NCBI GenBank assembly: GCA_903928345.1 | Contig: CAIYQO010000135.1 | Location: 1-64,000 of the forward strand | Length of the DNA: 64,000 nucleotides | Source of the DNA: an uncultured bacterium | GTDB taxonomy: Bacteria > Armatimonadota > Hebobacteria > CAIYQO01 | Reading direction: 5' to 3' | Shown here: positions 1 to 64,000 of the stretch, piece after piece | How positions within the stretch are numbered: the first letter of the stretch is position 1 | Layout: each line of letters opens with the position of its first letter | Program-made: the position numbers and the translations under genes | Notes under the pieces: generated by a model | What the model was told of the DNA's origin: nothing | Databases searched by the model: none | The model's input: the letters and a program-made list of their open reading frames with translations, nothing else

Positions 1-32
1 AAGGTTGTGACAGACACCAGTACGATACCGAT

Positions 33-64
33 TGGGCCGCCATCCATACTGGACAGGCGGCCCA
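33..64. terminator. Hairpin (9-bp stem TGGGCCGCC/GGCGGCCCA) downstream of the TIR/NDT-like gene; no clear T-tract
   Basis: Perfect inverted repeat read in sequence, just past the stop (123) of the minus-strand gene. Confidence 0.4.
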
Positions 65-122
65 CATGCTTAGAGGAAGATGCGCACAGAAAACCCATCT
101 GGAAAAAAGAGCCGCGGACGGT

Positions 123-941
123 TTATCTAAACTTCAGATTTCTAGTTGGTGTATAATATGTTAATATACAATTGTATGTATTCTTCAATAGGCCACTTAG
201 AAACAATTCAACCCTTATACTTTCCCAGCCATCTGGGTATAAAGTAATGCTTTTTTTGATAATGCCGATCATTGATTTGTCTGGGCAGATAGTGAGATCA
301 ATATTAGATTTGGCTAATGGAAATGACGAGTCAACTTTTAGTGATAAATGAATATATTGAGAAAAGAAGCGATTGGTTGGATTGTGTATTGCAATATTGA
401 TCGGAACTGTTGAACTATTAGCAACGAATGTCAATATTGGTTGATTACTTGCACTTTCACCATTAAGGATAAATGACAATTCCGGCTGGGCTGATATACT
501 AGTCGCACTTGCATTCAAAATTGCCCAACGAACCCATTTCTCAAGCTCGGATACAAGGTATCCAATGTCTTGATATTTAATATGGGGATAATGACTAGTG
601 TCGAACGGTAATTTTGTACCTGTTTTTGCTATGTGTAAAATTCGTTTGTTTAAAGCACGCGCATATCCGAGTTCAAAATATACATTTGGGTTTTCTGAAG
701 ATAATTCAGCAATCACAAAGTCGGCTTTATTAATTTGGTTGTATATACGTTCTACCATATCTTCGTCATAAACTTGCTCGTCGACTCTTTCGCAATAAGC
801 ACCAGCTTTGTGGCAAGCCTCTTTGATGCCAAGTTGATAGATATCCTTATAGATAGGATCAAAAGGCATTATTACAAACGCAAATGTCTTTGGGCTACTC
901 TGTTCTTCTTTACTAGCAGAGAGGAGATCAATCTCGTTCAT
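123..941 (-). CDS. TIR/nucleoside 2-deoxyribosyltransferase-like (DRHyd-type) protein with C-terminal beta-rich domain
   Basis: N-terminal FAFVIMPFDPIYKDIY...ADFVIAELSSENPNVYFELGYARAL matches the FVIMPF / ADxVIAxLxxxNPNVxFELGYA pattern of NDT-like/TIR-like domains; SD AAGGAG before the ATG; markedly AT-rich. Confidence 0.75.
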   Translation of the reverse strand: MNEIDLLSASKEEQSSPKTFAFVIMPFDPIYKDIYQLGIKEACHKAGAYCERVDEQVYDEDMVERIYNQINKADFVIAELSSENPNVYFELGYARALNKRILHIAKTGTKLPFDTSHYPHIKYQDIGYLVSELEKWVRWAILNASATSISAQPELSFILNGESASNQPILTFVANSSTVPINIAIHNPTNRFFSQYIHLSLKVDSSFPLAKSNIDLTICPDKSMIGIIKKSITLYPDGWESIRVELFLSGLLKNTYNCILTYYTPTRNLKFR

Positions 942-957
942 ATATACTCCTTGTTTG

Positions 958-3900
958 TTATCCCGTTCCTACCGGCTCCCGATGGTCCGCCAGCCGGACG
1001 CTGACGATCTTCGAGACGCCGGCTTTTTCCATGGTGACGCCGTAGAGGACGTCGGCGGCTTCCATGGTGCCTTTGTTGTGGGTGATGATGAGGAATTGGG
1101 TGTCGCGGGTGAAGTCGCGCAGCACTTCGGAATAGCGGCCCACGTTGGCCTCGTCGAGGGGGGCGTCGATCTCGTCGAGCACCACGAAGGGGCTGGGTTT
1201 GACGCGCAGCATGGCGAGGAGGAGGGCCAGTGCGGTGAGGGCGCGCTCGCCGCCGGAGAGTTGCAGCAGGTTCTGGTTGCGCTTGCCGGGTACGGTGACG
1301 TTGATCTCGATGCCGCTCTCCAGTACGTTGGTCGGGTCGTCGAGCTTCAGCTCGGTGGCGCCGCCGCCGAAGAGGCGCAGGAAAAGATCCTGGAACTCGT
1401 GGGCGATGGCGGCGAAAGCGGTGAGGAACTTCTCCGTGCAGGTGACGTCGATCTCGGTGATCACCTTCACCAGCGTTTCGCGCGCCTCCATGAGGTCGGC
1501 GCGTTGCGTGGTGAGGAAGCCCAGGCGCTCGCGGATGCGGTCGAACTCTTCGATGGCGCCCAGGTTCACCGTGCCCAATTCGTCGATGGCGCCCTGCAGC
1601 TCCTTCAGGCGCACGACCGCCGCGCCACGGTTGTCCACCGGCACGGCGCGTGCCAGCGCCTGATCGGGCGTGAGGCGGTAGTCGTCGAAGAACTGGCCTT
1701 CCAGGAAGCCGAGTTCCGTCTCCACCTGGGTGAAGCGCAGGTCGGCGCGGTGCAGGCGCCCCTGGCATTCCTCGATCGCCTCACGGCGCGCCTTCTGCTC
1801 TTCCAGGTTGGCGGCGATGCGCTCCAGCAGCGCGGTGCGGCGGCCACGGGCGGTATCCAGGTCGCCGGCGGAGCGCGCGTAAGCTTCGCGCTGGCGCAGC
1901 AGCTCTCCGACGGCCTCGCTTTGCTGCACGGCGCCGCGTTCGATCTCCGCCGCGAGGGCGGCGATGGCCTGCGCGTTCTGCGCCAGGCGGGTTTCCAATG
2001 TGTCGCGCAGCTCGGCGGCGCGGCGCGCGGCCTGGGCCTGGGCCTGCGCCTGCCCGCGTGCCTCGGAGAGGGAGAGGCGCAGCGCGGCATAACGCTCGGA
2101 GACACCGTCGCGGGCGCGCTGCTCGCCGGCGAGGGCGCGTTCCGCCTCCGCCACGGCTTCCTCCGCCGTGCGTTGGGCCACTTCCAGCGCGGAGAGCGCT
2201 TCCTGGTGGCGTGTTTCCTCGGCGCGGGCGTCCGCCGTTTCGCGGGCGATCCAGGCGGCTTCCTCGGTCAGCGCGGCGGCGCGTTCTTCGTGGGCGGCGA
2301 TGTCGCGCCCCACGGCGGCCACGGTGCGCTCGGCTTCCGCCACCGCCACCGCGTGCCCCTCGTCGGCTTTCGTCAGCGCGGTCAACTCGGCGTCCAGGCG
2401 TTGCACTTCGGCAGCGGTTTCCTGCCCTTTGCGCGCCAGCGTGTTGGCGGCACGCTCCAGCGCGGCGACCTTCTCCGTCATCTCCAGCAGTTCGCGTTTG
2501 CGTTTCAGCAACCCGCTGCCGCGGCCCTGTGAGCCGCCGGTGATGGCGCGCGCCGGGGTGACTAGTTCGCCTTCCAGCGTCACGATGGACTTCCACCCGC
2601 GCGCACGGTCGGACTTCGCCAGCGCCAGCGCGGCGTCCAGATTCTCCGCCACGATGATGCGCCCGAGCAGGTGCTGGGCGATTCTCGCGTAGCGCGCGTC
2701 GATGCCGATCAGGTCGGTGGCCAGCCCCAGGATGCCCGGCGCCGGAGCGACGTTGGCGCACGGCGACGGATTGATGAGGTCGAGGGGCAGGAAGGTGGCG
2801 CGGCCCGCCTGGTGGCGCTTGAGGAAGGTCACCGCGTCGCGCGCGGCAGCTTCGGTATCCACCACGACATCCTGCAGATTCGCGCCGAGAGCGACCTCCA
2901 CGGCCGTTTCCAGTTGCGCGGGCACGTCCAGCAGCTCGGAGACGGCGGCGAAGTCGCCGCGCAATTGCCCGGCACCCGCCGCGGCCATCACCGCGCGCAC
3001 GCCCGGGAAGTACCCCTCGCGCGACTCTTCCAACTCCTGCAGCGTGCGCTGGCGGGCGCGTACCCCGGCTAATTCTTCGCGCGCGGCGTGCTCGTCGCGG
3101 CGCAGGGAGGCCTGTTTCTCCGCCTGCCCCTGCCGCGCGCGGCTCGCTTCCACCCGTTTCGCAATGCCTTGCTTGCGCGCTTCACTGCGCTCCTGCGCGC
3201 GGGTTTGCGCCTGCGCCAGCGTCTGCCGGCGCTCCGCCAGCCTACCCGCCACTTCGGTCTGCTCGGAGGCGATGCGCGTGGTGCGGCCCTCCGAGGTGCG
3301 CAGCAGCGATTCTACCCGCGCCAGATCGTTGCGCACGCGCGCGGCGGCGTCCAGTGCTTCCAGATACGCGCCCCGGCGCTCCTGAATTGCCTTCGCCCCC
3401 GCGTTCACGGCGGCGGCGGCGCTTTGCAACGCGGTGTCCGTCTCCGCGATCTGCGCCTCGATGCCCGCGATCACTTCACGCAGACGCGCCTGTTCCGCCT
3501 CGGCGGTGGCGATCTCCGCGTCGAACTGCCCGGTCTGGCCCTCCCAATCCGTGCGTTCCGCCTGCAACCGCTCGCGTTCTTTACGCGCATTGGCTTCCTG
3601 CTGCTTGAGCAGCGCCAGCCGGTTCTCCGCCGTCTGCACCGCGGCGGCCAAACGGCCATCCACCCCGCGGCGCTCTTCCAGCTCGTCTTCCATCGCCTGC
3701 AGTTCGGCGCGCAGCGTGGCCTCCGTCACTTCCACCCCGTGCAGGGCGTGGCGCAGCCCCTCCAGCTCCTGCTGCAGCTCACCCTCGCGCTCCTTGGCGC
3801 GGGCCAGGCTGCTCTGCAGGCCTGTGTATTGCGCGACGAGGAGGGAGAGCTGCAAGTCCGTCAACTCGGCGTGGAAGACGCGGTATTCGCGCGCCTTCTC

Positions 3901-4527
3901 CGACTGCTCTGCCAGCGGACCGACCTGCGCTTCCAGCTCCTCGATGATATCGCTCACGCGCAGCAGGTTCAGGCGGGTGGCTTCCAGCTTACGCAGCGTT
4001 TCCTTCTTGCGGGCTTTGTACTTCGTAATCCCCGCAACCTCTTCGAAGAGCGCGCGGCGGTCCTCGGAGCGCGTGGAGAGGATGGCGTCCACCTCGCCCT
4101 GGCTGATGATGGAGTAGGACTGCTTACCGATGCCGGTGTCCATGAAGAGGTCATGCACGTCGCGCAGGCGCACGGGCACGCGGTTAATGAGGTATTCCGA
4201 CTCGCCGGAGCGGAAGACGCGGCGGGTGACGGTGACTTCGGTGTAGTCGGTGGGCAGCGCGCCGTCGGCGTTGTCGAGGGTGATGTGCACCTCGGCCATG
4301 CCCAGCGCCTTGCGCACGTCGGAACCGTTGAAGATGACGTCGGTGGACTTGGCGCTGCGCAGCGACTTCATCGCCGTCTCGCCGAGCACCCACAAAATCG
4401 CGTCGCTGATGTTGCTCTTCCCCGACCCGTTGGGGCCCACAATGGCAACGATGCCGGGGCCGAATTCCAGGTCGGTGCGCTCAGCGAAGGTCTTGAAGCC
4501 GTATAGTTCCAGGCGTTTGAGATACAT
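958..4527 (-). CDS. smc: Chromosome segregation ATPase SMC
   Basis: MYLKRLELYGFKTFAERTDLEFGPGIVAIVGPNGSGKSNISDAI Walker A; hinge; C-terminal LSGGERALTALALLLAMLRVKPSPFVVLDEIDAPLDEANVGRY. Start set at internal ATG 4527 rather than ORF-track 4665. Confidence 0.97.
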   Translation of the reverse strand: MYLKRLELYGFKTFAERTDLEFGPGIVAIVGPNGSGKSNISDAILWVLGETAMKSLRSAKSTDVIFNGSDVRKALGMAEVHITLDNADGALPTDYTEVTVTRRVFRSGESEYLINRVPVRLRDVHDLFMDTGIGKQSYSIISQGEVDAILSTRSEDRRALFEEVAGITKYKARKKETLRKLEATRLNLLRVSDIIEELEAQVGPLAEQSEKAREYRVFHAELTDLQLSLLVAQYTGLQSSLARAKEREGELQQELEGLRHALHGVEVTEATLRAELQAMEDELEERRGVDGRLAAAVQTAENRLALLKQQEANARKERERLQAERTDWEGQTGQFDAEIATAEAEQARLREVIAGIEAQIAETDTALQSAAAAVNAGAKAIQERRGAYLEALDAAARVRNDLARVESLLRTSEGRTTRIASEQTEVAGRLAERRQTLAQAQTRAQERSEARKQGIAKRVEASRARQGQAEKQASLRRDEHAAREELAGVRARQRTLQELEESREGYFPGVRAVMAAAGAGQLRGDFAAVSELLDVPAQLETAVEVALGANLQDVVVDTEAAARDAVTFLKRHQAGRATFLPLDLINPSPCANVAPAPGILGLATDLIGIDARYARIAQHLLGRIIVAENLDAALALAKSDRARGWKSIVTLEGELVTPARAITGGSQGRGSGLLKRKRELLEMTEKVAALERAANTLARKGQETAAEVQRLDAELTALTKADEGHAVAVAEAERTVAAVGRDIAAHEERAAALTEEAAWIARETADARAEETRHQEALSALEVAQRTAEEAVAEAERALAGEQRARDGVSERYAALRLSLSEARGQAQAQAQAARRAAELRDTLETRLAQNAQAIAALAAEIERGAVQQSEAVGELLRQREAYARSAGDLDTARGRRTALLERIAANLEEQKARREAIEECQGRLHRADLRFTQVETELGFLEGQFFDDYRLTPDQALARAVPVDNRGAAVVRLKELQGAIDELGTVNLGAIEEFDRIRERLGFLTTQRADLMEARETLVKVITEIDVTCTEKFLTAFAAIAHEFQDLFLRLFGGGATELKLDDPTNVLESGIEINVTVPGKRNQNLLQLSGGERALTALALLLAMLRVKPSPFVVLDEIDAPLDEANVGRYSEVLRDFTRDTQFLIITHNKGTMEAADVLYGVTMEKAGVSKIVSVRLADHREPVGTG

Positions 4528-4563
4528 GGGATGTTCCAACGGCGGAGGCACGCCGTCCGGTAC

Positions 4564-4592
4564 AGTATACGGGAGGGTGGGGGAATTGGCAA
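4564..4592 (-). promoter_or_regulatory. Sigma70-like promoter of smc: TTGCCA-N17-TATACT
   Basis: -35 at 4592-4587, -10 at 4569-4564 on the minus strand. Confidence 0.7.
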
Positions 4593-4655
4593 GGCGGGCC
4601 GCCAATCGTACGCGTGCTCGTGCTCGTAATCGTACTCGAAAAGAGTGTGGGGTGG

Positions 4656-4800
4656 TAATTCTCATGGATGAAAGGGATGGGATGGATGGGGGTATTGTTG
4701 TAGAGGCTTACGGCTGCCGGGATCATGCGCACAAAGTCAGAGGCCAGGAACCCATCTGCTGCCAGATAATCCCATTTATCCCTTTCATCCCTGTGAATTA
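4656..4800. repeat. MITE-like element with 23-bp terminal inverted repeats (21/23 match) TAATTCnCAnGGATGAAAGGGAT
   Basis: Left arm 4656-4678, right arm 4778-4800. Confidence 0.6.
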
Positions 4801-4889
4801 TCAACCTCCACCGTTACCCGACAACAGATAAGGTTTAAACCGTTCCCCCATCAAGGAAATCTCTTAATCCCCCCAAATCCCGGTTCAGA

Positions 4890-6080
4890 CTACTTCAAAC
4901 TCGCCGGCACGGGCAGGCAGATGCGCACGTGGGTCATGTCCTGCAGGGCGGTGTTGCCCCATTCGGGGAACTTTTTGTTCAGGTCGGGATCGAAGGCGAA
5001 GGCGGGGAGTTCCTGCCAGGGGCCGTTGCTCATGCGCACTTCGATGTGGGTGCGCGAGGTGACGCGGTGCAGCCAGTCGGGCGAAGCGACGTCATCCTCC
5101 GCCCACTCCGGGCGCAGGTAGCCGAGGAAGAGGGGCGCCACGCCTTCCCACGACGGGTCGCGGGCGTCCAGCGGGCCGACCACCATCCACTGGGTCATCG
5201 TGCGCGCGCGGGTCATCTCCGGGCTCATGGCGTGCTCGCGCGGGAGGATCTGGAAGCCGGCGATGGACCCGAAGACGGAGGTGGAGACGTCAATTACCCC
5301 GTTATGGTTGGCGCGCAGCCGGCCCACGCCGGTGTATTGCGTGCCGGTGAAGCGTCCCACGCCTTCCACGGGCTTGAGCACCTGCCCGATGACCGTGCGC
5401 GTGCCGTCCCACGCCTCTTCGGTGATGAAGCCGCCGAAGCGGTTTTCAAATTCGAAGTAGCGCGGGCTGTCCACCGCTTCCATCACCGGAATCACCAGCA
5501 CGTCGCCCTTGTGCGGCACGTAGCCGTCCGTCATACGCGTCAGTTGGGCGCCCGTCTGCAGGTAGATGGGATTGCCGAGGATCGGCGCCCAGTGCCCGCC
5601 GAAGAGGGTGGTGCCGCCGGGGATGTCGGTGTAGATGCTCGCGTCGGGGGACATGAAGGACTGCAACTTGCGCCCGGCTTCCGTCATGTCTTCCTTCGGA
5701 AGTACCGAAAAAACCACCCCACGGTCGGCGGTGGCGTTGTAGCCGGTGCGGATGTGGATGGCGTTGACCGCCGTCGCGCTTACCGCGCCGATGGGCGCCC
5801 ACTTGCTCGCCGTGTACCCATCATTGCTCACCTTTTGCGTAAAAATGACCACGTGGCCGAGAATCGTCCAGGTGGCGCCGCCGTCACGCGAGCCGGAGAT
5901 GGCGCCGCCTTTGTCGTTGACGATACGCACGCGGTAAATCTCCACGCGTTGCGGGTCCTGGTGGCGTTGCACCTCCGGCGAGGGGCCGTGGGTGCGGGCG
6001 GCAGGCACGGGCAGCGGTTCCGCCCACGCGGTGGCGAGCGCGAGGAGGCAGAGGATGACGATGGCGGCACGGATGCCCAT
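4890..6080 (-). CDS. Secreted protein of unknown function
   Basis: N-terminal signal peptide MGIRAAIVILCLLALATAWA; SD GGGAGGAATTCTGCC-ATG; full-length ORF with coherent composition. Confidence 0.8.
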   Translation of the reverse strand: MGIRAAIVILCLLALATAWAEPLPVPAARTHGPSPEVQRHQDPQRVEIYRVRIVNDKGGAISGSRDGGATWTILGHVVIFTQKVSNDGYTASKWAPIGAVSATAVNAIHIRTGYNATADRGVVFSVLPKEDMTEAGRKLQSFMSPDASIYTDIPGGTTLFGGHWAPILGNPIYLQTGAQLTRMTDGYVPHKGDVLVIPVMEAVDSPRYFEFENRFGGFITEEAWDGTRTVIGQVLKPVEGVGRFTGTQYTGVGRLRANHNGVIDVSTSVFGSIAGFQILPREHAMSPEMTRARTMTQWMVVGPLDARDPSWEGVAPLFLGYLRPEWAEDDVASPDWLHRVTSRTHIEVRMSNGPWQELPAFAFDPDLNKKFPEWGNTALQDMTHVRICLPVPASLK

Positions 6081-6117
6081 GGCAGAATTCCTCCCTGATG
6101 GTACTTCCGGTGTTATA

Positions 6118-6164
6118 CCCGCCGCGCGAAGCGGTATGCAGAGGTTACCTTTTCGCGCGGCGGG
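6118..6164. repeat. Intergenic hairpin, 13-bp perfect stem CCCGCCGCGCGAA/TTCGCGCGGCGGG
   Basis: Arms 6118-6130 and 6152-6164. Confidence 0.6.
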
Positions 6165-6180
6165 GAGTGTTCACGGGTGG

Positions 6181-9100
6181 CTACCCTTTCGGGTCGGTCT
6201 TCTCCGGGCTGCTCGACGCGGAGGGCGCCGACGGGCCGGCATCGTAGTTGTGCTTCACCTCGTCGTCGGTCAGGCAGCGGTCGTGAATGGCCAGCAGGTA
6301 GTAGGTGCCCAGGTAGTTGCGCTGCAGGTCCGTTTCGTTACCGAGGAGCAGCATGGTGTCGGGTGCCCAGGTGTCCGCGCCGAAGTCGAAGGGGGCGGAG
6401 TTGATCGGCACGCCGTTCTTGTAATGCGTGATCTTCTTACCGTCCCAGGTGGCCACCCAGTGGTTGAGCCCGGTGCGGAAGCCCCAGGTGCTGAAGCTGT
6501 GCGGGTCACCGGAGGTGATGGCGCCGTTCATGCCGGAGGTGATGAGGTTTTGCGTGTTCTGGCCGAAGGCGAAGTTGCGCTTCTCCCCGCCGTTCTCCCA
6601 GGCCATGATGCACCCCGCCCACCCGGTGGCCGTGTAGATGGTGTCGGTGGAGATCCAGCATTCGAAGGTGCCGGCGCTGTTTTTGGCGATCCCCATCAGC
6701 TTCGGCACGCCCGTCTCGGTCATCATCGGGTTCGGGCCGCGGTAGGTGAGCCCCTGGCCGGTGACCCAGGTCACGTTGGCGTCCTTGGTCTTCAAGTTGG
6801 CCGGCGCGCCGATCGCGCCGTGATCCTTCACCACGTCGCCGCTGCCCTCGTCGAAGCGGTAGAGGAGCAGCGTGTGGCTGTCGTCACGCTTGAGGCCCGG
6901 GTTGAAGACGTTGGTAGACAGGTGGAAGATCGGCGAGACGTTTTCCCCGTCCGTCGCGGTGATGCGGTACCAGTATTCCCCGGTCTGCGTGGGGGTGAAG
7001 ACCACCTTCGTACCGTCCAGCGCCGGCGCCTTCGCGCCGTCGGGCGCCTGCCCGGTGTCCAGGTGCAGGCTGATCGCCTTGCCGTTGGTGGACCAGGAGT
7101 TGCTGAAGTCCAGCGCCAGCGGGGTGTTCACGTTCGTCCACTCCGGATACCACGGCTGCGCGATCACCACGAAGGGGTCGGTGCGCGGCACGGGCGGGTT
7201 GGTGTAGATGAGGCGGGCGCGTGCAATCGCGATGCCGTTGTCGGTGGTCCAGATACCCGGCACGCCGCCGGTGATGGGTGCCGGGTCGTGGAAGGTGAGG
7301 GCGCACTTGTCGCGCACCCAGAACTCGATCTGATCGCCGCGCTTGTGCAGCGCCAGCTCGAACCAGTTGCGGTGATCCACGCCGCGCTCGGGGGTTTCAT
7401 AGGCGGAGATCGGCGCGGTGGCCACTTCCACCCCGTTGCGGTAGAGCACGATGCGCTTCTTGACGATCTTCCGCCCGTCGGGCAGCGTCAGGTATTCGTT
7501 GGGCACCGGCAGCAGGTAGACGCCCGCGTAGCCGGAGGTGGGGTTGTGCCCGTCGCCGCAGATGGTGATGCACAGGTTGCGGTAGCGGTTGTCGTAGATA
7601 TCGCGCTCGCGCGGGTATTCCATCTTCAAGCCAAGGAAGGCCTCGAAGGTCTGGTCGCCCTCCACGCGGTCCTTATACCAGAGCGTCGCGTTGCCGCGGC
7701 TCCATCCGGCCAGGAAGGACCACATCGGGGCGCAGCTCCAGCGCGTGGTGGGCATCCAGGTGCCGTCGCTCAGCCAGTCCACCGGGGCTTCCGCGAAGGT
7801 GTAGTCCTTCATATTGCGCCCCAGCGCCAGCACGTCGTGAATGAAGGAGAAGCACCCGTCGCCGCTGTAGGCGGGGCGGTAGCCGGTCGGGGTCTGCGTA
7901 TCCGTGGTCTCGATGACCTTTTCGCCGTCCTGCTCCAGCGTCAGCGTCTGCCCGTGGCGCGAGAAGCGGAAGGTGTATTCCACATTCGGCGTGAGCGGCG
8001 CGGCGGAGAGGGCGGTGAGGGCAGTGGTGCCGGCGCCGCGGAAGATGGAATACGTCAGCTTGCCGGTGTCCGGGGCCAGCGCCACCACGGCGCGGTAGCC
8101 GGAACTAACCTCGGTGCCGTTGGCACACAGCGCCAGCGTCAGGTGGCCGCTCTTCGCGTCAAAGGTGCGCACCGTGGCGGTGATCCAGTGGTCGCCGTAG
8201 AAGTCCATCCGGTTCACGTGGTAATAGTACGCCCCCGGCGGGGTGACCCAGTCGCGCTGGTAGGCCGCCCACTCCTGCATGCCCTTGGTATCCGCGGTAA
8301 ACTTCTGGTTGATCTGCGTCTGCTGGTTCTCGGCGATCAGGTCCTTTTTCAGCGTGCGGCCGTAGACGGTCACGTCGTCGAAGATGGCGCCGGTTTTGCC
8401 TTCCGCATAGAGCGCCACGCCGCCGCGCCAGGGGGCGACGCCCTTGACGTTCATCCGCTCGCGCCGGTCGACGAGCACCTTTACGCCGTCCAGACTGGAG
8501 ACGACGGAGAGGTTGTACCACTGCTCGGGGACGAAACCGCCCTTGCTCTCCGCCAGCGGCGTCAGCTCGCCCTTCGCATATTTGTAGAGCATGAGCTTGT
8601 TGCCGGTGTCCGACTTGTCGCCTACCGGCGTCCAGCACGCCAGGATGCCGTGCGTCGGGTCGGTCATGTTCACCAGCACGCCCACCGCGCCGTCGCGCCC
8701 GGGGTGCACGGAGACGGTCATGGTATAGTCTTCCCAGAACGCTTCGCCGGTGGTGCAGAGGGTGGGTCCGCCGTCGGCGCGATGCCCGGCCCACGAGAAG
8801 GGGTTCTGCGCGTAGATGGCGTTGTTGAACTTGTTGACGTTGCCCTTCGGGTCCTTGTCCCAGGCGGAGGCCAGGTCCCACGCGCCTTCGTCGGGGCTCT
8901 TCCAGGCGCCGAACTTCGCTTCGCTCTCCGCGGCGCGCATGAAGTTGTCGGCGAAGACCACCGGCTCCAGGCGCTGAATCTGCGCGTTGTCCACCGTCCA
9001 GCCATGATCCGCCGCCACGCCGGCTGAGTTGCCGGGCAGGCGGGGCACTTCGCCGCGGTAGAAGAGGCTTTGCCCGTGCAGCAGCCCCAGCCAGGAGCCG

Positions 9101-9459
9101 CGGCGCAGTACGGTAAGGGCGTAGGCCGTATCAACGGGGATCGCCACCGGCGCGGTGCCGCACAGGGTGCGTTTGCCCGCCTTCACCGAGACGATGGTGA
9201 TCGCCGTGCGGGTGATGGTGAGTTCGGTGTTGTTCTTCCCGTCCACCCACTCCAACGTCAGGTGCACCGCACTCGCCGCCGGTGTCTTCGCCACGGCCTT
9301 CACCGACAGGCTGCAATCATACAGGTCGGCATCCAGCTCATCGCTGAAGAAGTCCATCGGCGCGGCGTGCGCGCAGAGCGCCGCCAGCAGCCCGAGTATC
9401 ACCAGCGCCGCGCGGAAGATCGACGGGCGCCATACTGCATGAAGATCCTGGTGTTGCAT
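6181..9459 (-). CDS. Large secreted protein with LamG/concanavalin A-like domains
   Basis: Signal-like N-terminus; C-terminal SAGTFECWISTDTIYTATGWAGCIMAWENGG...FRTGLNHWVATWDGKKITHYKNGVPINSAPFDFGADTWAPDTMLLLGNE is LamG-like. Confidence 0.85.
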   Translation of the reverse strand: MQHQDLHAVWRPSIFRAALVILGLLAALCAHAAPMDFFSDELDADLYDCSLSVKAVAKTPAASAVHLTLEWVDGKNNTELTITRTAITIVSVKAGKRTLCGTAPVAIPVDTAYALTVLRRGSWLGLLHGQSLFYRGEVPRLPGNSAGVAADHGWTVDNAQIQRLEPVVFADNFMRAAESEAKFGAWKSPDEGAWDLASAWDKDPKGNVNKFNNAIYAQNPFSWAGHRADGGPTLCTTGEAFWEDYTMTVSVHPGRDGAVGVLVNMTDPTHGILACWTPVGDKSDTGNKLMLYKYAKGELTPLAESKGGFVPEQWYNLSVVSSLDGVKVLVDRRERMNVKGVAPWRGGVALYAEGKTGAIFDDVTVYGRTLKKDLIAENQQTQINQKFTADTKGMQEWAAYQRDWVTPPGAYYYHVNRMDFYGDHWITATVRTFDAKSGHLTLALCANGTEVSSGYRAVVALAPDTGKLTYSIFRGAGTTALTALSAAPLTPNVEYTFRFSRHGQTLTLEQDGEKVIETTDTQTPTGYRPAYSGDGCFSFIHDVLALGRNMKDYTFAEAPVDWLSDGTWMPTTRWSCAPMWSFLAGWSRGNATLWYKDRVEGDQTFEAFLGLKMEYPRERDIYDNRYRNLCITICGDGHNPTSGYAGVYLLPVPNEYLTLPDGRKIVKKRIVLYRNGVEVATAPISAYETPERGVDHRNWFELALHKRGDQIEFWVRDKCALTFHDPAPITGGVPGIWTTDNGIAIARARLIYTNPPVPRTDPFVVIAQPWYPEWTNVNTPLALDFSNSWSTNGKAISLHLDTGQAPDGAKAPALDGTKVVFTPTQTGEYWYRITATDGENVSPIFHLSTNVFNPGLKRDDSHTLLLYRFDEGSGDVVKDHGAIGAPANLKTKDANVTWVTGQGLTYRGPNPMMTETGVPKLMGIAKNSAGTFECWISTDTIYTATGWAGCIMAWENGGEKRNFAFGQNTQNLITSGMNGAITSGDPHSFSTWGFRTGLNHWVATWDGKKITHYKNGVPINSAPFDFGADTWAPDTMLLLGNETDLQRNYLGTYYLLAIHDRCLTDDEVKHNYDAGPSAPSASSSPEKTDPKG

Positions 9460-9698
9460 CTGTGTCGTAACCCCTGCCCCTGCCGCTTTCCGCCGCGCGG
9501 GGAGCCCTTGAATTCTGCTCGTTTTGACACACGAGCACGCGAAAGGTTTGCAAACGCGCCGCTTTGTTGGTGAGAATGCCTACAAAGATACGGTGGCAAC
9601 AGCATCTGTTGTGTTTTTGGCCATTGCTCCAAACAGCTATCCAGGGGCGCCTCGCACCCCCGTAAGAACATCGTTAGTACCGCACCGGGCTCGCACTT

Positions 9699-9930
9699 CT
9701 GCAGGGACTGTCCCGTGTCGTCTCGTCCAAGCGACGCCGGTTGCGGTGTAGGCGCGTGATGAGGGGGCAAGCAGGATGCGCGTTTCTGCAGGGGCTGTCC
9801 CGTGGGGTTCCAGACCCCCAACGCCACGGGACAGCCCCTGCATAGAGTCGCGGACTGGACACACGTCCCTGCCGGAGGCCAACACGGAACCGACTCCCAC
9901 GCGCGAGACCCCACGGGACAGTCCCTGCAG
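9699..9930. repeat. Nested REP-like cluster: four copies of CTGCAGGGRCTGTCCCGTG, two in each orientation
   Basis: 9699-9717 (+) pairs with 9912-9930; 9788-9805 (+) pairs with 9824-9841 as an 18-bp perfect stem. Confidence 0.8.
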
Positions 9931-10122
9931 ATGCGCATACCCGGCACTTTCTTACGAGTGCTGTAGGTCTCGCCGTTGCACCAGCACGAACCCTTACGCC
10001 CCGCCCCGATGCTGTCGCTCGACACTACCACAATTTGCCGTTGCGTGGTATAGTGGTAGCTCCTGTGCGTCCGTCCCGCGGGCGCGCGCCGTGGAACGTC
10101 GTTATCAGGAGGCCGCCGCTTC

Positions 10123-11109
10123 GTGCGTGTCACGCTACTTTGGCCGGCGCTGCTCGTTAGTGCCGGAATGCTGATGAGCCGGGCCCAGGCTGTCGGGCTG
10201 GACGTGTATGCCGCGCAGCGCACCAAAACGAGCGCCGTCAGCATCCTGTCCTACGACCAGTTGACCACGAACCTGGCCAACCGCACCGGGCAAACGGTGG
10301 AGTTAGTGGGCACGGTCAGCGGCACCTTCTCCGGCAGCGACCACGTGGGCTTCCTGCTGCGCATCGACGGGGGTCAGCCGATCATCCTCACCCTGCCCGC
10401 CGTGGACCCCGACGTGATTATCGGCGCCAAAGTGCGCGTGCTGGCCCACCTCCCCGACGCGGGGGTGGTGCTGGACGGCGTGGCCGTCACCCGCGCCACC
10501 GCCGAGGCCGCCCCCGCCGACACGGCGGCGCCGCCGGTGCCGGAAGTCTACTATAAACCACCCGAGCGCCTGCACGATACCCCCGCCCCGGTTGCGACCT
10601 ACGGCGCGGGATTGGCCGGCCAGTCGGAAGTGGTGATGATCTACGCCAACCGCATCCGGGAATACAACCCGCGCCTGAGCGACGTGACGGCGCAGAAGAT
10701 CGCCTTCAACCTGCTGGACAAGAGCGAGCGCAACGGGGTGGACCCGCGCCTGACCTTCGCGCTGGTGCTGCAGGAGTCGCGCTTCAATCCCAACGCCGTC
10801 TCCTGCCACGGCGCGCAGGGGCTGGGGCAACTGATGCCCGGCACTGCCGCCGGCCTGGGCGTGAAGGATGCCTTTGACATCGAGCAAAACCTGGACGGCT
10901 CGGTGCACTACCTGGCGGATCAACTGCGCACCTTCGGCCGCTACTCCCTCGCCCTCGCCGCCTACAACGCCGGCCCCAAAGCCGTGATGAAGTACAACGG
11001 CGTGCCCCCTTACCGCGAAACGCAGAACTACGTCAGCGTCGTCTGGCGCACCTTCGCCAAACTCGCCGGCCTCGACCCGGACACGGGGCAGGTGATCGCG
11101 TCCCGGTGA
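10123..11109 (+). CDS. Lytic transglycosylase (SLT domain)
   Basis: LTFALVLQESRFNPNAVSCHGAQGLGQLMPGTAAGLGV...LALAAYNAGPKAVMKYNGVPPYRETQNYV. Confidence 0.93.
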   Translation: MRVTLLWPALLVSAGMLMSRAQAVGLDVYAAQRTKTSAVSILSYDQLTTNLANRTGQTVELVGTVSGTFSGSDHVGFLLRIDGGQPIILTLPAVDPDVIIGAKVRVLAHLPDAGVVLDGVAVTRATAEAAPADTAAPPVPEVYYKPPERLHDTPAPVATYGAGLAGQSEVVMIYANRIREYNPRLSDVTAQKIAFNLLDKSERNGVDPRLTFALVLQESRFNPNAVSCHGAQGLGQLMPGTAAGLGVKDAFDIEQNLDGSVHYLADQLRTFGRYSLALAAYNAGPKAVMKYNGVPPYRETQNYVSVVWRTFAKLAGLDPDTGQVIASR

Positions 11110-11115
11110 GCTTTG

Positions 11116-11244
11116 CCCTGGAGGGACAACGTATTTTAGCCCAGGGCGCGAGCCCTGGGTTTTGCGTTTTTGGGGCGCGGGTGTGCTTCCAACAACGAAA
11201 CCCGGGGCTTGCGCCCCGGGCTAAAACACGCGACCCCTCCGGGG
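11116..11244. repeat. Long imperfect inverted repeat made of two GNRA-capped hairpins, between convergent stops
   Basis: CCCAGGGC-GCGA-GCCCTGGG (11140-11159) and, on the minus strand, CCCGGGGC-GCAA-GCCCCGGG (11201-11220), flanked by TTTTAGCC/GGCTAAAA. Confidence 0.75.
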
Positions 11245-11254
11245 CCGTTTCCCC

Positions 11255-12454
11255 TCATTCGTACCGCAACGACTCAATCGGGTCCAGTTTTGCCGCCCGG
11301 GCCGCGGGCCAGACGCCGAAGAAGAGGCCGACGAAGGCGCTGACGCTGAGGGCGAGGATGACGGTGGTGGGGTTGAGGCGGAAGACGTGCATGAAGGGCA
11401 CGGTGACGGAGACGAGCCAGAGCACCCCGGCGGCGAGCAGCACCCCGAAGACGCCCCCGAGCAGCGTGAGCACCACCGCCTCGATGAGGAACTGTGCGCG
11501 GATCTGCTCCGAGGTGGCCCCCAGCGCCTTGCGCAGCCCGATCTCCCGCGTGCGCTCCGTCACCGACACCAGCATGATATTCATGATCCCGATGCCGCCC
11601 ACCAGGAGCGACAGGCTGGCGATGGCACCGAGGAGGATTTGCAAAATGATCGTGATGTTGCCCAGCGCCGACTTGAGGGATTCGGCGTTGAAGAACTGCA
11701 GGCTGTCCTTGGAGTGCCGGGTGGCCAGCAAGCGCTCGGCCGACGCCTGCACCGCTTTGATGTCCGCGTCGCCATGCAGGCGGAGCACGAAGAATTCGTA
11801 CTTGCCGAGGTGGGCGTCGGGGTGGGTGCGCCACAGGAAGGGCGTCGGCAGCATCACCTCAGCCGGCGAGGCGCCGAAGGACATCGGCAGCGGTTCGGTG
11901 GTGCCGATCACGATCACCTCGCAGCGGATGCCCCCGGTGTAGACCAGCTTGATGCGTTTGCCCAGCGGGTCGTGGGTGCCGAAGATCTCCGTCACCGCGC
12001 GGTCGTTGAGAATCGCCGTCGCGGCCCCCGCGTTCGCCTCGCTCACCGTGAAGTAGCGCCCGGAGGCTAACTTGATGGTGTGATCCGTCGCCGGCGCATT
12101 GCCCGGCGTACCGATGAGGGTGATCGAGCTGCGGTCGCCCGGCTTCTTTTCGTACTCGCCGTTGAGCATCACCTCGGGCAGGATGTCCACCGGCAGGCGG
12201 GAGAGCGCGCGCACGTCGTCGTCGTCGAGCCGCTTCACGTCGAAGCCGCTGTGGTAGTTCGGCTCCACGTAGACGGTGCGGCTGGTGACGCTTTCCAGGT
12301 TCTGGGTGATGCCCGCGGTCGCCATTTCCCCCAGGCTCACCAGCGCCGTCACGGCGAAGACGCCGATGACGATGCCCAGGAGGGCCAAAAACGAGCGCAG
12401 CCGGTTGCCCCACAGCGCTTCCAGGGCGATGCGAATGTTCTCGAAGAGATTCAT
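11255..12454 (-). CDS. ABC transporter permease, MacB/FtsX family
   Basis: MNLFENIRIALEALWGNRLRSFLALLGIVIGVFAVTALVSLG...LVGGIGIMNIMLVSVTERTREIGLRKALGAT. Confidence 0.95.
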   Translation of the reverse strand: MNLFENIRIALEALWGNRLRSFLALLGIVIGVFAVTALVSLGEMATAGITQNLESVTSRTVYVEPNYHSGFDVKRLDDDDVRALSRLPVDILPEVMLNGEYEKKPGDRSSITLIGTPGNAPATDHTIKLASGRYFTVSEANAGAATAILNDRAVTEIFGTHDPLGKRIKLVYTGGIRCEVIVIGTTEPLPMSFGASPAEVMLPTPFLWRTHPDAHLGKYEFFVLRLHGDADIKAVQASAERLLATRHSKDSLQFFNAESLKSALGNITIILQILLGAIASLSLLVGGIGIMNIMLVSVTERTREIGLRKALGATSEQIRAQFLIEAVVLTLLGGVFGVLLAAGVLWLVSVTVPFMHVFRLNPTTVILALSVSAFVGLFFGVWPAARAAKLDPIESLRYE

Positions 12455-13131
12455 TCCACGCTCCCGTCGCGCATGTGGATGATCCGCCGCGCCCGCGCGC
12501 CGACGTCCGGCTCGTGGGTGACGAGGATGATCGTCTTCCCGTCCACGTGCAGGGCGTCGAAGAGGGCCAGCACTTCGTCGCTGGCGCGCGTGTCCAGGTT
12601 GCCCGTCGGCTCGTCGGCGAGCAGGATATCCGGCTCCTGCACCAGCGCGCGGGCGATGGCGACGCGCTGCTTCTGCCCGCCGGAGAGTTCGTTGGGCAGG
12701 TGCGTCATGCGGTCGGCAAGGCCTACGGCTTCCAGCGCCGCCGTGGCCCGCTGGCGGCGGTCGGCCGGGGAGAGGCCGCGGTAGACGAGGGGCAGTTCCA
12801 CGTTGCGCAGCGCCGTTTCGCGCGGAAGGAGGAAGAAGGCCTGGAAGACAAAACCGATACGCCGGTTGCGCACCAGCGCGAGCTGCTTCTCGGTCAGCCC
12901 GGCCACTTCGGTCTCCGCCAGCCGGTAGGAGCCGTCGCTGGGGGTGTCGAGCAGGCCGACGATGTGCATGAGGGTGGATTTGCCCGACCCGCTGGGGCCC
13001 ATGATGGCGACGAATTCCCCCGCCGCGATATCGACGTCGACGCCGCGCAACGCGTGCACCTCCACCGTGCGCTGGGCGCTGCCGGTGCGGTAGACCTTGG
13101 TAACCCCGCGAATTTCCACCAGGCTGGGCAT
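12451..13131 (-). CDS. ABC transporter ATP-binding protein (MacB/LolD type)
   Basis: Walker A GPSGSGKST, signature LSGGQKQRVAIARAL, Walker B ILLADEPTGNLD; start at internal ATG 13131; 4-bp overlap with the permease. Confidence 0.95.
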   Translation of the reverse strand: MPSLVEIRGVTKVYRTGSAQRTVEVHALRGVDVDIAAGEFVAIMGPSGSGKSTLMHIVGLLDTPSDGSYRLAETEVAGLTEKQLALVRNRRIGFVFQAFFLLPRETALRNVELPLVYRGLSPADRRQRATAALEAVGLADRMTHLPNELSGGQKQRVAIARALVQEPDILLADEPTGNLDTRASDEVLALFDALHVDGKTIILVTHEPDVGARARRIIHMRDGSVE

Positions 13132-13133
13132 CC

Positions 13134-14348
13134 TTACGGTCCCTTCTCCGGTTTCGGCTTCGGCAGGCGCACCAGGTCGCCGTTTTTCAGCGTGTCCGCG
13201 GGCAGCGAGAGCACCGACATCCCCGCCGTCACGCCGCTCACCGCCGCACGGGTAAGGTTGCGCGAGAGCACGGTGACGGGTTTCTTCATGATGGTCATCG
13301 CCTTCTTGTCCAGCACCCACACGGCGTGCGTTTTGGCGCCCGCCTGCTCTTCGTCGATCAGGCATTCCAGCGGCACCTGGATGACGTGCGCCAGCGTCTG
13401 CGTGGTGATGCGCGCGGTGACGGAGTAGCCGTGGCGCGCCACGTCATCCGCCTTCGGGTCGTCGAAGCGCAGCGTGACGGGCAACACGGCGCTGCCGCCG
13501 GTGCCCTGCACGTCGGCGACGACGCCCAGCCGCTCCACCGTGGCGTGCAGCGGGTGGTCGGGATCGGCGTCGAGTTCCACGCTGGCCGATTGCCCCACCG
13601 CCAGCCCCACCGCGTCGGCCTCCGCCATGCGCGCCTTCACGCGCAGGCTGTGCGCCTCGACCAGCTTGATCGCCCCTTGCGCCGTCTCGCCTGCGCGGAA
13701 ATCCACCGTCGCGATGCGCCCGTCCACCGGGGCGGTGAGGCGTGATTCCTTCATCGCGCGCTCCCCACCACGAATCTCCGCCTGGGTGGAGGCGATTTGC
13801 GCGTCCAAATCCTCGCGGTGGCTGCGCGTGCCGGCATCCTGCGCGCGCAGGTCGGCGAGCAGGCTGCGTTCCTGGCGGGCGAGAGAATCCGCGTCGTCGG
13901 AGGCCGCGGCGCCGGCGGCCAGCAGTTGCCGCGTGAGCGCCAGCTTGTGCCGCGTCTCGGTGAGCTGAATCTCCACCTTCTGCCGGTTGGCGCGCGCCTC
14001 GTCGGTCTGGGTGCGCGCGGAGGCCTGCAGCGCGGTGAGGTGGTCCTGCGCCGCTTGCAGATCTTCCTGCTCACGCGTGGTCGAGAGTTCCGCCAGCACC
14101 GCCCCCGCGGGCACGCGGTCGCCCTCCTTCACGTCGATGTGTTCCACGCGGCCCACGCGGGTGAAGGTAAGGGTATAGATGCGTGCCTCCACTGTGCCGG
14201 AGCCGCTCACCACGCGCTCAAAATCCGCCTGTGTCACGTCGGACACCGTCACGTCCAGCGGCTGCTTCTGCTTGCTTTTAATGACGCCGTGCACGATGAG
14301 CGCCGCCAGCAGCAGGACGGGGATGCCGATCCATAATGCCCATTTCAT
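13134..14348 (-). CDS. Efflux periplasmic adaptor (HlyD/MacA-type membrane fusion protein)
   Basis: N-terminal TM anchor, VEARIYTLTFTRVGRVEHIDVKEGDRVPAGAVLAEL lipoyl-like segment, coiled coil, LTAPVDGRIATVDFRAGE. Confidence 0.9.
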   Translation of the reverse strand: MKWALWIGIPVLLLAALIVHGVIKSKQKQPLDVTVSDVTQADFERVVSGSGTVEARIYTLTFTRVGRVEHIDVKEGDRVPAGAVLAELSTTREQEDLQAAQDHLTALQASARTQTDEARANRQKVEIQLTETRHKLALTRQLLAAGAAASDDADSLARQERSLLADLRAQDAGTRSHREDLDAQIASTQAEIRGGERAMKESRLTAPVDGRIATVDFRAGETAQGAIKLVEAHSLRVKARMAEADAVGLAVGQSASVELDADPDHPLHATVERLGVVADVQGTGGSAVLPVTLRFDDPKADDVARHGYSVTARITTQTLAHVIQVPLECLIDEEQAGAKTHAVWVLDKKAMTIMKKPVTVLSRNLTRAAVSGVTAGMSVLSLPADTLKNGDLVRLPKPKPEKGP

Positions 14349-15313
14349 AACGCACCTCCCACCGCCTGAATAAGCCCGAGGTGGGAGAGCCAGCGCTCCA
14401 CCGCCGCCTGCTCGCGCGCCGCTTCGGCATCGCGCAACGCGGCAACGGCCTGCTGCAGCGCGAGCTGCGAGATTGCGCCGGCGTCGAAGCGTTTCTGCGC
14501 GGTCTTTACATCCGCCTGCGCCAGCTTCAACGCTTCCGCCGTGGTGCCTTCACCCTCCACCGCCGTGTGGTAGCGCCGCTTGGCCGTCTCTACGCCGTCC
14601 TTCAGCACGCGCTGCGCGTCGTCCAGCGCGTCCTCGGCGCTCTTCAGCGCGCGCTCACCGGCGGTGCGGTCCAGCGCGGCGGTGTCCGGCCCTTGCGCCA
14701 GCGCGAGGGTGCGTTTGGCCTCGCTCACGCGGTCCTTCGCCGTGATGAGGGTGACGTGGTCCCCCAGGGCGGTGCCGGCGATCTCCTGCACCGGCAATGG
14801 GGGCAGCGCGTCCGGCGGGGTATCCACATACAGGTGCACGCGGTCGAGGGCGCCTTGCAGCTCGCGGTTCGCGGCGGCGAGGGAGCCGTCGGCGGCGGCG
14901 GCGTCTTCCTTCGCGCGCGCCAACTCCTGCGCGGAGGCCATGCCGGCGTCGGCACGGATCTTCGCCGCGGTGGCACTGAGGTGCGCCTGCGTCGCGTGGG
15001 CCTCCGAAGCGGCAGCACGCCGACGGGCGGTGAGCAGATCGCCGACGGCGGTGAGTACCTTGACCGTCGTCTGCACCTTCGCGTTGCGCACGCCCGCCTG
15101 CGCCTCAGTCAGCTTCTCTTCGGCGCGTGTTACCGTCAATGGCGCGGCTTCCGGGTCGGCCTTCGCCTTTGCCAGGTCGTCCGTGGCCGTCTGCACGGCG
15201 CGCTCCGCCTCGCGATACGACGCGTCGAGGTGGTAGGCCTCCTCCCACGTCTTCGCGCCGGCGTGCGCCAGGGTCAGCGCGCCCAGGCACAGGAGCAGCA
15301 TCATCCATCTCAT
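14345..15313 (-). CDS. TolC-like outer membrane efflux protein (short, mostly alpha-helical)
   Basis: Signal peptide MRWMMLLLCLGALTLAHA; long Ala-rich coiled coil; 4-bp overlaps with both neighbours; start refined from 15700. Confidence 0.7.
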   Translation of the reverse strand: MRWMMLLLCLGALTLAHAGAKTWEEAYHLDASYREAERAVQTATDDLAKAKADPEAAPLTVTRAEEKLTEAQAGVRNAKVQTTVKVLTAVGDLLTARRRAAASEAHATQAHLSATAAKIRADAGMASAQELARAKEDAAAADGSLAAANRELQGALDRVHLYVDTPPDALPPLPVQEIAGTALGDHVTLITAKDRVSEAKRTLALAQGPDTAALDRTAGERALKSAEDALDDAQRVLKDGVETAKRRYHTAVEGEGTTAEALKLAQADVKTAQKRFDAGAISQLALQQAVAALRDAEAAREQAAVERWLSHLGLIQAVGGAL

Positions 15314-16578
15314 GGCGCTTCCTCCCAGTTTCCGTCCGTTAATTCCAGATAGGCGCCTACAGCGGCGACGTAGCTCTTCCACGCGCGCGCCGTGGCGGCG
15401 TCGGCATCGGCGGCGTTGGCCTGCATTTGCAGCAGGTCGACCTGGCTCGCGGCGCCGCTGGTCACACGCGTCTTCACCGCCTCCAGCCGCTTGGCGGTGA
15501 GCGTTGCACGCTGCCGCGCCAACCGCAGGCCTTCCTCCGCCGTCTCTACGTCGCCCAGCGCCTGCGGCAATTGCACCGCGAGCTGCGCCTTCGTCTGCGC
15601 CAGTTGCACCTTCGCCAGCCGGGCGTCCTGCCCCGATACGCGCGCCCCCGTCCACGCCCCCAGGCTCAACGGCACGTTGGCGCTTAACACGAATTGCCAC
15701 TTGTCGAAGGTGGAGATGTAGGTGCCCGAGGTGGCGGGGTTGAAGGTCGCCCCCGTGGCGAGCGTCTGCCCGGAGACATCCAGTCCCGGCCCGTGGGTGG
15801 ACAGGGTGGAGGTAAGGTAGCGGTCTTTATTCATGAACTGCCCGTTCAGGCTCAACGCGGGCAGCAGATCCCAGTGCGCCTGCGTCAGGCGGGCCTCGGC
15901 CTGCTTCAAGGCCCAGAAGGAGGCGCGATACGTCGGCGCCGTCGCCGCGTCGGCGGGGGGCAGGCGGAAATGCAGCGTGTCGGACGTGGCGTCGCCGGCG
16001 AAACCGAGACGCTTGGCCTCCAGCACCGCCGCGGCCACGCCGTGCCGACCCTGCGCCACCACGAGGGCGGCGTCCTCTTCGTCCAGTTTCGCCAGGTCCA
16101 CGTCCACCGCGGCTAGCGCGCCCAGGGCCTGCTTGCGCTCGACCTCCGTGCGTTTGATTTGCGCCACCGAGAAGCGCAGCTCCGCGGCACGCGCGGTGGC
16201 CTGCTCTTCCCACAACCCGGCGTGAGCCAGCAGCGCCTGCCGGCAGCCGTCGCGGTGCGCGTGCAGGGCGCCGCGCTGCGCGTCGTCCACCGCGGCGCGC
16301 GCCTGTGCCACGGCGATGCGGTCCCAACCCCAGTGCAACGTGGTGAGATAGGTGTCGTCCTCCTGCACGCGTTCATAACCCGCGTTGGCAGTGACGCCCA
16401 CGTAGTTGCTGAAGAGGTTGGCCTTGGCGGCGACGACCTTCGCCCGGCTGGCGGGTACGTCGGGGGCTTGATACGTCAGCGCGTCGCGCGGGGAGAAAGC
16501 GCGCGCGAACCCGGCGAAAAGCAGGCTGCTCATCGCGATGGTGAAGAATAACGTTCGGGCCCGGGTGTGCATCAACAT
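15310..16578 (-). CDS. TolC family outer membrane efflux protein
   Basis: Signal peptide; duplicated helical OEP pattern ...AVKTRVTSGAASQVDLLQMQANAADADAATARAWKSYVAAVGAYLELTDG. Confidence 0.85.
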   Translation of the reverse strand: MLMHTRARTLFFTIAMSSLLFAGFARAFSPRDALTYQAPDVPASRAKVVAAKANLFSNYVGVTANAGYERVQEDDTYLTTLHWGWDRIAVAQARAAVDDAQRGALHAHRDGCRQALLAHAGLWEEQATARAAELRFSVAQIKRTEVERKQALGALAAVDVDLAKLDEEDAALVVAQGRHGVAAAVLEAKRLGFAGDATSDTLHFRLPPADAATAPTYRASFWALKQAEARLTQAHWDLLPALSLNGQFMNKDRYLTSTLSTHGPGLDVSGQTLATGATFNPATSGTYISTFDKWQFVLSANVPLSLGAWTGARVSGQDARLAKVQLAQTKAQLAVQLPQALGDVETAEEGLRLARQRATLTAKRLEAVKTRVTSGAASQVDLLQMQANAADADAATARAWKSYVAAVGAYLELTDGNWEEAP

Positions 16579-16638
16579 CCTCGTTCTCCGCGTGCGCCCG
16601 TGGCACGCGGCCCTCTCCTATTTTGCTTGGGACGGGTG

Positions 16639-17760
16639 TCATTCCTGCCGAAACGGGGGTTTTTCCGGCGCGTGGTAACAATAAACCTTTCCGTCGGTGC
16701 TGGTGACGTAGAGGCGGCCGTTGGCAATGACGGGCCCGGCGTCGATGGGGCCGCCGGTGGTCGTCTTCCACGCGAGCTTGCCGGTGGCGGACTCCAGCGC
16801 GTAGACGGCACCGTTGCGCGCGGCGAAGAAGACGTACTTGCCGCTGACCACCGGCACGCCGCGCGCGGCGGGGGCGGCGTCGTGGAAGGCCCAGCGGAGG
16901 GCGCCGGTGTCCAGCGCGAAAGCGGACAACCCGTCGCGCGTGCCGGCGAGGACGGCGGTGTCCGCCACCGCGCATCCCGCCTCTTCCGCTCCCGTGGCGA
17001 TCGACCACAACGGCGCGCCGGTGGTCGCCTTCACGCAGCAGAGCACGCCGGGGTGCGCGGACACCAGCACGCGGTCGCCCGCCACCACCGGCGCGCCGAC
17101 CGGCCCGGCTTCCTCTGACAGCTTCGCCGTCCAGAGCGACGTGCCGTCAATGGTGTAGAGCGCGTACAGGCGGCCGTCCTTCGCGCCGGCGTAGCAGACC
17201 CCGCGGTCGGCATCCACCGCGGGCGCGGCGAGCAGGCTCCAGCGTGCCCCGGCGCGCCAACGCACCCGGCCCGTTTTAATGGACAGCGCGTACAGCACGC
17301 CGTCCATCGACCCCACGTAGGCCGTGTCGCCGTTGAGCGTCGCGCCGCCGGAGATCACCCCGCCGGTGCCGACTTTCCACAAGCTTTCGCCCGTCTTCGC
17401 GTCGCGTCCCTGAATCACCCCGCCGCCGTCGCCGATCACCGCCACACCTTTCCCGAGCGCCGCGGGAGCCCAGAAGAAGAGATCGCGCGTCGCGTGGAAG
17501 CGCCATACCTCGGCGCCGGTAAGGGCGTCGAGGGCGTAGCAGACGCCGTCATAAGCGCCGACGACGAGTAGGCCGTCCTTCACTACCGGCGCGGCGGTGA
17601 TGGGGCCTTCGGCGGTAAAAGTCCACGCCAGCGTGAAGGGTGGGGTGGGGGTGTCGGTGGTGACGGCGGCGTGCGACGGCGTTTTGCCTTCCATCGGCCA
17701 GTCGTCGGCGCGGAGCAGGGAAGCAGCGCACAGCAGGAGGATGAAGACGGTAAACCTCAT
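16639..17760 (-). CDS. PQQ-binding-like beta-propeller repeat protein, secreted
   Basis: MRFTVFILLLCAASLLRADDWPMEGKTPSHAA...; repeats GVCYALDALTGAEVWRF, GVLYALSIKTGRVRWRA, GAVYALESATGKLAWKT; start refined from 20322. Confidence 0.92.
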   Translation of the reverse strand: MRFTVFILLLCAASLLRADDWPMEGKTPSHAAVTTDTPTPPFTLAWTFTAEGPITAAPVVKDGLLVVGAYDGVCYALDALTGAEVWRFHATRDLFFWAPAALGKGVAVIGDGGGVIQGRDAKTGESLWKVGTGGVISGGATLNGDTAYVGSMDGVLYALSIKTGRVRWRAGARWSLLAAPAVDADRGVCYAGAKDGRLYALYTIDGTSLWTAKLSEEAGPVGAPVVAGDRVLVSAHPGVLCCVKATTGAPLWSIATGAEEAGCAVADTAVLAGTRDGLSAFALDTGALRWAFHDAAPAARGVPVVSGKYVFFAARNGAVYALESATGKLAWKTTTGGPIDAGPVIANGRLYVTSTDGKVYCYHAPEKPPFRQE

Positions 17761-20700
17761 CGCGCCCTCCCTTCCTGCCCGTAGGTGACGCCCGTCGTGG
17801 TGAGCGGGTCGGCGTCGAGGGGCGGCTCCCAGGTGGCGGGGGCAGGTCGCCAGGCGATGCGCGGGGGCAACAGCGCGGTACGCACGTGCTCCAGGTTCTG
17901 CGCCTGCGTGGCGCAGGCGGCGATTTCCGGTGGCACCGTGCCGCCCACCAGGGTGAGGAAGACATCCAGCGCCTTGCGTAATCCCACGTCGTCGTTGGCG
18001 GCCAGCGAAATGGCGTCGTAACCGCCGGTGAAGGGCGACCAGTGGTAGTCGATCAACCCATTGCCCGTGCCGGGAAAGTTGCGCGTCAGCGTGCGCGCGG
18101 CGGCGCCGTGGTGAGCGAGGCGGGCGTAGAGCGTCCCCACGTGCGCGCCGGAGAGCAGCACCACGTGATGCGGCAGGTCGGGCAGGTCGTCGGTGAAGGC
18201 GCGTTCCGGGCGCAGCGGGAAACCGGCGGCGAGCAGCGCCACCTCTGTCGGCGTCACCACCCGGCTCTGCAACCCGGCGGCGGTCAGGCGGTCGGCCAGT
18301 TGCCCAGCGGCGAGGCGGTACTCCTCCTGCCCGGCGTCGAGCACGACCAGCACCTCGGTGTCGGGATGCAGCAGCGCGCGCAGGGCGTCCAGCCCGCTCA
18401 CCGCCACGTCGGGCACGCGGAAGACGGCACGCGGGGCGAGGGGGTAGGTCTCCGTGCGCACCAGCACCGATTTCTGCGCCCACAAGCCGGAGGCACGCTC
18501 GGTGACGCGCACCGTCCACGCGCCTGGCGGGTCGTTGGCGGCCAGCGGCAGCTCCTCGCGCAACCCGTCGACGCCTCCCGCAGCGCGGTAAAGGTGCCAG
18601 CGCACCTGCCCTTGCGGATCGACGACCTCGATTTCCACTGGCACCAGCCCGTCGAGCGGGGCGTGCGGCCCGAGTACGCGCACGGCCAGCGGTAGGCGTG
18701 CCCCCGGGGAGACGGCGTCCGGCGCGCGCAGCTCTACCGCGGCGATGCGGGTGGGGAATTGCGCCAGCAAGCGCCCTTCCGCCACGGTGAAGGTGCGCTC
18801 GTACACCGGCTTTTGCGCCAGCAGGTCGTAGAGCACGCCGTCGTCGGGCAGCGTCACCGTCGGCGCCTCGTGGAAGGTCAGCCCCGGCGGCGCGTCGGCG
18901 GTAAGGAAGAAGTAGCGCGCCTGCCCCCAGCGCGCGGTGGCGCACAGGGCGCGCGGGTCGCTGGACACGGCGACGGGGGTGAGCACGTCGGCCAGTGCCT
19001 TGCGCAGCGCGCGCCGCACGTTCTGCCCGGTGGTATAGTACAGCGTGTCGAGGGTCGGCGCATCGGGCAGCGGGGCACGTTGCGCCTTCATCGCCTGCAC
19101 CCACGCGGCGTACCCGGCGTCGGCGAAGGAGACTTTCATCGTCACGGCATCGGGCACGGGGACGGTGGTGTCGTCGTCCTGAAAGACCGTGCCCCCCGAG
19201 GCCTGGAACTCCCCGAGGCGGTCGAGTACCGCGCCGGGCAGCGTATGCGTCATGCCGACGACGAACAGGGCGGCGTAGCCGGTCAGCGCGCCGTCGCGGA
19301 TGCCGTCCTCGCTGACCAGGTGCACCTGATACCCGCAGCGGCGCAGGTCGGCGTAAGCCTCGGTCACCGCGTCGCGCTGGGTGAGATCGGCCAGGTTGGG
19401 GTTGGCATGGTCGTCCGGGGTGCGGAAGGAAGCCCGCCAGGCCGGCGTATCCACGTCGAACATCGCCTGGGTGTAGGAGTACAGCAGCGCCACCTCGCGC
19501 TCCGGCTGCAGTCCCAGGCAGAGGTCGCCCAGGCGCAGCGGCAGGTCGTCCCGCGCGGCGCTCACGCCATCCACGCCGCGGGAGAGCAGGCGCAGCGTGC
19601 GCACGCGGTCGAGCCGTGTATGGCTGCCCACCCACACCGGTTGCGTCTGCCGCGCCAGCAGCAGCATCTCCGCGCCCAGTTCCTCCGCGAAGGGCCCCGT
19701 GTCGGCGTGTCCCTGCACGGCGGTCATGGCGCGGTAGAGGGCGGGCGGGTAGTTCCCCGCACCCATGTTGCACAGCGTCGGCAGGCTGCCGCCGTGCGTG
19801 GTGACGAAGTTCGTTAATTGCGCGCTCAGCGCCGCGTGCCAGCGCGTGGCGGCGTCGGGGAAGAGGCCGGTGACGTAGCCGGTCCAGCCGCGCCAGAGTT
19901 GCGATTTTTCCGGCAGCAGGTTGTCGCGGGTGATCTTCAGCTCCGGGCGCTGCGCCGCCACGTCGCCGATGTATTGCGTCATGCGCGCGGCGAAATCGGG
20001 GTCGGCGAAGGGTGCGTCGGCGCTGCCCCCCGTCCAATCGCCCAGCGTGTGGATGTCCTCGCCGTAGCTGAAACCCGCGAAGCTGGGGAAACGTTTCAGC
20101 CGTTCCGCGGCGACGGCGTAGCTGTGCTGGTAATCGCGCAGGTTGCGCTCCAGCCCCAGGCGCAGCGTGTGCGCCCAGCCCCAGTGCAGGCGCACGATCT
20201 CCGCTTGCTGGTCGGCCAGCGCCGTTTCGGCGGCCAGGTCGGCGGCGAAGCGCGGCAAGGCCCATTCCTCCGGTGCTCGCGCACGCTCGACGGCGGAGAG
20301 GTGATAGGGATTGTCCGTCCACGCATTGGGGTCGTCTACGCCGGCGCCGGTGGTCAACGTCAGGTTGCTCTCCGACCCGCCGACATGGGGGTCGTTATAG
20401 ATGACGAAGTGCGTGGGGCGCAGCGTTTCCACCAGGTGCAGCGGCAGCGGCAGGCTCTCCAGCGCGCCCAGCTTCGCGTGCAGCGCATACGCCCCGGGGC
20501 GCAGGCGGGCGGTGAGTTCCGGGCGCAGGCGCACGGTGACGGTGGCGCGTCCGTCGGCGCTCATCGGGGTGGTGTAGAGCGGCAGCGCGAGGTTCAGCCC
20601 GGTAAGGGTAAGCGCCAGCTCGCCGGTCGTCGGCTTCGGCGCCACGAGCACGGCGCTGACCTCGATCTCCTCCCCTTGCGCGAAGACCTGGCGGTTGGCG

Positions 20701-20786
20701 TCGGTGAATAGCCCCAGCAGCGCCGTGTCGGCACGACCGGCGAGGGTAAGCAGGGCGACGAATATCACCAACAATGTCCGCAACAT
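17757..20786 (-). CDS. Large secreted protein, possibly glycoside-hydrolase or beta-galactosidase-like
   Basis: Signal peptide MLRTLLVIFVALLTLAGRADT; central GYAALFVVGMTHTLPGAVLDRLGEFQASGGTVFQDDD resembles GH42-type trimerisation/GATase-like fold. Confidence 0.7.
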   Translation of the reverse strand: MLRTLLVIFVALLTLAGRADTALLGLFTDANRQVFAQGEEIEVSAVLVAPKPTTGELALTLTGLNLALPLYTTPMSADGRATVTVRLRPELTARLRPGAYALHAKLGALESLPLPLHLVETLRPTHFVIYNDPHVGGSESNLTLTTGAGVDDPNAWTDNPYHLSAVERARAPEEWALPRFAADLAAETALADQQAEIVRLHWGWAHTLRLGLERNLRDYQHSYAVAAERLKRFPSFAGFSYGEDIHTLGDWTGGSADAPFADPDFAARMTQYIGDVAAQRPELKITRDNLLPEKSQLWRGWTGYVTGLFPDAATRWHAALSAQLTNFVTTHGGSLPTLCNMGAGNYPPALYRAMTAVQGHADTGPFAEELGAEMLLLARQTQPVWVGSHTRLDRVRTLRLLSRGVDGVSAARDDLPLRLGDLCLGLQPEREVALLYSYTQAMFDVDTPAWRASFRTPDDHANPNLADLTQRDAVTEAYADLRRCGYQVHLVSEDGIRDGALTGYAALFVVGMTHTLPGAVLDRLGEFQASGGTVFQDDDTTVPVPDAVTMKVSFADAGYAAWVQAMKAQRAPLPDAPTLDTLYYTTGQNVRRALRKALADVLTPVAVSSDPRALCATARWGQARYFFLTADAPPGLTFHEAPTVTLPDDGVLYDLLAQKPVYERTFTVAEGRLLAQFPTRIAAVELRAPDAVSPGARLPLAVRVLGPHAPLDGLVPVEIEVVDPQGQVRWHLYRAAGGVDGLREELPLAANDPPGAWTVRVTERASGLWAQKSVLVRTETYPLAPRAVFRVPDVAVSGLDALRALLHPDTEVLVVLDAGQEEYRLAAGQLADRLTAAGLQSRVVTPTEVALLAAGFPLRPERAFTDDLPDLPHHVVLLSGAHVGTLYARLAHHGAAARTLTRNFPGTGNGLIDYHWSPFTGGYDAISLAANDDVGLRKALDVFLTLVGGTVPPEIAACATQAQNLEHVRTALLPPRIAWRPAPATWEPPLDADPLTTTGVTYGQEGRAR

Positions 20787-20795
20787 GGGCTCCTC

Positions 20796-20832
20796 GACCT
20801 ACCCCTTGAGGGAGGCGGCCAGGGGGTAGGTC
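20796..20832. repeat. Inverted repeat GACCTACCCC/GGGGTAGGTC (interspersed family, short copy)
   Basis: 10-bp perfect arms; shares GGCCAGGGGGTAGGTC with the element at 27629-27727. Confidence 0.65.
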
Positions 20833-20923
20833 ACCGTTGTACCATTTGACGCCGATGGCGGTAGAAGGATTCGGGGGCGGGCCTCAGAATAGAGAAGTTA
20901 TCATTGCGGAGAAAGCGGTGGCT

Positions 20924-21259
20924 ATGATCCGATCCTGTGATTCCGACGAGGCGTTTCGCATCCTGTTGGCGGACAGCGCGCGGGTACCGGTCTTTTTGAT
21001 GAAGCATTCCACGCGCTGCGGCATCTCGGCGCGGGCGCACATCGAGTTCGAGCGCTTCGCCCACGCGATCGGCGACGCGGCGGAGTGCTGGCAGGTGCCG
21101 GTGCTCGAGGAGCGCGCGCTGTCGCAAGCCATCGCGACGGAGACGGGCGTGACGCATCAATCGCCGCAGATGCTGCTCTTCGTGAACGGGCAGGTGGTAT
21201 GGCATACCTCGCACGGGAATATCACCCGCGCGGCACTGGAAGGCGCGCTGCCGAAATGA
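20924..21259 (+). CDS. ytxJ: Bacillithiol system redox-active protein YtxJ (monothiol bacilliredoxin)
   Basis: PVFLMKHSTRCGISARAHIEFERFA...VLEERALSQAIATETGVTHQSPQMLLFVNGQVVWHTSHGNIT is YtxJ/DUF2847-like. Confidence 0.85.
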   Translation: MIRSCDSDEAFRILLADSARVPVFLMKHSTRCGISARAHIEFERFAHAIGDAAECWQVPVLEERALSQAIATETGVTHQSPQMLLFVNGQVVWHTSHGNITRAALEGALPK

Positions 21260-21266
21260 GGATGTT

Positions 21267-21695
21267 ATGCATCACGACGTGACGACGACGCGGGTGCTCA
21301 TGGGCCGCCTGCGTCGCGGGGATGACCTGCTGGCGGCGCTTACCACCCTCTGCCGCGACGAGGGGGTGACGCTGGGCCGCGTGACGGCATTGGGCGCGGT
21401 TGAGTGCGCGTGCGTCGGTTTCTACGACCAGCAGGCGCGCACCTACAGCTACCTCACTTTCGACCGCCCGCTGGAAATCCTCGCGCTGGTGGGCAACATC
21501 TCTCTGCGCGACGGCGCCCCCGCCGTGCACGCGCACATCACGCTGGGGGAGGAGGACGGGCGCGCCCTCGGCGGCCATCTCGCCCCCGGCACCCGGGTCT
21601 TCGCCTGCGAATTCACCCTCGACGTCCTCGCCGGGCCGGCACTCACCCGCGGCTACGATGAGGAGACCGGGTTACCGCTGTGGCCGGCGGGGTAG
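21267..21695 (+). CDS. PPC/DUF296 domain protein
   Basis: MGRLRRGDDLLAALTTLCRDEGVTLGRVTALGAVECACVGFYD...LEILALVGNISLRDGAPAVHAHITLGEEDGRALGGHL. Confidence 0.88.
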   Translation: MHHDVTTTRVLMGRLRRGDDLLAALTTLCRDEGVTLGRVTALGAVECACVGFYDQQARTYSYLTFDRPLEILALVGNISLRDGAPAVHAHITLGEEDGRALGGHLAPGTRVFACEFTLDVLAGPALTRGYDEETGLPLWPAG

Positions 21696-21719
21696 GGGAA
21701 CCGCGAAAGGAGCATCGAT

Positions 21720-22400
21720 ATGATTTGTGACCGCTTGGGCTGGCTGCAATTCCTGCGCCGCTTTAGCATGCTTATCGACGCCGGGGCGGCGATTGCGCCG
21801 TCGCTGCATGCGTTATCGGAGGAGCTGCCGCCGCCGTTCGACGCGCGGGCGGGCGCCATGCTGGACGCCATCCGCGGCGGGGCGACGCTGACCACCGCGC
21901 TGAAACCCTCTGCCGACACGCAACCGCCGTATCTCATTCACCTCATCCGTGCCGGCGAGGTGGGTGGGGTGGTGCAAGTCACCCTGGCGCGCGCCGTGGC
22001 GCTGCTCGCGGAGGAAGTCGCGATGGGGAAGGCGGTGGACTTGGCCCTCGACGCGGACTGGGCGATGCTGACGGACGACTGGGCGATGACCACCGCGCCC
22101 GTGCGCCTGCTGCTGACCGCGCGCTACTGCCGTGTCGTGGGCAGCCTGCTCACCAGCGGCGTGCCGATCCTGCAGACGCTGGAAGTTGCCGCCTTACTGC
22201 TCCCCGTGGTGCAGCAGCAAGGCGCCCAACGGACGATAGCCACCATTCGCGCCCACGGCGATAATGATGCCATCGACGCCATGCTCGACTACTTGCCGCC
22301 CACCCTGCGTCTCGTCTTCCGCCTGGGCATGGACAGCGGTACGCTGGACACCGCCTTATTGAAAGCCGGGGAATGCTACCGCGACGAGGTGTTGACATAA
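21720..22400 (+). CDS. Type II secretion system F (GspF)-like domain protein lacking transmembrane helices
   Basis: LRRFSMLIDAGAAIAPSLHALSEEL...YLIHLIRAGEVGGVVQVTLARAVALL and second half YCRVVGSLLTSGVPILQTLEVAALL. Confidence 0.7.
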   Translation: MICDRLGWLQFLRRFSMLIDAGAAIAPSLHALSEELPPPFDARAGAMLDAIRGGATLTTALKPSADTQPPYLIHLIRAGEVGGVVQVTLARAVALLAEEVAMGKAVDLALDADWAMLTDDWAMTTAPVRLLLTARYCRVVGSLLTSGVPILQTLEVAALLLPVVQQQGAQRTIATIRAHGDNDAIDAMLDYLPPTLRLVFRLGMDSGTLDTALLKAGECYRDEVLT

Positions 22401-22503
22401 GAATCAGGAGATGGAGCCGGTCACGTTTACACATATTCCTGCTCCGCGCTCCATGCTCTCCGCTCCCCCCCTCGTTACACGTGAAATGAACAGGTTCAAC
22501 CGG

Positions 22504-22532
22504 TTGTGACCGCTCCCTCTTTAGTGTATAGT
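22504..22532 (+). promoter_or_regulatory. Sigma70-like promoter TTGTGA-N17-TATAGT overlapping a palindromic AACCGGTT-centred site
   Basis: -35 22504-22509, -10 22527-22532; TTCAACCGGTTGTGA spans the -35. Confidence 0.65.
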
Positions 22533-22563
22533 GGCGCTATCCCGCTTCTTTCGGAGGAACGCC

Positions 22564-25500
22564 ATGACGACGCGATGGTGGGTAGCGTGTTTGGTATGGC
22601 TGGCAGCCGTGTCCGCCGCGTGGGCACAGTTGACGCCGGCGATCACTGCCGACGACTTGGACCCGGCGCAATGCCAGGCCTTTGACGGCGGCACGGCGCT
22701 GGCGCCGCCCGCGCGCGAGACGGTGGAGGGCCTGCTCGGTCTGCGCACCGGCCCGGCGACGTGGAGCACCGGCAAGGTAACGAGCCTGCGCCGCCATTTC
22801 CGCATCGCCTTCGCGCACCCCGTCACGCTGGGCACCATTTGCACCGGCTACGAGGGGGCCGGCAAGGTCTTCTGGTTCGGCGTCAACCTCGACCGCACGG
22901 TGAGCGTACTCAAAGCGGATGCCCCGTACCCCGGCGACGTGACGAAGGACGACCAGTGGCTCACGCTGCCGCTGGGGCCGGTGAAGACGTTGCCGACCGG
23001 CCTGGCGGTGCGCGCGCTGCGCTTCTCCGAGATCTTTACCAGCGCCGTCGCCACTCCCAGCCGGGACTATGAAACCCCGCCCAGTACGCTTTCCTCCGTC
23101 CTGTTGCTCAAGGAGCGCTACTTCGACGCCCTCACCCTCGGCACCATGAAAACGCTGCCGCAGGGGAAACAGGTACCCGATCAGTGGATGGGCATGTGGA
23201 TGGCCCCGCAGACGTTGGCGGGGGTGGTCTACTTCCCCATGCGTGACGGGACGGTGGTGCACCTGGAGACGTTGAAGCCGGACACCGCTGAATTCCCCCT
23301 CTTCGCCCCGCACGAGCGCTGGAAGTCGCAGGGTGAGGTGGCCTACGCCGGCGCGCCGGGATTGTACCGTTTCGCCGCGCCGCTCGCCACCAAGGCGCTG
23401 CACGTGTCGGTCACCAAAGGCGGCATCGATTTCAGCTACAGCGTGGGACGCGTCTTCGCGCTGGCCGCGTTGAAGGACGGCGAGGCGCCGCCCACGCCCG
23501 GCCTGCCCACCGCGCCGTTCAAACTCGGCTACGACATGCCGATGGACGGCTTCATCGCCGTCGACGTGCGCGACAAGGCGGGCAAGCACGTGCGGCGGCT
23601 GATCTCCGAAGTCACGCGTCCCAAGGGCACCGTGAAGGAGCCGTGGGATTTAAAGGATGACTTCGGCCAGTACGTGCCACCGGGCGACTACACCTTCACC
23701 GCCGTGGCGCGCCCGCCGCTGAAACTAACCTATGAGAACACCGTGAACAACGCCGGGCATCCGCCCTGGTGGGCCCCGGTACGCGGCGGCGGCAGTTGGA
23801 TGGCCGACGAATCCTCCCCCGCGTGCATCGGCACGGTGGGCGACACGATGATTATGGGTTCCATCGTCTGCGAAAGCGGCCAGGTGGCGATCACCACGGA
23901 CCTGGAGGGCAACAAGCAGTGGGGTGAAAGCCCCGTGCTCACCGCGTGGGGCGGCGCCTACCGCGTCGCCAGCGACGGCCATTACGGCTACCTGGTGAAC
24001 TCCTACGGCATCGAACGGCTGGACCCGCAGGTGGCGAACTTCGCCCCGACGGAGATCTTCAAGCATACCTTCACCGTAGACGTGCCCGGCGGCGCCTTTG
24101 GCGGCACCGACCTGGGCGGCGCGGCGGCGCAGGGTGACCGGCTGTACCTCAGCTACCACGCGCCGACGATCCCGTGGCTCATCTCCTCCCCGTTGGAGAC
24201 ACAACTCGACTGCAAAAAATCGATCCCGCTGGTGCGCAAGTCGCGTGAGTACAAGGAATACGAATACGACGACTTCGCGCGCTTCTACTCCACCTTCCAG
24301 GTGGGCGCGGCGCCGTGCACCACCGCGGCCTACTTCGGCGACGCCCCGACGAACGGCGCGCTGTCCAACACGTTGACGGTGGCCTTCACCAAGCCGATCC
24401 CCGTCGGCTCCATCCTGGTGCCCGACGCGAGCATCAAAGTCTACGCGCTGAAACCGGGGCTGACGATGCCCTCCGACGAGCCGGACATCGAGAATAACGA
24501 TCCCGGCGTCGGCGACGGCGGGGGAGGCGGCGACGAGGATAAGTTCGACGAGGCGCGCTGGGTACCGTTGAAGACGGTGGGCCGCCCCGGCTTCCCGGGC
24601 ATCGCGCTGTTGGATAAAGGCTTCACTACGCTGGCATTGCGCTATCAAGCGAAACGGCTGGCCTACTCCCTCATCATGAGCCGCCGCTTTGCCGACCTCT
24701 CCTCCACCGCCACGGCGTTTTACGAGGAAGGCACGAACACGGAGAAGGGGGGCTGGAAGGTCACCCGGCCGGCGAAGCCGCCCATGAGCGTGGAGAATCC
24801 CGCGCGCATGGCGCTGGTGTGGCCGACGGCGGTCACCCTGCGCGGCGTGAGTTTCCACTACCCGACCACCGCGTCGATGGCCATCGATACCTTTATCGGC
24901 CCCGACGGCACCGACCCGCACGCCGCCATTGCCGACGACGCGCAGTGGAAACAGGTGGGCGCCATTCAAGTGGCGATCTACGCCGGCTACTGGCCGCAAA
25001 CGCCCACCGTGCGCACGGTGGACTTCGGCGACCTGATCACCACCCGCGCGCTGCGCTTCCGCGCCACGCTGGCCGCTGGTCGCCTGGGCCCGCAAGGCTT
25101 CATCGGCCCCATCAAAGGCAATCAGGAAGCCGGTTTCGACGCCGTGGTGGCCTACAGCTACCTGGGCAACGATCCCGACGGCCTGCCCCCCGCACTCAAC
25201 GAGCGCCTCACCGAACTCAAGCTGCCCGGTGCCGAGGGTCGCGCGGAGGTGGTGCGGCATATTCCCATCAAGAAGCCCGGCCATATCGCCTTCGACCACG
25301 CCGGCAAGTTGTATGCCTTCTCCGACGGCGCGCTGGTGCAGGTGCCGCTGCCCCTCGACGCCGCGAATGCCCCGATCGTCGTGCTGGCCAAAGGCACCAT
25401 CGCGCAACCCGCGGGCTTCGCCTTCGACGCCGACGACCTGTGCTACATCGCCGACCAGGGGCCGTCCGTCATCAAGGTTTACGACCTGACGAAGAAGACG

Positions 25501-27630
25501 CTGGTACGCACCATCGGCACGCCGGGCGGCCTCCAGATCGGCCCGTGGGATTCCACGCGCTTCGACCTGCCCGACGGGGTGGCAATCGATAAAAACGGCA
25601 AGGTGTGGGTGGCGGAAACGAGCTGGCAACCCAAACGCATCAGCCGCTGGAGCAAGGACGGGAAACTGGAAAAGATGTTCCTCGGCCCCACGAACTACGG
25701 CCAGACCGGCGCCTACGGCGGCGGCGGGTGGCTCGATCCGCAAGACCGCTCCGTCATCACCTATGACGGGATGAAGTTCACCATCGACTGGGCGACTAAA
25801 GCGTGGAAGCTGGCGGCGATCCTCTACCGCCCCGGCATCAACGGCCCGGAGCGCTCCGCCTCGCCCAACCGCACGCAGTACGTGCAGGGGCACCGCTACC
25901 AACTCGGCGACCCGTCGGTGTACCACGAGATCGCCGTGATCTGCGCCGAGTCGAAGGGCGCCGCGCACGTGCTCGTTGCGGCGGGCAACCTGGGCTTCTG
26001 GAAGGATGTCGGCAAATACCCGACGCTGAAACCGCTGCTGGCGGGAATCGAGCCGGAGAAGTACGGCTTCATCTGGACGGACAAGAACGGCGACGGCATC
26101 CCGCAGGCCGACGAGGTGCAGCTCACCACGGCGGACGGGCTCAAGCCGACCTACGACCCCAGCCGCATCGGCGACGACCTGACCATCAACTTCGCCGGGG
26201 TGCGCCTGAAGCCCACCGGCTTGCGTGAGGACGGGCTGCCGCTGTACGACCTGGCGAAGCTGGAGAAGGTGCCCTGGTTGAACAACCCCGCGTGGAGCAC
26301 CGCCGACGGGCGTACCTTCCAACTCGGCAACAACATGGTGGACGCCGCCGGCAAAACGTTGTGGGATTACCCGGACGATCATCAAGCCGTAGGCGGCTCA
26401 CGCGGCGTGCCGTATGAGCGCCCGCCGGGTCTGCTCGTCGGCGAATTCGGCCCCATCGGTCACGTGAGTGTTGCCGGCGAGGAGCTGTTCGTCACCAACG
26501 CCAACCACGGCGACTGGTACGTCTTCACCGCCGACGGGTTGCTCGCCGGGTGCATCTTCGGCGGCCCGGTCGGCTACGGCCGCCGCCACTGGACGATGCC
26601 GGAGTGCGTGCCGGGGGAGACGGACCTGTCCGACCTGCGCATGGACGAGGAGCACTTCGCCGGCAGCGTGGTGAAGGCCGAGGACGGCCACATCTACGCG
26701 CTGGCCGGCCACAACCACCTCAGTCTGGTGCGCGTGGACGGCTTCGAAGCGATGAAGCGGCTCAACGGCACGGCGACCGTGCACAAGGAAGACCTGGACG
26801 CCACCAAAACGTGGGAGATCGCCCGCTCCGCCGCCGAACGCGCGCTGGCGGAGCCCAAGGTGGCGAAGATACCCTACGTGGAAGAAGGCGGCATCGCGGT
26901 GGACGGCTCGGCGGACGAGTGGGCGGAGAATCTGTTCATGCCCATCCATACGACCTACAGCGTGGAGCTGCAGAAGGACGTGGTGGATCAGCGCGTGGCG
27001 CTGGCCTTCAACTCCGAGCACCTCTTCTTGGTCGCGGAGATTGCCGACTCCTCGCCGCTGCTGAACACGGCGGCGAACCTGTCGTATATCTTCAAGTTCG
27101 GCGACGCGGTGGATATCTGCCTGGGCACCGACGCGACGGCCTCGCCCACGCGCGAGCGCCCCGCGCCGGGGGACATTCGCATCCTCCTCTCCCAGGTGGG
27201 CGACAAGCCGTTGGCGATGGTCTACAACTACAACGCCCCCGACACCCCGCGCGATAAGCGGGTGCGCTACTTCTCCGACGCGGGCGGCGAGGTGTTTGTC
27301 GACCAGGTGCACGAAGTGGACGGGGCGATGATCCTCGTCACGCAGGGGAAGAACGGCTATACGCTGGAAGCCGCGCTACCCTGGAAGGCACTGGGGGTGA
27401 CGCCGCCGAAATTGAATACGAAGATTCGCGGCGACGTGGGGGTATTGCTCGGTGACGAGCACGGCCTGCGCACCGTCGAGCGGCGTTATTGGGCGGCGAA
27501 GAACCAGACCGTGGTGGCCGACACCCCCACGGAGGTGCGCGCCACGCCCATCCTGTGGGGCGAGCTGTACGTCACCGATGCCGACCCGACGGTGAAGTTC
27601 GGCCCCGACGCCGGAACGAATGAGCCATGA
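22564..27630 (+). CDS. Very large secreted protein: FlgD-Ig-like, NHL-like beta-propeller and C-terminal CBM9-like domains
   Basis: SD GGAGG-ATG at 22564, signal peptide MTTRWWVACLVWLAAVSAAWAQ; DVRDKAGKHVRRLISEVTRPKGTVKEPWDLKDDFGQYVPPGDYTF; LPDGVAIDKNGKVWVAET; VDGSADEWAENLFMPI. Confidence 0.88.
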   Translation: MTTRWWVACLVWLAAVSAAWAQLTPAITADDLDPAQCQAFDGGTALAPPARETVEGLLGLRTGPATWSTGKVTSLRRHFRIAFAHPVTLGTICTGYEGAGKVFWFGVNLDRTVSVLKADAPYPGDVTKDDQWLTLPLGPVKTLPTGLAVRALRFSEIFTSAVATPSRDYETPPSTLSSVLLLKERYFDALTLGTMKTLPQGKQVPDQWMGMWMAPQTLAGVVYFPMRDGTVVHLETLKPDTAEFPLFAPHERWKSQGEVAYAGAPGLYRFAAPLATKALHVSVTKGGIDFSYSVGRVFALAALKDGEAPPTPGLPTAPFKLGYDMPMDGFIAVDVRDKAGKHVRRLISEVTRPKGTVKEPWDLKDDFGQYVPPGDYTFTAVARPPLKLTYENTVNNAGHPPWWAPVRGGGSWMADESSPACIGTVGDTMIMGSIVCESGQVAITTDLEGNKQWGESPVLTAWGGAYRVASDGHYGYLVNSYGIERLDPQVANFAPTEIFKHTFTVDVPGGAFGGTDLGGAAAQGDRLYLSYHAPTIPWLISSPLETQLDCKKSIPLVRKSREYKEYEYDDFARFYSTFQVGAAPCTTAAYFGDAPTNGALSNTLTVAFTKPIPVGSILVPDASIKVYALKPGLTMPSDEPDIENNDPGVGDGGGGGDEDKFDEARWVPLKTVGRPGFPGIALLDKGFTTLALRYQAKRLAYSLIMSRRFADLSSTATAFYEEGTNTEKGGWKVTRPAKPPMSVENPARMALVWPTAVTLRGVSFHYPTTASMAIDTFIGPDGTDPHAAIADDAQWKQVGAIQVAIYAGYWPQTPTVRTVDFGDLITTRALRFRATLAAGRLGPQGFIGPIKGNQEAGFDAVVAYSYLGNDPDGLPPALNERLTELKLPGAEGRAEVVRHIPIKKPGHIAFDHAGKLYAFSDGALVQVPLPLDAANAPIVVLAKGTIAQPAGFAFDADDLCYIADQGPSVIKVYDLTKKTLVRTIGTPGGLQIGPWDSTRFDLPDGVAIDKNGKVWVAETSWQPKRISRWSKDGKLEKMFLGPTNYGQTGAYGGGGWLDPQDRSVITYDGMKFTIDWATKAWKLAAILYRPGINGPERSASPNRTQYVQGHRYQLGDPSVYHEIAVICAESKGAAHVLVAAGNLGFWKDVGKYPTLKPLLAGIEPEKYGFIWTDKNGDGIPQADEVQLTTADGLKPTYDPSRIGDDLTINFAGVRLKPTGLREDGLPLYDLAKLEKVPWLNNPAWSTADGRTFQLGNNMVDAAGKTLWDYPDDHQAVGGSRGVPYERPPGLLVGEFGPIGHVSVAGEELFVTNANHGDWYVFTADGLLAGCIFGGPVGYGRRHWTMPECVPGETDLSDLRMDEEHFAGSVVKAEDGHIYALAGHNHLSLVRVDGFEAMKRLNGTATVHKEDLDATKTWEIARSAAERALAEPKVAKIPYVEEGGIAVDGSADEWAENLFMPIHTTYSVELQKDVVDQRVALAFNSEHLFLVAEIADSSPLLNTAANLSYIFKFGDAVDICLGTDATASPTRERPAPGDIRILLSQVGDKPLAMVYNYNAPDTPRDKRVRYFSDAGGEVFVDQVHEVDGAMILVTQGKNGYTLEAALPWKALGVTPPKLNTKIRGDVGVLLGDEHGLRTVERRYWAAKNQTVVADTPTEVRATPILWGELYVTDADPTVKFGPDAGTNEP

Positions 27631-27727
27631 CCTGACCCCCCGGCCCCCTTCCCGCACGGGATGGGGGCGACGGTGAACCAGCACGGCATTTCCCCCTCCC
27701 GCACGGGAGGGGGCCAGGGGGTAGGTC
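27629..27727. repeat. Inverted-repeat element GACCTnACCCCCnGGCCCCCT... (interspersed family, long copy), overlapping the stop codon of the upstream gene
   Basis: Left arm 27629-27660, right arm ending 27727. Confidence 0.7.
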
Positions 27728-27741
27728 CCGAAAGGGATATT

Positions 27742-29430
27742 ATGAATCGAATCACCCTCTGGATCACCCTGTTGCTGCTGCCTATCGCCGTCTGCGCCAC
27801 CACGCCGCTGATACATCCCGGCGACCGGGTGGCGATCTTCGGCGACAGCATCTCCACCGGCAAAGGGTACGGCTTCAAGGCCGTCGCGCTGATGAACGCC
27901 GCACACCCCGAGCTAAAACTTACCTGGCAGGACAACGGCCACCCGGGCTGGCGCTCAGATCACGCGGTGAAGGCGCTCGACCAGCTTTTGGCGGGCAAGC
28001 CCACGCTGGTGACGATCATGTTCGGCACCAATGACGAGGGGCAACTCGGCGCGCGCGGCATCGCCGGGCTGGCCGCCAACCTGCGGGTGCTGGTGGACGC
28101 GACGCGCAAATCCGGCGCGCGCGTGGTGCTACTCACCCCGCCGTATACCTCCGACGAAGACCCGTGGGGCGCCTATCTGGACGCCACCGCGCTGCCGCAG
28201 ATGGCAGAGGAGGTCTTTACCCTCGGCAAAAAGCTCGGGGTGCCCGTCTTCGACATGTTCACCGTCACCCGCCTCGCCAACGCGGAGGGGCGCAAAAAAG
28301 ACCCTAAGTTCCAGATGTACAACTCCCCAGGCGACGTGCACCCGAACGACCTGGGGCATACGCTGATGGCGCACGCGCTGGCCGACTTCCTCCTCGGTGT
28401 CGCCACCCCGCCGCGCGTGCCTTACGCATGTAAGCACCTCTACGGCCCGGTGGGTGACGCCGTGGCAGCGACGACCGTCGACCTGAACACGCCCGGCCCA
28501 CTCTTCCCCGACGCGCTGCCGATGGTGCTTCCCGGCGTCGGTGCGACCCTCTTCACCAACCGCTGGAAAGGTCCAGCCGATCTTTCCGCGCGCGGCACCG
28601 CCGGTTGGGACGCGAAGAACCTGTACGTTGAAATCGATGTCACCGACGACGTGGTGGTCACCGGCGACAAGCAACCCGCGTGGGGCGCCGACGGCATCGA
28701 GTTCTTCCTCGACACCCGCCCGGTCGAGAAGCGCACCCTCGGCGCGACGACGGGATATTATCAGCTTTTTGTACCCGTCCTCGCGACCGATGGCCCGGCG
28801 CCCGTCTTCTGCGGCAACATGGCGCCCTTCGACCCCGCCACCGTGACGGCTACGTCGCACCGTACCCCCACCGGCTATCGGCTGCGCTTCGCGCTCCCCT
28901 GGATGACGATCGGTTTTACCCCGGCGCAGGGGAGCAACATCGGCTTCGACTACGCCATTAACGACTGCGACGACGCCAAGGTAGGCCGCTACAAGGCCCT
29001 CTGGCGCGGCGCGGGGGACGACTATAACGAGGCGGGGCACCTGGGCACGCTGGTGCTGTCTCCGAAGAGGCACCTGGTACCGGCGAATGACCCAAAACTG
29101 CAATACACCGACCCCGCGCCGCTCATCACCCGGCCGGGTACGTCGGTGACGGCGCGTTTCGAGGGCACCTCCTTCGGCGTGAAGTTGGACGACGCGCGCG
29201 GGTTGAATGTTTACGCTGTCATCCTCGACGGTGATGCTACACATCCGTATCTCCTCTGCTGTCGCGCGGGCGAGGCGACATATCCCATGCTCGCCGGTCT
29301 GCCCGCGGGGACGCACACCGTGGAGATCTTCCGCCGCACCGAGACCGACCAGGGGGCGACGCGTTTCCTGGGGGTGGTGCTCGACGATGGGAAAGCGCTG
29401 GTGAAACCACCGAAGCGAAAGGGCAAATGA
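27742..29430 (+). CDS. Secreted SGNH/GDSL hydrolase with C-terminal CBM9-like domain
   Basis: RVAIFGDSISTGKGYGFK, HPGWRSD, TIMFGTNDE, DVHPNDLGH blocks; start refined to ATG 27742. Confidence 0.9.
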   Translation: MNRITLWITLLLLPIAVCATTPLIHPGDRVAIFGDSISTGKGYGFKAVALMNAAHPELKLTWQDNGHPGWRSDHAVKALDQLLAGKPTLVTIMFGTNDEGQLGARGIAGLAANLRVLVDATRKSGARVVLLTPPYTSDEDPWGAYLDATALPQMAEEVFTLGKKLGVPVFDMFTVTRLANAEGRKKDPKFQMYNSPGDVHPNDLGHTLMAHALADFLLGVATPPRVPYACKHLYGPVGDAVAATTVDLNTPGPLFPDALPMVLPGVGATLFTNRWKGPADLSARGTAGWDAKNLYVEIDVTDDVVVTGDKQPAWGADGIEFFLDTRPVEKRTLGATTGYYQLFVPVLATDGPAPVFCGNMAPFDPATVTATSHRTPTGYRLRFALPWMTIGFTPAQGSNIGFDYAINDCDDAKVGRYKALWRGAGDDYNEAGHLGTLVLSPKRHLVPANDPKLQYTDPAPLITRPGTSVTARFEGTSFGVKLDDARGLNVYAVILDGDATHPYLLCCRAGEATYPMLAGLPAGTHTVEIFRRTETDQGATRFLGVVLDDGKALVKPPKRKGK

Positions 29431-31484
29431 TGACCAGCATCGATACCGGTTTCGCGGAACGCACCCACCGCTACTTCACCGCCGTCGCGGAGGCGGCGCG
29501 GGGGTGGTACGACGCGGACGGCGGTTGGCGGCTACCGAGCAAACCGGCGGAGACGCGGGAGCGCTTCTGGCTCGCCTTCGCGCTGTACGGGGTGGGAGAC
29601 AGCGCCTTCGCCGACGCGGTGGTGCGGCGAGGGGAGACGGCGTGGTATCGCGATCACGCCTTCAATATCTTCGACACCAACATCGCCGTGGCGCTGCTGG
29701 TGACGCACCGCGCGCGGATGGCCCCCGACGTGTGCGCGCAATTGGAAGCGCTGGCACGCGGCGGCTTCTCCTGCAAACCGGGCAACCGCCAGCCCGACTA
29801 CCAGTTTCACGGCTTCAACGACAACATGCCCGCCAAGGCCACCCTGGGGTTAATCCTGGGCGGCGAGCTGCTCGACGAGCCCGCGGCGGTGGAGTATGGC
29901 CTGTGGAACCTGCGCCAACTGCGCGCTATGCTGGTGCGTAGCGGCACGAACAGCGAGTTCAACTCGCCCACCTATTCGCCGCTGACAATTCACGCCATGG
30001 GGGAGATCGCCGCCCATGCCCGCCACCCGGAGGCGCGCGCACTGGCCGCGGGGATCGAGGAGCGGTTGTGGCTCGACCTGGCCGCGCGGTATCATCCCGA
30101 GATCGGCGTCATCGCCGGGCCGTATGCGCGTGCCTACACCTGCGACACCGTGGCACACGGCAGCGTGATGACCGCACTGCTCTGGTTCGTACTCGGCGAT
30201 GGGGTCAATCCCTCCCCGATGGAGTATTTCCGCGCGCCGGACGACCTGGTATTACACCACCGCGGCGATGTGCCCTTCAACATCGTGCAGCAGTGCTGGT
30301 GCGCGGGCGGCACCTTCCACGTGCCCCCGGCGGCGCAAGCACTCTTCCGCGCGAAGAGCTACCCCTTCCGCGCGGTAGCCACGGCGGAGGAGGGCGATGC
30401 CGGGCCGGATTTCCCCGCCCGCCCCGTCCGCCTGGAATCGACCCTCTACCCCGACTTCACCCTCGGCACCGCCAGCACGCCGATGTGCGGCGGCGAGCAG
30501 ACGATGAGCTACTTCGTCACCTACAAGCGGCGCGACCCGGTCACTTCCTTCCGCGACGTGGGCACGGTGTTCAACAAGATCGTGCTCGATGACGACGTGC
30601 CCGGGCGCCTGCTCACCGCGGAAGCCATGCCCGACGCCGGCGCCGAGTTGCACCCCGACAAGCCCGCGGAGGCGGTCTACGCGAACACGGGCGAGGAAGA
30701 GCACCTGCACTCCTACGCGAACACCATCACGCTGCACGACGGGCCCACCGCGCTGGTGCTCACCCACCCGCACCTGGCGCTGGGCGGCGCGCCGGACACC
30801 GGCGTGGGGGCGAAGACGCTCTGCCGGTTGAGCGAGCTGGTCATCTTTCCCGCGCACTTCGGCGGGGCGGAGGAGATCCTGGTAGACGGCGTGCCGCGCG
30901 CAGAGTGGGACGGCCCGGTGCCGCCGGGCACATGGATCGCCTGCCGTCGCGGGCAGTTCTACTGCGCCATCCGGCCGCTAGCCTATACGCGCACCCTCGG
31001 CCAGGTCGCGGTCACACTGGAGCGGCACAACCGTTATGAGACGATCCGCTTCGCGCTGTACGACGGGGAACCGCGCCGCTTTACCCGCGCGGAGCTGCGG
31101 CACGTCTTCAGCGGCTTCGTGGCGGAGCATGCCGGGGTGGGGGAGTATCCGTCGCTGGCCGTCTTCGCGGCAGCGGTGGCGGAGGCGCGCGTCACCGATT
31201 ACTTCTGGAACACCCGCCGCGTACGTTACCGCCGTCCCGCCGGCGTGCGGCCCGCACTGGAGATGGAAGTGAGCTGGAGCCCCGGCACACACCAGCCGCG
31301 CATCGCCGCCATCGACGGCCGGCCCGTCGCCTGGCCCGCCGTTGCCATCGACGGCATCGACCCGGCCACGCTACCCTTCCTGAACGACCCCTTCACCCCC
31401 GTCCCCGCCTTCTTCCCCTGGGAGGATTTCTCGGTGGAGTGGGGCGAGTGGCCGTACGCCATCGGGGAGCGAGAGACGGTCTGA
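29427..31484 (+). CDS. Alpha/alpha-toroid polysaccharide-active protein (heparinase/alginate-lyase-like)
   Basis: DADGGWRLPSKPAETRERFWLAFALYGVGD...FNSPTYSPLTIHAMGEIAAHARHPEARALAAGIEERLWLDLAARYHPEIGVIAGPYARAY; ATGA overlap with the upstream gene. Confidence 0.65.
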   Translation: MMTSIDTGFAERTHRYFTAVAEAARGWYDADGGWRLPSKPAETRERFWLAFALYGVGDSAFADAVVRRGETAWYRDHAFNIFDTNIAVALLVTHRARMAPDVCAQLEALARGGFSCKPGNRQPDYQFHGFNDNMPAKATLGLILGGELLDEPAAVEYGLWNLRQLRAMLVRSGTNSEFNSPTYSPLTIHAMGEIAAHARHPEARALAAGIEERLWLDLAARYHPEIGVIAGPYARAYTCDTVAHGSVMTALLWFVLGDGVNPSPMEYFRAPDDLVLHHRGDVPFNIVQQCWCAGGTFHVPPAAQALFRAKSYPFRAVATAEEGDAGPDFPARPVRLESTLYPDFTLGTASTPMCGGEQTMSYFVTYKRRDPVTSFRDVGTVFNKIVLDDDVPGRLLTAEAMPDAGAELHPDKPAEAVYANTGEEEHLHSYANTITLHDGPTALVLTHPHLALGGAPDTGVGAKTLCRLSELVIFPAHFGGAEEILVDGVPRAEWDGPVPPGTWIACRRGQFYCAIRPLAYTRTLGQVAVTLERHNRYETIRFALYDGEPRRFTRAELRHVFSGFVAEHAGVGEYPSLAVFAAAVAEARVTDYFWNTRRVRYRRPAGVRPALEMEVSWSPGTHQPRIAAIDGRPVAWPAVAIDGIDPATLPFLNDPFTPVPAFFPWEDFSVEWGEWPYAIGERETV

Positions 31485-31503
31485 AGTGGTGTTCCGGTAT
31501 GCC

Positions 31504-32553
31504 TTACCCTCCCCGCGTGCGCCAGGCGGCGGGTTTGTCGTTGACGCTCCAGATTTTATCCTTCGGCGCGGGGAGGATCTCCATCACCACGTCCTCAGGC
31601 GTTGGGTTTTTACTGCGGCGGCGTCGGGCGTCGGGACCGCGAAGGATGAGCAGGTAACCGATCTTTGCCGCCCGGCGCAGTTGGGCGGCTTCGCGCATCC
31701 GGTCGATATGCACCCACCACAGAAATAGCGCCACCGCGCAGCCGAGGTAGAAGATCGGCAGCGAGAACAGCTCTAGCGCCGGGTGGGTGCAGCCATACCA
31801 CGCGACTATCGCCATGCCGGCCGTCGCGACGAGCGTGACGGCAGCCAGGCCGCGGGCGAGATTGGCTGCCAGGATGCGCAATTCGGAGCATTCGCTCGCG
31901 CTGAGTTCGCGTCGGTTCATCAGGATCGGTGCATCCTCGTCCGTGCGCCCGACCTCATGCATCCAGTCCGGGTGGGCGGCCGAGGCGGCGGCGGTGGGCG
32001 GGGTGGCGGTCTCGACGACCTCCACGATTTCCAACAGCTTTGGCGGCGTCCCGTTGGCGCGCGCGATGCGCCCGGAGCCGGCCATCATGACTAACGTCTG
32101 GATCGTCTCCGGCTCATCCTTCAGAATCTTCAGGCTGACCAGTGCCCCGGTATACCCGCTATATCCATGGCCGGTATCCATGGTGATGCGCCCGCGAAAG
32201 ATGCGCACGCGGTCATCCGCCAGGTCTTTTCTATACGCCAACAGATACTCCAGCGCGCGTTTCGTCGGGAGCCCCACCAGGATCAGCCCGCAGACGGCAT
32301 AGAAGGGAACCTGCGAGTTTGCCAACAGGGGCAGCGACGGGGAGAGGTAGTGACCGAGTAACACGAGAAGAATCCCGAGGCAGCCGAGTGTGTTGAGGAC
32401 TACCCCGGCGCGTGCTTCCCGCAGTGCCGTGTCGATCTCCCGGCGCTCTGCCGTGGTGAGCACGCGCTCCTCTATGCAGGGCAGACCGGCGCAGTGCAGC
32501 ACTGTGCCGTCGGTGCGGACCAACGGTGGAGGCGCGGCATCCGAGTGTGTCAA
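31504..32553 (-). CDS. Membrane protein of unknown function
   Basis: Several hydrophobic helices; 4-bp overlap with upstream 32550-33206. Confidence 0.75.
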   Translation of the reverse strand: MTHSDAAPPPLVRTDGTVLHCAGLPCIEERVLTTAERREIDTALREARAGVVLNTLGCLGILLVLLGHYLSPSLPLLANSQVPFYAVCGLILVGLPTKRALEYLLAYRKDLADDRVRIFRGRITMDTGHGYSGYTGALVSLKILKDEPETIQTLVMMAGSGRIARANGTPPKLLEIVEVVETATPPTAAASAAHPDWMHEVGRTDEDAPILMNRRELSASECSELRILAANLARGLAAVTLVATAGMAIVAWYGCTHPALELFSLPIFYLGCAVALFLWWVHIDRMREAAQLRRAAKIGYLLILRGPDARRRRSKNPTPEDVVMEILPAPKDKIWSVNDKPAAWRTRGG

Positions 32554-33206
32554 GAGGGTTTCGCCGCCGTCTGCTCATCCTGATCGAGCAAGTTGGCGAC
32601 GACGGCGCGGTCGATGAAGTACAGACCGGGCTGATAGGGTTTCGGCACTTTGGGCAACGTCGTTTCTAACAGTTGCCATTCCACGTCGGGAATCGAGCGG
32701 AAGGTGCGCGTGAGCGTGCGGGTGTCCGACGTCCCGCACAGCACCGGGTAGGGTTTGAAATCGACCCAATGGGGCTTGGGTTTTTTGGGTTTATCGAAAT
32801 AAAAAGCCACCGTGGCCAGGCGTGAGCCCTTCTTCAGCTCACCATCCTCGATGCACTGGCGGGGGATTTTTAGAATCTTCACCACCGGATAGTTGCCGAA
32901 GCCCTTGCTCATATCGGTATACACGGCGATGAGCAGCGGATCGAGCGACACCACCACGGCCGGGTTGATGCAGCCATGCCAAAACAGTTGGCGGATCCAT
33001 CCCATAAAGATAAACGGGACAGGGAGGAGTAAAACTACGGGAATGGCAAAGAAATTGCTCTGGGTGATGCACGCCAGCGTGACCAAGCCGGCTATGAGTA
33101 GAAACCAGATGAGCATGGGCATGGGATAGTAATTCAGCCACTCTTTCCGCTCCCATGCCACGCGTCCGGGATTACTGGCCTGCGTAAAGCGCTCTTCGGT
33201 CGTCAT
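32550..33206 (-). CDS. DUF3239-like membrane protein
   Basis: Two N-terminal TM segments then NPAVVVSLDPLLIAVYTDMSKGFGNYPVVKILKIPRQ soluble domain; family name tentative. Confidence 0.65.
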   Translation of the reverse strand: MTTEERFTQASNPGRVAWERKEWLNYYPMPMLIWFLLIAGLVTLACITQSNFFAIPVVLLLPVPFIFMGWIRQLFWHGCINPAVVVSLDPLLIAVYTDMSKGFGNYPVVKILKIPRQCIEDGELKKGSRLATVAFYFDKPKKPKPHWVDFKPYPVLCGTSDTRTLTRTFRSIPDVEWQLLETTLPKVPKPYQPGLYFIDRAVVANLLDQDEQTAAKPS

Positions 33207-33243
33207 GACGCTATCCTCTCTGCCGTCCCATTATGTCAGCGTT

Positions 33244-33275
33244 CATATAGTATATATGCTATGAGTACGTGTCAA
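33244..33275 (-). promoter_or_regulatory. Promoter TTGACA-N17-TACTAT with overlapping near-palindrome CATATAGTATATATGCTATG
   Basis: -35 at 33275-33270, -10 at 33252-33247 on the minus strand. Confidence 0.7.
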
Positions 33276-33370
33276 TGTGGGTGCCGGCGCTGGATGGTAT
33301 CATCTTCGGCGAATGCTCCGTGGAATGGTGTGCACCGGCGGTATGCTTCTCGCGGAACGCTGGCAGGTGG

Positions 33371-33398
33371 TTGCTTCCCCCCGCGCGCGCTGGTACAA
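33371..33398 (+). promoter_or_regulatory. Promoter TTGCTT-N16-TACAAT placing the TSS at or next to the ATG (leaderless)
   Basis: -10 ends 7 nt before ATG 33406. Confidence 0.55.
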
Positions 33399-33405
33399 TG
33401 CGGGC

Positions 33406-34155
33406 ATGTGGACGCGGAATGAGTTAACGACCGCCTTCGCGGCGGTGGGCGTGGGCGCGGGGGATCTCCTGCTGGTGCACAGCGCACTGCGCCGGCTCGG
33501 GCCTGTGGACGGCGGGGCGGAGACGGTGATCGACGCGCTGCTGGACGCCGTGGGGCCGACCGGCACGCTGGCGGTGCCCACGCACACCTGGCAGGTGGTG
33601 AATGGCGCGCAGCCGGTCTTCCACCAGCTTTACACCCCGAGCAACGTCGGCGCGCTGACGAACGTCTTCCGGCAACGCGCGGGCGTGCTCCGCAGCCTGG
33701 CGCCCACGCACAGCATGGCGGCACTCGGCCCACGCGCGGCGGCGCTGACGGCGGGGCACGAGCGCGACACCACCCCCTGCGCCACCGATGGCCCCTACGG
33801 TCGCCTACGCGATTGGGGCGGCAAGGTGCTCATCATTGGGCCGGGGTTGGAGTGCTGCACCTTCTTCCACGGGTGCGAGGAATGGGCGGGGCTGCCCACC
33901 GCGGTCTCGCCGGGCACGACGCAACTGTACAGCATCGATGCCGCCGGCACCGTCTACCCGGTGGCGCTGCACGGCCACTGCATCAACACGTGGGATCAGT
34001 ACCCTCGGCTGGAGCCGGGCTTGCAGGCCGTCGGCGCGCTGACGGTAGGCGCGGTCGGCGCTTGCCCCCTGCGCCTCCTCGACGCCCGCCCCGCCGCCGC
34101 CTGGGTAGTGGCGCGCCTGCGCGAAGACGCGAGCATCATTTTGCCGTCGGCTTAG
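33406..34155 (+). CDS. Aminoglycoside N(3)-acetyltransferase family protein
   Basis: LLLVHSALRRLGPVDGGAETVIDALLDAVGPTGTLAVPTHTW...RSLAPTHSMAALGPRAAALTAGHERDTTPCATDGPYGRL. Confidence 0.9.
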   Translation: MWTRNELTTAFAAVGVGAGDLLLVHSALRRLGPVDGGAETVIDALLDAVGPTGTLAVPTHTWQVVNGAQPVFHQLYTPSNVGALTNVFRQRAGVLRSLAPTHSMAALGPRAAALTAGHERDTTPCATDGPYGRLRDWGGKVLIIGPGLECCTFFHGCEEWAGLPTAVSPGTTQLYSIDAAGTVYPVALHGHCINTWDQYPRLEPGLQAVGALTVGAVGACPLRLLDARPAAAWVVARLREDASIILPSA

Positions 34156-36181
34156 CGGGGATCGTTATCGTGCCCAGGTCGACGGTGCGCATGGTGTCGT
34201 ATCCAACCAGGCGTGCCACAGTGTTCAATTCGGGGCCGACGACCATGCGCGGCGTGCCGTCATGCGTCATCGTCACTAAAGATTGATTCAACCCGACTCC
34301 CGGATTCAGATGAAGTGAAATACCCTCTCCGGTTTTCACTACGCACGTCCCATCGCTAAACCAGCAGTGCCAGATAAATTGCGGTAGTTCCGCCGCGGCA
34401 TGCACCGGTGCGTCACTGAAATGCGGAATGCCGCGCCCATCGACATTCGACGTGCGCAGGAGCAGGCCGCGATGGGGATTGTACAGCGACAGGTCGGCGC
34501 GCACGACCCACCCCAACGCGGCGTGCAGGGGCAGCACGCGCACCTCGTCGGCGCTGATGAAGCCGTTGCCGTCGGTGTCGGACCAGACCCATGTTGCATC
34601 GGCGTCGCCGGTGAAGAGCTTGGCAATGTTGACGCCGTCCAGTGCACTAGCGAGGATGGGATGCAGCGTGTGGGAGTTTAATTCCCAGCGCGGCCCGATG
34701 GCTGCAACCGGCTTCGCCACGTCGCCGTCAAGGAGCCAGAGCACAGCCTCGTCGCCGAGTTCCCTCCAGACATAGGTATGCGTCGCCATGGTGACCGATT
34801 GCACCGGCGCGGAGCCGATTTGCAACGACGGTTCGCACGGCATAGGCAATTGCAGCGTGTCGAGTAGGCGCCGTGCCGTGGCAGGCGTCAGCAGGTCAGC
34901 GCCACCGGTGGGGTAGAACCCGCGATAGTAGACAGTGGTGACAAGGTGACCGTTCGCGTCGCGGTGTAGGCGCAACCCGCACGGGTCGGGGGGGTAAGGT
35001 ATGGCGCGGTAAATGGTAGCGCCATCCGGCCCCACCGCCGCGACCTCCCGATAGGGCATACAATTCAACGATCCAGCCAGCGAACCATCGGACAGCTTCC
35101 ACTCGCTCACCCGGCTCACGCCCGAGCATTCCGCCACCCAGAGTACACCGCTTCCGGTCACCGCCAGGCCCTCGGGGTGATCCATGCGCAGCGGGTCGTA
35201 AACCCCGAGTTGCTCGCCGCCGGGATTCCCCACTGTGCGCAGCAGCTTGCCGTCGAAATCGAATATCTTCACCTGCGGTTGCAGGCCCCAATCGGTGATG
35301 AGCAGCTTTTTCCAGCACGGACCGATTATCACGCGTTGCGGGTCGGCAAGGCCGTCGGCGATCACCGTTTTCTCGTCGCTCAGCGCGCCGGTGGCATAGT
35401 CGATGTGCCAGACGTGTACCTGTTTGCCGACAATGCCGAATAGCCGCCCGTCATTGGAGAGTGCCACGCCGCGCGAGGGCGCCGTGCGTTGTCCCCATAA
35501 TACCTTGTGTGTGCGCAGGTTCACCACGCGCAGGTCACCGGTGGTATCACTTTCGTTGCCGTTGCTGATGACCGCTATCCCGTCACGCACCGTCAGCGCC
35601 AGAAGAGGCCAGAGTCGGTTGCGTTCCATCCGCCAGGTGTAAAGCGGCTCGGGTGTGCCGTCGACCTTCACGCCATACAGCGTGCCTGGGCAGAGTACAT
35701 AGCCGGAGTATTGCGGTAGCGCCTTCTCTCCCGCGTCGCGCGCCAGGGCGATGGGATTGTGAACCGCGATGTCGGGGAGCGGGACGCCATCCGGCGCGAT
35801 GCGCACCACGGCATCCCCAACGGCGACCCACATTTGCGCGGTGGCGGTTTTGCAGTCGGCGAGGTAGAGGACGTCGGACACTGGACCCGGGGGGAGCAAT
35901 TTTTCCGCTGGCGCGGACGGCGCGGGGTCGAGGCACAGCTTATCATGCAGCACGGCGCGCAGGTGGTATGTGCCGGGTGGCAGGTTGTTCGGGTATGGAA
36001 TGGCCGTGCAACCGTCGGGTAACGGCATCTCCTCAACTTGCGTGCGGAAGCACTTACCCTTCGCATCGTAGGCCAGTATCGTGCAGTTCGCCGGGCGCGC
36101 TAGCTTCTCCGGCAACGTCAACGTAACCGCCGACGCCAGGGTCGGCAGCAACAGCAGCAGTAACAGCGGCCACGTTTTCAT
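34136..36181 (-). CDS. Secreted beta-propeller/NHL-like protein
   Basis: Signal peptide MKTWPLLLLLLLPTLASA; DHPEGLAVTGSGVLWVAECSGVSRV; YLADCKTATAQMWVAVGDAVVRIAPDG. Confidence 0.8.
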   Translation of the reverse strand: MKTWPLLLLLLLPTLASAVTLTLPEKLARPANCTILAYDAKGKCFRTQVEEMPLPDGCTAIPYPNNLPPGTYHLRAVLHDKLCLDPAPSAPAEKLLPPGPVSDVLYLADCKTATAQMWVAVGDAVVRIAPDGVPLPDIAVHNPIALARDAGEKALPQYSGYVLCPGTLYGVKVDGTPEPLYTWRMERNRLWPLLALTVRDGIAVISNGNESDTTGDLRVVNLRTHKVLWGQRTAPSRGVALSNDGRLFGIVGKQVHVWHIDYATGALSDEKTVIADGLADPQRVIIGPCWKKLLITDWGLQPQVKIFDFDGKLLRTVGNPGGEQLGVYDPLRMDHPEGLAVTGSGVLWVAECSGVSRVSEWKLSDGSLAGSLNCMPYREVAAVGPDGATIYRAIPYPPDPCGLRLHRDANGHLVTTVYYRGFYPTGGADLLTPATARRLLDTLQLPMPCEPSLQIGSAPVQSVTMATHTYVWRELGDEAVLWLLDGDVAKPVAAIGPRWELNSHTLHPILASALDGVNIAKLFTGDADATWVWSDTDGNGFISADEVRVLPLHAALGWVVRADLSLYNPHRGLLLRTSNVDGRGIPHFSDAPVHAAAELPQFIWHCWFSDGTCVVKTGEGISLHLNPGVGLNQSLVTMTHDGTPRMVVGPELNTVARLVGYDTMRTVDLGTITIPAKPTAK

Positions 36182-39100
36182 TGTATCTGCACCTGGAAGC
36201 TTACCGTGCCCGTGGAGCCGGGGGCCAGCGCGCCGGTGAAGGTCCAGTGGATGCCACCGGTGGCGCCGACCGCGGGGGTGGTGATGGCGCAGCCGGTGAG
36301 GTTGGCCGGCAATGCGCCGAAGGCCGCGCTGACAAAAGTGGTGAAGGGCGGCGTCGCATTGTTGAGCACCACGTTCTGCAGCGGATCGAGGCCGATGTTC
36401 TTGTACGTCAGTGTGTAGTTGAGCACGTCGCCCGACTTCGCGTTTGCCTTGTCCACCGTCAGCGAGAGGGTCATCGACATGGTGGTGTTGACGGTGGTCA
36501 GGTCGGTGTGCGTGATGGTACCGACGAGGGCCGGCGCGGCGGCGTTCGTGTAGGTGAAGACGGAGTTCACCGCCACCGACTCGGTCGCCGACTCCGGCGC
36601 GTTATCCGGGATGAAGACCTTCAACACCAGCGCAATCTGATCGCCGGCGTTCACGGTTACCGGGCCGGCGAAGGCGGTCTCCGTCGGTTGCACCACGCCA
36701 TCGGCGTTCGTGTCGCGGTAGAGGATGACCGACCAGCCGGGCATGTTCGGGTTCGGCGTCGCCGTGGTGGTGAAGTTGATCGACCCGCCGGTACCCGCGG
36801 TGAAGACGTGCGGGTAGTAGACCACCGTGCCCGGCGGGGTGCTCTTCTGCCCGTCATTGGTGAAGATATTCGTCGGCACGTCGGCAAAGTTCACCCCGGT
36901 GTAGGCTGTGCCGTTGGCGTAGGTGAAGAGCAGGATGTCGGTGGTGCGCGTATAGGTGCCCGCGGTGGTACCCACCGCGCCGCCGGTGCTCACGTAGGCG
37001 GGCAAGTTGAACTCGCGGATATTGATGGCGCCCGGCGTCATGTAGGGGATCCACAGCGTGTAGGCGCCGCTGGTGTCGGTATTCTCCGTCTCGTAGGTCG
37101 TGGTGCCCGCGGTGTTGGTGGCGCGCACCTCCACCGTCGCCAGGCCGGCTTCCGTGCCGTTCTTCAGGCCGTCGTTGGGGACGCCGCCCGCCCCCACACC
37201 GGTGTCGTTGAAAACGATGCCGTTGAGCGTGCTGCCGTGCCATAGGCCGATGTTCACGTTGAGCACGTTCGTGGTGGTCAGTACCACGTTGGCGGCCTTT
37301 TGCGCCGCGTTCTCCGTACCGAGCCAATCGACGGGGCGGTAGGTCGTGACGTCGGTGAGCGTATTGTTGTTGTCGAGCAGGATGTTGTAGGTGCCCGGGT
37401 TCACGCTGGTGAAGGAGTACGCGCCCGTCGTCGCGTCGACGGCCACCGCCACCGTGGCGTTGCCGCCGGCGCCGGGCTGCAGCTTGGCGTAGAGCCCGGC
37501 GATACCGAGCCCGCCTTCGGCGCCGGTCTTCTGATAGTTATGGTCGGCGTCGGAGTAGACGTAGCCGGAGATCACGTAGCCGATGGTGTCGGTGTCGGTG
37601 AAGTAGTCGTTGTTGGCGTTGGTGTCGGTGTAGCCGGATTGCGCGGTGATGTGCACGGTGTTGGCCATCGTGCCGGTGGCCCCCGTCTGCACCGTGCCGG
37701 TGAGGGTCATCGTGGCCGATTGCCCCGTCTGCAGGTTGACGCCCGTCCACATGCCGTTGACCAGGTTATACACGCCGACCGAGGGGGTGAACACAGGGTT
37801 CAGGAAGACGCCGGGCAGCGTGTCGACCACGTAGACGGAACTGGCGGTGGACGGCCCGTAGTTGGTGATGGTGATCGTGTAGGTGTCCGCATTGCCGGCA
37901 AGCACCACGTCGCGGTTGTCCGTTTTCACCACCGCCAGGTCGACGTTGTAGATGATGGTGTCCGTGTCGGAGCCCGCGTTGTTCGCCGTGTTTACGTCGC
38001 CGTACCCCGCCGGGCCGGTCACGTTGGCGTTCATCGTCACCGTACCCGACGTGGTGTCAAAAACGAGAGCGTGCACGATCAGCGTGATGGATTGCCCGTT
38101 GGCCAGGGTGATCCCCGTCCAGTTGCCGGTGGTGCTGTCGTACGTTCCCACGGAGGGCGTGTAGCTCAGGTCCATCGCGCCGGTGGGGTGGGTGAAGATC
38201 ACGTTACAACTGGAAACGGTATCCGGGCCGTTATTGGTGATGGTGATCGTATAGTTGTTCGTGTCGCCGGCGGCGGTGGTGGTTTTGCCGTCCGTGATGG
38301 TCAACGACAGGTCGGCGCTCTGCACCGGATTGTAGACCACCGCGGATTGGTTCGGCGCCGGGTTGGCGCTGCCGTCCGGGTCCACCGTGGCGGTGTTGGT
38401 GACACGGGTGAGCTGGTTGGTGCATTTGCAGGTGAAGACCACCGTGGCGGTATGCCCCACGCCGATCACCCCCGACGCGTCGCCGGGCCCGTTGATGGCG
38501 CGCTCGGTGGCGAAGGCCATGGCGCCGCCGACATCCGCCACCGCTACGCCGTTGAGGGTGGCCGAGTTGGCGACGTACACGAGCCCGGCGGGAATCGGGT
38601 CCACGAAGGTGCTGCCGGCGGTGGCGACGGTGCCGGTGTTGGCGATGCTGACCGTATATTGCACGGTGTCGTTCACGTGCAGCAGCGTGGTCGGGTTGTT
38701 TACTTTGGTGATCGTCAGCTTCGGCACGGTGGCGACCACGGCATTCGTGGTGAAGGTGCCGTTGTTGGCCGGATAGCCGGGGCAGCTCGTATAGGAATAC
38801 AGCCATGTGCTGGAGTCGGTGAACTGGCCGGTGCCCGGCACGGCGGGCACGTAGTTGACTTTGTACTTATACACGACCGTCGTGCTCGCCCCCTTGGCGA
38901 TGGTGCCGACGTTGACGCCGTTCTCCACGTTAGCCGTCGTGTTGGCCACGCCGTTCACCGTCACCGATCCGGCGACGAACCCGAGGCCGGTGGGGCCGTG
39001 GTTGGTGAAGATGCAGTTGTTGGCGTCGGCGGTGCCGGTGGTGTTATTCATCGTCGCCGTATAAGTCAGCGTGTCGCCGACGTAGGTCAGCGTCTTGTTG

Positions 39101-40335
39101 ATCGCCAGCGTGGAGGGCGTGAAGACCGGCGCGCCCACGTTGATCTCCAGTCCGAGGCCGGTGATGGTATAGCGGTCGGTGTTGGTAACGCCTTGCGCGT
39201 AGGCGACGGACTGCCCGTTCGTCAGGTAGCTGGAGACGTCCGCGTTGGTGATGTCCCACCCCTGGCGGGCCGCATTGACCATCGTGAACGTGCTGCCGGC
39301 CAGGGTATTGTTCAGCGTGCCGAAGGTGCCTGAGGTATCCTGGGATAACGTGCTGGTCGATTCATCGTAGTAATTGATCCCGGAATTGAAGAAGTTGTTG
39401 GACGGATTCAGCGGCGTCGTGACGGTATTCGTGGGGGGATTCGTCGCGCCGAACATGAGATTGTCGCCCGTGATACTGGCATCGCCCTCGATCGTCGTGA
39501 TAAGCATGCGCCCCTTCACCGTGCCGGTCTGCGGGGTGCAGAAGCCGGAGACGGAGGCTACCGGCTGCGTGGTCTGGTCAGTCAACTCGGCGCCGATGAA
39601 GAGCGTCATGTTGCGCGCGGGGAGACTCGGGTTGCTGTAGATGACGCAGAGCGTCCACCCCGTAGCATTGGCGTTGACATCGGCATAGTCGACCGTGCCG
39701 GGCACGTGACCGACCTTATACATCCCCGCGCCGTACGTTTTCACGTAGGAGGTGACGTCGGCGGAGCGGACGTAGTAGTAGCGCCCGGAGCCGGTGAGGG
39801 TGAAGTTCGACCCGGTCGTCGCGGCATCCGGGGTGATCTGCGACGTGGCGCCGCCCGGCGGGGTGAGGTTGACGTAGCCGTTGTAAGAGGCGGAGACGTT
39901 CTGGTTCGTCGTCTCGTAGCACCCGCCCCAGATGAGTTCAGCGTAGAGCACCGTGCTGCCGGCCACCATGCGCAATTGCCCGGTGGACTGGTTGATCGTC
40001 CAGTCCGACGTGGTGCCGGCGTTGTACGTGGCGACGTAGCTGGGCCAACCCGGCGACGGCGAAGTGTCGCGCTGCGCGGTGTCGGTGGTGATGAAGCACC
40101 CGATGGAGCCGGCGATGCCGGGCTGGTTGCCGGTGGTGCCGGTGGCGGTCGATTTATCCAGCCCCAACGTGTTGCCGGTCATCGTCATCGCCCCGTTGGC
40201 GATGGTCGAGTAGCGCATGATGTAGTTGCACTGTCCGGCCACGGTGAACGTCAGCAGCAGGAGCATTGCCGCCAGCAGCAGTGTCCGCCGGCGGTAATGC
40301 GGTGAACTATTCGGAAGTGTTGGCAACAAGAGCAT
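36178..40335 (-). CDS. DUF11-repeat surface protein with SdrD-B-like segments
   Basis: Repeated NGPDTVSSCNVIFTHP.../YGPSTASSVYVVDTLPG... DUF11 units; SGYVYSDADHNYQKTGAEGGLGIAGLYAKL SdrD-B-like; start refined (uncertain) from 40419. Confidence 0.85.
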   Translation of the reverse strand: MLLLPTLPNSSPHYRRRTLLLAAMLLLLTFTVAGQCNYIMRYSTIANGAMTMTGNTLGLDKSTATGTTGNQPGIAGSIGCFITTDTAQRDTSPSPGWPSYVATYNAGTTSDWTINQSTGQLRMVAGSTVLYAELIWGGCYETTNQNVSASYNGYVNLTPPGGATSQITPDAATTGSNFTLTGSGRYYYVRSADVTSYVKTYGAGMYKVGHVPGTVDYADVNANATGWTLCVIYSNPSLPARNMTLFIGAELTDQTTQPVASVSGFCTPQTGTVKGRMLITTIEGDASITGDNLMFGATNPPTNTVTTPLNPSNNFFNSGINYYDESTSTLSQDTSGTFGTLNNTLAGSTFTMVNAARQGWDITNADVSSYLTNGQSVAYAQGVTNTDRYTITGLGLEINVGAPVFTPSTLAINKTLTYVGDTLTYTATMNNTTGTADANNCIFTNHGPTGLGFVAGSVTVNGVANTTANVENGVNVGTIAKGASTTVVYKYKVNYVPAVPGTGQFTDSSTWLYSYTSCPGYPANNGTFTTNAVVATVPKLTITKVNNPTTLLHVNDTVQYTVSIANTGTVATAGSTFVDPIPAGLVYVANSATLNGVAVADVGGAMAFATERAINGPGDASGVIGVGHTATVVFTCKCTNQLTRVTNTATVDPDGSANPAPNQSAVVYNPVQSADLSLTITDGKTTTAAGDTNNYTITITNNGPDTVSSCNVIFTHPTGAMDLSYTPSVGTYDSTTGNWTGITLANGQSITLIVHALVFDTTSGTVTMNANVTGPAGYGDVNTANNAGSDTDTIIYNVDLAVVKTDNRDVVLAGNADTYTITITNYGPSTASSVYVVDTLPGVFLNPVFTPSVGVYNLVNGMWTGVNLQTGQSATMTLTGTVQTGATGTMANTVHITAQSGYTDTNANNDYFTDTDTIGYVISGYVYSDADHNYQKTGAEGGLGIAGLYAKLQPGAGGNATVAVAVDATTGAYSFTSVNPGTYNILLDNNNTLTDVTTYRPVDWLGTENAAQKAANVVLTTTNVLNVNIGLWHGSTLNGIVFNDTGVGAGGVPNDGLKNGTEAGLATVEVRATNTAGTTTYETENTDTSGAYTLWIPYMTPGAINIREFNLPAYVSTGGAVGTTAGTYTRTTDILLFTYANGTAYTGVNFADVPTNIFTNDGQKSTPPGTVVYYPHVFTAGTGGSINFTTTATPNPNMPGWSVILYRDTNADGVVQPTETAFAGPVTVNAGDQIALVLKVFIPDNAPESATESVAVNSVFTYTNAAAPALVGTITHTDLTTVNTTMSMTLSLTVDKANAKSGDVLNYTLTYKNIGLDPLQNVVLNNATPPFTTFVSAAFGALPANLTGCAITTPAVGATGGIHWTFTGALAPGSTGTVSFQVQIQ

Positions 40336-40604
40336 TCGGCCTCGAGTATGGTGCGGGGGTCGTGCGAAGATACGCAAAATAGCCGACAGCATACCTATGT
40401 AAACTATAACAAATATCATATGCTACGGCAACCCTGACAGGAAGATTACCGGGGGTATTTCCGTGTATCAGCGGAAAGATTCGTCATCGTGCGGCGAGGG
40501 AAGGGGAAGCAGGACGGCGAACCTTCATGCAGATGTAATCGCCGTGTCACCGCACGGTAACCGGAGCGTGCGATAATACGCGCGTTTGCCGCAAAGGAGT
40601 AGCC

Positions 40605-42140
40605 ATGCAGACGACGCAGATGACCCTCGCCACCGTGGCGGCCGGGATGGCCGTGCTGGGCTGCCTTCTCGTCCTGCTGCCGTTGCTGCCCGTGTTGGTA
40701 CGCGCGTGGCGCGCACCCGGCGTGCCCGCCACGCTGGGTGTCGGCGCGCTGGCGGTGGTACTGCCCGCGCTGCTCACGTTGCCGGCGGTCAGGCCCTTCG
40801 CGCCCGGGTTTGGGCTGGGAATGGGTCTCCTGCTTGGCGGCGTGCCGGCGTGGCTGGTGTTGGCCGCGGGCAGCGTTCCCCTGCCGCCGGCGCGGATGGG
40901 CGCACTGGCGTTGGCCGCGGCGGCGGTTGGCCCGGCGCTGGCGGCCTGGCGCTTCCACGGCGACCCCGGCGACGTGCTGATGGGCTGTGCGCTGGGCGCA
41001 CTGGCGGTAGCGGTACTCGGTGGCGGCGTCGCGCGCGCGGTGCGAGTTCCCCTCGCGCGAGGGGTTGAAGTGACCGCCGTGGCGAGCAGCCTTGCCGTCG
41101 TCGGCGTGCGGCTGGCGATGGCGCACTTTCCGCGCAGCACCCCCGCCGCGTTGGCCGGGGGCTACTGGGCGGTGCCGCCGCTGCTGCTGGCGGGCGCCGC
41201 GCTGGTGCTGCTGCTTGTCGGCATCCGCGCCGCGCGCCCGTGGGTGGCCGGCATCGCCGGCGCCGCCGCGGTGGTGCTCTTCCTTCTCGTCTTACATCTG
41301 CGCCTGCTGCCGGGGTTGACGTGGTCGGCGCCCGCCGTGGGCGCGGCGGCCTTCCTCGTCGTACTTGGCCTGCTGGCGCGTGAAGAGCGCGACGCCGGCC
41401 CCGCCTTCCGCCCGCGCACGCTCGCCGTCGCGCTGCCGCTGGCCGCGCTCATCACCACCGCCTTCGCCTTCCGTGGGTTGGCCGGGGTCGGGGAGCTGCT
41501 CGCGTTGCTGCCCGCCCTCGTCCTCGTCGCCGCGGTCTATCCGGCACCGAGTGAGGGCGACGAGCCCCTCACCTTTTCCCTCGGCCTGGGCACGCTGACC
41601 CTCTGCGCGCTCTTCGCGTTGACGCGGTTGCTCTTCGAGCGCTACGGGCACGTCTACACGCTGGATTTCCAACGCTACTACGACATCTTCACCCTGCTAC
41701 TCGGCGTCGGGCTCACGCTGGGGATAAATGCCGCCGTGGCGGACACCCCCCCGCGCCCGTGGCCCGCCGCGCTGCGCCTGGGCGGGCTGGGGCTGGCAGC
41801 GGTGGGCGTGCCACTCGGATTGCTGGCGCTGTGGGGGGCGCGTACGCTGTCGGCGCTGCTCACCGGGCTGGCAGTGGGCGAGTTCCTCTGGATGGCGCTG
41901 GCGGCGGGAACGACGGGCGACGACCGCCGGCAGACCCTCGCCGGCGCACCGCACGCCTTGCTCCTCACCATGGCCGTCGCCGCGGTGCAACTGGCGCCGC
42001 GCCTCTTCGTGAAGGAGCTGACCACGTCGAAGAAGATCATCGTCGCCGTGGTGCTCACCGGGGCCGTCGTGCTCTGGGTGGTGGTGGATACGCTGGTACG
42101 CAGCCGGGCGCACAAGGAGGCTCTCCATGCGGCGGAATAA
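40605..42140 (+). CDS. Polytopic membrane protein of unknown function
   Basis: Many hydrophobic helices along 511 aa; SD AAAGGAG before ATG; overlaps the A2M start by 14 bp. Confidence 0.75.
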   Translation: MQTTQMTLATVAAGMAVLGCLLVLLPLLPVLVRAWRAPGVPATLGVGALAVVLPALLTLPAVRPFAPGFGLGMGLLLGGVPAWLVLAAGSVPLPPARMGALALAAAAVGPALAAWRFHGDPGDVLMGCALGALAVAVLGGGVARAVRVPLARGVEVTAVASSLAVVGVRLAMAHFPRSTPAALAGGYWAVPPLLLAGAALVLLLVGIRAARPWVAGIAGAAAVVLFLLVLHLRLLPGLTWSAPAVGAAAFLVVLGLLAREERDAGPAFRPRTLAVALPLAALITTAFAFRGLAGVGELLALLPALVLVAAVYPAPSEGDEPLTFSLGLGTLTLCALFALTRLLFERYGHVYTLDFQRYYDIFTLLLGVGLTLGINAAVADTPPRPWPAALRLGGLGLAAVGVPLGLLALWGARTLSALLTGLAVGEFLWMALAAGTTGDDRRQTLAGAPHALLLTMAVAAVQLAPRLFVKELTTSKKIIVAVVLTGAVVLWVVVDTLVRSRAHKEALHAAE

Positions 42141-45100
42141 CTGGATGCATCTCGGTGTGCTGCTGCTGCTGGTGCTGGGCGGCGGCGCCACCGTCACCAC
42201 GCTGTTGAAAGCGGAAACCCCTTACGGGCGCGTCACCGGCGTGCTGACGATGGCGGAATCCGGCATACCCCTCGCCGGCGTGCGCGTAGAGCTGGATGAG
42301 GACACCAAGCGCGACGATGGCCACGACTACGTGGCGCACACCGACGCACAGGGGCGCTTCACGGTCGAGCACGTGGCAGTGGGCACCTACAAGCTGAGCG
42401 CGCGCACCGACGCCCACGCGGCGCCGGACGTTACCGTCGAGGTGCGCGAGGACACCGTGGCCGACGCTTCCACCGTGCTGAAGCCCGTGCCACCCTTCGT
42501 GAGCCTGGAGAAGCTGGAGCATGTCTACACCACCCGGGAGTCGATCGCGCTGCGCGTGCACGGCTTTGTGCCGGAAAAATCCCTCGAGCTAACCCTTTAC
42601 CGCTTTACCGATAAGGTCGCGGCGAAGGCGTGGAACGGCTGGCTGCCCGCGCACGTTGCCACGGATAACGGCAAAGCCGATCTCGCCGCGCTGGCGCACG
42701 CGTCGTCGCTGCATCGCGTGCGCACCACAACGGTGGCGGTCACCCAGCGCGACGTGGAAGGCGTCTTCCGCCAGGCGCTCACCCTCGGCACACTGCCCGC
42801 GGGCACCTATCTGCTCGCGGCGCAGGCGGGCGTGGTGCGCGACACGGCGTTGGTCGCCGTCACCGACATGGGCATGGTGGTGAAGAACAACGGCAAGCGG
42901 CTGCTCGCCTATACGGTGAGCTTGCTCACGGGGAAGGCGCAACCGGACGTGGCTGTCACCGTGCAATTCGGGGATAACGTGGTCGCGCACCGGAGCACCG
43001 ACGACGAAGGCCTGTGCGACATGCAGACGCCGCACCACGCGGGCGACGACACCATGCTGGTGGTGGGCCGCGACGGGGAGAATATGGCGGTGGCCGCCAC
43101 CTCGGTCAACGGCGACAGTGAAGAGGATGAGCAGGGCAAATCGTTCAACTGTTACACCTACACCGACCGCCCGATCTACCGACCCGGCCACACGGTGTAT
43201 TTCAAATCGATCATGCGGCAGGTCGTCGGCAAGGGGTTTCGTGTGCCCGGCCCGCGCGATGTGACGGTGCAGGTGAGCGATAGTCGTGACAACAGCGTTT
43301 ACCACGACACGCTGCATTCCAACGCCTTCGGCGCGGTGGACGGCGCCTTCCAACTGCCCGACGCCGCGCTGCCCGGCACGTATGGCATCGACCTGACCGT
43401 TGACGGGCAGACGCACAACGCGTACTTCTCGGTGGCGGAGTACCGCAAGCCGGAGTTCGCCGTCACCGTCACCCCGGTGAAGCCGCGTTACAGCCGCGGC
43501 GACGTGCCGGAGTTCACCGTCGACGCAGCGTACTACTTCGGCGCGCCGGTGGGCGGTGCGAAGGTCTCCTACGAAGTCACCCGCGAACCGAGCTGGTACT
43601 ACGAGGAAGCGGACTCCTGGGATGCCGACCTGCCGGACACCGGCACGCCGGGCAGCATGGCGTGGGACGCCGGTGATTATCAAGGCGGGGAGATCGTCAC
43701 CTCCGGCAAGGCGCGGCTGGACGACGCGGGCAAGCTGGTCATCCGTGCAACGCAGGACGAGGAGACGCAAAAGCCGGATCGCGAAGCGCAAAAGCGCCCC
43801 GCCTTGTGGAACGACGACACCATGGACTGGCGCTACACGCTGCACGCCACCGTCACCGACGAGGCGAAGCGCGACGAGGTCGGCGACGGCAGCGTGACGG
43901 TGACGCAGGGGGATTTCCGCCTGCAACTCGGCGCGGATTACCTCGTCAAGCCGGGCGGCGTGGCGGCGGTGAACATCCAGGCGGTCGATTACGACGGCAA
44001 ACCGGTACCCGGCGTGCACGGCGAGGCGACGCTGGAACGGTTGGAGTGGACGCGTCACGCGGAGCAGTCCATCCTCGAAGGTACGCTGCCCTGGACGGCG
44101 GACGCCGCGGGCAAGGCCGTCGTGGGCGTCACCCCGACGCAGGAGGGCAGCTACCGCGTGAAAGTGACTACCCATGATGCACGCGGGCAACGCATCGTCG
44201 CCTCCCAATGGCTGTGGGTGATGAACGACGACGGCGGCGGCTTCGAGTATCCGTATCAAGATCTCGACGTGCGCGCCGACAAACGCATCTACTGCGAAGG
44301 GGACACGGCACGCATCATCATCAATACCAAGCACGTGCATCGGACGGCGCTGCTCACCTTCGAAAGCGGCGACATGCTCACCTACCGCACGTTGACGATC
44401 GACAAGCCTTCCACCATCGTCAAGGTGCCGGTGACGGAGGCGCTGTTGCCGAATATTGCCGTCGGCGTCTGCTTCGTGGACGGCAAGGAGTTCTACCACG
44501 GCGAGGCGACGCTGAATGTCTCCCGCATCTCCAAGGCGCTCAAGGTGTCGGTGACGCCGGCAAAGCCGAGATACGGTCCGGGCGAGGTGGCGGAGTTCCA
44601 CATCAAAACGACCACCCCTAACGGCCGCCCCGCGTCCGCCGAGGTATCCCTTGGCCTCGTGGACGAGGCGATCTACGCTATCGCGCCGGATGACACGGAG
44701 AATATCGTCGCCAACTTCTACCCACGCCGCTACAACCCGGTGCGCACGGTCTTCTCCTTCCCCGACGTTTACATGTCCGGCGATGACAAGGCGGGCTCGA
44801 CCATTCGCACGCGGTCGTACTTCCCCGACACGGCGTATTGGAACCCGGAGATCGTCACCGACGCCGCGGGCGAGGCGACGATCTCCGTGCCGCTGCCCGA
44901 CAACCTCACCACCTGGCGCGCCACCGTGTGCGCCGCGACCCTCGACACGCGGGTGGGGCAGGGGACGGGGTCGATCATCGTCACCAAGCCTTTCCTGGTG
45001 CGCCTGGAGACCCCGCGCTTCCTCACCAGCGGCGACAGTGTGAACATCGCCGTGGTGGCGCACAACAACACCGACAAGCCCCTCACCGCGCAGGTGGGGT

Positions 45101-46887
45101 TGGGCGGTGAGGGCGTGCAGGTGGACGGCGCCGCCGTGCAGCACGTGTCGCTGGCGCCGGGCAAGGCGCAGCGGGTGATCTGGCGCGTGCACGCCGACGC
45201 CGTGGGGCAGATCAAATTGCGCGGCTGGGGGCAGGCGGTGGAGGACGTAAAGCTAGCCGACGCCATGTCCCTTACGCTGCCGGTGAAGCTGAAAGGGCGC
45301 CCGGAAGCGGAATCCCACGCCGGCAAGCTGACCGACACCGCTACGTTGTCCTTCACCACGGCGAAGAATCCGGTACCGGGGAGTAAGACGCTCACCATCC
45401 GCCTCGCGCCGTCGCAGGCTTCCGCTATGCTCGGTGCGCTGGAATACCTGGCGAAATACCCTTATGGTTGCACCGAGCAGACGATGTCCTGCTTCCTGCC
45501 CGACGTGCTGGTGGCGGGGCTGCTGAAACAGGAAGGCGGGGAGAACGCCAAGCTCAGCGCCGAATTGCCGAAGATGGTCAACACCGGCTTGCTGCGTCTA
45601 TACGCCTACCAGCACGACGACGGCGGCTGGGGCTGGTGGGAGCACGACGAGAGCGATGCGTGGATGACCGCCTACGTGGTCTTCGGCCTGCGGCAGGCGC
45701 ACGCCGCCGGCTACCCGGTGACGCCGCGGGTAGAGGAGGAAGCCGTCAAAGCCCTGCGCGACCTCGCCGTGAAGCCCGAGTTGGCGCAAGAGCCGGATAA
45801 GCTGGCCTTCGCGGCGTATGTGCTGGCCCTCGCCGGGGAGGGTGAGGCGGCGCGCACGGCGCTGGCCAATCTGGCCCGCGCGCAAGCCGCTCCCAAGCCG
45901 CCGGAGATGCGCGTTTGGAGCTGGTCGGCGCTGGCGCTGGCCCGGCAACTCCTCGGTCTCGATGCCGGTGACGCGCTGCGCCACGCCTGGGCCGCCTACG
46001 ACGCCGTGCAGGCCGGCCACGCGCCGCGTGATTACTGGTACGACACGTATCAGCTCTCCGACGAGGCGGCGCTGCTCCTCTTCGCCGACACCAATCTTAC
46101 CCCCGCCGACCCGCGCGCGGTGGGGTTGGTGGATACGTTGATGCAGGCGCGCGACGGGAATCACTGGGACTCCACCCGCGCCACTGCCTTCACGCTGCTC
46201 GCCCTCACCAACTACTTTGCCACGAACCACGCGCTGCACCCGAATGAAACGGTGAACGTGGCGGTAAACGGCGCCCACCTGGCCACCGTGCAGTTCACCG
46301 CGGAGGACCTGCTGCGACCCGAGCGCGTGCTGACCGTGCGCGCCGCGGAGTTGGGCACCGTGCCGCCCGTCGTCACGCTGCAACGCACCGGCACGGGTGA
46401 AGTGTATTACACCGCGCTGCTGGAATACACCGAGCAGAGCGGTCTGGACCAACCGGCGGCGGGCACGTCCGACCTGGCGATCTCGCGCGTCTACCGCAAA
46501 TACGAACGGGGCACGCCGAAAACGGGATCGTCGCAGACGCACTTCACATTGGGCGACGTCATCGAGGTGGAGTTGACGATCACCGCGAAGCGCCCCTTCC
46601 GCTACGTGATGATCGAAGACCCGCTGCCCGCCGGCTGCGAAACGCGCGACCGCGGCCCGGTGGAGGACTATGAGTGGGAGTACTGGTGGACGAACGAAAT
46701 CATGCGCGATGATCAGGCGGGCTTCGCCGTGCAATACCTGACGCCCGGCAAGCCACACACGCTGACCTATCACATCCACGCGTCGGCGTCCGGCGACTTC
46801 ACCGCGCTACCGCCGCGCGTCTTCGACATGTACAACCCCGGCGCATGGGCCGCTGGCGCCGCGCAAGCGGTGACGATCGGGGAGTGA
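42127..46887 (+). CDS. Bacterial alpha-2-macroglobulin family protein with intact thioester motif
   Basis: SD AAGGAGG; MG-domain segments YTDRPIYRPGHTVYFKSIMRQ; thioester YPYGCTEQTMSCFLPDVLVAGLL (Cys codon 45469-45471). Confidence 0.96.
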   Translation: MRRNNWMHLGVLLLLVLGGGATVTTLLKAETPYGRVTGVLTMAESGIPLAGVRVELDEDTKRDDGHDYVAHTDAQGRFTVEHVAVGTYKLSARTDAHAAPDVTVEVREDTVADASTVLKPVPPFVSLEKLEHVYTTRESIALRVHGFVPEKSLELTLYRFTDKVAAKAWNGWLPAHVATDNGKADLAALAHASSLHRVRTTTVAVTQRDVEGVFRQALTLGTLPAGTYLLAAQAGVVRDTALVAVTDMGMVVKNNGKRLLAYTVSLLTGKAQPDVAVTVQFGDNVVAHRSTDDEGLCDMQTPHHAGDDTMLVVGRDGENMAVAATSVNGDSEEDEQGKSFNCYTYTDRPIYRPGHTVYFKSIMRQVVGKGFRVPGPRDVTVQVSDSRDNSVYHDTLHSNAFGAVDGAFQLPDAALPGTYGIDLTVDGQTHNAYFSVAEYRKPEFAVTVTPVKPRYSRGDVPEFTVDAAYYFGAPVGGAKVSYEVTREPSWYYEEADSWDADLPDTGTPGSMAWDAGDYQGGEIVTSGKARLDDAGKLVIRATQDEETQKPDREAQKRPALWNDDTMDWRYTLHATVTDEAKRDEVGDGSVTVTQGDFRLQLGADYLVKPGGVAAVNIQAVDYDGKPVPGVHGEATLERLEWTRHAEQSILEGTLPWTADAAGKAVVGVTPTQEGSYRVKVTTHDARGQRIVASQWLWVMNDDGGGFEYPYQDLDVRADKRIYCEGDTARIIINTKHVHRTALLTFESGDMLTYRTLTIDKPSTIVKVPVTEALLPNIAVGVCFVDGKEFYHGEATLNVSRISKALKVSVTPAKPRYGPGEVAEFHIKTTTPNGRPASAEVSLGLVDEAIYAIAPDDTENIVANFYPRRYNPVRTVFSFPDVYMSGDDKAGSTIRTRSYFPDTAYWNPEIVTDAAGEATISVPLPDNLTTWRATVCAATLDTRVGQGTGSIIVTKPFLVRLETPRFLTSGDSVNIAVVAHNNTDKPLTAQVGLGGEGVQVDGAAVQHVSLAPGKAQRVIWRVHADAVGQIKLRGWGQAVEDVKLADAMSLTLPVKLKGRPEAESHAGKLTDTATLSFTTAKNPVPGSKTLTIRLAPSQASAMLGALEYLAKYPYGCTEQTMSCFLPDVLVAGLLKQEGGENAKLSAELPKMVNTGLLRLYAYQHDDGGWGWWEHDESDAWMTAYVVFGLRQAHAAGYPVTPRVEEEAVKALRDLAVKPELAQEPDKLAFAAYVLALAGEGEAARTALANLARAQAAPKPPEMRVWSWSALALARQLLGLDAGDALRHAWAAYDAVQAGHAPRDYWYDTYQLSDEAALLLFADTNLTPADPRAVGLVDTLMQARDGNHWDSTRATAFTLLALTNYFATNHALHPNETVNVAVNGAHLATVQFTAEDLLRPERVLTVRAAELGTVPPVVTLQRTGTGEVYYTALLEYTEQSGLDQPAAGTSDLAISRVYRKYERGTPKTGSSQTHFTLGDVIEVELTITAKRPFRYVMIEDPLPAGCETRDRGPVEDYEWEYWWTNEIMRDDQAGFAVQYLTPGKPHTLTYHIHASASGDFTALPPRVFDMYNPGAWAAGAAQAVTIGE

Positions 46888-46979
46888 GCGAAAAGTCGGG
46901 ACTGCCACCACTTTTCACATGGAACGTGTAATGCCGTGCAAATGTCGACGGAAAAGTGGTGGCTGTCCCGACTTTTCGC
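46888..46979. repeat. REP/MITE-like hairpin element, 29-bp arms with one mismatch, immediately after a stop codon
   Basis: GCGAAAAGTCGGGACTGCCACCACTTTTC (46888-46916) vs reverse complement of 46951-46979. Confidence 0.9.
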
Positions 46980-47007
46980 GTCGATGACGAACAAGGTCGG
47001 AGAAAGC

Positions 47008-47766
47008 ATGTTCATCGTCCGTATACTCATCGCCGCGATTTTACTCCTCGCCCTTGGCGCCGCGCTCTGGTTGCCGGGGCGCGAGGAGGCGCTGGGCAGC
47101 TATGCCACTTCGCTGAGCGGGCGGACGCGCGGGCAGCATCGCAATGCCCTGCGCGCGGCGGGCGCGGTGGACGGCGTGACGCTGGAGCCCGGCGCCGTCT
47201 TCTCCTTCAATAAAACCGTCGGTTCGTGGACGTCCGAACGCGGCTACGTGCTCGCTCCGGTGAGCTACGACGGCGAGCTGGTGGTCGATTGGGGCGGCGG
47301 CGTCTGCCAAACCTCTACCACGCTGTATAACGCCGCCCTGCTCGCCGGGCTGCAAGTGCTGGAGCGCCACCGGCACAACTGGGCACCGAAATATGTGCCC
47401 CCCGGACGCGATGCCGCCGTGGCGCAATACGACATCGACCTGCGCCTGCGCAACCCCTACCCGTGGCCGGTGTGTCTGCGCAGCGTGTCGACGGCGGAGC
47501 GCATCGGCTTTCAGATTCTCGGGCGCGCGCACGGCCCCATGGCCCGGCTGGCGGACGACACCACCGCGCTGAACCCACCCAGCGAGGTGGTAAAATACGA
47601 CCCGCGCCTCACTCATGGCCGCCGTCGCCTCCTCACCCGCGGCCGCCCCGGCCTTCGCGTCGCCGTCACGCGCCAATACCTCCGCGGCCCCCGCGCCGGC
47701 ACGCGCGAACTCGTCTCCCAGGATGCCTACCCGGTGATGAACACGGTGCTGGCGGTCGGACGGTAG
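47008..47766 (+). CDS. VanW family protein
   Basis: GVTLEPGAVFSFNKTVGSWTSERGYVLAPVSYDGELVVDWGGGVCQTSTTLYNAALLAGLQVLERHRHNWAPKYVPPGRDAAV; start refined to ATG 47008. Confidence 0.93.
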   Translation: MFIVRILIAAILLLALGAALWLPGREEALGSYATSLSGRTRGQHRNALRAAGAVDGVTLEPGAVFSFNKTVGSWTSERGYVLAPVSYDGELVVDWGGGVCQTSTTLYNAALLAGLQVLERHRHNWAPKYVPPGRDAAVAQYDIDLRLRNPYPWPVCLRSVSTAERIGFQILGRAHGPMARLADDTTALNPPSEVVKYDPRLTHGRRRLLTRGRPGLRVAVTRQYLRGPRAGTRELVSQDAYPVMNTVLAVGR

Positions 47767-47781
47767 GGTACGACCAAAAAA

Positions 47782-47814
47782 CCGCGCTGCCGGGGCAGTG
47801 TCCCGGCAGCGCGG
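47782..47814 (-). terminator. Intrinsic terminator for the minus strand (13-bp stem followed by T6)
   Basis: CCGCGCTGCCGGG-N7-CCCGGCAGCGCGG; minus strand continues GCGCGGTTTTTTGG. Confidence 0.85.
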
Positions 47815-47828
47815 GGGAAGTGGGCGCC

Positions 47829-47864
47829 TTAACGGCGCGCACCTCCCGCGGTGTCGATCTTCAT
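47829..47864 (-). CDS. Putative 11-aa micro-ORF MKIDTAGGARR
   Basis: SD AAGGAGG with 8-nt spacer to ATG; preceded by hairpin 47883-47909 and followed by an intrinsic terminator; absent from ORF track (too short). Confidence 0.5.
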   Translation of the reverse strand: MKIDTAGGARR

Positions 47865-47882
47865 GTGTCTACCCTCCTTCCG

Positions 47883-47909
47883 GAACGCGCCGGTATGGGA
47901 GGCGCGTTC
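47883..47909 (-). promoter_or_regulatory. RNA hairpin abutting the SD of the 11-aa micro-ORF
   Basis: 9-bp perfect stem GAACGCGCC/GGCGCGTTC, 9-nt loop. Confidence 0.6.
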
Positions 47910-47940
47910 ACTTCTCTAATCGTTCCGACGGCGGTATCTG

Positions 47941-48453
47941 CTAAAGAGCATTTTCCTGCCAGGCGCGGTAATGCTCCCCGATGCGGCGCACGTGGTACGC
48001 CACGTTGGCCGAGGTGCACGCCAGCGCCTGCCCCGTCTCGCGCCAGGTGAATCCCGCCAGCAGGCAGGCGACGATGGTGCGCTGGGTGGCGGAAAGGTGG
48101 GTGAGGAAGGCGTCGAGGTCATGCTCAGTCAGCCGCTCGCCCAGGCGCCACCCCGCCGCGTCGTCGTGCAGCGTGTCGTCCAGTGGGGCGGGCTGGGCGT
48201 GGCGCAGCGAGCGCCGTACGGCATCGCGCATGCGCCAACGGGCATACTGCAGCAGGAACGCCTCCGCCTCGCCGCGGCGTTGGTCCAAGGCGGGCAGCGC
48301 TTCCAGCACACCCAGCCACGCTTCCTGGCGCAGGTCGTCCGCCTCTTCCGGGCAGTGGCGGGCGTAATAGGCCGCCATGCGCGTCAGGCACGGCGACAGG
48401 CGGGCAAATAACCGATCCGACGCGGCAGATCGTGGTAAGATCGTGGAGTACAT
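47941..48453 (-). CDS. Small RNA polymerase sigma-70 family (ECF-like) factor
   Basis: Region 2-like EADDLRQEAWLGVLEALPALD...LLQYARWRMRDAVRRSL; region 4-like LSATQRTIVACLLAGFTWRETGQALACTSANVAYHVRRI; SD GGAGG before ATG. Confidence 0.8.
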   Translation of the reverse strand: MYSTILPRSAASDRLFARLSPCLTRMAAYYARHCPEEADDLRQEAWLGVLEALPALDQRRGEAEAFLLQYARWRMRDAVRRSLRHAQPAPLDDTLHDDAAGWRLGERLTEHDLDAFLTHLSATQRTIVACLLAGFTWRETGQALACTSANVAYHVRRIGEHYRAWQENAL

Positions 48454-48546
48454 CGCTCCTCCGAACGCAACGGTCAGCGTGCGGCAGGCGCGGCGGAACG
48501 GCGACCCACGGGCGGTCGGCGGAAGCGATGTGAGGAGGGAGAATCG

Positions 48547-48627
48547 CTACCGATCAGCCGGCAGGAGGCATGCACGCGCACCCACGGCACACACACTTTG
48601 TACGGGAACATGGAAATCGGTCTTCAC
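48547..48627 (-). CDS. Putative 26-aa leader micro-ORF MKTDFHVPVQSVCAVGARACLLPADR upstream of the sigma factor
   Basis: GTG start with SD AAAGGAGG and 8-nt spacer; first ORF after an extended -10 (TGATAGAAT); absent from ORF track (too short). Confidence 0.5.
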   Translation of the reverse strand: MKTDFHVPVQSVCAVGARACLLPADR

Positions 48628-48660
48628 GTTCAAGTCCTCCTTTCACTGATGGCTTTGGCC

Positions 48661-48669
48661 ATTCTATCA
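48661..48669 (-). promoter_or_regulatory. Extended -10 TGATAGAAT of the micro-ORF/sigma-factor transcript
   Basis: Minus strand TGATAGAAT about 27-35 nt upstream of GTG 48627. Confidence 0.45.
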
Positions 48670-48816
48670 CAATATCGTCGCCCGGCACGCCGGTGCTAAA
48701 GAGGGCGCGAAAAGTTTTTCACCCCGACCACTCGCCGGAGCGGACGTTGTTGCAGGAAACACGCCGGGTGCGGACGAATTTTTGAAGGGTACACTTCTTC
48801 GAGGACGGTTTTACCG

Positions 48817-50739
48817 ATGGGCAGCACACTCGCAGGGCAGATTCTCGCGGCGCATCTCGTCTCCGGCACGCTGAGCGTGGGTGAAGAGATCGCCATCCGC
48901 ATCGACCAGACGCTCACCCAGGATGCCACCGGCACGATGGCGTACCTGCAGTTCGAAGCAATGGGCGTGCCGCGCGTGCGCACCGAGGTGTCGGTGAGCT
49001 ATGTCGATCACAACATGCTGCAGGCGGGCTTCGAAAACGCCGACGACCACCGCTTCCTGCAGAGCATTGCGCGGAAGTACGGCATCCATTTCAGCCGCCC
49101 CGGCAACGGCATCTGCCACCAGGTGCACCTGGAGCGCTTCGGCGCGCCGGGCAAAACGCTGCTCGGTTCCGACAGCCACACCCCCACCGGCGGCGGGGTG
49201 GGCATGCTCGCCATCGGCGCGGGCGGGTTGGACGTGGCGGTGGCGATGGGCGGCGGGGCGTTTTACCTCACCGTACCGAAGATTCTCGGCGTGAAGCTGA
49301 CCGGCGCGCTGCAACCCTGGGTTTCCGGCAAGGATGTCATCCTGGAGATGTTGCGCCGCCGGAGCGTGAAGGGCGGGGTGGGGCGCATCGTGGAGTATTA
49401 CGGCCCGGGCGTGGCCTCCCTCACCGTGCCGCAACGCGCGACGATTACGAATATGGGCGCGGAGCTGGGCGCCACCACGTCGCTCTTCCCCAGCGACGAC
49501 GCCACGCGCGCCTTCCTGGAGAGCCAGGGGCGCGGCGCCGTGTGGACACCCCTCGCCGCCGACGCGGACGCCGACTACGATGAAACGCTGGAGATCGACC
49601 TTTCCACCCTCGTCCCCCTCGCCGCCGCGCCGCACAGCCCCGACGCCGTGCAGCCGGTCGCCGACAATGCCGGCACCGTCGTGCAGCAGGTTTGCGTGGG
49701 CAGTTGCACCAATTCGTCGTACTACGACCTCGCCATCGTGGCCGCCGTGTTGCGCGGGAAGACCGTGCACCCCGACGTGAGCCTCACCGTGTCGCCGGGG
49801 TCGAAGCAGGTGTATGAGATGATCGCCGAGAGCGGCGTGCTGGCCGACCTCATCGCCTCCGGGGCGCGCATCCTGGAGTCGGGGTGCGGGCCGTGCATCG
49901 GCATGGGGCAGGCCCCGCCGTCCGACAGCATCTCGGTGCGCACCTTCAATCGCAACTTCCCCGGGCGCTCCGGCACGGCGTCGGCGGGGGTCTTCCTCGT
50001 CAGTCCCGAAGTTGCCGCCGCCACCGCCCTCACCGGCACGCTCACCGACCCGCGCACGCTGGGTGCGCTGCCCGCGGTACGCCCCTTCACCGGCGCGGCC
50101 AACCTGGCGGATCAGCTCATCGAGGCGCCGGCAGCGGATGGCTCAGCGGTGGAGATCATCCGCGGCCCGAACATCAAACCGCTGCCCATCCACCCCGGCG
50201 TGCCCGCCACGCTGACCGGCGAAGTGCTGCTGAAGGTGGGCGACAACATCACCACCGACCACATCATGCCCGCGGGGGCCAAGGTGCTGCCGCTGCGCAG
50301 CAACATCCCGGCCATCAGCCAGTACGTCTTCGAGCGCGTGGACCCCACCTTCCCGGCGCGCGCGCAAACGGCGGGCGGCGGGTTCGTCATCGGCGGCGCG
50401 AACTACGGGCAAGGCTCCAGCCGTGAGCACGCCGCGCTGGCGCCGATGTACCTGGGTGTGACGGCGGTGATCGTGAAATCCTTCGCGCGCATTCACCTCG
50501 CCAACCTGATCAACTTCGGCATCATCCCGCTCACCTTCGCCAACGAAGCGGACTACGACCGCGTGGCGCAAGGCACGCGCGTTACCCTGCCCGACATCGC
50601 CGCCCGCCTGCGTGCCGGGCAGCCGGTGGTGCTGGAATTGCCCGACGGCACGCAGCTCCCCCTCGCGCACGCCCTCACCCCGCGCCAGGTGACGATCATC
50701 CTGGCCGGCGGGCTGCTGAACAGTATGCGGGAGGCCTGA
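48817..50739 (+). CDS. Aconitate hydratase (single-subunit, about 640 aa)
   Basis: LLGSDSHTPTGGGVGMLAIGAGGLDVAVAMGGG; CVGSCTNSSYYDLAIVAAVL; ESGCGPCIGMGQAP; TTDHIMPAGAKVLPLRSNI; GGANYGQGSSREHAALAPMYLGV. Confidence 0.97.
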   Translation: MGSTLAGQILAAHLVSGTLSVGEEIAIRIDQTLTQDATGTMAYLQFEAMGVPRVRTEVSVSYVDHNMLQAGFENADDHRFLQSIARKYGIHFSRPGNGICHQVHLERFGAPGKTLLGSDSHTPTGGGVGMLAIGAGGLDVAVAMGGGAFYLTVPKILGVKLTGALQPWVSGKDVILEMLRRRSVKGGVGRIVEYYGPGVASLTVPQRATITNMGAELGATTSLFPSDDATRAFLESQGRGAVWTPLAADADADYDETLEIDLSTLVPLAAAPHSPDAVQPVADNAGTVVQQVCVGSCTNSSYYDLAIVAAVLRGKTVHPDVSLTVSPGSKQVYEMIAESGVLADLIASGARILESGCGPCIGMGQAPPSDSISVRTFNRNFPGRSGTASAGVFLVSPEVAAATALTGTLTDPRTLGALPAVRPFTGAANLADQLIEAPAADGSAVEIIRGPNIKPLPIHPGVPATLTGEVLLKVGDNITTDHIMPAGAKVLPLRSNIPAISQYVFERVDPTFPARAQTAGGGFVIGGANYGQGSSREHAALAPMYLGVTAVIVKSFARIHLANLINFGIIPLTFANEADYDRVAQGTRVTLPDIAARLRAGQPVVLELPDGTQLPLAHALTPRQVTIILAGGLLNSMREA

Positions 50740-50762
50740 ATCGCAACCGGGTGAACCGTCCG

Positions 50763-50791
50763 AAACCCGCGCCCACCCGGCGCGGGTTTTT
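50763..50791 (+). terminator. Intrinsic terminator after aconitase
   Basis: AAACCCGCGCC-CACCC-GGCGCGGGTTTTT. Confidence 0.9.
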
Positions 50792-50844
50792 CGCGTTTGG
50801 TATGTGAACCGAGGCGGGCGGATATGGAATGATGGGGCAGGGGG

Positions 50845-52263
50845 ATGAGATACATGATCAGCGCTTTGCGGCAGCAGGTATGGAAGCAGAACCGGTATAT
50901 CATGTCGTTGCGGCAGTTGACGCTGCACGGCGTGCAGCTCGGGGTGCCGGCCTTTTTGGGGATCGCCGCGATCGTCTATGCGGTGGCTATGTGGTGCGGT
51001 GTCGGCTGGACGGGGCAACACCAGTACGAGGCGGTGCTCGGGCTGCTGCTGCTCGGGTTACTCGGGTTGCACCTGACGGCGTTGCTGGCGCGCGACGAAT
51101 ATACGTGGACGGACGCCGCGCTCGACGCCGGGTTGCTGGGGCTGGCGCTCATCACCATGCACCTGCCCGTGCTCGCTACCGCCGCGTACTACCTCACGCT
51201 GTGCACCGCGGTGGTCATCTTTGCCCAGCGCGACACGGCGATGGTCACGACGCTCTTTCTCGTCTCCAACCTGCTCGGTACAGTGGGGGCGATCTGGTTC
51301 AACCAGCCGATCAACCGCGTCCAATGGGACATGCTGCACCTGCAAACGGTGGAGATGGCGCTGATCAACCTGGTCGGCTTCCCGCTGGCCGGCTACCTGC
51401 TGCACGCCTTCACCGCCCTGCTGCGTCAGCGGGAGTCGAATATTGCCGACTTGCAGCAGTCGCACCAGGAGCTGCGCGTGAGCCGCAGCCGCCTGCAGCT
51501 CACCGAAAAGATCGCCACCCTCAACCGCTTCACCGAGGGGATCGTGCGCGAGATGGACACCGACGTGGGGACGTGCCAGCAGAGCGCGCTGGCGGTGGAA
51601 CAGCACCTGGCGCGGCTGCGCTTCGCGCTGACCCGTGGCATGACGACGCCGGAACAGACGCAGCAGTTGCTCGATGACGTGCTGGAATCGGCCCACGCCG
51701 GGCTTCACGCGGCGCGCCATGCCGACCACTTCCTCTCCTGCCTGCGCCCGTCGGCGGTGGACCCGGAGGTGGGGCAGGTGAAGGAGTTCGACCTCGTCTA
51801 CACCCTCTACGACGCGACGGAAGCGGTGCAGCCGCAGTGCGAGGCGCATGGCTGCCTGCTGCAGGTGTCACTGCCCAACGACCGCCTGCCCGTCTTCGGC
51901 GAACAGGCGCGCTTGACGCTGGCCATGCGGCAGCTCATCACCAATGCCGCTGAATCATATCCGCCCGACGCCACCGAGCGCCCCATCTGGGTGAACGCCG
52001 AAGCGGTGGGCGACGGGGTGGTGGTGGAAGTGACGGACGCGGGCCGCGGCATCCCGGAGGCCGACCTCTCCCGCATCTACGAGCGCCTCTTTACCACCAA
52101 AGCGGACGGCAACGGGCTGGGGTTGCCCCGCGTTTACGAAGCGATCACCCAGGGCTTCGGCGGCTTTGTGGATATCTACAGCCGTGAAGGCTGCGGCACC
52201 ACCGTGGTGCTCACCCTGCCGCGGTACACCATGGATATCAGCCGCGAGTTGGCGATATTGTAG
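50845..52263 (+). CDS. Membrane histidine-kinase-like ATPase with degenerate H-box
   Basis: About six N-terminal TM helices; HATPase motifs LTLAMRQLITNAAES, VTDAGRGIPEADLSRIYERLFTTKADGNGLGLPRV; H-box position reads GIVREMDTDV. Confidence 0.88.
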   Translation: MRYMISALRQQVWKQNRYIMSLRQLTLHGVQLGVPAFLGIAAIVYAVAMWCGVGWTGQHQYEAVLGLLLLGLLGLHLTALLARDEYTWTDAALDAGLLGLALITMHLPVLATAAYYLTLCTAVVIFAQRDTAMVTTLFLVSNLLGTVGAIWFNQPINRVQWDMLHLQTVEMALINLVGFPLAGYLLHAFTALLRQRESNIADLQQSHQELRVSRSRLQLTEKIATLNRFTEGIVREMDTDVGTCQQSALAVEQHLARLRFALTRGMTTPEQTQQLLDDVLESAHAGLHAARHADHFLSCLRPSAVDPEVGQVKEFDLVYTLYDATEAVQPQCEAHGCLLQVSLPNDRLPVFGEQARLTLAMRQLITNAAESYPPDATERPIWVNAEAVGDGVVVEVTDAGRGIPEADLSRIYERLFTTKADGNGLGLPRVYEAITQGFGGFVDIYSREGCGTTVVLTLPRYTMDISRELAIL

Positions 52264-52334
52264 CGGAGCGCACGTGGCTCGCGGGTACGCTCGCCCTCCC
52301 AAAGATGCACAATCACGGCAGCTTGTTTGTTCGA

Positions 52335-52385
52335 ATTGTGCGAATTGCGCATCTATTCGTGGAATACATAACATTTTCGCACAAT
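52335..52385. promoter_or_regulatory. Inverted repeat ATTGTGCGAA...TTCGCACAAT, candidate DeoR-family operator
   Basis: 52335-52344 and 52376-52385; further GCACAAT at 52307-52313. Confidence 0.6.
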
Positions 52386-52399
52386 CGCATCTGTTTGTA

Positions 52400-52428
52400 T
52401 TGACAGACTATCCGGCGGCGATTAGACT
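52400..52428 (+). promoter_or_regulatory. Promoter TTGACA-N17-TAGACT with the -10 only 8 nt from ATG (leaderless)
   Basis: -35 52400-52405, -10 52423-52428, ATG 52437. Confidence 0.65.
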
Positions 52429-52436
52429 TACCGGTG

Positions 52437-53213
52437 ATGGAAGCGCTCGCGTTCAATCATCGGCAGACGACGATCCTGGAGCTGTTGCGCCGGGGGGAGG
52501 CGCTGTCGATTCGCGATCTGGCGGTGCGCTTTGCCGTCTCCGAGATGACGGTGCGGCGCGATTTGAACGCGCTGGAGGCGCGCAAGCTGCTGGTGCGCAC
52601 CCACGGCGGTGGGGTGGCGGCGGCCGACCTGCGCTTCCTGCCCGCGGCACAACCCTGTTACACCGCCTCGCCGGCAAAAACGGCTATCGGGCAGGCGGCA
52701 GCCGCGCTGGTGGCGCCGGGCATGACGGTGCTCCTCGACGAAGGCACCACCACGCTGGAAGTGGCGCGCCACATGCCGCGCGACCCGAGCATCACCCTTG
52801 CCACCATGTCGTTGGTGGTGGCGCAGGAGTTCTTCGGCAGCGACGTGAACGTGGTCGTCTTCGGCGGCACGCTGCGCAAGGAGTTCCCCAGCCTCTACGG
52901 CCCCCTTACCGAGCGCTTCATTCGCGAATTCCATGTCGACCTGCTCTTCGTCGGCTGCGACGCCGCGCGCAGCGACAGCGGCTTCTACTTCCAGAACATG
53001 CAGCTCGCCAGTCTCACTCAGGCAATGCTGCGCATCGCCGACCGCGTAGTCGTGGTCACCGAGAGTGCCAAATTCCAACGCAGCGCCTTCATGCAATATG
53101 CCGTAGTCTCAGAAATCGACACGCTGGTGACCGACACCGGCCTGTCGCCAACCGACCACGCGCAGCTCACCGCTCACGGCGTTACCGTGATGACGGTGGA
53201 CCCCAACCCGTAA
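52437..53213 (+). CDS. DeoR family transcriptional regulator
   Basis: NHRQTTILELLRRGEALSIRDLAVRFAVSEMTVRRDLNALEARKLLVRTHGGGV and sugar-sensing domain. Confidence 0.95.
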   Translation: MEALAFNHRQTTILELLRRGEALSIRDLAVRFAVSEMTVRRDLNALEARKLLVRTHGGGVAAADLRFLPAAQPCYTASPAKTAIGQAAAALVAPGMTVLLDEGTTTLEVARHMPRDPSITLATMSLVVAQEFFGSDVNVVVFGGTLRKEFPSLYGPLTERFIREFHVDLLFVGCDAARSDSGFYFQNMQLASLTQAMLRIADRVVVVTESAKFQRSAFMQYAVVSEIDTLVTDTGLSPTDHAQLTAHGVTVMTVDPNP

Positions 53214-53227
53214 TATGAGGTGATACT

Positions 53228-54610
53228 ATGACACCTGCCACGACCGGCACGTACGATCCGTCGCGCTACCAGTTGGACCTGAACGACTGGCCGCACATGG
53301 TCACCGAGGCGCCCGGGCCGCAGTCCCAGGCGCTGCACGCGCGTTGCACGAAGCACTTTAAAGGCCTCAGCGGCCAGGTGAAGCTCTTCCCGGTGGCCTT
53401 CGAGTCGGGCAGCGGCTGCACCCTTACCGATGTGGACGGCAACCGTTACATCGATTTCTCCTCCGGCATCTACGTCACCACCCTCGGGCATTGCCATCCG
53501 AAGGTCAGCGAAGCGGTGCAGCGCTACGCGGGGCAACTCATGAACTGCCACGACTTCACCACCGAAATCAAAACGCGGCTGATGGAGAAGATGGCAGCGG
53601 TGCTGCCCGGCGACCTGACCGGCTTTCAGCTCTACGACTCCGGCACCACCGCCGTCGAGGCGGGGATGCGCGTCTGCCGCGCGGCGACCGGTAAGCACGA
53701 ATTCCTCTCCTGCTTCTACGACTTCCACGGCAAAACTACCGGCGCCGTCTCGCTGGCGGAGATCCGCGCCACCGCGTATGGCCCGACGCGCGCGCCCGGT
53801 CACCACATGGTGCCGCGCCCCAATCCATACCGCCCGCTGTGGACCACCGCCGACGGCACCATCGACACGGATGCCTACTTGAACTTTTATGAGGAGTACC
53901 TGCTTCACGGCACGGCGAACCAGGTGGCGGCCTTTGTCATCGAGCCGATCCAGGGGTGGGGCGGGTCGGTGATGCCGCCGGACGACTTCTTCCCGAAGCT
54001 GCAGGCCTTCTGTGCACGGCACAAGATGCTGCTGATGGCGGACGAAGTGCTCACCGGCATGGGCCGCACCGGCGCATGGCTCTGCACCGAGCATTACGGC
54101 GTGATCCCCGACGTGGTCACCCTTGGCAAGGGCTTCGGCAACGGCTTCCCCGTTACCGCGGTCTGCGTACGCGAGCCGTTCACGGAGACCTTCGAGGCGA
54201 TTTCCGCCTCCAGCTCCTACGGCGGCAACCCGATGGCCTGCGCCGCCGCCCTGGCCTCGCTGGAAGTCATTGAGGAGGAGGGTCTGCTGGCGCACGCGCA
54301 GGAGCTGGAGACCCTCTTCACCGCGCGCATGGCGGCGTGGAAGTCGCGCTTCCGCATCGTCGGCGACGTACGCTGCAAGGGCTGCCTGATGGGCGTGGAG
54401 TTGGTGAAGGACAAGGCGACCAAAGCGCCCTTCGACGAAGCCGGCAAACGCGTCTACCAGAAGGCCTTCCGCAAGGGGCTGGCGTGGATTCCCGCCGGGC
54501 ATATTTTGCGCATGAGCCCGCCCATCGTGATGCCCAACGAGGTAGCGCACAAGGCGATGGACATCATCGAGGAGGCCCTCGGTGAGACAGAGAGCGAGTT
54601 GCTCGGATGA
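53228..54610 (+). CDS. Class III (PLP-dependent) aminotransferase
   Basis: TDVDGNRYIDFSSGIYVTTLGHCHPKV; AFVIEPIQGWGG; LLMADEVLTGMGRTG; VVTLGKGFGNGFPVTAVC. Confidence 0.95.
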   Translation: MTPATTGTYDPSRYQLDLNDWPHMVTEAPGPQSQALHARCTKHFKGLSGQVKLFPVAFESGSGCTLTDVDGNRYIDFSSGIYVTTLGHCHPKVSEAVQRYAGQLMNCHDFTTEIKTRLMEKMAAVLPGDLTGFQLYDSGTTAVEAGMRVCRAATGKHEFLSCFYDFHGKTTGAVSLAEIRATAYGPTRAPGHHMVPRPNPYRPLWTTADGTIDTDAYLNFYEEYLLHGTANQVAAFVIEPIQGWGGSVMPPDDFFPKLQAFCARHKMLLMADEVLTGMGRTGAWLCTEHYGVIPDVVTLGKGFGNGFPVTAVCVREPFTETFEAISASSSYGGNPMACAAALASLEVIEEEGLLAHAQELETLFTARMAAWKSRFRIVGDVRCKGCLMGVELVKDKATKAPFDEAGKRVYQKAFRKGLAWIPAGHILRMSPPIVMPNEVAHKAMDIIEEALGETESELLG

Positions 54611-55098
54611 CGACGGAGTTAGAGAAGGGCTTGGCGATCTCGCTGCACGGCGATGAGGCCGACCGCGCGTTGGCGGCCTGCCGGCAACAGTTGGCGGCGT
54701 GGGGCGCGGTGATGCCCCGCGTGGCCCCGCTGGTGCTCGACTTCGGCCTGGGCGATTTCGCGCGCACCGGGGAGATCGAGTTCTGGATCGCCAACGAGAT
54801 GGACGCCGGGTACTGCGGTAAGTATCTGTTCGTCTTCGATGGCCAGAGCTGCCCGCTGCACCATCACAAGGCGAAGCACGAGACATTCTTCCTGGCCGCC
54901 GGCGCGGTGACGATGACCGCCGCGGGTCGCACCTTTATTATGCACCCGGGCGACCTGCTGCCCGTATTGCCAGGCACGGTGCACAGCTTCACGGGCAACG
55001 GCGCCGCTTTGCTGCTGGAGCTATCCAAACCCTGCGTAATCGACGATAATTACTTCGACAACCGCCGCATACCCATCGGCGGCAACGCGGAACGTTAA
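54607..55098 (+). CDS. Cupin protein, D-lyxose-isomerase-like
   Basis: CPLHHHKAKHETFFLAAGAVTMTAAGRTFIMHPGDLLPVLPGTVHSFTGNG. Confidence 0.8.
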   Translation: MTTELEKGLAISLHGDEADRALAACRQQLAAWGAVMPRVAPLVLDFGLGDFARTGEIEFWIANEMDAGYCGKYLFVFDGQSCPLHHHKAKHETFFLAAGAVTMTAAGRTFIMHPGDLLPVLPGTVHSFTGNGAALLLELSKPCVIDDNYFDNRRIPIGGNAER

Positions 55099-55099
55099 T

Positions 55100-56428
55100 A
55101 TGACCATGCACGCCGGCATCGCCATACGGGAGATCAGCCCGCCCACGCCACAATTCCTGGTGGGGTATCCGCACACGCCGCGGGTCTCCACCGGCGTGAA
55201 CGATCCCCTGCTCGCCTCTGCTCTGTGCCTGCACACGGGGGACGGCGCGGTGCTGCTTGTGGCGGTGGATGTCCTCTTCATGAGCCGCGACACCGCGCGC
55301 GCGGTGCGCGCGGAGATCGCCGCCCGCACGGGCATCCCGGAGGCCGGCATCTTCATCTCCTGCACGCACACGCACTCCGGACCGCTGACGATGGACAACA
55401 TCGCCTGGCGCGACGACCCCTGTGTGCCGCCCGTCGATCCCGCCTATCTCGCGTTCTTCACCGGGCGGATCGTCGACGCCGCTGTTGCCGCCGCCGAGGC
55501 GCCGCACCCGGCGGAGCTGGCCTGGACGACCGCCGACGCGCGTGGGGTGGGGGGCAACCGCATTTCCCCCGACGGCGTCACCGATCCGGAGGCAGGAATC
55601 CTGCTGGTGCGCAGCAACGGGAAACCACTGGCATTGGTAAGCATCTACGGCATGCATCCCACCGTGCTCCACGAGGATTCCACCCTGGTCAGCGCCGACT
55701 TCCCCGGCTACACGCGCCAGCTACTGCGGGAGGCGCTGGGCGAGGAGCTGGTGGTGCTCTACCACACCGCGCCATGCGGCGATCAGAGTCCGCGCTACGC
55801 GGTGACGGCGCAAACGTTCGCGGAGGCGGAACGCCTGGGGCGGATACTCGGTGCGCGCCTGCTCGACGCGGTCGGGCGGCTCACCGATGCCAATTTCGAC
55901 GCCCATCCCCGCCTCGACGGCCTGCTCGGTACGGTGGCGCCCCTCCCGCGCGCCATGCCGGGGGTTGACGCGGCAACCGCATTATTGCAGGAGCGCGTAG
56001 CCACCTTCACCCGCCTGCGCGACGCCGGCGCCCCGCACGGGCAAATACGCACGGCGGAGTGCGCCGTCTTCGGCGCGGAGGAGACCGTCACGCTGGCCCA
56101 CGCGCAGGCCGATGGCTCGCTGGCGCGCGTGCAGGCGGCCTACAACACCGCGGAGGTGCAGGCGGTACGCATCGGCGGCGCCGCGTTGGTCGGCTTCCCC
56201 TGCGAGCTGTTTACCGCGTATGCACTGGCGGTGAAGTCGCGCGTGCCGGGCCGCGCCTTCCCCGTGTGTCTGGTCAACGGCGAGTTGCAGGGTTACATCG
56301 TCACCCAGGAAGTCGCCGCCGCGGGCGGTTACGAAGCCGCCAACAGCCTCTTTACCCCGGAAACCGGCGCCCTGCTGGTCGACGAAGCGGTGCGGCTCGT
56401 GGACGCTCTATTTGAGGAGAACGCATGA
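55100..56428 (+). CDS. Neutral/alkaline ceramidase-like N-terminal domain protein
   Basis: VSTGVNDPLLASALCLHTGDGAVLLVAVDVLFMS...GIFISCTHTHSGP; GMHPTVLHEDSTLVSADFPGY. Confidence 0.82.
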   Translation: MTMHAGIAIREISPPTPQFLVGYPHTPRVSTGVNDPLLASALCLHTGDGAVLLVAVDVLFMSRDTARAVRAEIAARTGIPEAGIFISCTHTHSGPLTMDNIAWRDDPCVPPVDPAYLAFFTGRIVDAAVAAAEAPHPAELAWTTADARGVGGNRISPDGVTDPEAGILLVRSNGKPLALVSIYGMHPTVLHEDSTLVSADFPGYTRQLLREALGEELVVLYHTAPCGDQSPRYAVTAQTFAEAERLGRILGARLLDAVGRLTDANFDAHPRLDGLLGTVAPLPRAMPGVDAATALLQERVATFTRLRDAGAPHGQIRTAECAVFGAEETVTLAHAQADGSLARVQAAYNTAEVQAVRIGGAALVGFPCELFTAYALAVKSRVPGRAFPVCLVNGELQGYIVTQEVAAAGGYEAANSLFTPETGALLVDEAVRLVDALFEENA

Positions 56429-57555
56429 AAACCTATCGTGTCGGCATCATCGGCGTCGGCTTTATCGGCAAGGTGCACGCCTACGGGCACCTCAACCTTC
56501 CGTTGTTTTACGATCCGCTGCCGTTCCGCACGCACATCACCCACGTGTGCACCTCGCGGGTCGAGACAGCGGAGAAGGCGTGCCTGACCCTCGGCGCCGA
56601 CGTGGCGACCACGGATTTCCGCGCCATCACCGAGAACCCCGACATCGACATCGTGCACATTTGCACGCCGAACAACCGGCACCTGGAGGCGCTGCTCTCC
56701 GCGATGGCGGCGGGGAAGCACATCTACTGCGACAAACCACTGGTGGCTGACCTGGACGAGGCCGCGGCCATCGCGGCGGCGCTGCCCGCCTACACCGGCA
56801 CGGCGCAGATGACGCTGCAGAACCGCTTCTTCCCCGCGACGCTGCACGCGCGGCAGTTGGTGGACGAAGGCTTCCTCGGGCAACCGCTGGAGTTCCGCGC
56901 CGCCTACCTGCACGCCGGCAGCGCCGATCCCACGGCGCCGTTGAAGTGGAAGCTCGCCGCCGAAGCGGGCGGGGGGGTGATCGCCGACCTGGGTTCGCAC
57001 GTGTTCGACCTGGTGCACTACCTGCTCGGTGACTACGCCGAGGTGAACGCCTGCACGCGCATCGCCTATTCACAGCGCCCGTCGGCGGACGACCCGAACT
57101 CGCTGGTGCCGGTGACCGCGGAGGACTGCGTGATGCTCACCGCGCGCATGGCATCCGGCGCGCTGGGACAGATCGAAGCGACCAAGCTCGCCACCGGCAC
57201 CGAGGACGAATTGCGCGTCGAAATCCACGGTACCCTCGGTGCGCTTCGCTTCAACACGATGGACCCGCACCACCTGGAGGCCTTCGACGCCCGCGCGGCG
57301 GACAGCCCCATCGGCGGGCGACGCGGGTGGACGCACATCGACACCGGACAGCGCTACCCCAAACCCGGCGGCTTCCCCTCGCCAAAGAACGCCATCGGCT
57401 GGATGCGCGCGCACATGGCCTGCCTGTACAACTTCCTCGCCGCCGTCGACGCCGGCGTCCCCGCGGAGCCCGGCCTGGCGCAGGGACTTTACTTGCAGCG
57501 GTTGATGGCGCGGGTGAAGGAGTCCGATGCGCGAAAGGCGTGGGTGACGGTATGA
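56425..57555 (+). CDS. Gfo/Idh/MocA family oxidoreductase
   Basis: RVGIIGVGFIGKVHAYG; DIDIVHICTPNNRHLEALLSAMAAGKHIYCDKPLVADLDEA. Confidence 0.95.
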   Translation: MKTYRVGIIGVGFIGKVHAYGHLNLPLFYDPLPFRTHITHVCTSRVETAEKACLTLGADVATTDFRAITENPDIDIVHICTPNNRHLEALLSAMAAGKHIYCDKPLVADLDEAAAIAAALPAYTGTAQMTLQNRFFPATLHARQLVDEGFLGQPLEFRAAYLHAGSADPTAPLKWKLAAEAGGGVIADLGSHVFDLVHYLLGDYAEVNACTRIAYSQRPSADDPNSLVPVTAEDCVMLTARMASGALGQIEATKLATGTEDELRVEIHGTLGALRFNTMDPHHLEAFDARAADSPIGGRRGWTHIDTGQRYPKPGGFPSPKNAIGWMRAHMACLYNFLAAVDAGVPAEPGLAQGLYLQRLMARVKESDARKAWVTV

Positions 57556-58835
57556 CGATCCTGGCCCTCGACCTCGGCTCGACGAGCTTTAAAGCCGCCC
57601 TCTTCACCCACGACCTGCAACGGATCGGCGAAGGCGAGGGACGGCTGACGCACGTCTACCCAGGACCGGGGCAGGTCGAGTTGCCCGTAGACGAGGTGAC
57701 GCGGGCCTTCACCACCTGCGTGGGGAGTGCCCTCGGCGACCGGGATTGCCGGGAGATCACCGCCGTGGCCATCACCAGTCAGGCACAGACCTTCACGGTG
57801 GTCAACGCCGAAGGGACACCGCGCACGCCGTTCTATAGTTGGCAGGACGCGCGCGCGCTGCCCACCTGCGATGCCTTGCGCGGCACCCCTTTCGCGGAAG
57901 CAGTCGGCGCGCAGACGAGCTTCAACGCGCTGCTACCCTCGCTGCAACTGGCGATGCTGCTGCACCTGACACAAGAAGACCCCACGGCCCCGACCGACCG
58001 CGTGATGCCGCTGCCCGCGTACCTGGTCTCCTTGCTGAATGGGCAGGCGTATTGCACCGATGCCAACCTGGCGGGCATGAGCGGGCTGTATGCCGTGCCG
58101 CAAGGTGACTGGTGGGCGGAGGCGCTGGCGGCGTGCGGCCTGACACGCGCGCAACTGCCGGCGCTGGTGGACATCGGCGCGGTGGGGGCAACGACGGCGG
58201 ACGAAGCGCGCGTCTTCGGGATCGCGCCGGGCGTGCCGGTGATCCTCGCCGGCAATGACCAGACGACGGGTGCCTACGGTGCCGAGGTGCATGCGCGCGG
58301 CGGGTTGCTGGTCACGTTAGGTACGGCATTGGTGGCCTACCGGGTGTGCAACACGCTGCCCGCGCCGCTGCCGACGGGCGTCTCCGCGCGCGGGCCGTAT
58401 CCCGGCGGACGCTATTACCAGCTCACCACCGATAGTTGCGGCGGCAACGTGCTCACCTGGGCGGCGCAGGCGCTGGGCTTCGGCGACGACTACCCCGCCT
58501 TCTTCGCGTTGGCGCGCACCGTGCCGGTGGGGAAGGGGCCGACCTTCATGCCCGACCTGCTCTCCGGCGCGGGCGCCTGGCACGGCCTTGGTTTGCAACA
58601 CACACGCGCCGATCTGGCCCGCGCCGTGGTGGACGCCCTCTCCGCCCGCGTGGTCGCATTAGTCCGTCAACTCCATCCCGCGCCCGATGCCCCCATCCTC
58701 GTTGCCGGCGGCGGGAGCCGGCTTGCCGGTTGGTGCGACGAGTTGTCCACCGCCCTCAGTGCGCCGTTGCTTCCCGTCACCGCCGACCCGCTACTCGGTG
58801 CCGCGCGCATGGCTTTACAGACAAGGAGCCGCTGA
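57552..58835 (+). CDS. FGGY-family carbohydrate kinase
   Basis: MTILALDLGSTSFKAALF; FYSWQDARA; VILAGNDQTTGAYGAEV; ILVAGGGSRLAGW; start refined to 57552. Confidence 0.93.
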   Translation: MTILALDLGSTSFKAALFTHDLQRIGEGEGRLTHVYPGPGQVELPVDEVTRAFTTCVGSALGDRDCREITAVAITSQAQTFTVVNAEGTPRTPFYSWQDARALPTCDALRGTPFAEAVGAQTSFNALLPSLQLAMLLHLTQEDPTAPTDRVMPLPAYLVSLLNGQAYCTDANLAGMSGLYAVPQGDWWAEALAACGLTRAQLPALVDIGAVGATTADEARVFGIAPGVPVILAGNDQTTGAYGAEVHARGGLLVTLGTALVAYRVCNTLPAPLPTGVSARGPYPGGRYYQLTTDSCGGNVLTWAAQALGFGDDYPAFFALARTVPVGKGPTFMPDLLSGAGAWHGLGLQHTRADLARAVVDALSARVVALVRQLHPAPDAPILVAGGGSRLAGWCDELSTALSAPLLPVTADPLLGAARMALQTRSR

Positions 58836-60205
58836 TGTCGCAACAACCCCTGCTCGGTTTGGTGCCGATCGGTAAGTTCGTCTTCTCGCATGAGGATGCC
58901 CTGCGCTACAAGGCCCAGGTAGAGAGCCTGCTGCGCGAGATGGGCGTGCGCTTTGTGAACGTGGATGCCGTGCTGCCCGACGGCATGGTGCGCGACCAGC
59001 GGCATGTGGACGCGGTGGTGTCGTATCTGCGCGCGCAGGGGGTGGAGGCGCTCTTCCTGCCGCATTGCAACTTCGGCACCGAAGGCGCGGCGGGGATGAT
59101 CGCGCAGAAGATGGGCCTGCCGACGCTCCTCTGGGGTCCGCGCGACGAGGCGCCCAAGCCGGACGGCTCACGCTACCGCGACTCGCTGTGCGGCCTCTTT
59201 GCCTCCAGCAAGGTGCTGCACAAGCTGGGCGTGCCCTTTACCTACATCGAAAACTGCCGGGTGGAGGACCCCGCGTTGCGCACGGGCATCGACACCTTTC
59301 TGCGCGCCGCCCACGTGGCGCGGCGCGGGATGCGCATCGGGCACATCGGGCAGCGCATCGACTTCTTCTGGACGACCATCGTCAACGAGAGCGAGTTGCT
59401 GGAGCGCTTTGGGGTCGAGATCCTGCCCATCGATATGGTGACCTTCGTGCGCCACGCCAAGGCGCGGACGGCGGGGGACGCGTACCGCGGCGAGATCGCC
59501 CGGCTGCGCGCGGAGTGGGAGGTCGTGGGGCTGGAGGACGCGCACCTGGCGCGTATCCTGGCCGTGCGCGACCAGATGCTGGCCGTCGCCGCCGATCATG
59601 GGCTCGACGGGCTGGCGGTGCAGGACTTCGACTCGTTGGTGGACGAGATGGAGGCGTACTGCTTCCTGGCGAACGGGATGGTGGGGGACACGCTGCCGGT
59701 GTCCATGGAGTCGGACCTGCACGGGGCGGTGAGCAACGTGCTGCTGCACCGGGCAGCTTACGGGGCGCCGGTGTACCTGGCGGACATCACCGTGCGCCAC
59801 CCGGAGGACGACAACGGGGTGCTGCTGTGGCACGCGGGGGCGCCGTTGTCGATGGCCGACCCGGCGGCGCGGAAGCAGTTGGGCTACCACTGGATCCTGC
59901 CCAGCCCCGTCTCCGGCATGCCGCACTTCCCGCTGCGGCAGGGGCCCATCACCGTGGCGCGCTTCGACGGCGACCGCGGCGCCTACGCGCTGGCCGTCGG
60001 CGAGGGGGAGTCGATGGACGGCCCTTTCACCCTCAACAACTACGTCTGGATGCGGGTCGACAACTGGCCGCGCTGGGAGCGCCTGCTCATCGAAGGCCCC
60101 TTCATCCACCACGCCGCCATGACCTACGGCCACCACGGCGCCGCCCTGCTGGAGGCGGTCAAGTACCTGCCGGGGGTTGAAGCGGTGCGGCTGAACGAAA
60201 AGTGA
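58835..60205 (+). CDS. L-fucose/L-arabinose isomerase family protein
   Basis: LGLVPIGKFVFSHEDALRYKAQVESLLREMGVRFVNVDAVLPDG...HIGQRIDFFWTTIVNESELLERFGVEI; start refined to ATG in TGATG at 58835. Confidence 0.85.
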   Translation: MSQQPLLGLVPIGKFVFSHEDALRYKAQVESLLREMGVRFVNVDAVLPDGMVRDQRHVDAVVSYLRAQGVEALFLPHCNFGTEGAAGMIAQKMGLPTLLWGPRDEAPKPDGSRYRDSLCGLFASSKVLHKLGVPFTYIENCRVEDPALRTGIDTFLRAAHVARRGMRIGHIGQRIDFFWTTIVNESELLERFGVEILPIDMVTFVRHAKARTAGDAYRGEIARLRAEWEVVGLEDAHLARILAVRDQMLAVAADHGLDGLAVQDFDSLVDEMEAYCFLANGMVGDTLPVSMESDLHGAVSNVLLHRAAYGAPVYLADITVRHPEDDNGVLLWHAGAPLSMADPAARKQLGYHWILPSPVSGMPHFPLRQGPITVARFDGDRGAYALAVGEGESMDGPFTLNNYVWMRVDNWPRWERLLIEGPFIHHAAMTYGHHGAALLEAVKYLPGVEAVRLNEK

Positions 60206-60252
60206 GGTTAGTGGGGGTGAGAGAAGAATAGTTATTTGGTTATGTTTCCGGC

Positions 60253-60343
60253 GCGCCAAGTCGGGACAGCGACCACTTTTCCGGGTATCGGGTGCAAGGT
60301 CATTCCCGGGCGGGGAAAAGTGGTGGCAGTCCCGACTTGGCGC
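60253..60343. repeat. REP/MITE-like hairpin element, 30-bp arms with 2 mismatches, immediately after the GH95 stop
   Basis: Arms 60253-60282 and 60314-60343; same family as 46888-46979. Confidence 0.9.
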
Positions 60344-62593
60344 TTACGTCAGGGTGCCGTCGAGGGTGATCGACGCTCCTGGGGCGAGGGTCAGGGCGAC
60401 TTCGCGGTCGGCGTGGCGAAGGATGCAGGGGGTGCCGAGGCGTGAGGTGACGGTGACGGTGGTGAGCGTGCTGTTTGCCCAGGCGAAGTCGAGGGTGAAG
60501 CCGCCCCTTGCGCAGAGGCTGCGGACGCTGCCGGTGGGCCAGGCGGCGGGGAGGGTGGGGAGCAGGCGCACTTCGCCGGGGCGGCTTTGCAGCAGCATTT
60601 CGGCGATGCCGGCGGTGCCGCCAAAGTTGCCGTCGATCTGGAAGGGCGGGTGGTCGTCGAAGAGGTTGGGCAGGGTGGATTTGGCCAGCAGCGCCTGCAG
60701 GTGGGCGTAGGCCTGCCCGGCATCGCGCAGGCGCGCCCAGAAGTTGATGATCCACGCGCGGCTCCAGCCGGTGTGCCCCCCTCCGTGCGCCAGGCGGCGC
60801 TCCAGGGTGACGCGCGCGGCCTGCGCCAGCTCCGGCGTGGTATCGGGGGCGATCAGGTCGCCGGGGTAGAGGCCGAAGAGGTGCGAGACGTGGCGGTGGC
60901 CGGGCTCCACCTCGTCAAAATCGTCCGGCCATTCCATGAGCTGCCCCGCTTTGCCGATGCCCGGCTGCGGCAAGCGACAGCGTGCGGCCTCGAAAGCCGC
61001 CCCGTCGGGATCGTCGATGCCCAGCACCGTTGCGGCATCGCGGCAGGCGCGGAAGAGCATGTCGAGGAGCTGGTTGTCCATGCTCGCGCCGGCACAGAGG
61101 GTGCCTTGCTCGCCGTTGGGGAGCACGTAGACGTTCTCCGGCGAGCAGGTGGGGGCGGTGACCAGCCGGCCCCGCGGGTCGGGGGTGAGGAAGTCGAGGA
61201 AGAAGAGGGCGGCCTCCCTGAGCGTCGGGTACGCTTGCGCGAGGAAGTCGCGGTCGCCGGTGTAGGCGAAGTGCTCCCACAGGTGCAGCGACAGCCACGC
61301 GGCGCCCATGGGCCAGAAGGAGGCGGACAGGTTGCGGTCGGTGGGGCAGCAGTCGTGCCAGATGTCGGTGTTGTGGTGACAGACGAAGCCCCGGCAGCCG
61401 TACATCTCCCGCGCGACCAGCCGCCCGGTGACGCGCAGGCCGTCGAGCAAGGCGAAAAGGGGGCCGGTCAGCTCGGGCAGGTTGCACACCTCGGCGGGCC
61501 AGTAGTTCATCTCCGTGTTGATGTTGACGGTGTATTTGCTGCCCCACGACGGAGTGAAGCTGTCGTTCCACACCCCCTGCAGGTTGGCGGGCAGGCTGCC
61601 CGGGCGGCTGCTGGCGATGAGCAGATAGCGCCCGTAGTGGAAGTAGAGGGCGTCGAGACCCGGATCCGCGGCGCCGGCCTGTACGCACGCGAGGCGGGCG
61701 TCGGTGGGCAGCGCGTCGAGCGCCGGGTCGCCGCCCAGCGTAAGGGAAACGCGGTCGAAGTAGGCGCGGTATTCCCGCAGATGGTCGGCGCGAATGGCCT
61801 CCCACCCGCGTTCCGCCGCCTGGATAGCGCGGCTGCGGGCATATCCCGCCGGGTCGGACTCGCGGTAGGAGGTGGCGGCGGTGAGGAGCAGCGTGGCGTC
61901 GTCGGCCCCTTCGACGATCACCGTGTCACCCAGCGTGCGCACCGTGCCACCGTCGACCGTGACGCGCAGGCAGGCGGCGAAGCGCACGCCATGCTCTCCG
62001 CCCGCCGCGCCGGTCATCACCAGGCCGCAACCATCCTCGGGGCGCACGGTGTCGGCATAGCGGCTGGAATAGCTGTCCAGCGGGCCGCGCTGCAGGCGTA
62101 CGCGGAAGGCGATACTGCCGGCCTGATCGGCGGTGAGGCGCATGGCGATAGCTTGATCCGGCTCGCTCGCCAGCACCTCGCGCGTGTAGTGAACGCCGCC
62201 TTGCGTATACGCGATGTGGGCGATGGCGTCGTCGAGGTCGAGGCTGCGCCGATACTCCTCCAGCTCGCCCGCAGGGAAGGTGACGAGCAAGTCGCCCAGC
62301 GGCTCGTAGTGGCGCTGGCTGTCAGGGATGCCGGAGATGGCGTCAACGGTGAGCGCGTGGGCGTCGGCAAGGCGCCCGGCAAAGAGGAGACGGCGGATCT
62401 CCGGCAGCGCCGCCAACGCGTCGGGATTGACGCGGTCGCGCGGGCCACCGCACCAGAGGGAGTCCTCGTTGAGGGCAAGGCGCTCCTCCGCCACGTTGCC
62501 GAAGAGCATTGCGCCCAGGCGGCCACAGCCGAGGGGCAGGGCGCGGGTCCAGTCGGTGTCGGCGGGGTGGGTGTACCAGAGCTCGTGTGTCAT
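60344..62593 (-). CDS. Glycoside hydrolase family 95 (alpha-L-fucosidase-like)
   Basis: ALPLGCGRLGAMLFGNVAEERLALNEDSLWCGGPRDRVNPDA; VNINTEMNYWPAEVCNLPEL; CHHNTDIWHDCCPTD; SPENVY; HRHVSHLFGLYPGDLI. Confidence 0.96.
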   Translation of the reverse strand: MTHELWYTHPADTDWTRALPLGCGRLGAMLFGNVAEERLALNEDSLWCGGPRDRVNPDALAALPEIRRLLFAGRLADAHALTVDAISGIPDSQRHYEPLGDLLVTFPAGELEEYRRSLDLDDAIAHIAYTQGGVHYTREVLASEPDQAIAMRLTADQAGSIAFRVRLQRGPLDSYSSRYADTVRPEDGCGLVMTGAAGGEHGVRFAACLRVTVDGGTVRTLGDTVIVEGADDATLLLTAATSYRESDPAGYARSRAIQAAERGWEAIRADHLREYRAYFDRVSLTLGGDPALDALPTDARLACVQAGAADPGLDALYFHYGRYLLIASSRPGSLPANLQGVWNDSFTPSWGSKYTVNINTEMNYWPAEVCNLPELTGPLFALLDGLRVTGRLVAREMYGCRGFVCHHNTDIWHDCCPTDRNLSASFWPMGAAWLSLHLWEHFAYTGDRDFLAQAYPTLREAALFFLDFLTPDPRGRLVTAPTCSPENVYVLPNGEQGTLCAGASMDNQLLDMLFRACRDAATVLGIDDPDGAAFEAARCRLPQPGIGKAGQLMEWPDDFDEVEPGHRHVSHLFGLYPGDLIAPDTTPELAQAARVTLERRLAHGGGHTGWSRAWIINFWARLRDAGQAYAHLQALLAKSTLPNLFDDHPPFQIDGNFGGTAGIAEMLLQSRPGEVRLLPTLPAAWPTGSVRSLCARGGFTLDFAWANSTLTTVTVTSRLGTPCILRHADREVALTLAPGASITLDGTLT

Positions 62594-64000
62594 ACCCGTA
62601 CTCCCATCTGGTAGGTCATCCGGCCTGCATTGTCGGCGGTGAACTCCTCCGCGCCGTGGTGGACGGTGAAGCGGCCGATGCCTTCGGCGACGATTTCGAT
62701 GCCGTCGGCGGTTTCCGTGACGTGCACGGCGGGGCCGTCGCTGGCGATGCGCAGGTCGGCGGCGGCGAGGGTGGTGCCGTCGAGCAGGGCCAGGGTGCGC
62801 GCGCCGGGGCGTTGCAGCAGCAGGCCGTATTTCCCGTCGAAGGTCACCGCGTCATCCGCATATTGCAAGCCGTGACGGCTGTGGAAGATGCGGTCGTCCA
62901 GGCCGGCTGCCTCTACATGCACGCCAACGGTGCGGTCGCCTGCGTGTAGCGCGGTGGCGGCGAGTTCCTCGCGACCGCCGAAGAGCGGGCGCAGTACGGC
63001 GAGGACGTGGGTGGGCGAGACGGCGCTGAGCTGCAGGTGGCGCATGGCGAAGCACGCCTCGCGCGGCAGGTGGTATTCCAGCGTCGGCAGCGTCTCGACG
63101 GATTCCGCGGTGAAGGTCTGGCCGGGCAGCAACAGTTGCAGGTCGGTGCCGAAGCGCCCGGCGAAGCGGTAGCCATCGACGGCGCTGCCCGTCTCGCCGT
63201 GCGCCACCGCTTGCAGGTGCCAGTGGGTGGGCAGGTCGGGGGGGAGATCCAACTCGTCGTGCAGCACCACGTATTCGTCCTTCACCCAGATCACGGAGCG
63301 CGCGTCCGCCGGATTGGGCTCGTTGAAACGCTGGTAAGCGACATCCACCAACTCGTCGTCGCAAACGTCGCTGAGGAAGACCGGTTCGCCGGGATTCAAC
63401 GCCTTCGGATTCACCCCCTGCGAGAAATCGACGCCGGGGAAGGAGAAGAAGCGCTCGATGTGCCCCGGCGCCAGCGGGGTGTGCACATCGTGGAAGGAGA
63501 GCGTGCTGTGGCGCCACGTCTCGCCGGCCTCGCCGCCGTCGAAGACCAGCGGTTTGCCGTCGGCGAAGAGGATGATGCTCCCCTCGGTGCGGTGATAGCG
63601 GTAGCCGCCCGGCCCGAGTTTGTAGAGGAGGTAGAACTCGTCTTCCTGGGCGAAGTGGCCGCGGAAGATGGCGCCGAACCCCTCCAGGCGGCGGCTTTCC
63701 AGCGATTGCGGCGGCGCGGGGGCCAGGTCGTCGGCGGTGAGGGCGCTGATGAGCAGCGGCATGTTGCCGTGATAGCCGCCGTCGGCGCCGCCCTCCTGGT
63801 AGGCCCAGAGCAGCAGGTCGGCGAAGGCGGGGTCGGTGTCGCGATACACCGCGGCCATCAGCGCGTAGTGCTCGGGCATCCACGGGCCGATGTGCGCGTG
63901 GTCACCCACCGGCGGGATGCGGCGCACCTGGGGGGCGGCGCGGTAACTGGCGTCATCGGTACCCTGGCACATCAGCGAATATGACGACGGGAAGCGCGGG
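62590..64000 (-). CDS. Heparinase II/III-like protein, 5' end cut by the window edge
   Basis: EGFGAIFRGHFAQEDEFYLLYKLGPGGYRYHRTEGSIILFADGKPLVFDGGEAGETWRHSTLSFHDVHTPL; frame stays open upstream of ATG 63972 to the edge. Confidence 0.8.
   Translation of the reverse strand, partial: PRFPSSYSLMCQGTDDASYRAAPQVRRIPPVGDHAHIGPWMPEHYALMAAVYRDTDPAFADLLLWAYQEGGADGGYHGNMPLLISALTADDLAPAPPQSLESRRLEGFGAIFRGHFAQEDEFYLLYKLGPGGYRYHRTEGSIILFADGKPLVFDGGEAGETWRHSTLSFHDVHTPLAPGHIERFFSFPGVDFSQGVNPKALNPGEPVFLSDVCDDELVDVAYQRFNEPNPADARSVIWVKDEYVVLHDELDLPPDLPTHWHLQAVAHGETGSAVDGYRFAGRFGTDLQLLLPGQTFTAESVETLPTLEYHLPREACFAMRHLQLSAVSPTHVLAVLRPLFGGREELAATALHAGDRTVGVHVEAAGLDDRIFHSRHGLQYADDAVTFDGKYGLLLQRPGARTLALLDGTTLAAADLRIASDGPAVHVTETADGIEIVAEGIGRFTVHHGAEEFTADNAGRMTYQMGVRV

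What the first reader, a model, noticed from the sequence alone, without database searches (positions are those of the whole stretch)
46888..46979. Stop-codon-docked hairpin element with one conserved mismatch (copy 1)
The 29-bp arms match 28/29. The element starts at the base after the TGA of the A2M gene. The single mismatch falls at GGGACTG/GGGACAG, the same position and orientation as one of the two mismatches in the copy at 60253-60343. REP/BIME-type elements mobilised by RAYT transposases typically have hairpins with defined irregularities, so a non-autonomous element recognised by a Y1 transposase is plausible.
Basis: partly seen in the sequence, partly recalled or inferred. Interest (0 to 1): 0.72.

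Follow-up and report, generated by a model that had tools for sequence, protein, structure and literature searches.

The report
RAYT-linked hairpin elements with strand-marking mismatch
The hairpin after the alpha-2-macroglobulin gene is one of about 60 copies of a small mobile-type DNA element in this genome, very probably spread by a single-strand transposase whose gene carries the same hairpins on both sides, and nearly every copy keeps one mispaired base that makes its two strands and its two ends distinguishable.

Summary
In detail: 29-bp arms, 28/29 paired, 34-nt loop, starting the base after the TGA. About 60 inverted doublets of this arm occur in the genome (control 0), none in 291 other genomes of the phylum. 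None of 55 doublets lies inside a gene. Stem pairing is kept by compensatory changes and ends sharply after 29 bp. In 51 of 55 copies one inner position stays unpaired, T opposite T (GGGACTG/GGGACAG). A diverged family around a 42%-identical RAYT in another genus has the same mismatch at the same position in 17 of 29. The T arm, rather than the A arm, tends to abut stop codons. In two same-class relatives A2M and VanW overlap (ATGA) with no element: an empty site by gene order. It works like a REPIN but lacks the GTAG tag; its transposase resembles the TIRYT/subclass 2.1 group, reported to lack REPs. Shown: family, RAYT linkage, absence at this site in relatives. Inferred: transposition, and the mismatch as strand label. 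New variant of a known kind.

The parts
46888..46979 (+). REPIN-type doublet, copy 1 (T arm left, A arm right), directly after the A2M stop codon
46888..46916 (+). Left arm (T arm, GGGACTG)
46917..46950 (.). 34-nt spacer/loop, little conserved between copies
46951..46979 (-). Right arm (A arm, GGGACAG on the - strand)
46903..46903 (+). T of the conserved T.T mismatch, left side (GGGACT)
46964..46964 (+). T of the conserved T.T mismatch, right side
60253..60343 (-). REPIN-type doublet, copy 2; T arm abuts the stop codon of the minus-strand GH95 gene
42127..46887 (+). Alpha-2-macroglobulin gene whose stop codon abuts copy 1
47008..47766 (+). VanW-like gene downstream of copy 1; in two relatives it overlaps A2M (ATGA) with no hairpin

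Best explanation
Each hairpin is a REPIN-type non-autonomous mobile element: two inverted copies of a 29-bp repeat around a spacer of about 34 nt, recognised as folded single strands and copied or moved by the RAYT-type Y1/HUH transposase encoded at G000:C208 (L017:1890-2552), which lies between two such elements. Proposed steps: (1) when single-stranded, for example on the lagging-strand template, the element folds; (2) the transposase binds the arms and reads the irregular base: on one strand both arms show T at that place, on the other both show A, so the T.T (or A.A) mismatch tells the strands, and hence left from right end, apart in an otherwise symmetric palindrome; (3) it cuts and joins the element into a new site, often just 3' of a stop codon with the T arm next to it, where insertion between genes is tolerated. 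Shown here: the copy family, RAYT linkage, stem constraint, the conserved mismatch in two genera, intergenic placement with T-arm bias, and a site without the element in relatives. Inferred: steps 1 to 3 themselves. The confidence given is for the REPIN/RAYT reading; for the strand-label role of the mismatch alone it is about 0.45.
For: About 60 doublets in G000, control 0; family found in 1 of 292 genomes of the phylum, the one with this RAYT. RAYT: PF01797 above cut-off; NCBIfam REP_Tyr_transpos 74 bits, just under the cut-off of 80; best PDB profile hit TnpAREP 4er8; HUH (NHLH) and YVERNP motifs intact. Full doublets flank it at L017 1713-1803 and 2552-2639, plus a half repeat before the ATG. 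Compensatory two-sided changes at many stem positions (17 copies at one position), pairing back to chance beyond 10 bases outward. Mismatch kept in 51/55, 27 expected from allele frequencies, P 1e-11. G002, another genus: own diverged family of about 30 doublets flanking a 42%-identical RAYT, same T/A position in 17/29, P 0.012. None of 55 lies inside a predicted gene; T arm within 4 bp of a gene 3' end 14 times, A arm 3. A2M-VanW junctions without element in G013 and G093.
Against: No excision or insertion event was seen and no close strain is held (the genus has one genome). No fixed GTAG tag. Single arms fold only weakly as DNA (-3 to -5.5 kcal/mol). Spacers are barely more alike than shuffled ones in G000, so most copies are old. 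Four of 55 own copies and about 40% of G002's lack the T/A mismatch, so it is not needed for persistence. The T-arm bias rests on a home-made gene caller and on 17 to 28 cases.
Confidence: 0.83

Rival explanations
1. The element is a RAYT-linked REPIN, but the T/A mismatch is a founder relic: the first amplified doublet happened to carry it, and copies inherited it without function.
For: One founder would give the same position and polarity in all copies; A/A is the state of the single TIRs around most other RAYTs of the phylum, so T may be one derived change; homodimers exist in both genomes.
Against: Other stem positions show repeated compensatory changes while this one stays unpaired in 51/55; the same position is unpaired in G002, whose repeat and RAYT have diverged widely.
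Confidence: 0.35
2. The mismatch protects the palindrome from SbcCD-type cleavage or slippage deletion, as suggested for REP heterodimers by Di Nocera et al. (PMC3733652).
For: That paper reports widespread heterodimers and proposes clearance protection; the stem here is otherwise long and nearly perfect.
Against: Any mismatch at any position would serve, yet one position and one mismatch type is kept, and the same one in a second genus.
Confidence: 0.15
3. The hairpins are host regulatory elements at gene ends (terminators or mRNA 3'-end stabilisers), not mobile DNA.
For: Many lie just after stop codons; the RNA fold is very stable.
Against: No terminator-like site was found around copy 1; many copies lie between co-directional genes 11-30 bp before a start codon; the repeat is absent from all other genomes of the phylum and goes with a RAYT gene that has the same flanks.
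Confidence: 0.07
4. Chance hairpins.
For: None found.
Against: About 60 copies against 0 in the control; simulated windows reach at best 7 mismatches.
Confidence: 0.001

Closest known systems
REPINs with RAYTs (Bertels and Rainey 2011, PMC3116915)
   Same: Inverted repeat doublet of about 90-110 bp forming a hairpin, compensatory changes, extragenic, linked to a RAYT gene with the same flanks.
   Different: No fixed GTAG tag; about 60 copies; near-universal T.T mismatch; RAYT apparently of a different subgroup.
TIRtrons / TIRYT and their TIR dimer families, GGGGWSAS motif (Di Nocera 2013, PMC3733652); TnpAY1 subclass 2.1 (PMC6006769)
   Same: Y1 gene bounded by inverted repeats with GGG(G)ACAG; some TIR families form dimers; most other RAYTs of this phylum show the same motif.
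   Different: Most arms here read CGGGACWG; a sizeable REPIN-like doublet population with a conserved heterodimer mismatch; the 2018 survey found no REP-like sequences beside subclass 2.1 genes.
E. coli BIMEs with Y/Z REPs and TnpAREP
   Same: Heterodimeric inverted REPs flanking a TnpAREP gene; irregular bases are read by the enzyme.
   Different: GTAG is required there; here the two arms differ at one base only.
IS200/IS605 family (IS608, ISDra2)
   Same: HUH Y1 fold, strand-specific reading of hairpins through unpaired bases.
   Different: Y motif YVERNP, not Y---Q; the multi-copy unit is the hairpin doublet, not the gene.

Membership tests
REPIN | Two inverted REP units forming one hairpin, repeated in the genome | tested here: met
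   55 doublets analysed, mostly 53-57 between arm cores
REPIN | Each unit has its own imperfect palindromic core | tested here: inconclusive
   Arms fold alone at -3.1 to -5.5 kcal/mol, z -1.4 to -3.3
REPIN | Extragenic location | tested here: met
   0 of 55 inside a predicted gene
REPIN | Cognate RAYT in the genome flanked by the same repeat | tested here: met
   L017; independently G002 L081
REPIN | Excision or transposition intermediates | not testable with these tools
   No reads and no strains held
GTAG-tagged REP superfamily | GTAG/GTRG tetranucleotide at the foot of the palindrome | tested here: not met
   No conserved column outside the stem; GTAA/GTAG/GTGA in 17 of 51 T-arm flanks against 3 A-arm flanks and 5.7 in shuffles, a weak one-sided trend
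TIRtron / TIRYT | Y1 gene bounded by inverted repeats with a GGGGWSAS motif | tested here: inconclusive
   Repeats bound the gene; GGGGACAG only in the AAGTGGGGAC variants, CGGGACAG in most
TnpAY1 subclass 2.1 (Bertels group 1) | NHuH, W[EQ], YIELNP-like motifs, about 238 aa, HTH-like C-terminal domain | tested here: inconclusive
   NHLH, LWQ, YVERNP, 220 aa; no HTH hit in Pfam; no tree with reference sequences made
IS200 (subclass 1.1) | Y---Q motif | tested here: not met
   YVERNP

The most novel reading that the evidence does not exclude
A REPIN population driven by a TIRYT/subclass 2.1 type transposase (a group reported to lack REPs), in which a single T.T mismatch kept across genera is the strand and end label that replaces the GTAG tag and orients insertion with the T arm next to stop codons.
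Probability: 0.3. Interest if true: 0.68.

Novelty: new variant of a known kind. Interest (0 to 1): 0.5.

Why it matters
Why REP dimers are so often heterodimers is stated to have no obvious explanation (PMC3733652). Here the difference is reduced to one base, at the same place in two genera with diverged RAYTs, against a background of compensatory change elsewhere in the stem. That makes the question directly testable with one enzyme and four oligonucleotides (T/A, A/A, T/T, A/T). It also links a REPIN population to a transposase that looks like a group thought to lack one.

Tried and rejected
Rfam: only sub-threshold miRNA-precursor hits that reflect any long hairpin, rejected. Terminator scan negative. 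A GTCG-like tag on the A-arm side: GTCGWT in about 10 right flanks and 0 left flanks, suggestive but not fixed. Literature searches for the arm sequence found nothing. Structure prediction was not requested because the RAYT is not a window protein and its source tool is not on the list allowed for that job. Orientation relative to replication was not tested (318 contigs).

Full report
Observation. It is far beyond chance for the window.

Copy family. The window lies on contig C135 of a 6.06-Mb, 318-contig assembly. The 24-base arm gives 56 forward and 55 reverse matches at up to 3 mismatches, reversed-pattern control 0; a shorter core gives 62 and 64, control 5 and 7. I fetched the regions and paired the arms: 55 intact doublets with flanks, 26 of them with the same inter-arm length and almost all within a few bases of it. 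No other of 292 genomes of the phylum has the arm; only one genome of the genus and four of the family are held.

Anatomy. Pair counts over the 55 copies show a stem of 29 positions: pairing within a copy exceeds pairing between shuffled copies at the variable positions, with up to 17 copies showing two-sided compensatory changes at one position, and falls to the chance level beyond position 10 outward of the GGGAC core. Inside this stem one position is almost never paired: T opposite T (GGGACT versus GGGACA) in 51 of 55; 3 copies are A/A and 1 is T/T. From the allele frequencies 27 heterodimers are expected; P about 1e-11. A T.T mismatch on one strand is an A.A mismatch on the other, so this base alone makes the strands and the two ends distinguishable (direct deduction from the sequence).

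The transposase. Six Y1_Tnp genes pass the cut-off in the genome. One, C208:64889-65548 (P0001, 220 aa), has a complete doublet upstream and downstream and a half repeat just before its ATG. The flanking doublets are mirror images: T arms outward, A arms toward the gene; in G002 they are not mirrored. P0001 has intact HUH (NHLH) and tyrosine (YVERNP) motifs, matches NCBIfam REP_Tyr_transpos at 74 bits (cut-off 80), and its family profile hits TnpAREP 4er8 best in the PDB. A second relative at C49 (43% identical) is bounded by a different repeat, CTAATTAGGGACAGTTACC, with only six matches in the genome.

Independent replicate. In G002, another genus of the family, a 42%-identical RAYT is flanked by doublets of a diverged repeat, AAATGGGGACWGCAACKAATTTC, with 29 and 31 arm matches genome-wide. 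Of 29 doublets 17 carry T/A at the homologous position, 8 are A/A, none T/T. There a second position (CAAC T/G) differs between arms in phase with the first. Most other RAYTs of the phylum with such repeats carry inverted GGG(G)ACAG repeats, A on both sides, so T in one arm looks like the derived state.

Context and site. With a codon-usage gene caller of my own, none of the 55 lies inside a gene; 34 lie between co-directional genes, 11 between convergent, 5 between divergent ones, the rest at contig ends. Where an arm faces a gene 3' end within 4 bp it is the T arm 14 times and the A arm 3; within 20 bp 22 and 6 (P 0.006 and 0.002). GTAA/GTAG/GTGA is enriched in T-arm flanks (17 of 51; A-arm 3; shuffled 5.7). 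For GTAG REPs the literature notes that their ends often supply a TAG stop codon (PMC3733652), so stop-codon docking has a precedent. In two relatives of the same class, G013 and G093, a VanW-like gene recognisable by sequence follows A2M with a 4-base ATGA overlap and no hairpin; here the same pair is parted by the 92-bp element plus 28 bases. This is a site without the element by gene order, and it suggests that the insertion broke a translationally coupled pair (inference).

Comparison. It works like a REPIN. The GTAG tag is absent, so it is not a GTAG REP. The GGG(G)ACAG repeat, the phylum-wide pattern and the protein motifs point to the TIRYT group of Di Nocera, later equated with subclass 2.1, for which a 2018 survey found no REP-like neighbours (PMC6006769). 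Subclass membership was judged by motif only. Published work shows that TnpAREP and IS200/IS605 enzymes read loop or unpaired bases and act on one strand (PMC8266576); the T.T mismatch as a strand label follows by analogy and was not tested.

Noticed in passing
window 11134-11226: A third long hairpin (3 mismatches in 29-bp arms), with GCCCCGGGCTAAAA-type arms, unrelated to this family; looks like another repeat class.
   Followed up: no
L080 (G000:C49:2604-3266): Second RAYT (43% identical) bounded by its own inverted repeat CTAATTAGGGACAGTTACC; six matches genome-wide, including an inverted pair 2.6 kb apart on C234 (10901 and 13480).
   Followed up: partly
A-arm flanks of the own-genome copies: GTCGTT or GTCGAT lies just outside the A arm in about 10 of 55 copies and in no T-arm flank; possible target or end signature.
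   Followed up: partly
G002 doublets (L108-L155): Left flank consensus about TGCCKCC before GAAATGGGG, not matched on the right: a further left-right asymmetry; several copies have a longer spacer (94-117 instead of 57 between arm starts).
   Followed up: partly
L017 4068-4180: Another long hairpin (arms GGGAATGTAAAGTGGAAAATG...) about 1.5 kb downstream of the RAYT, of a different repeat type.
   Followed up: no
G001:C58:9273-9782: RAYT relative split across two frames with an inner TGA, near an intact copy about 2.2 kb away.
   Followed up: no
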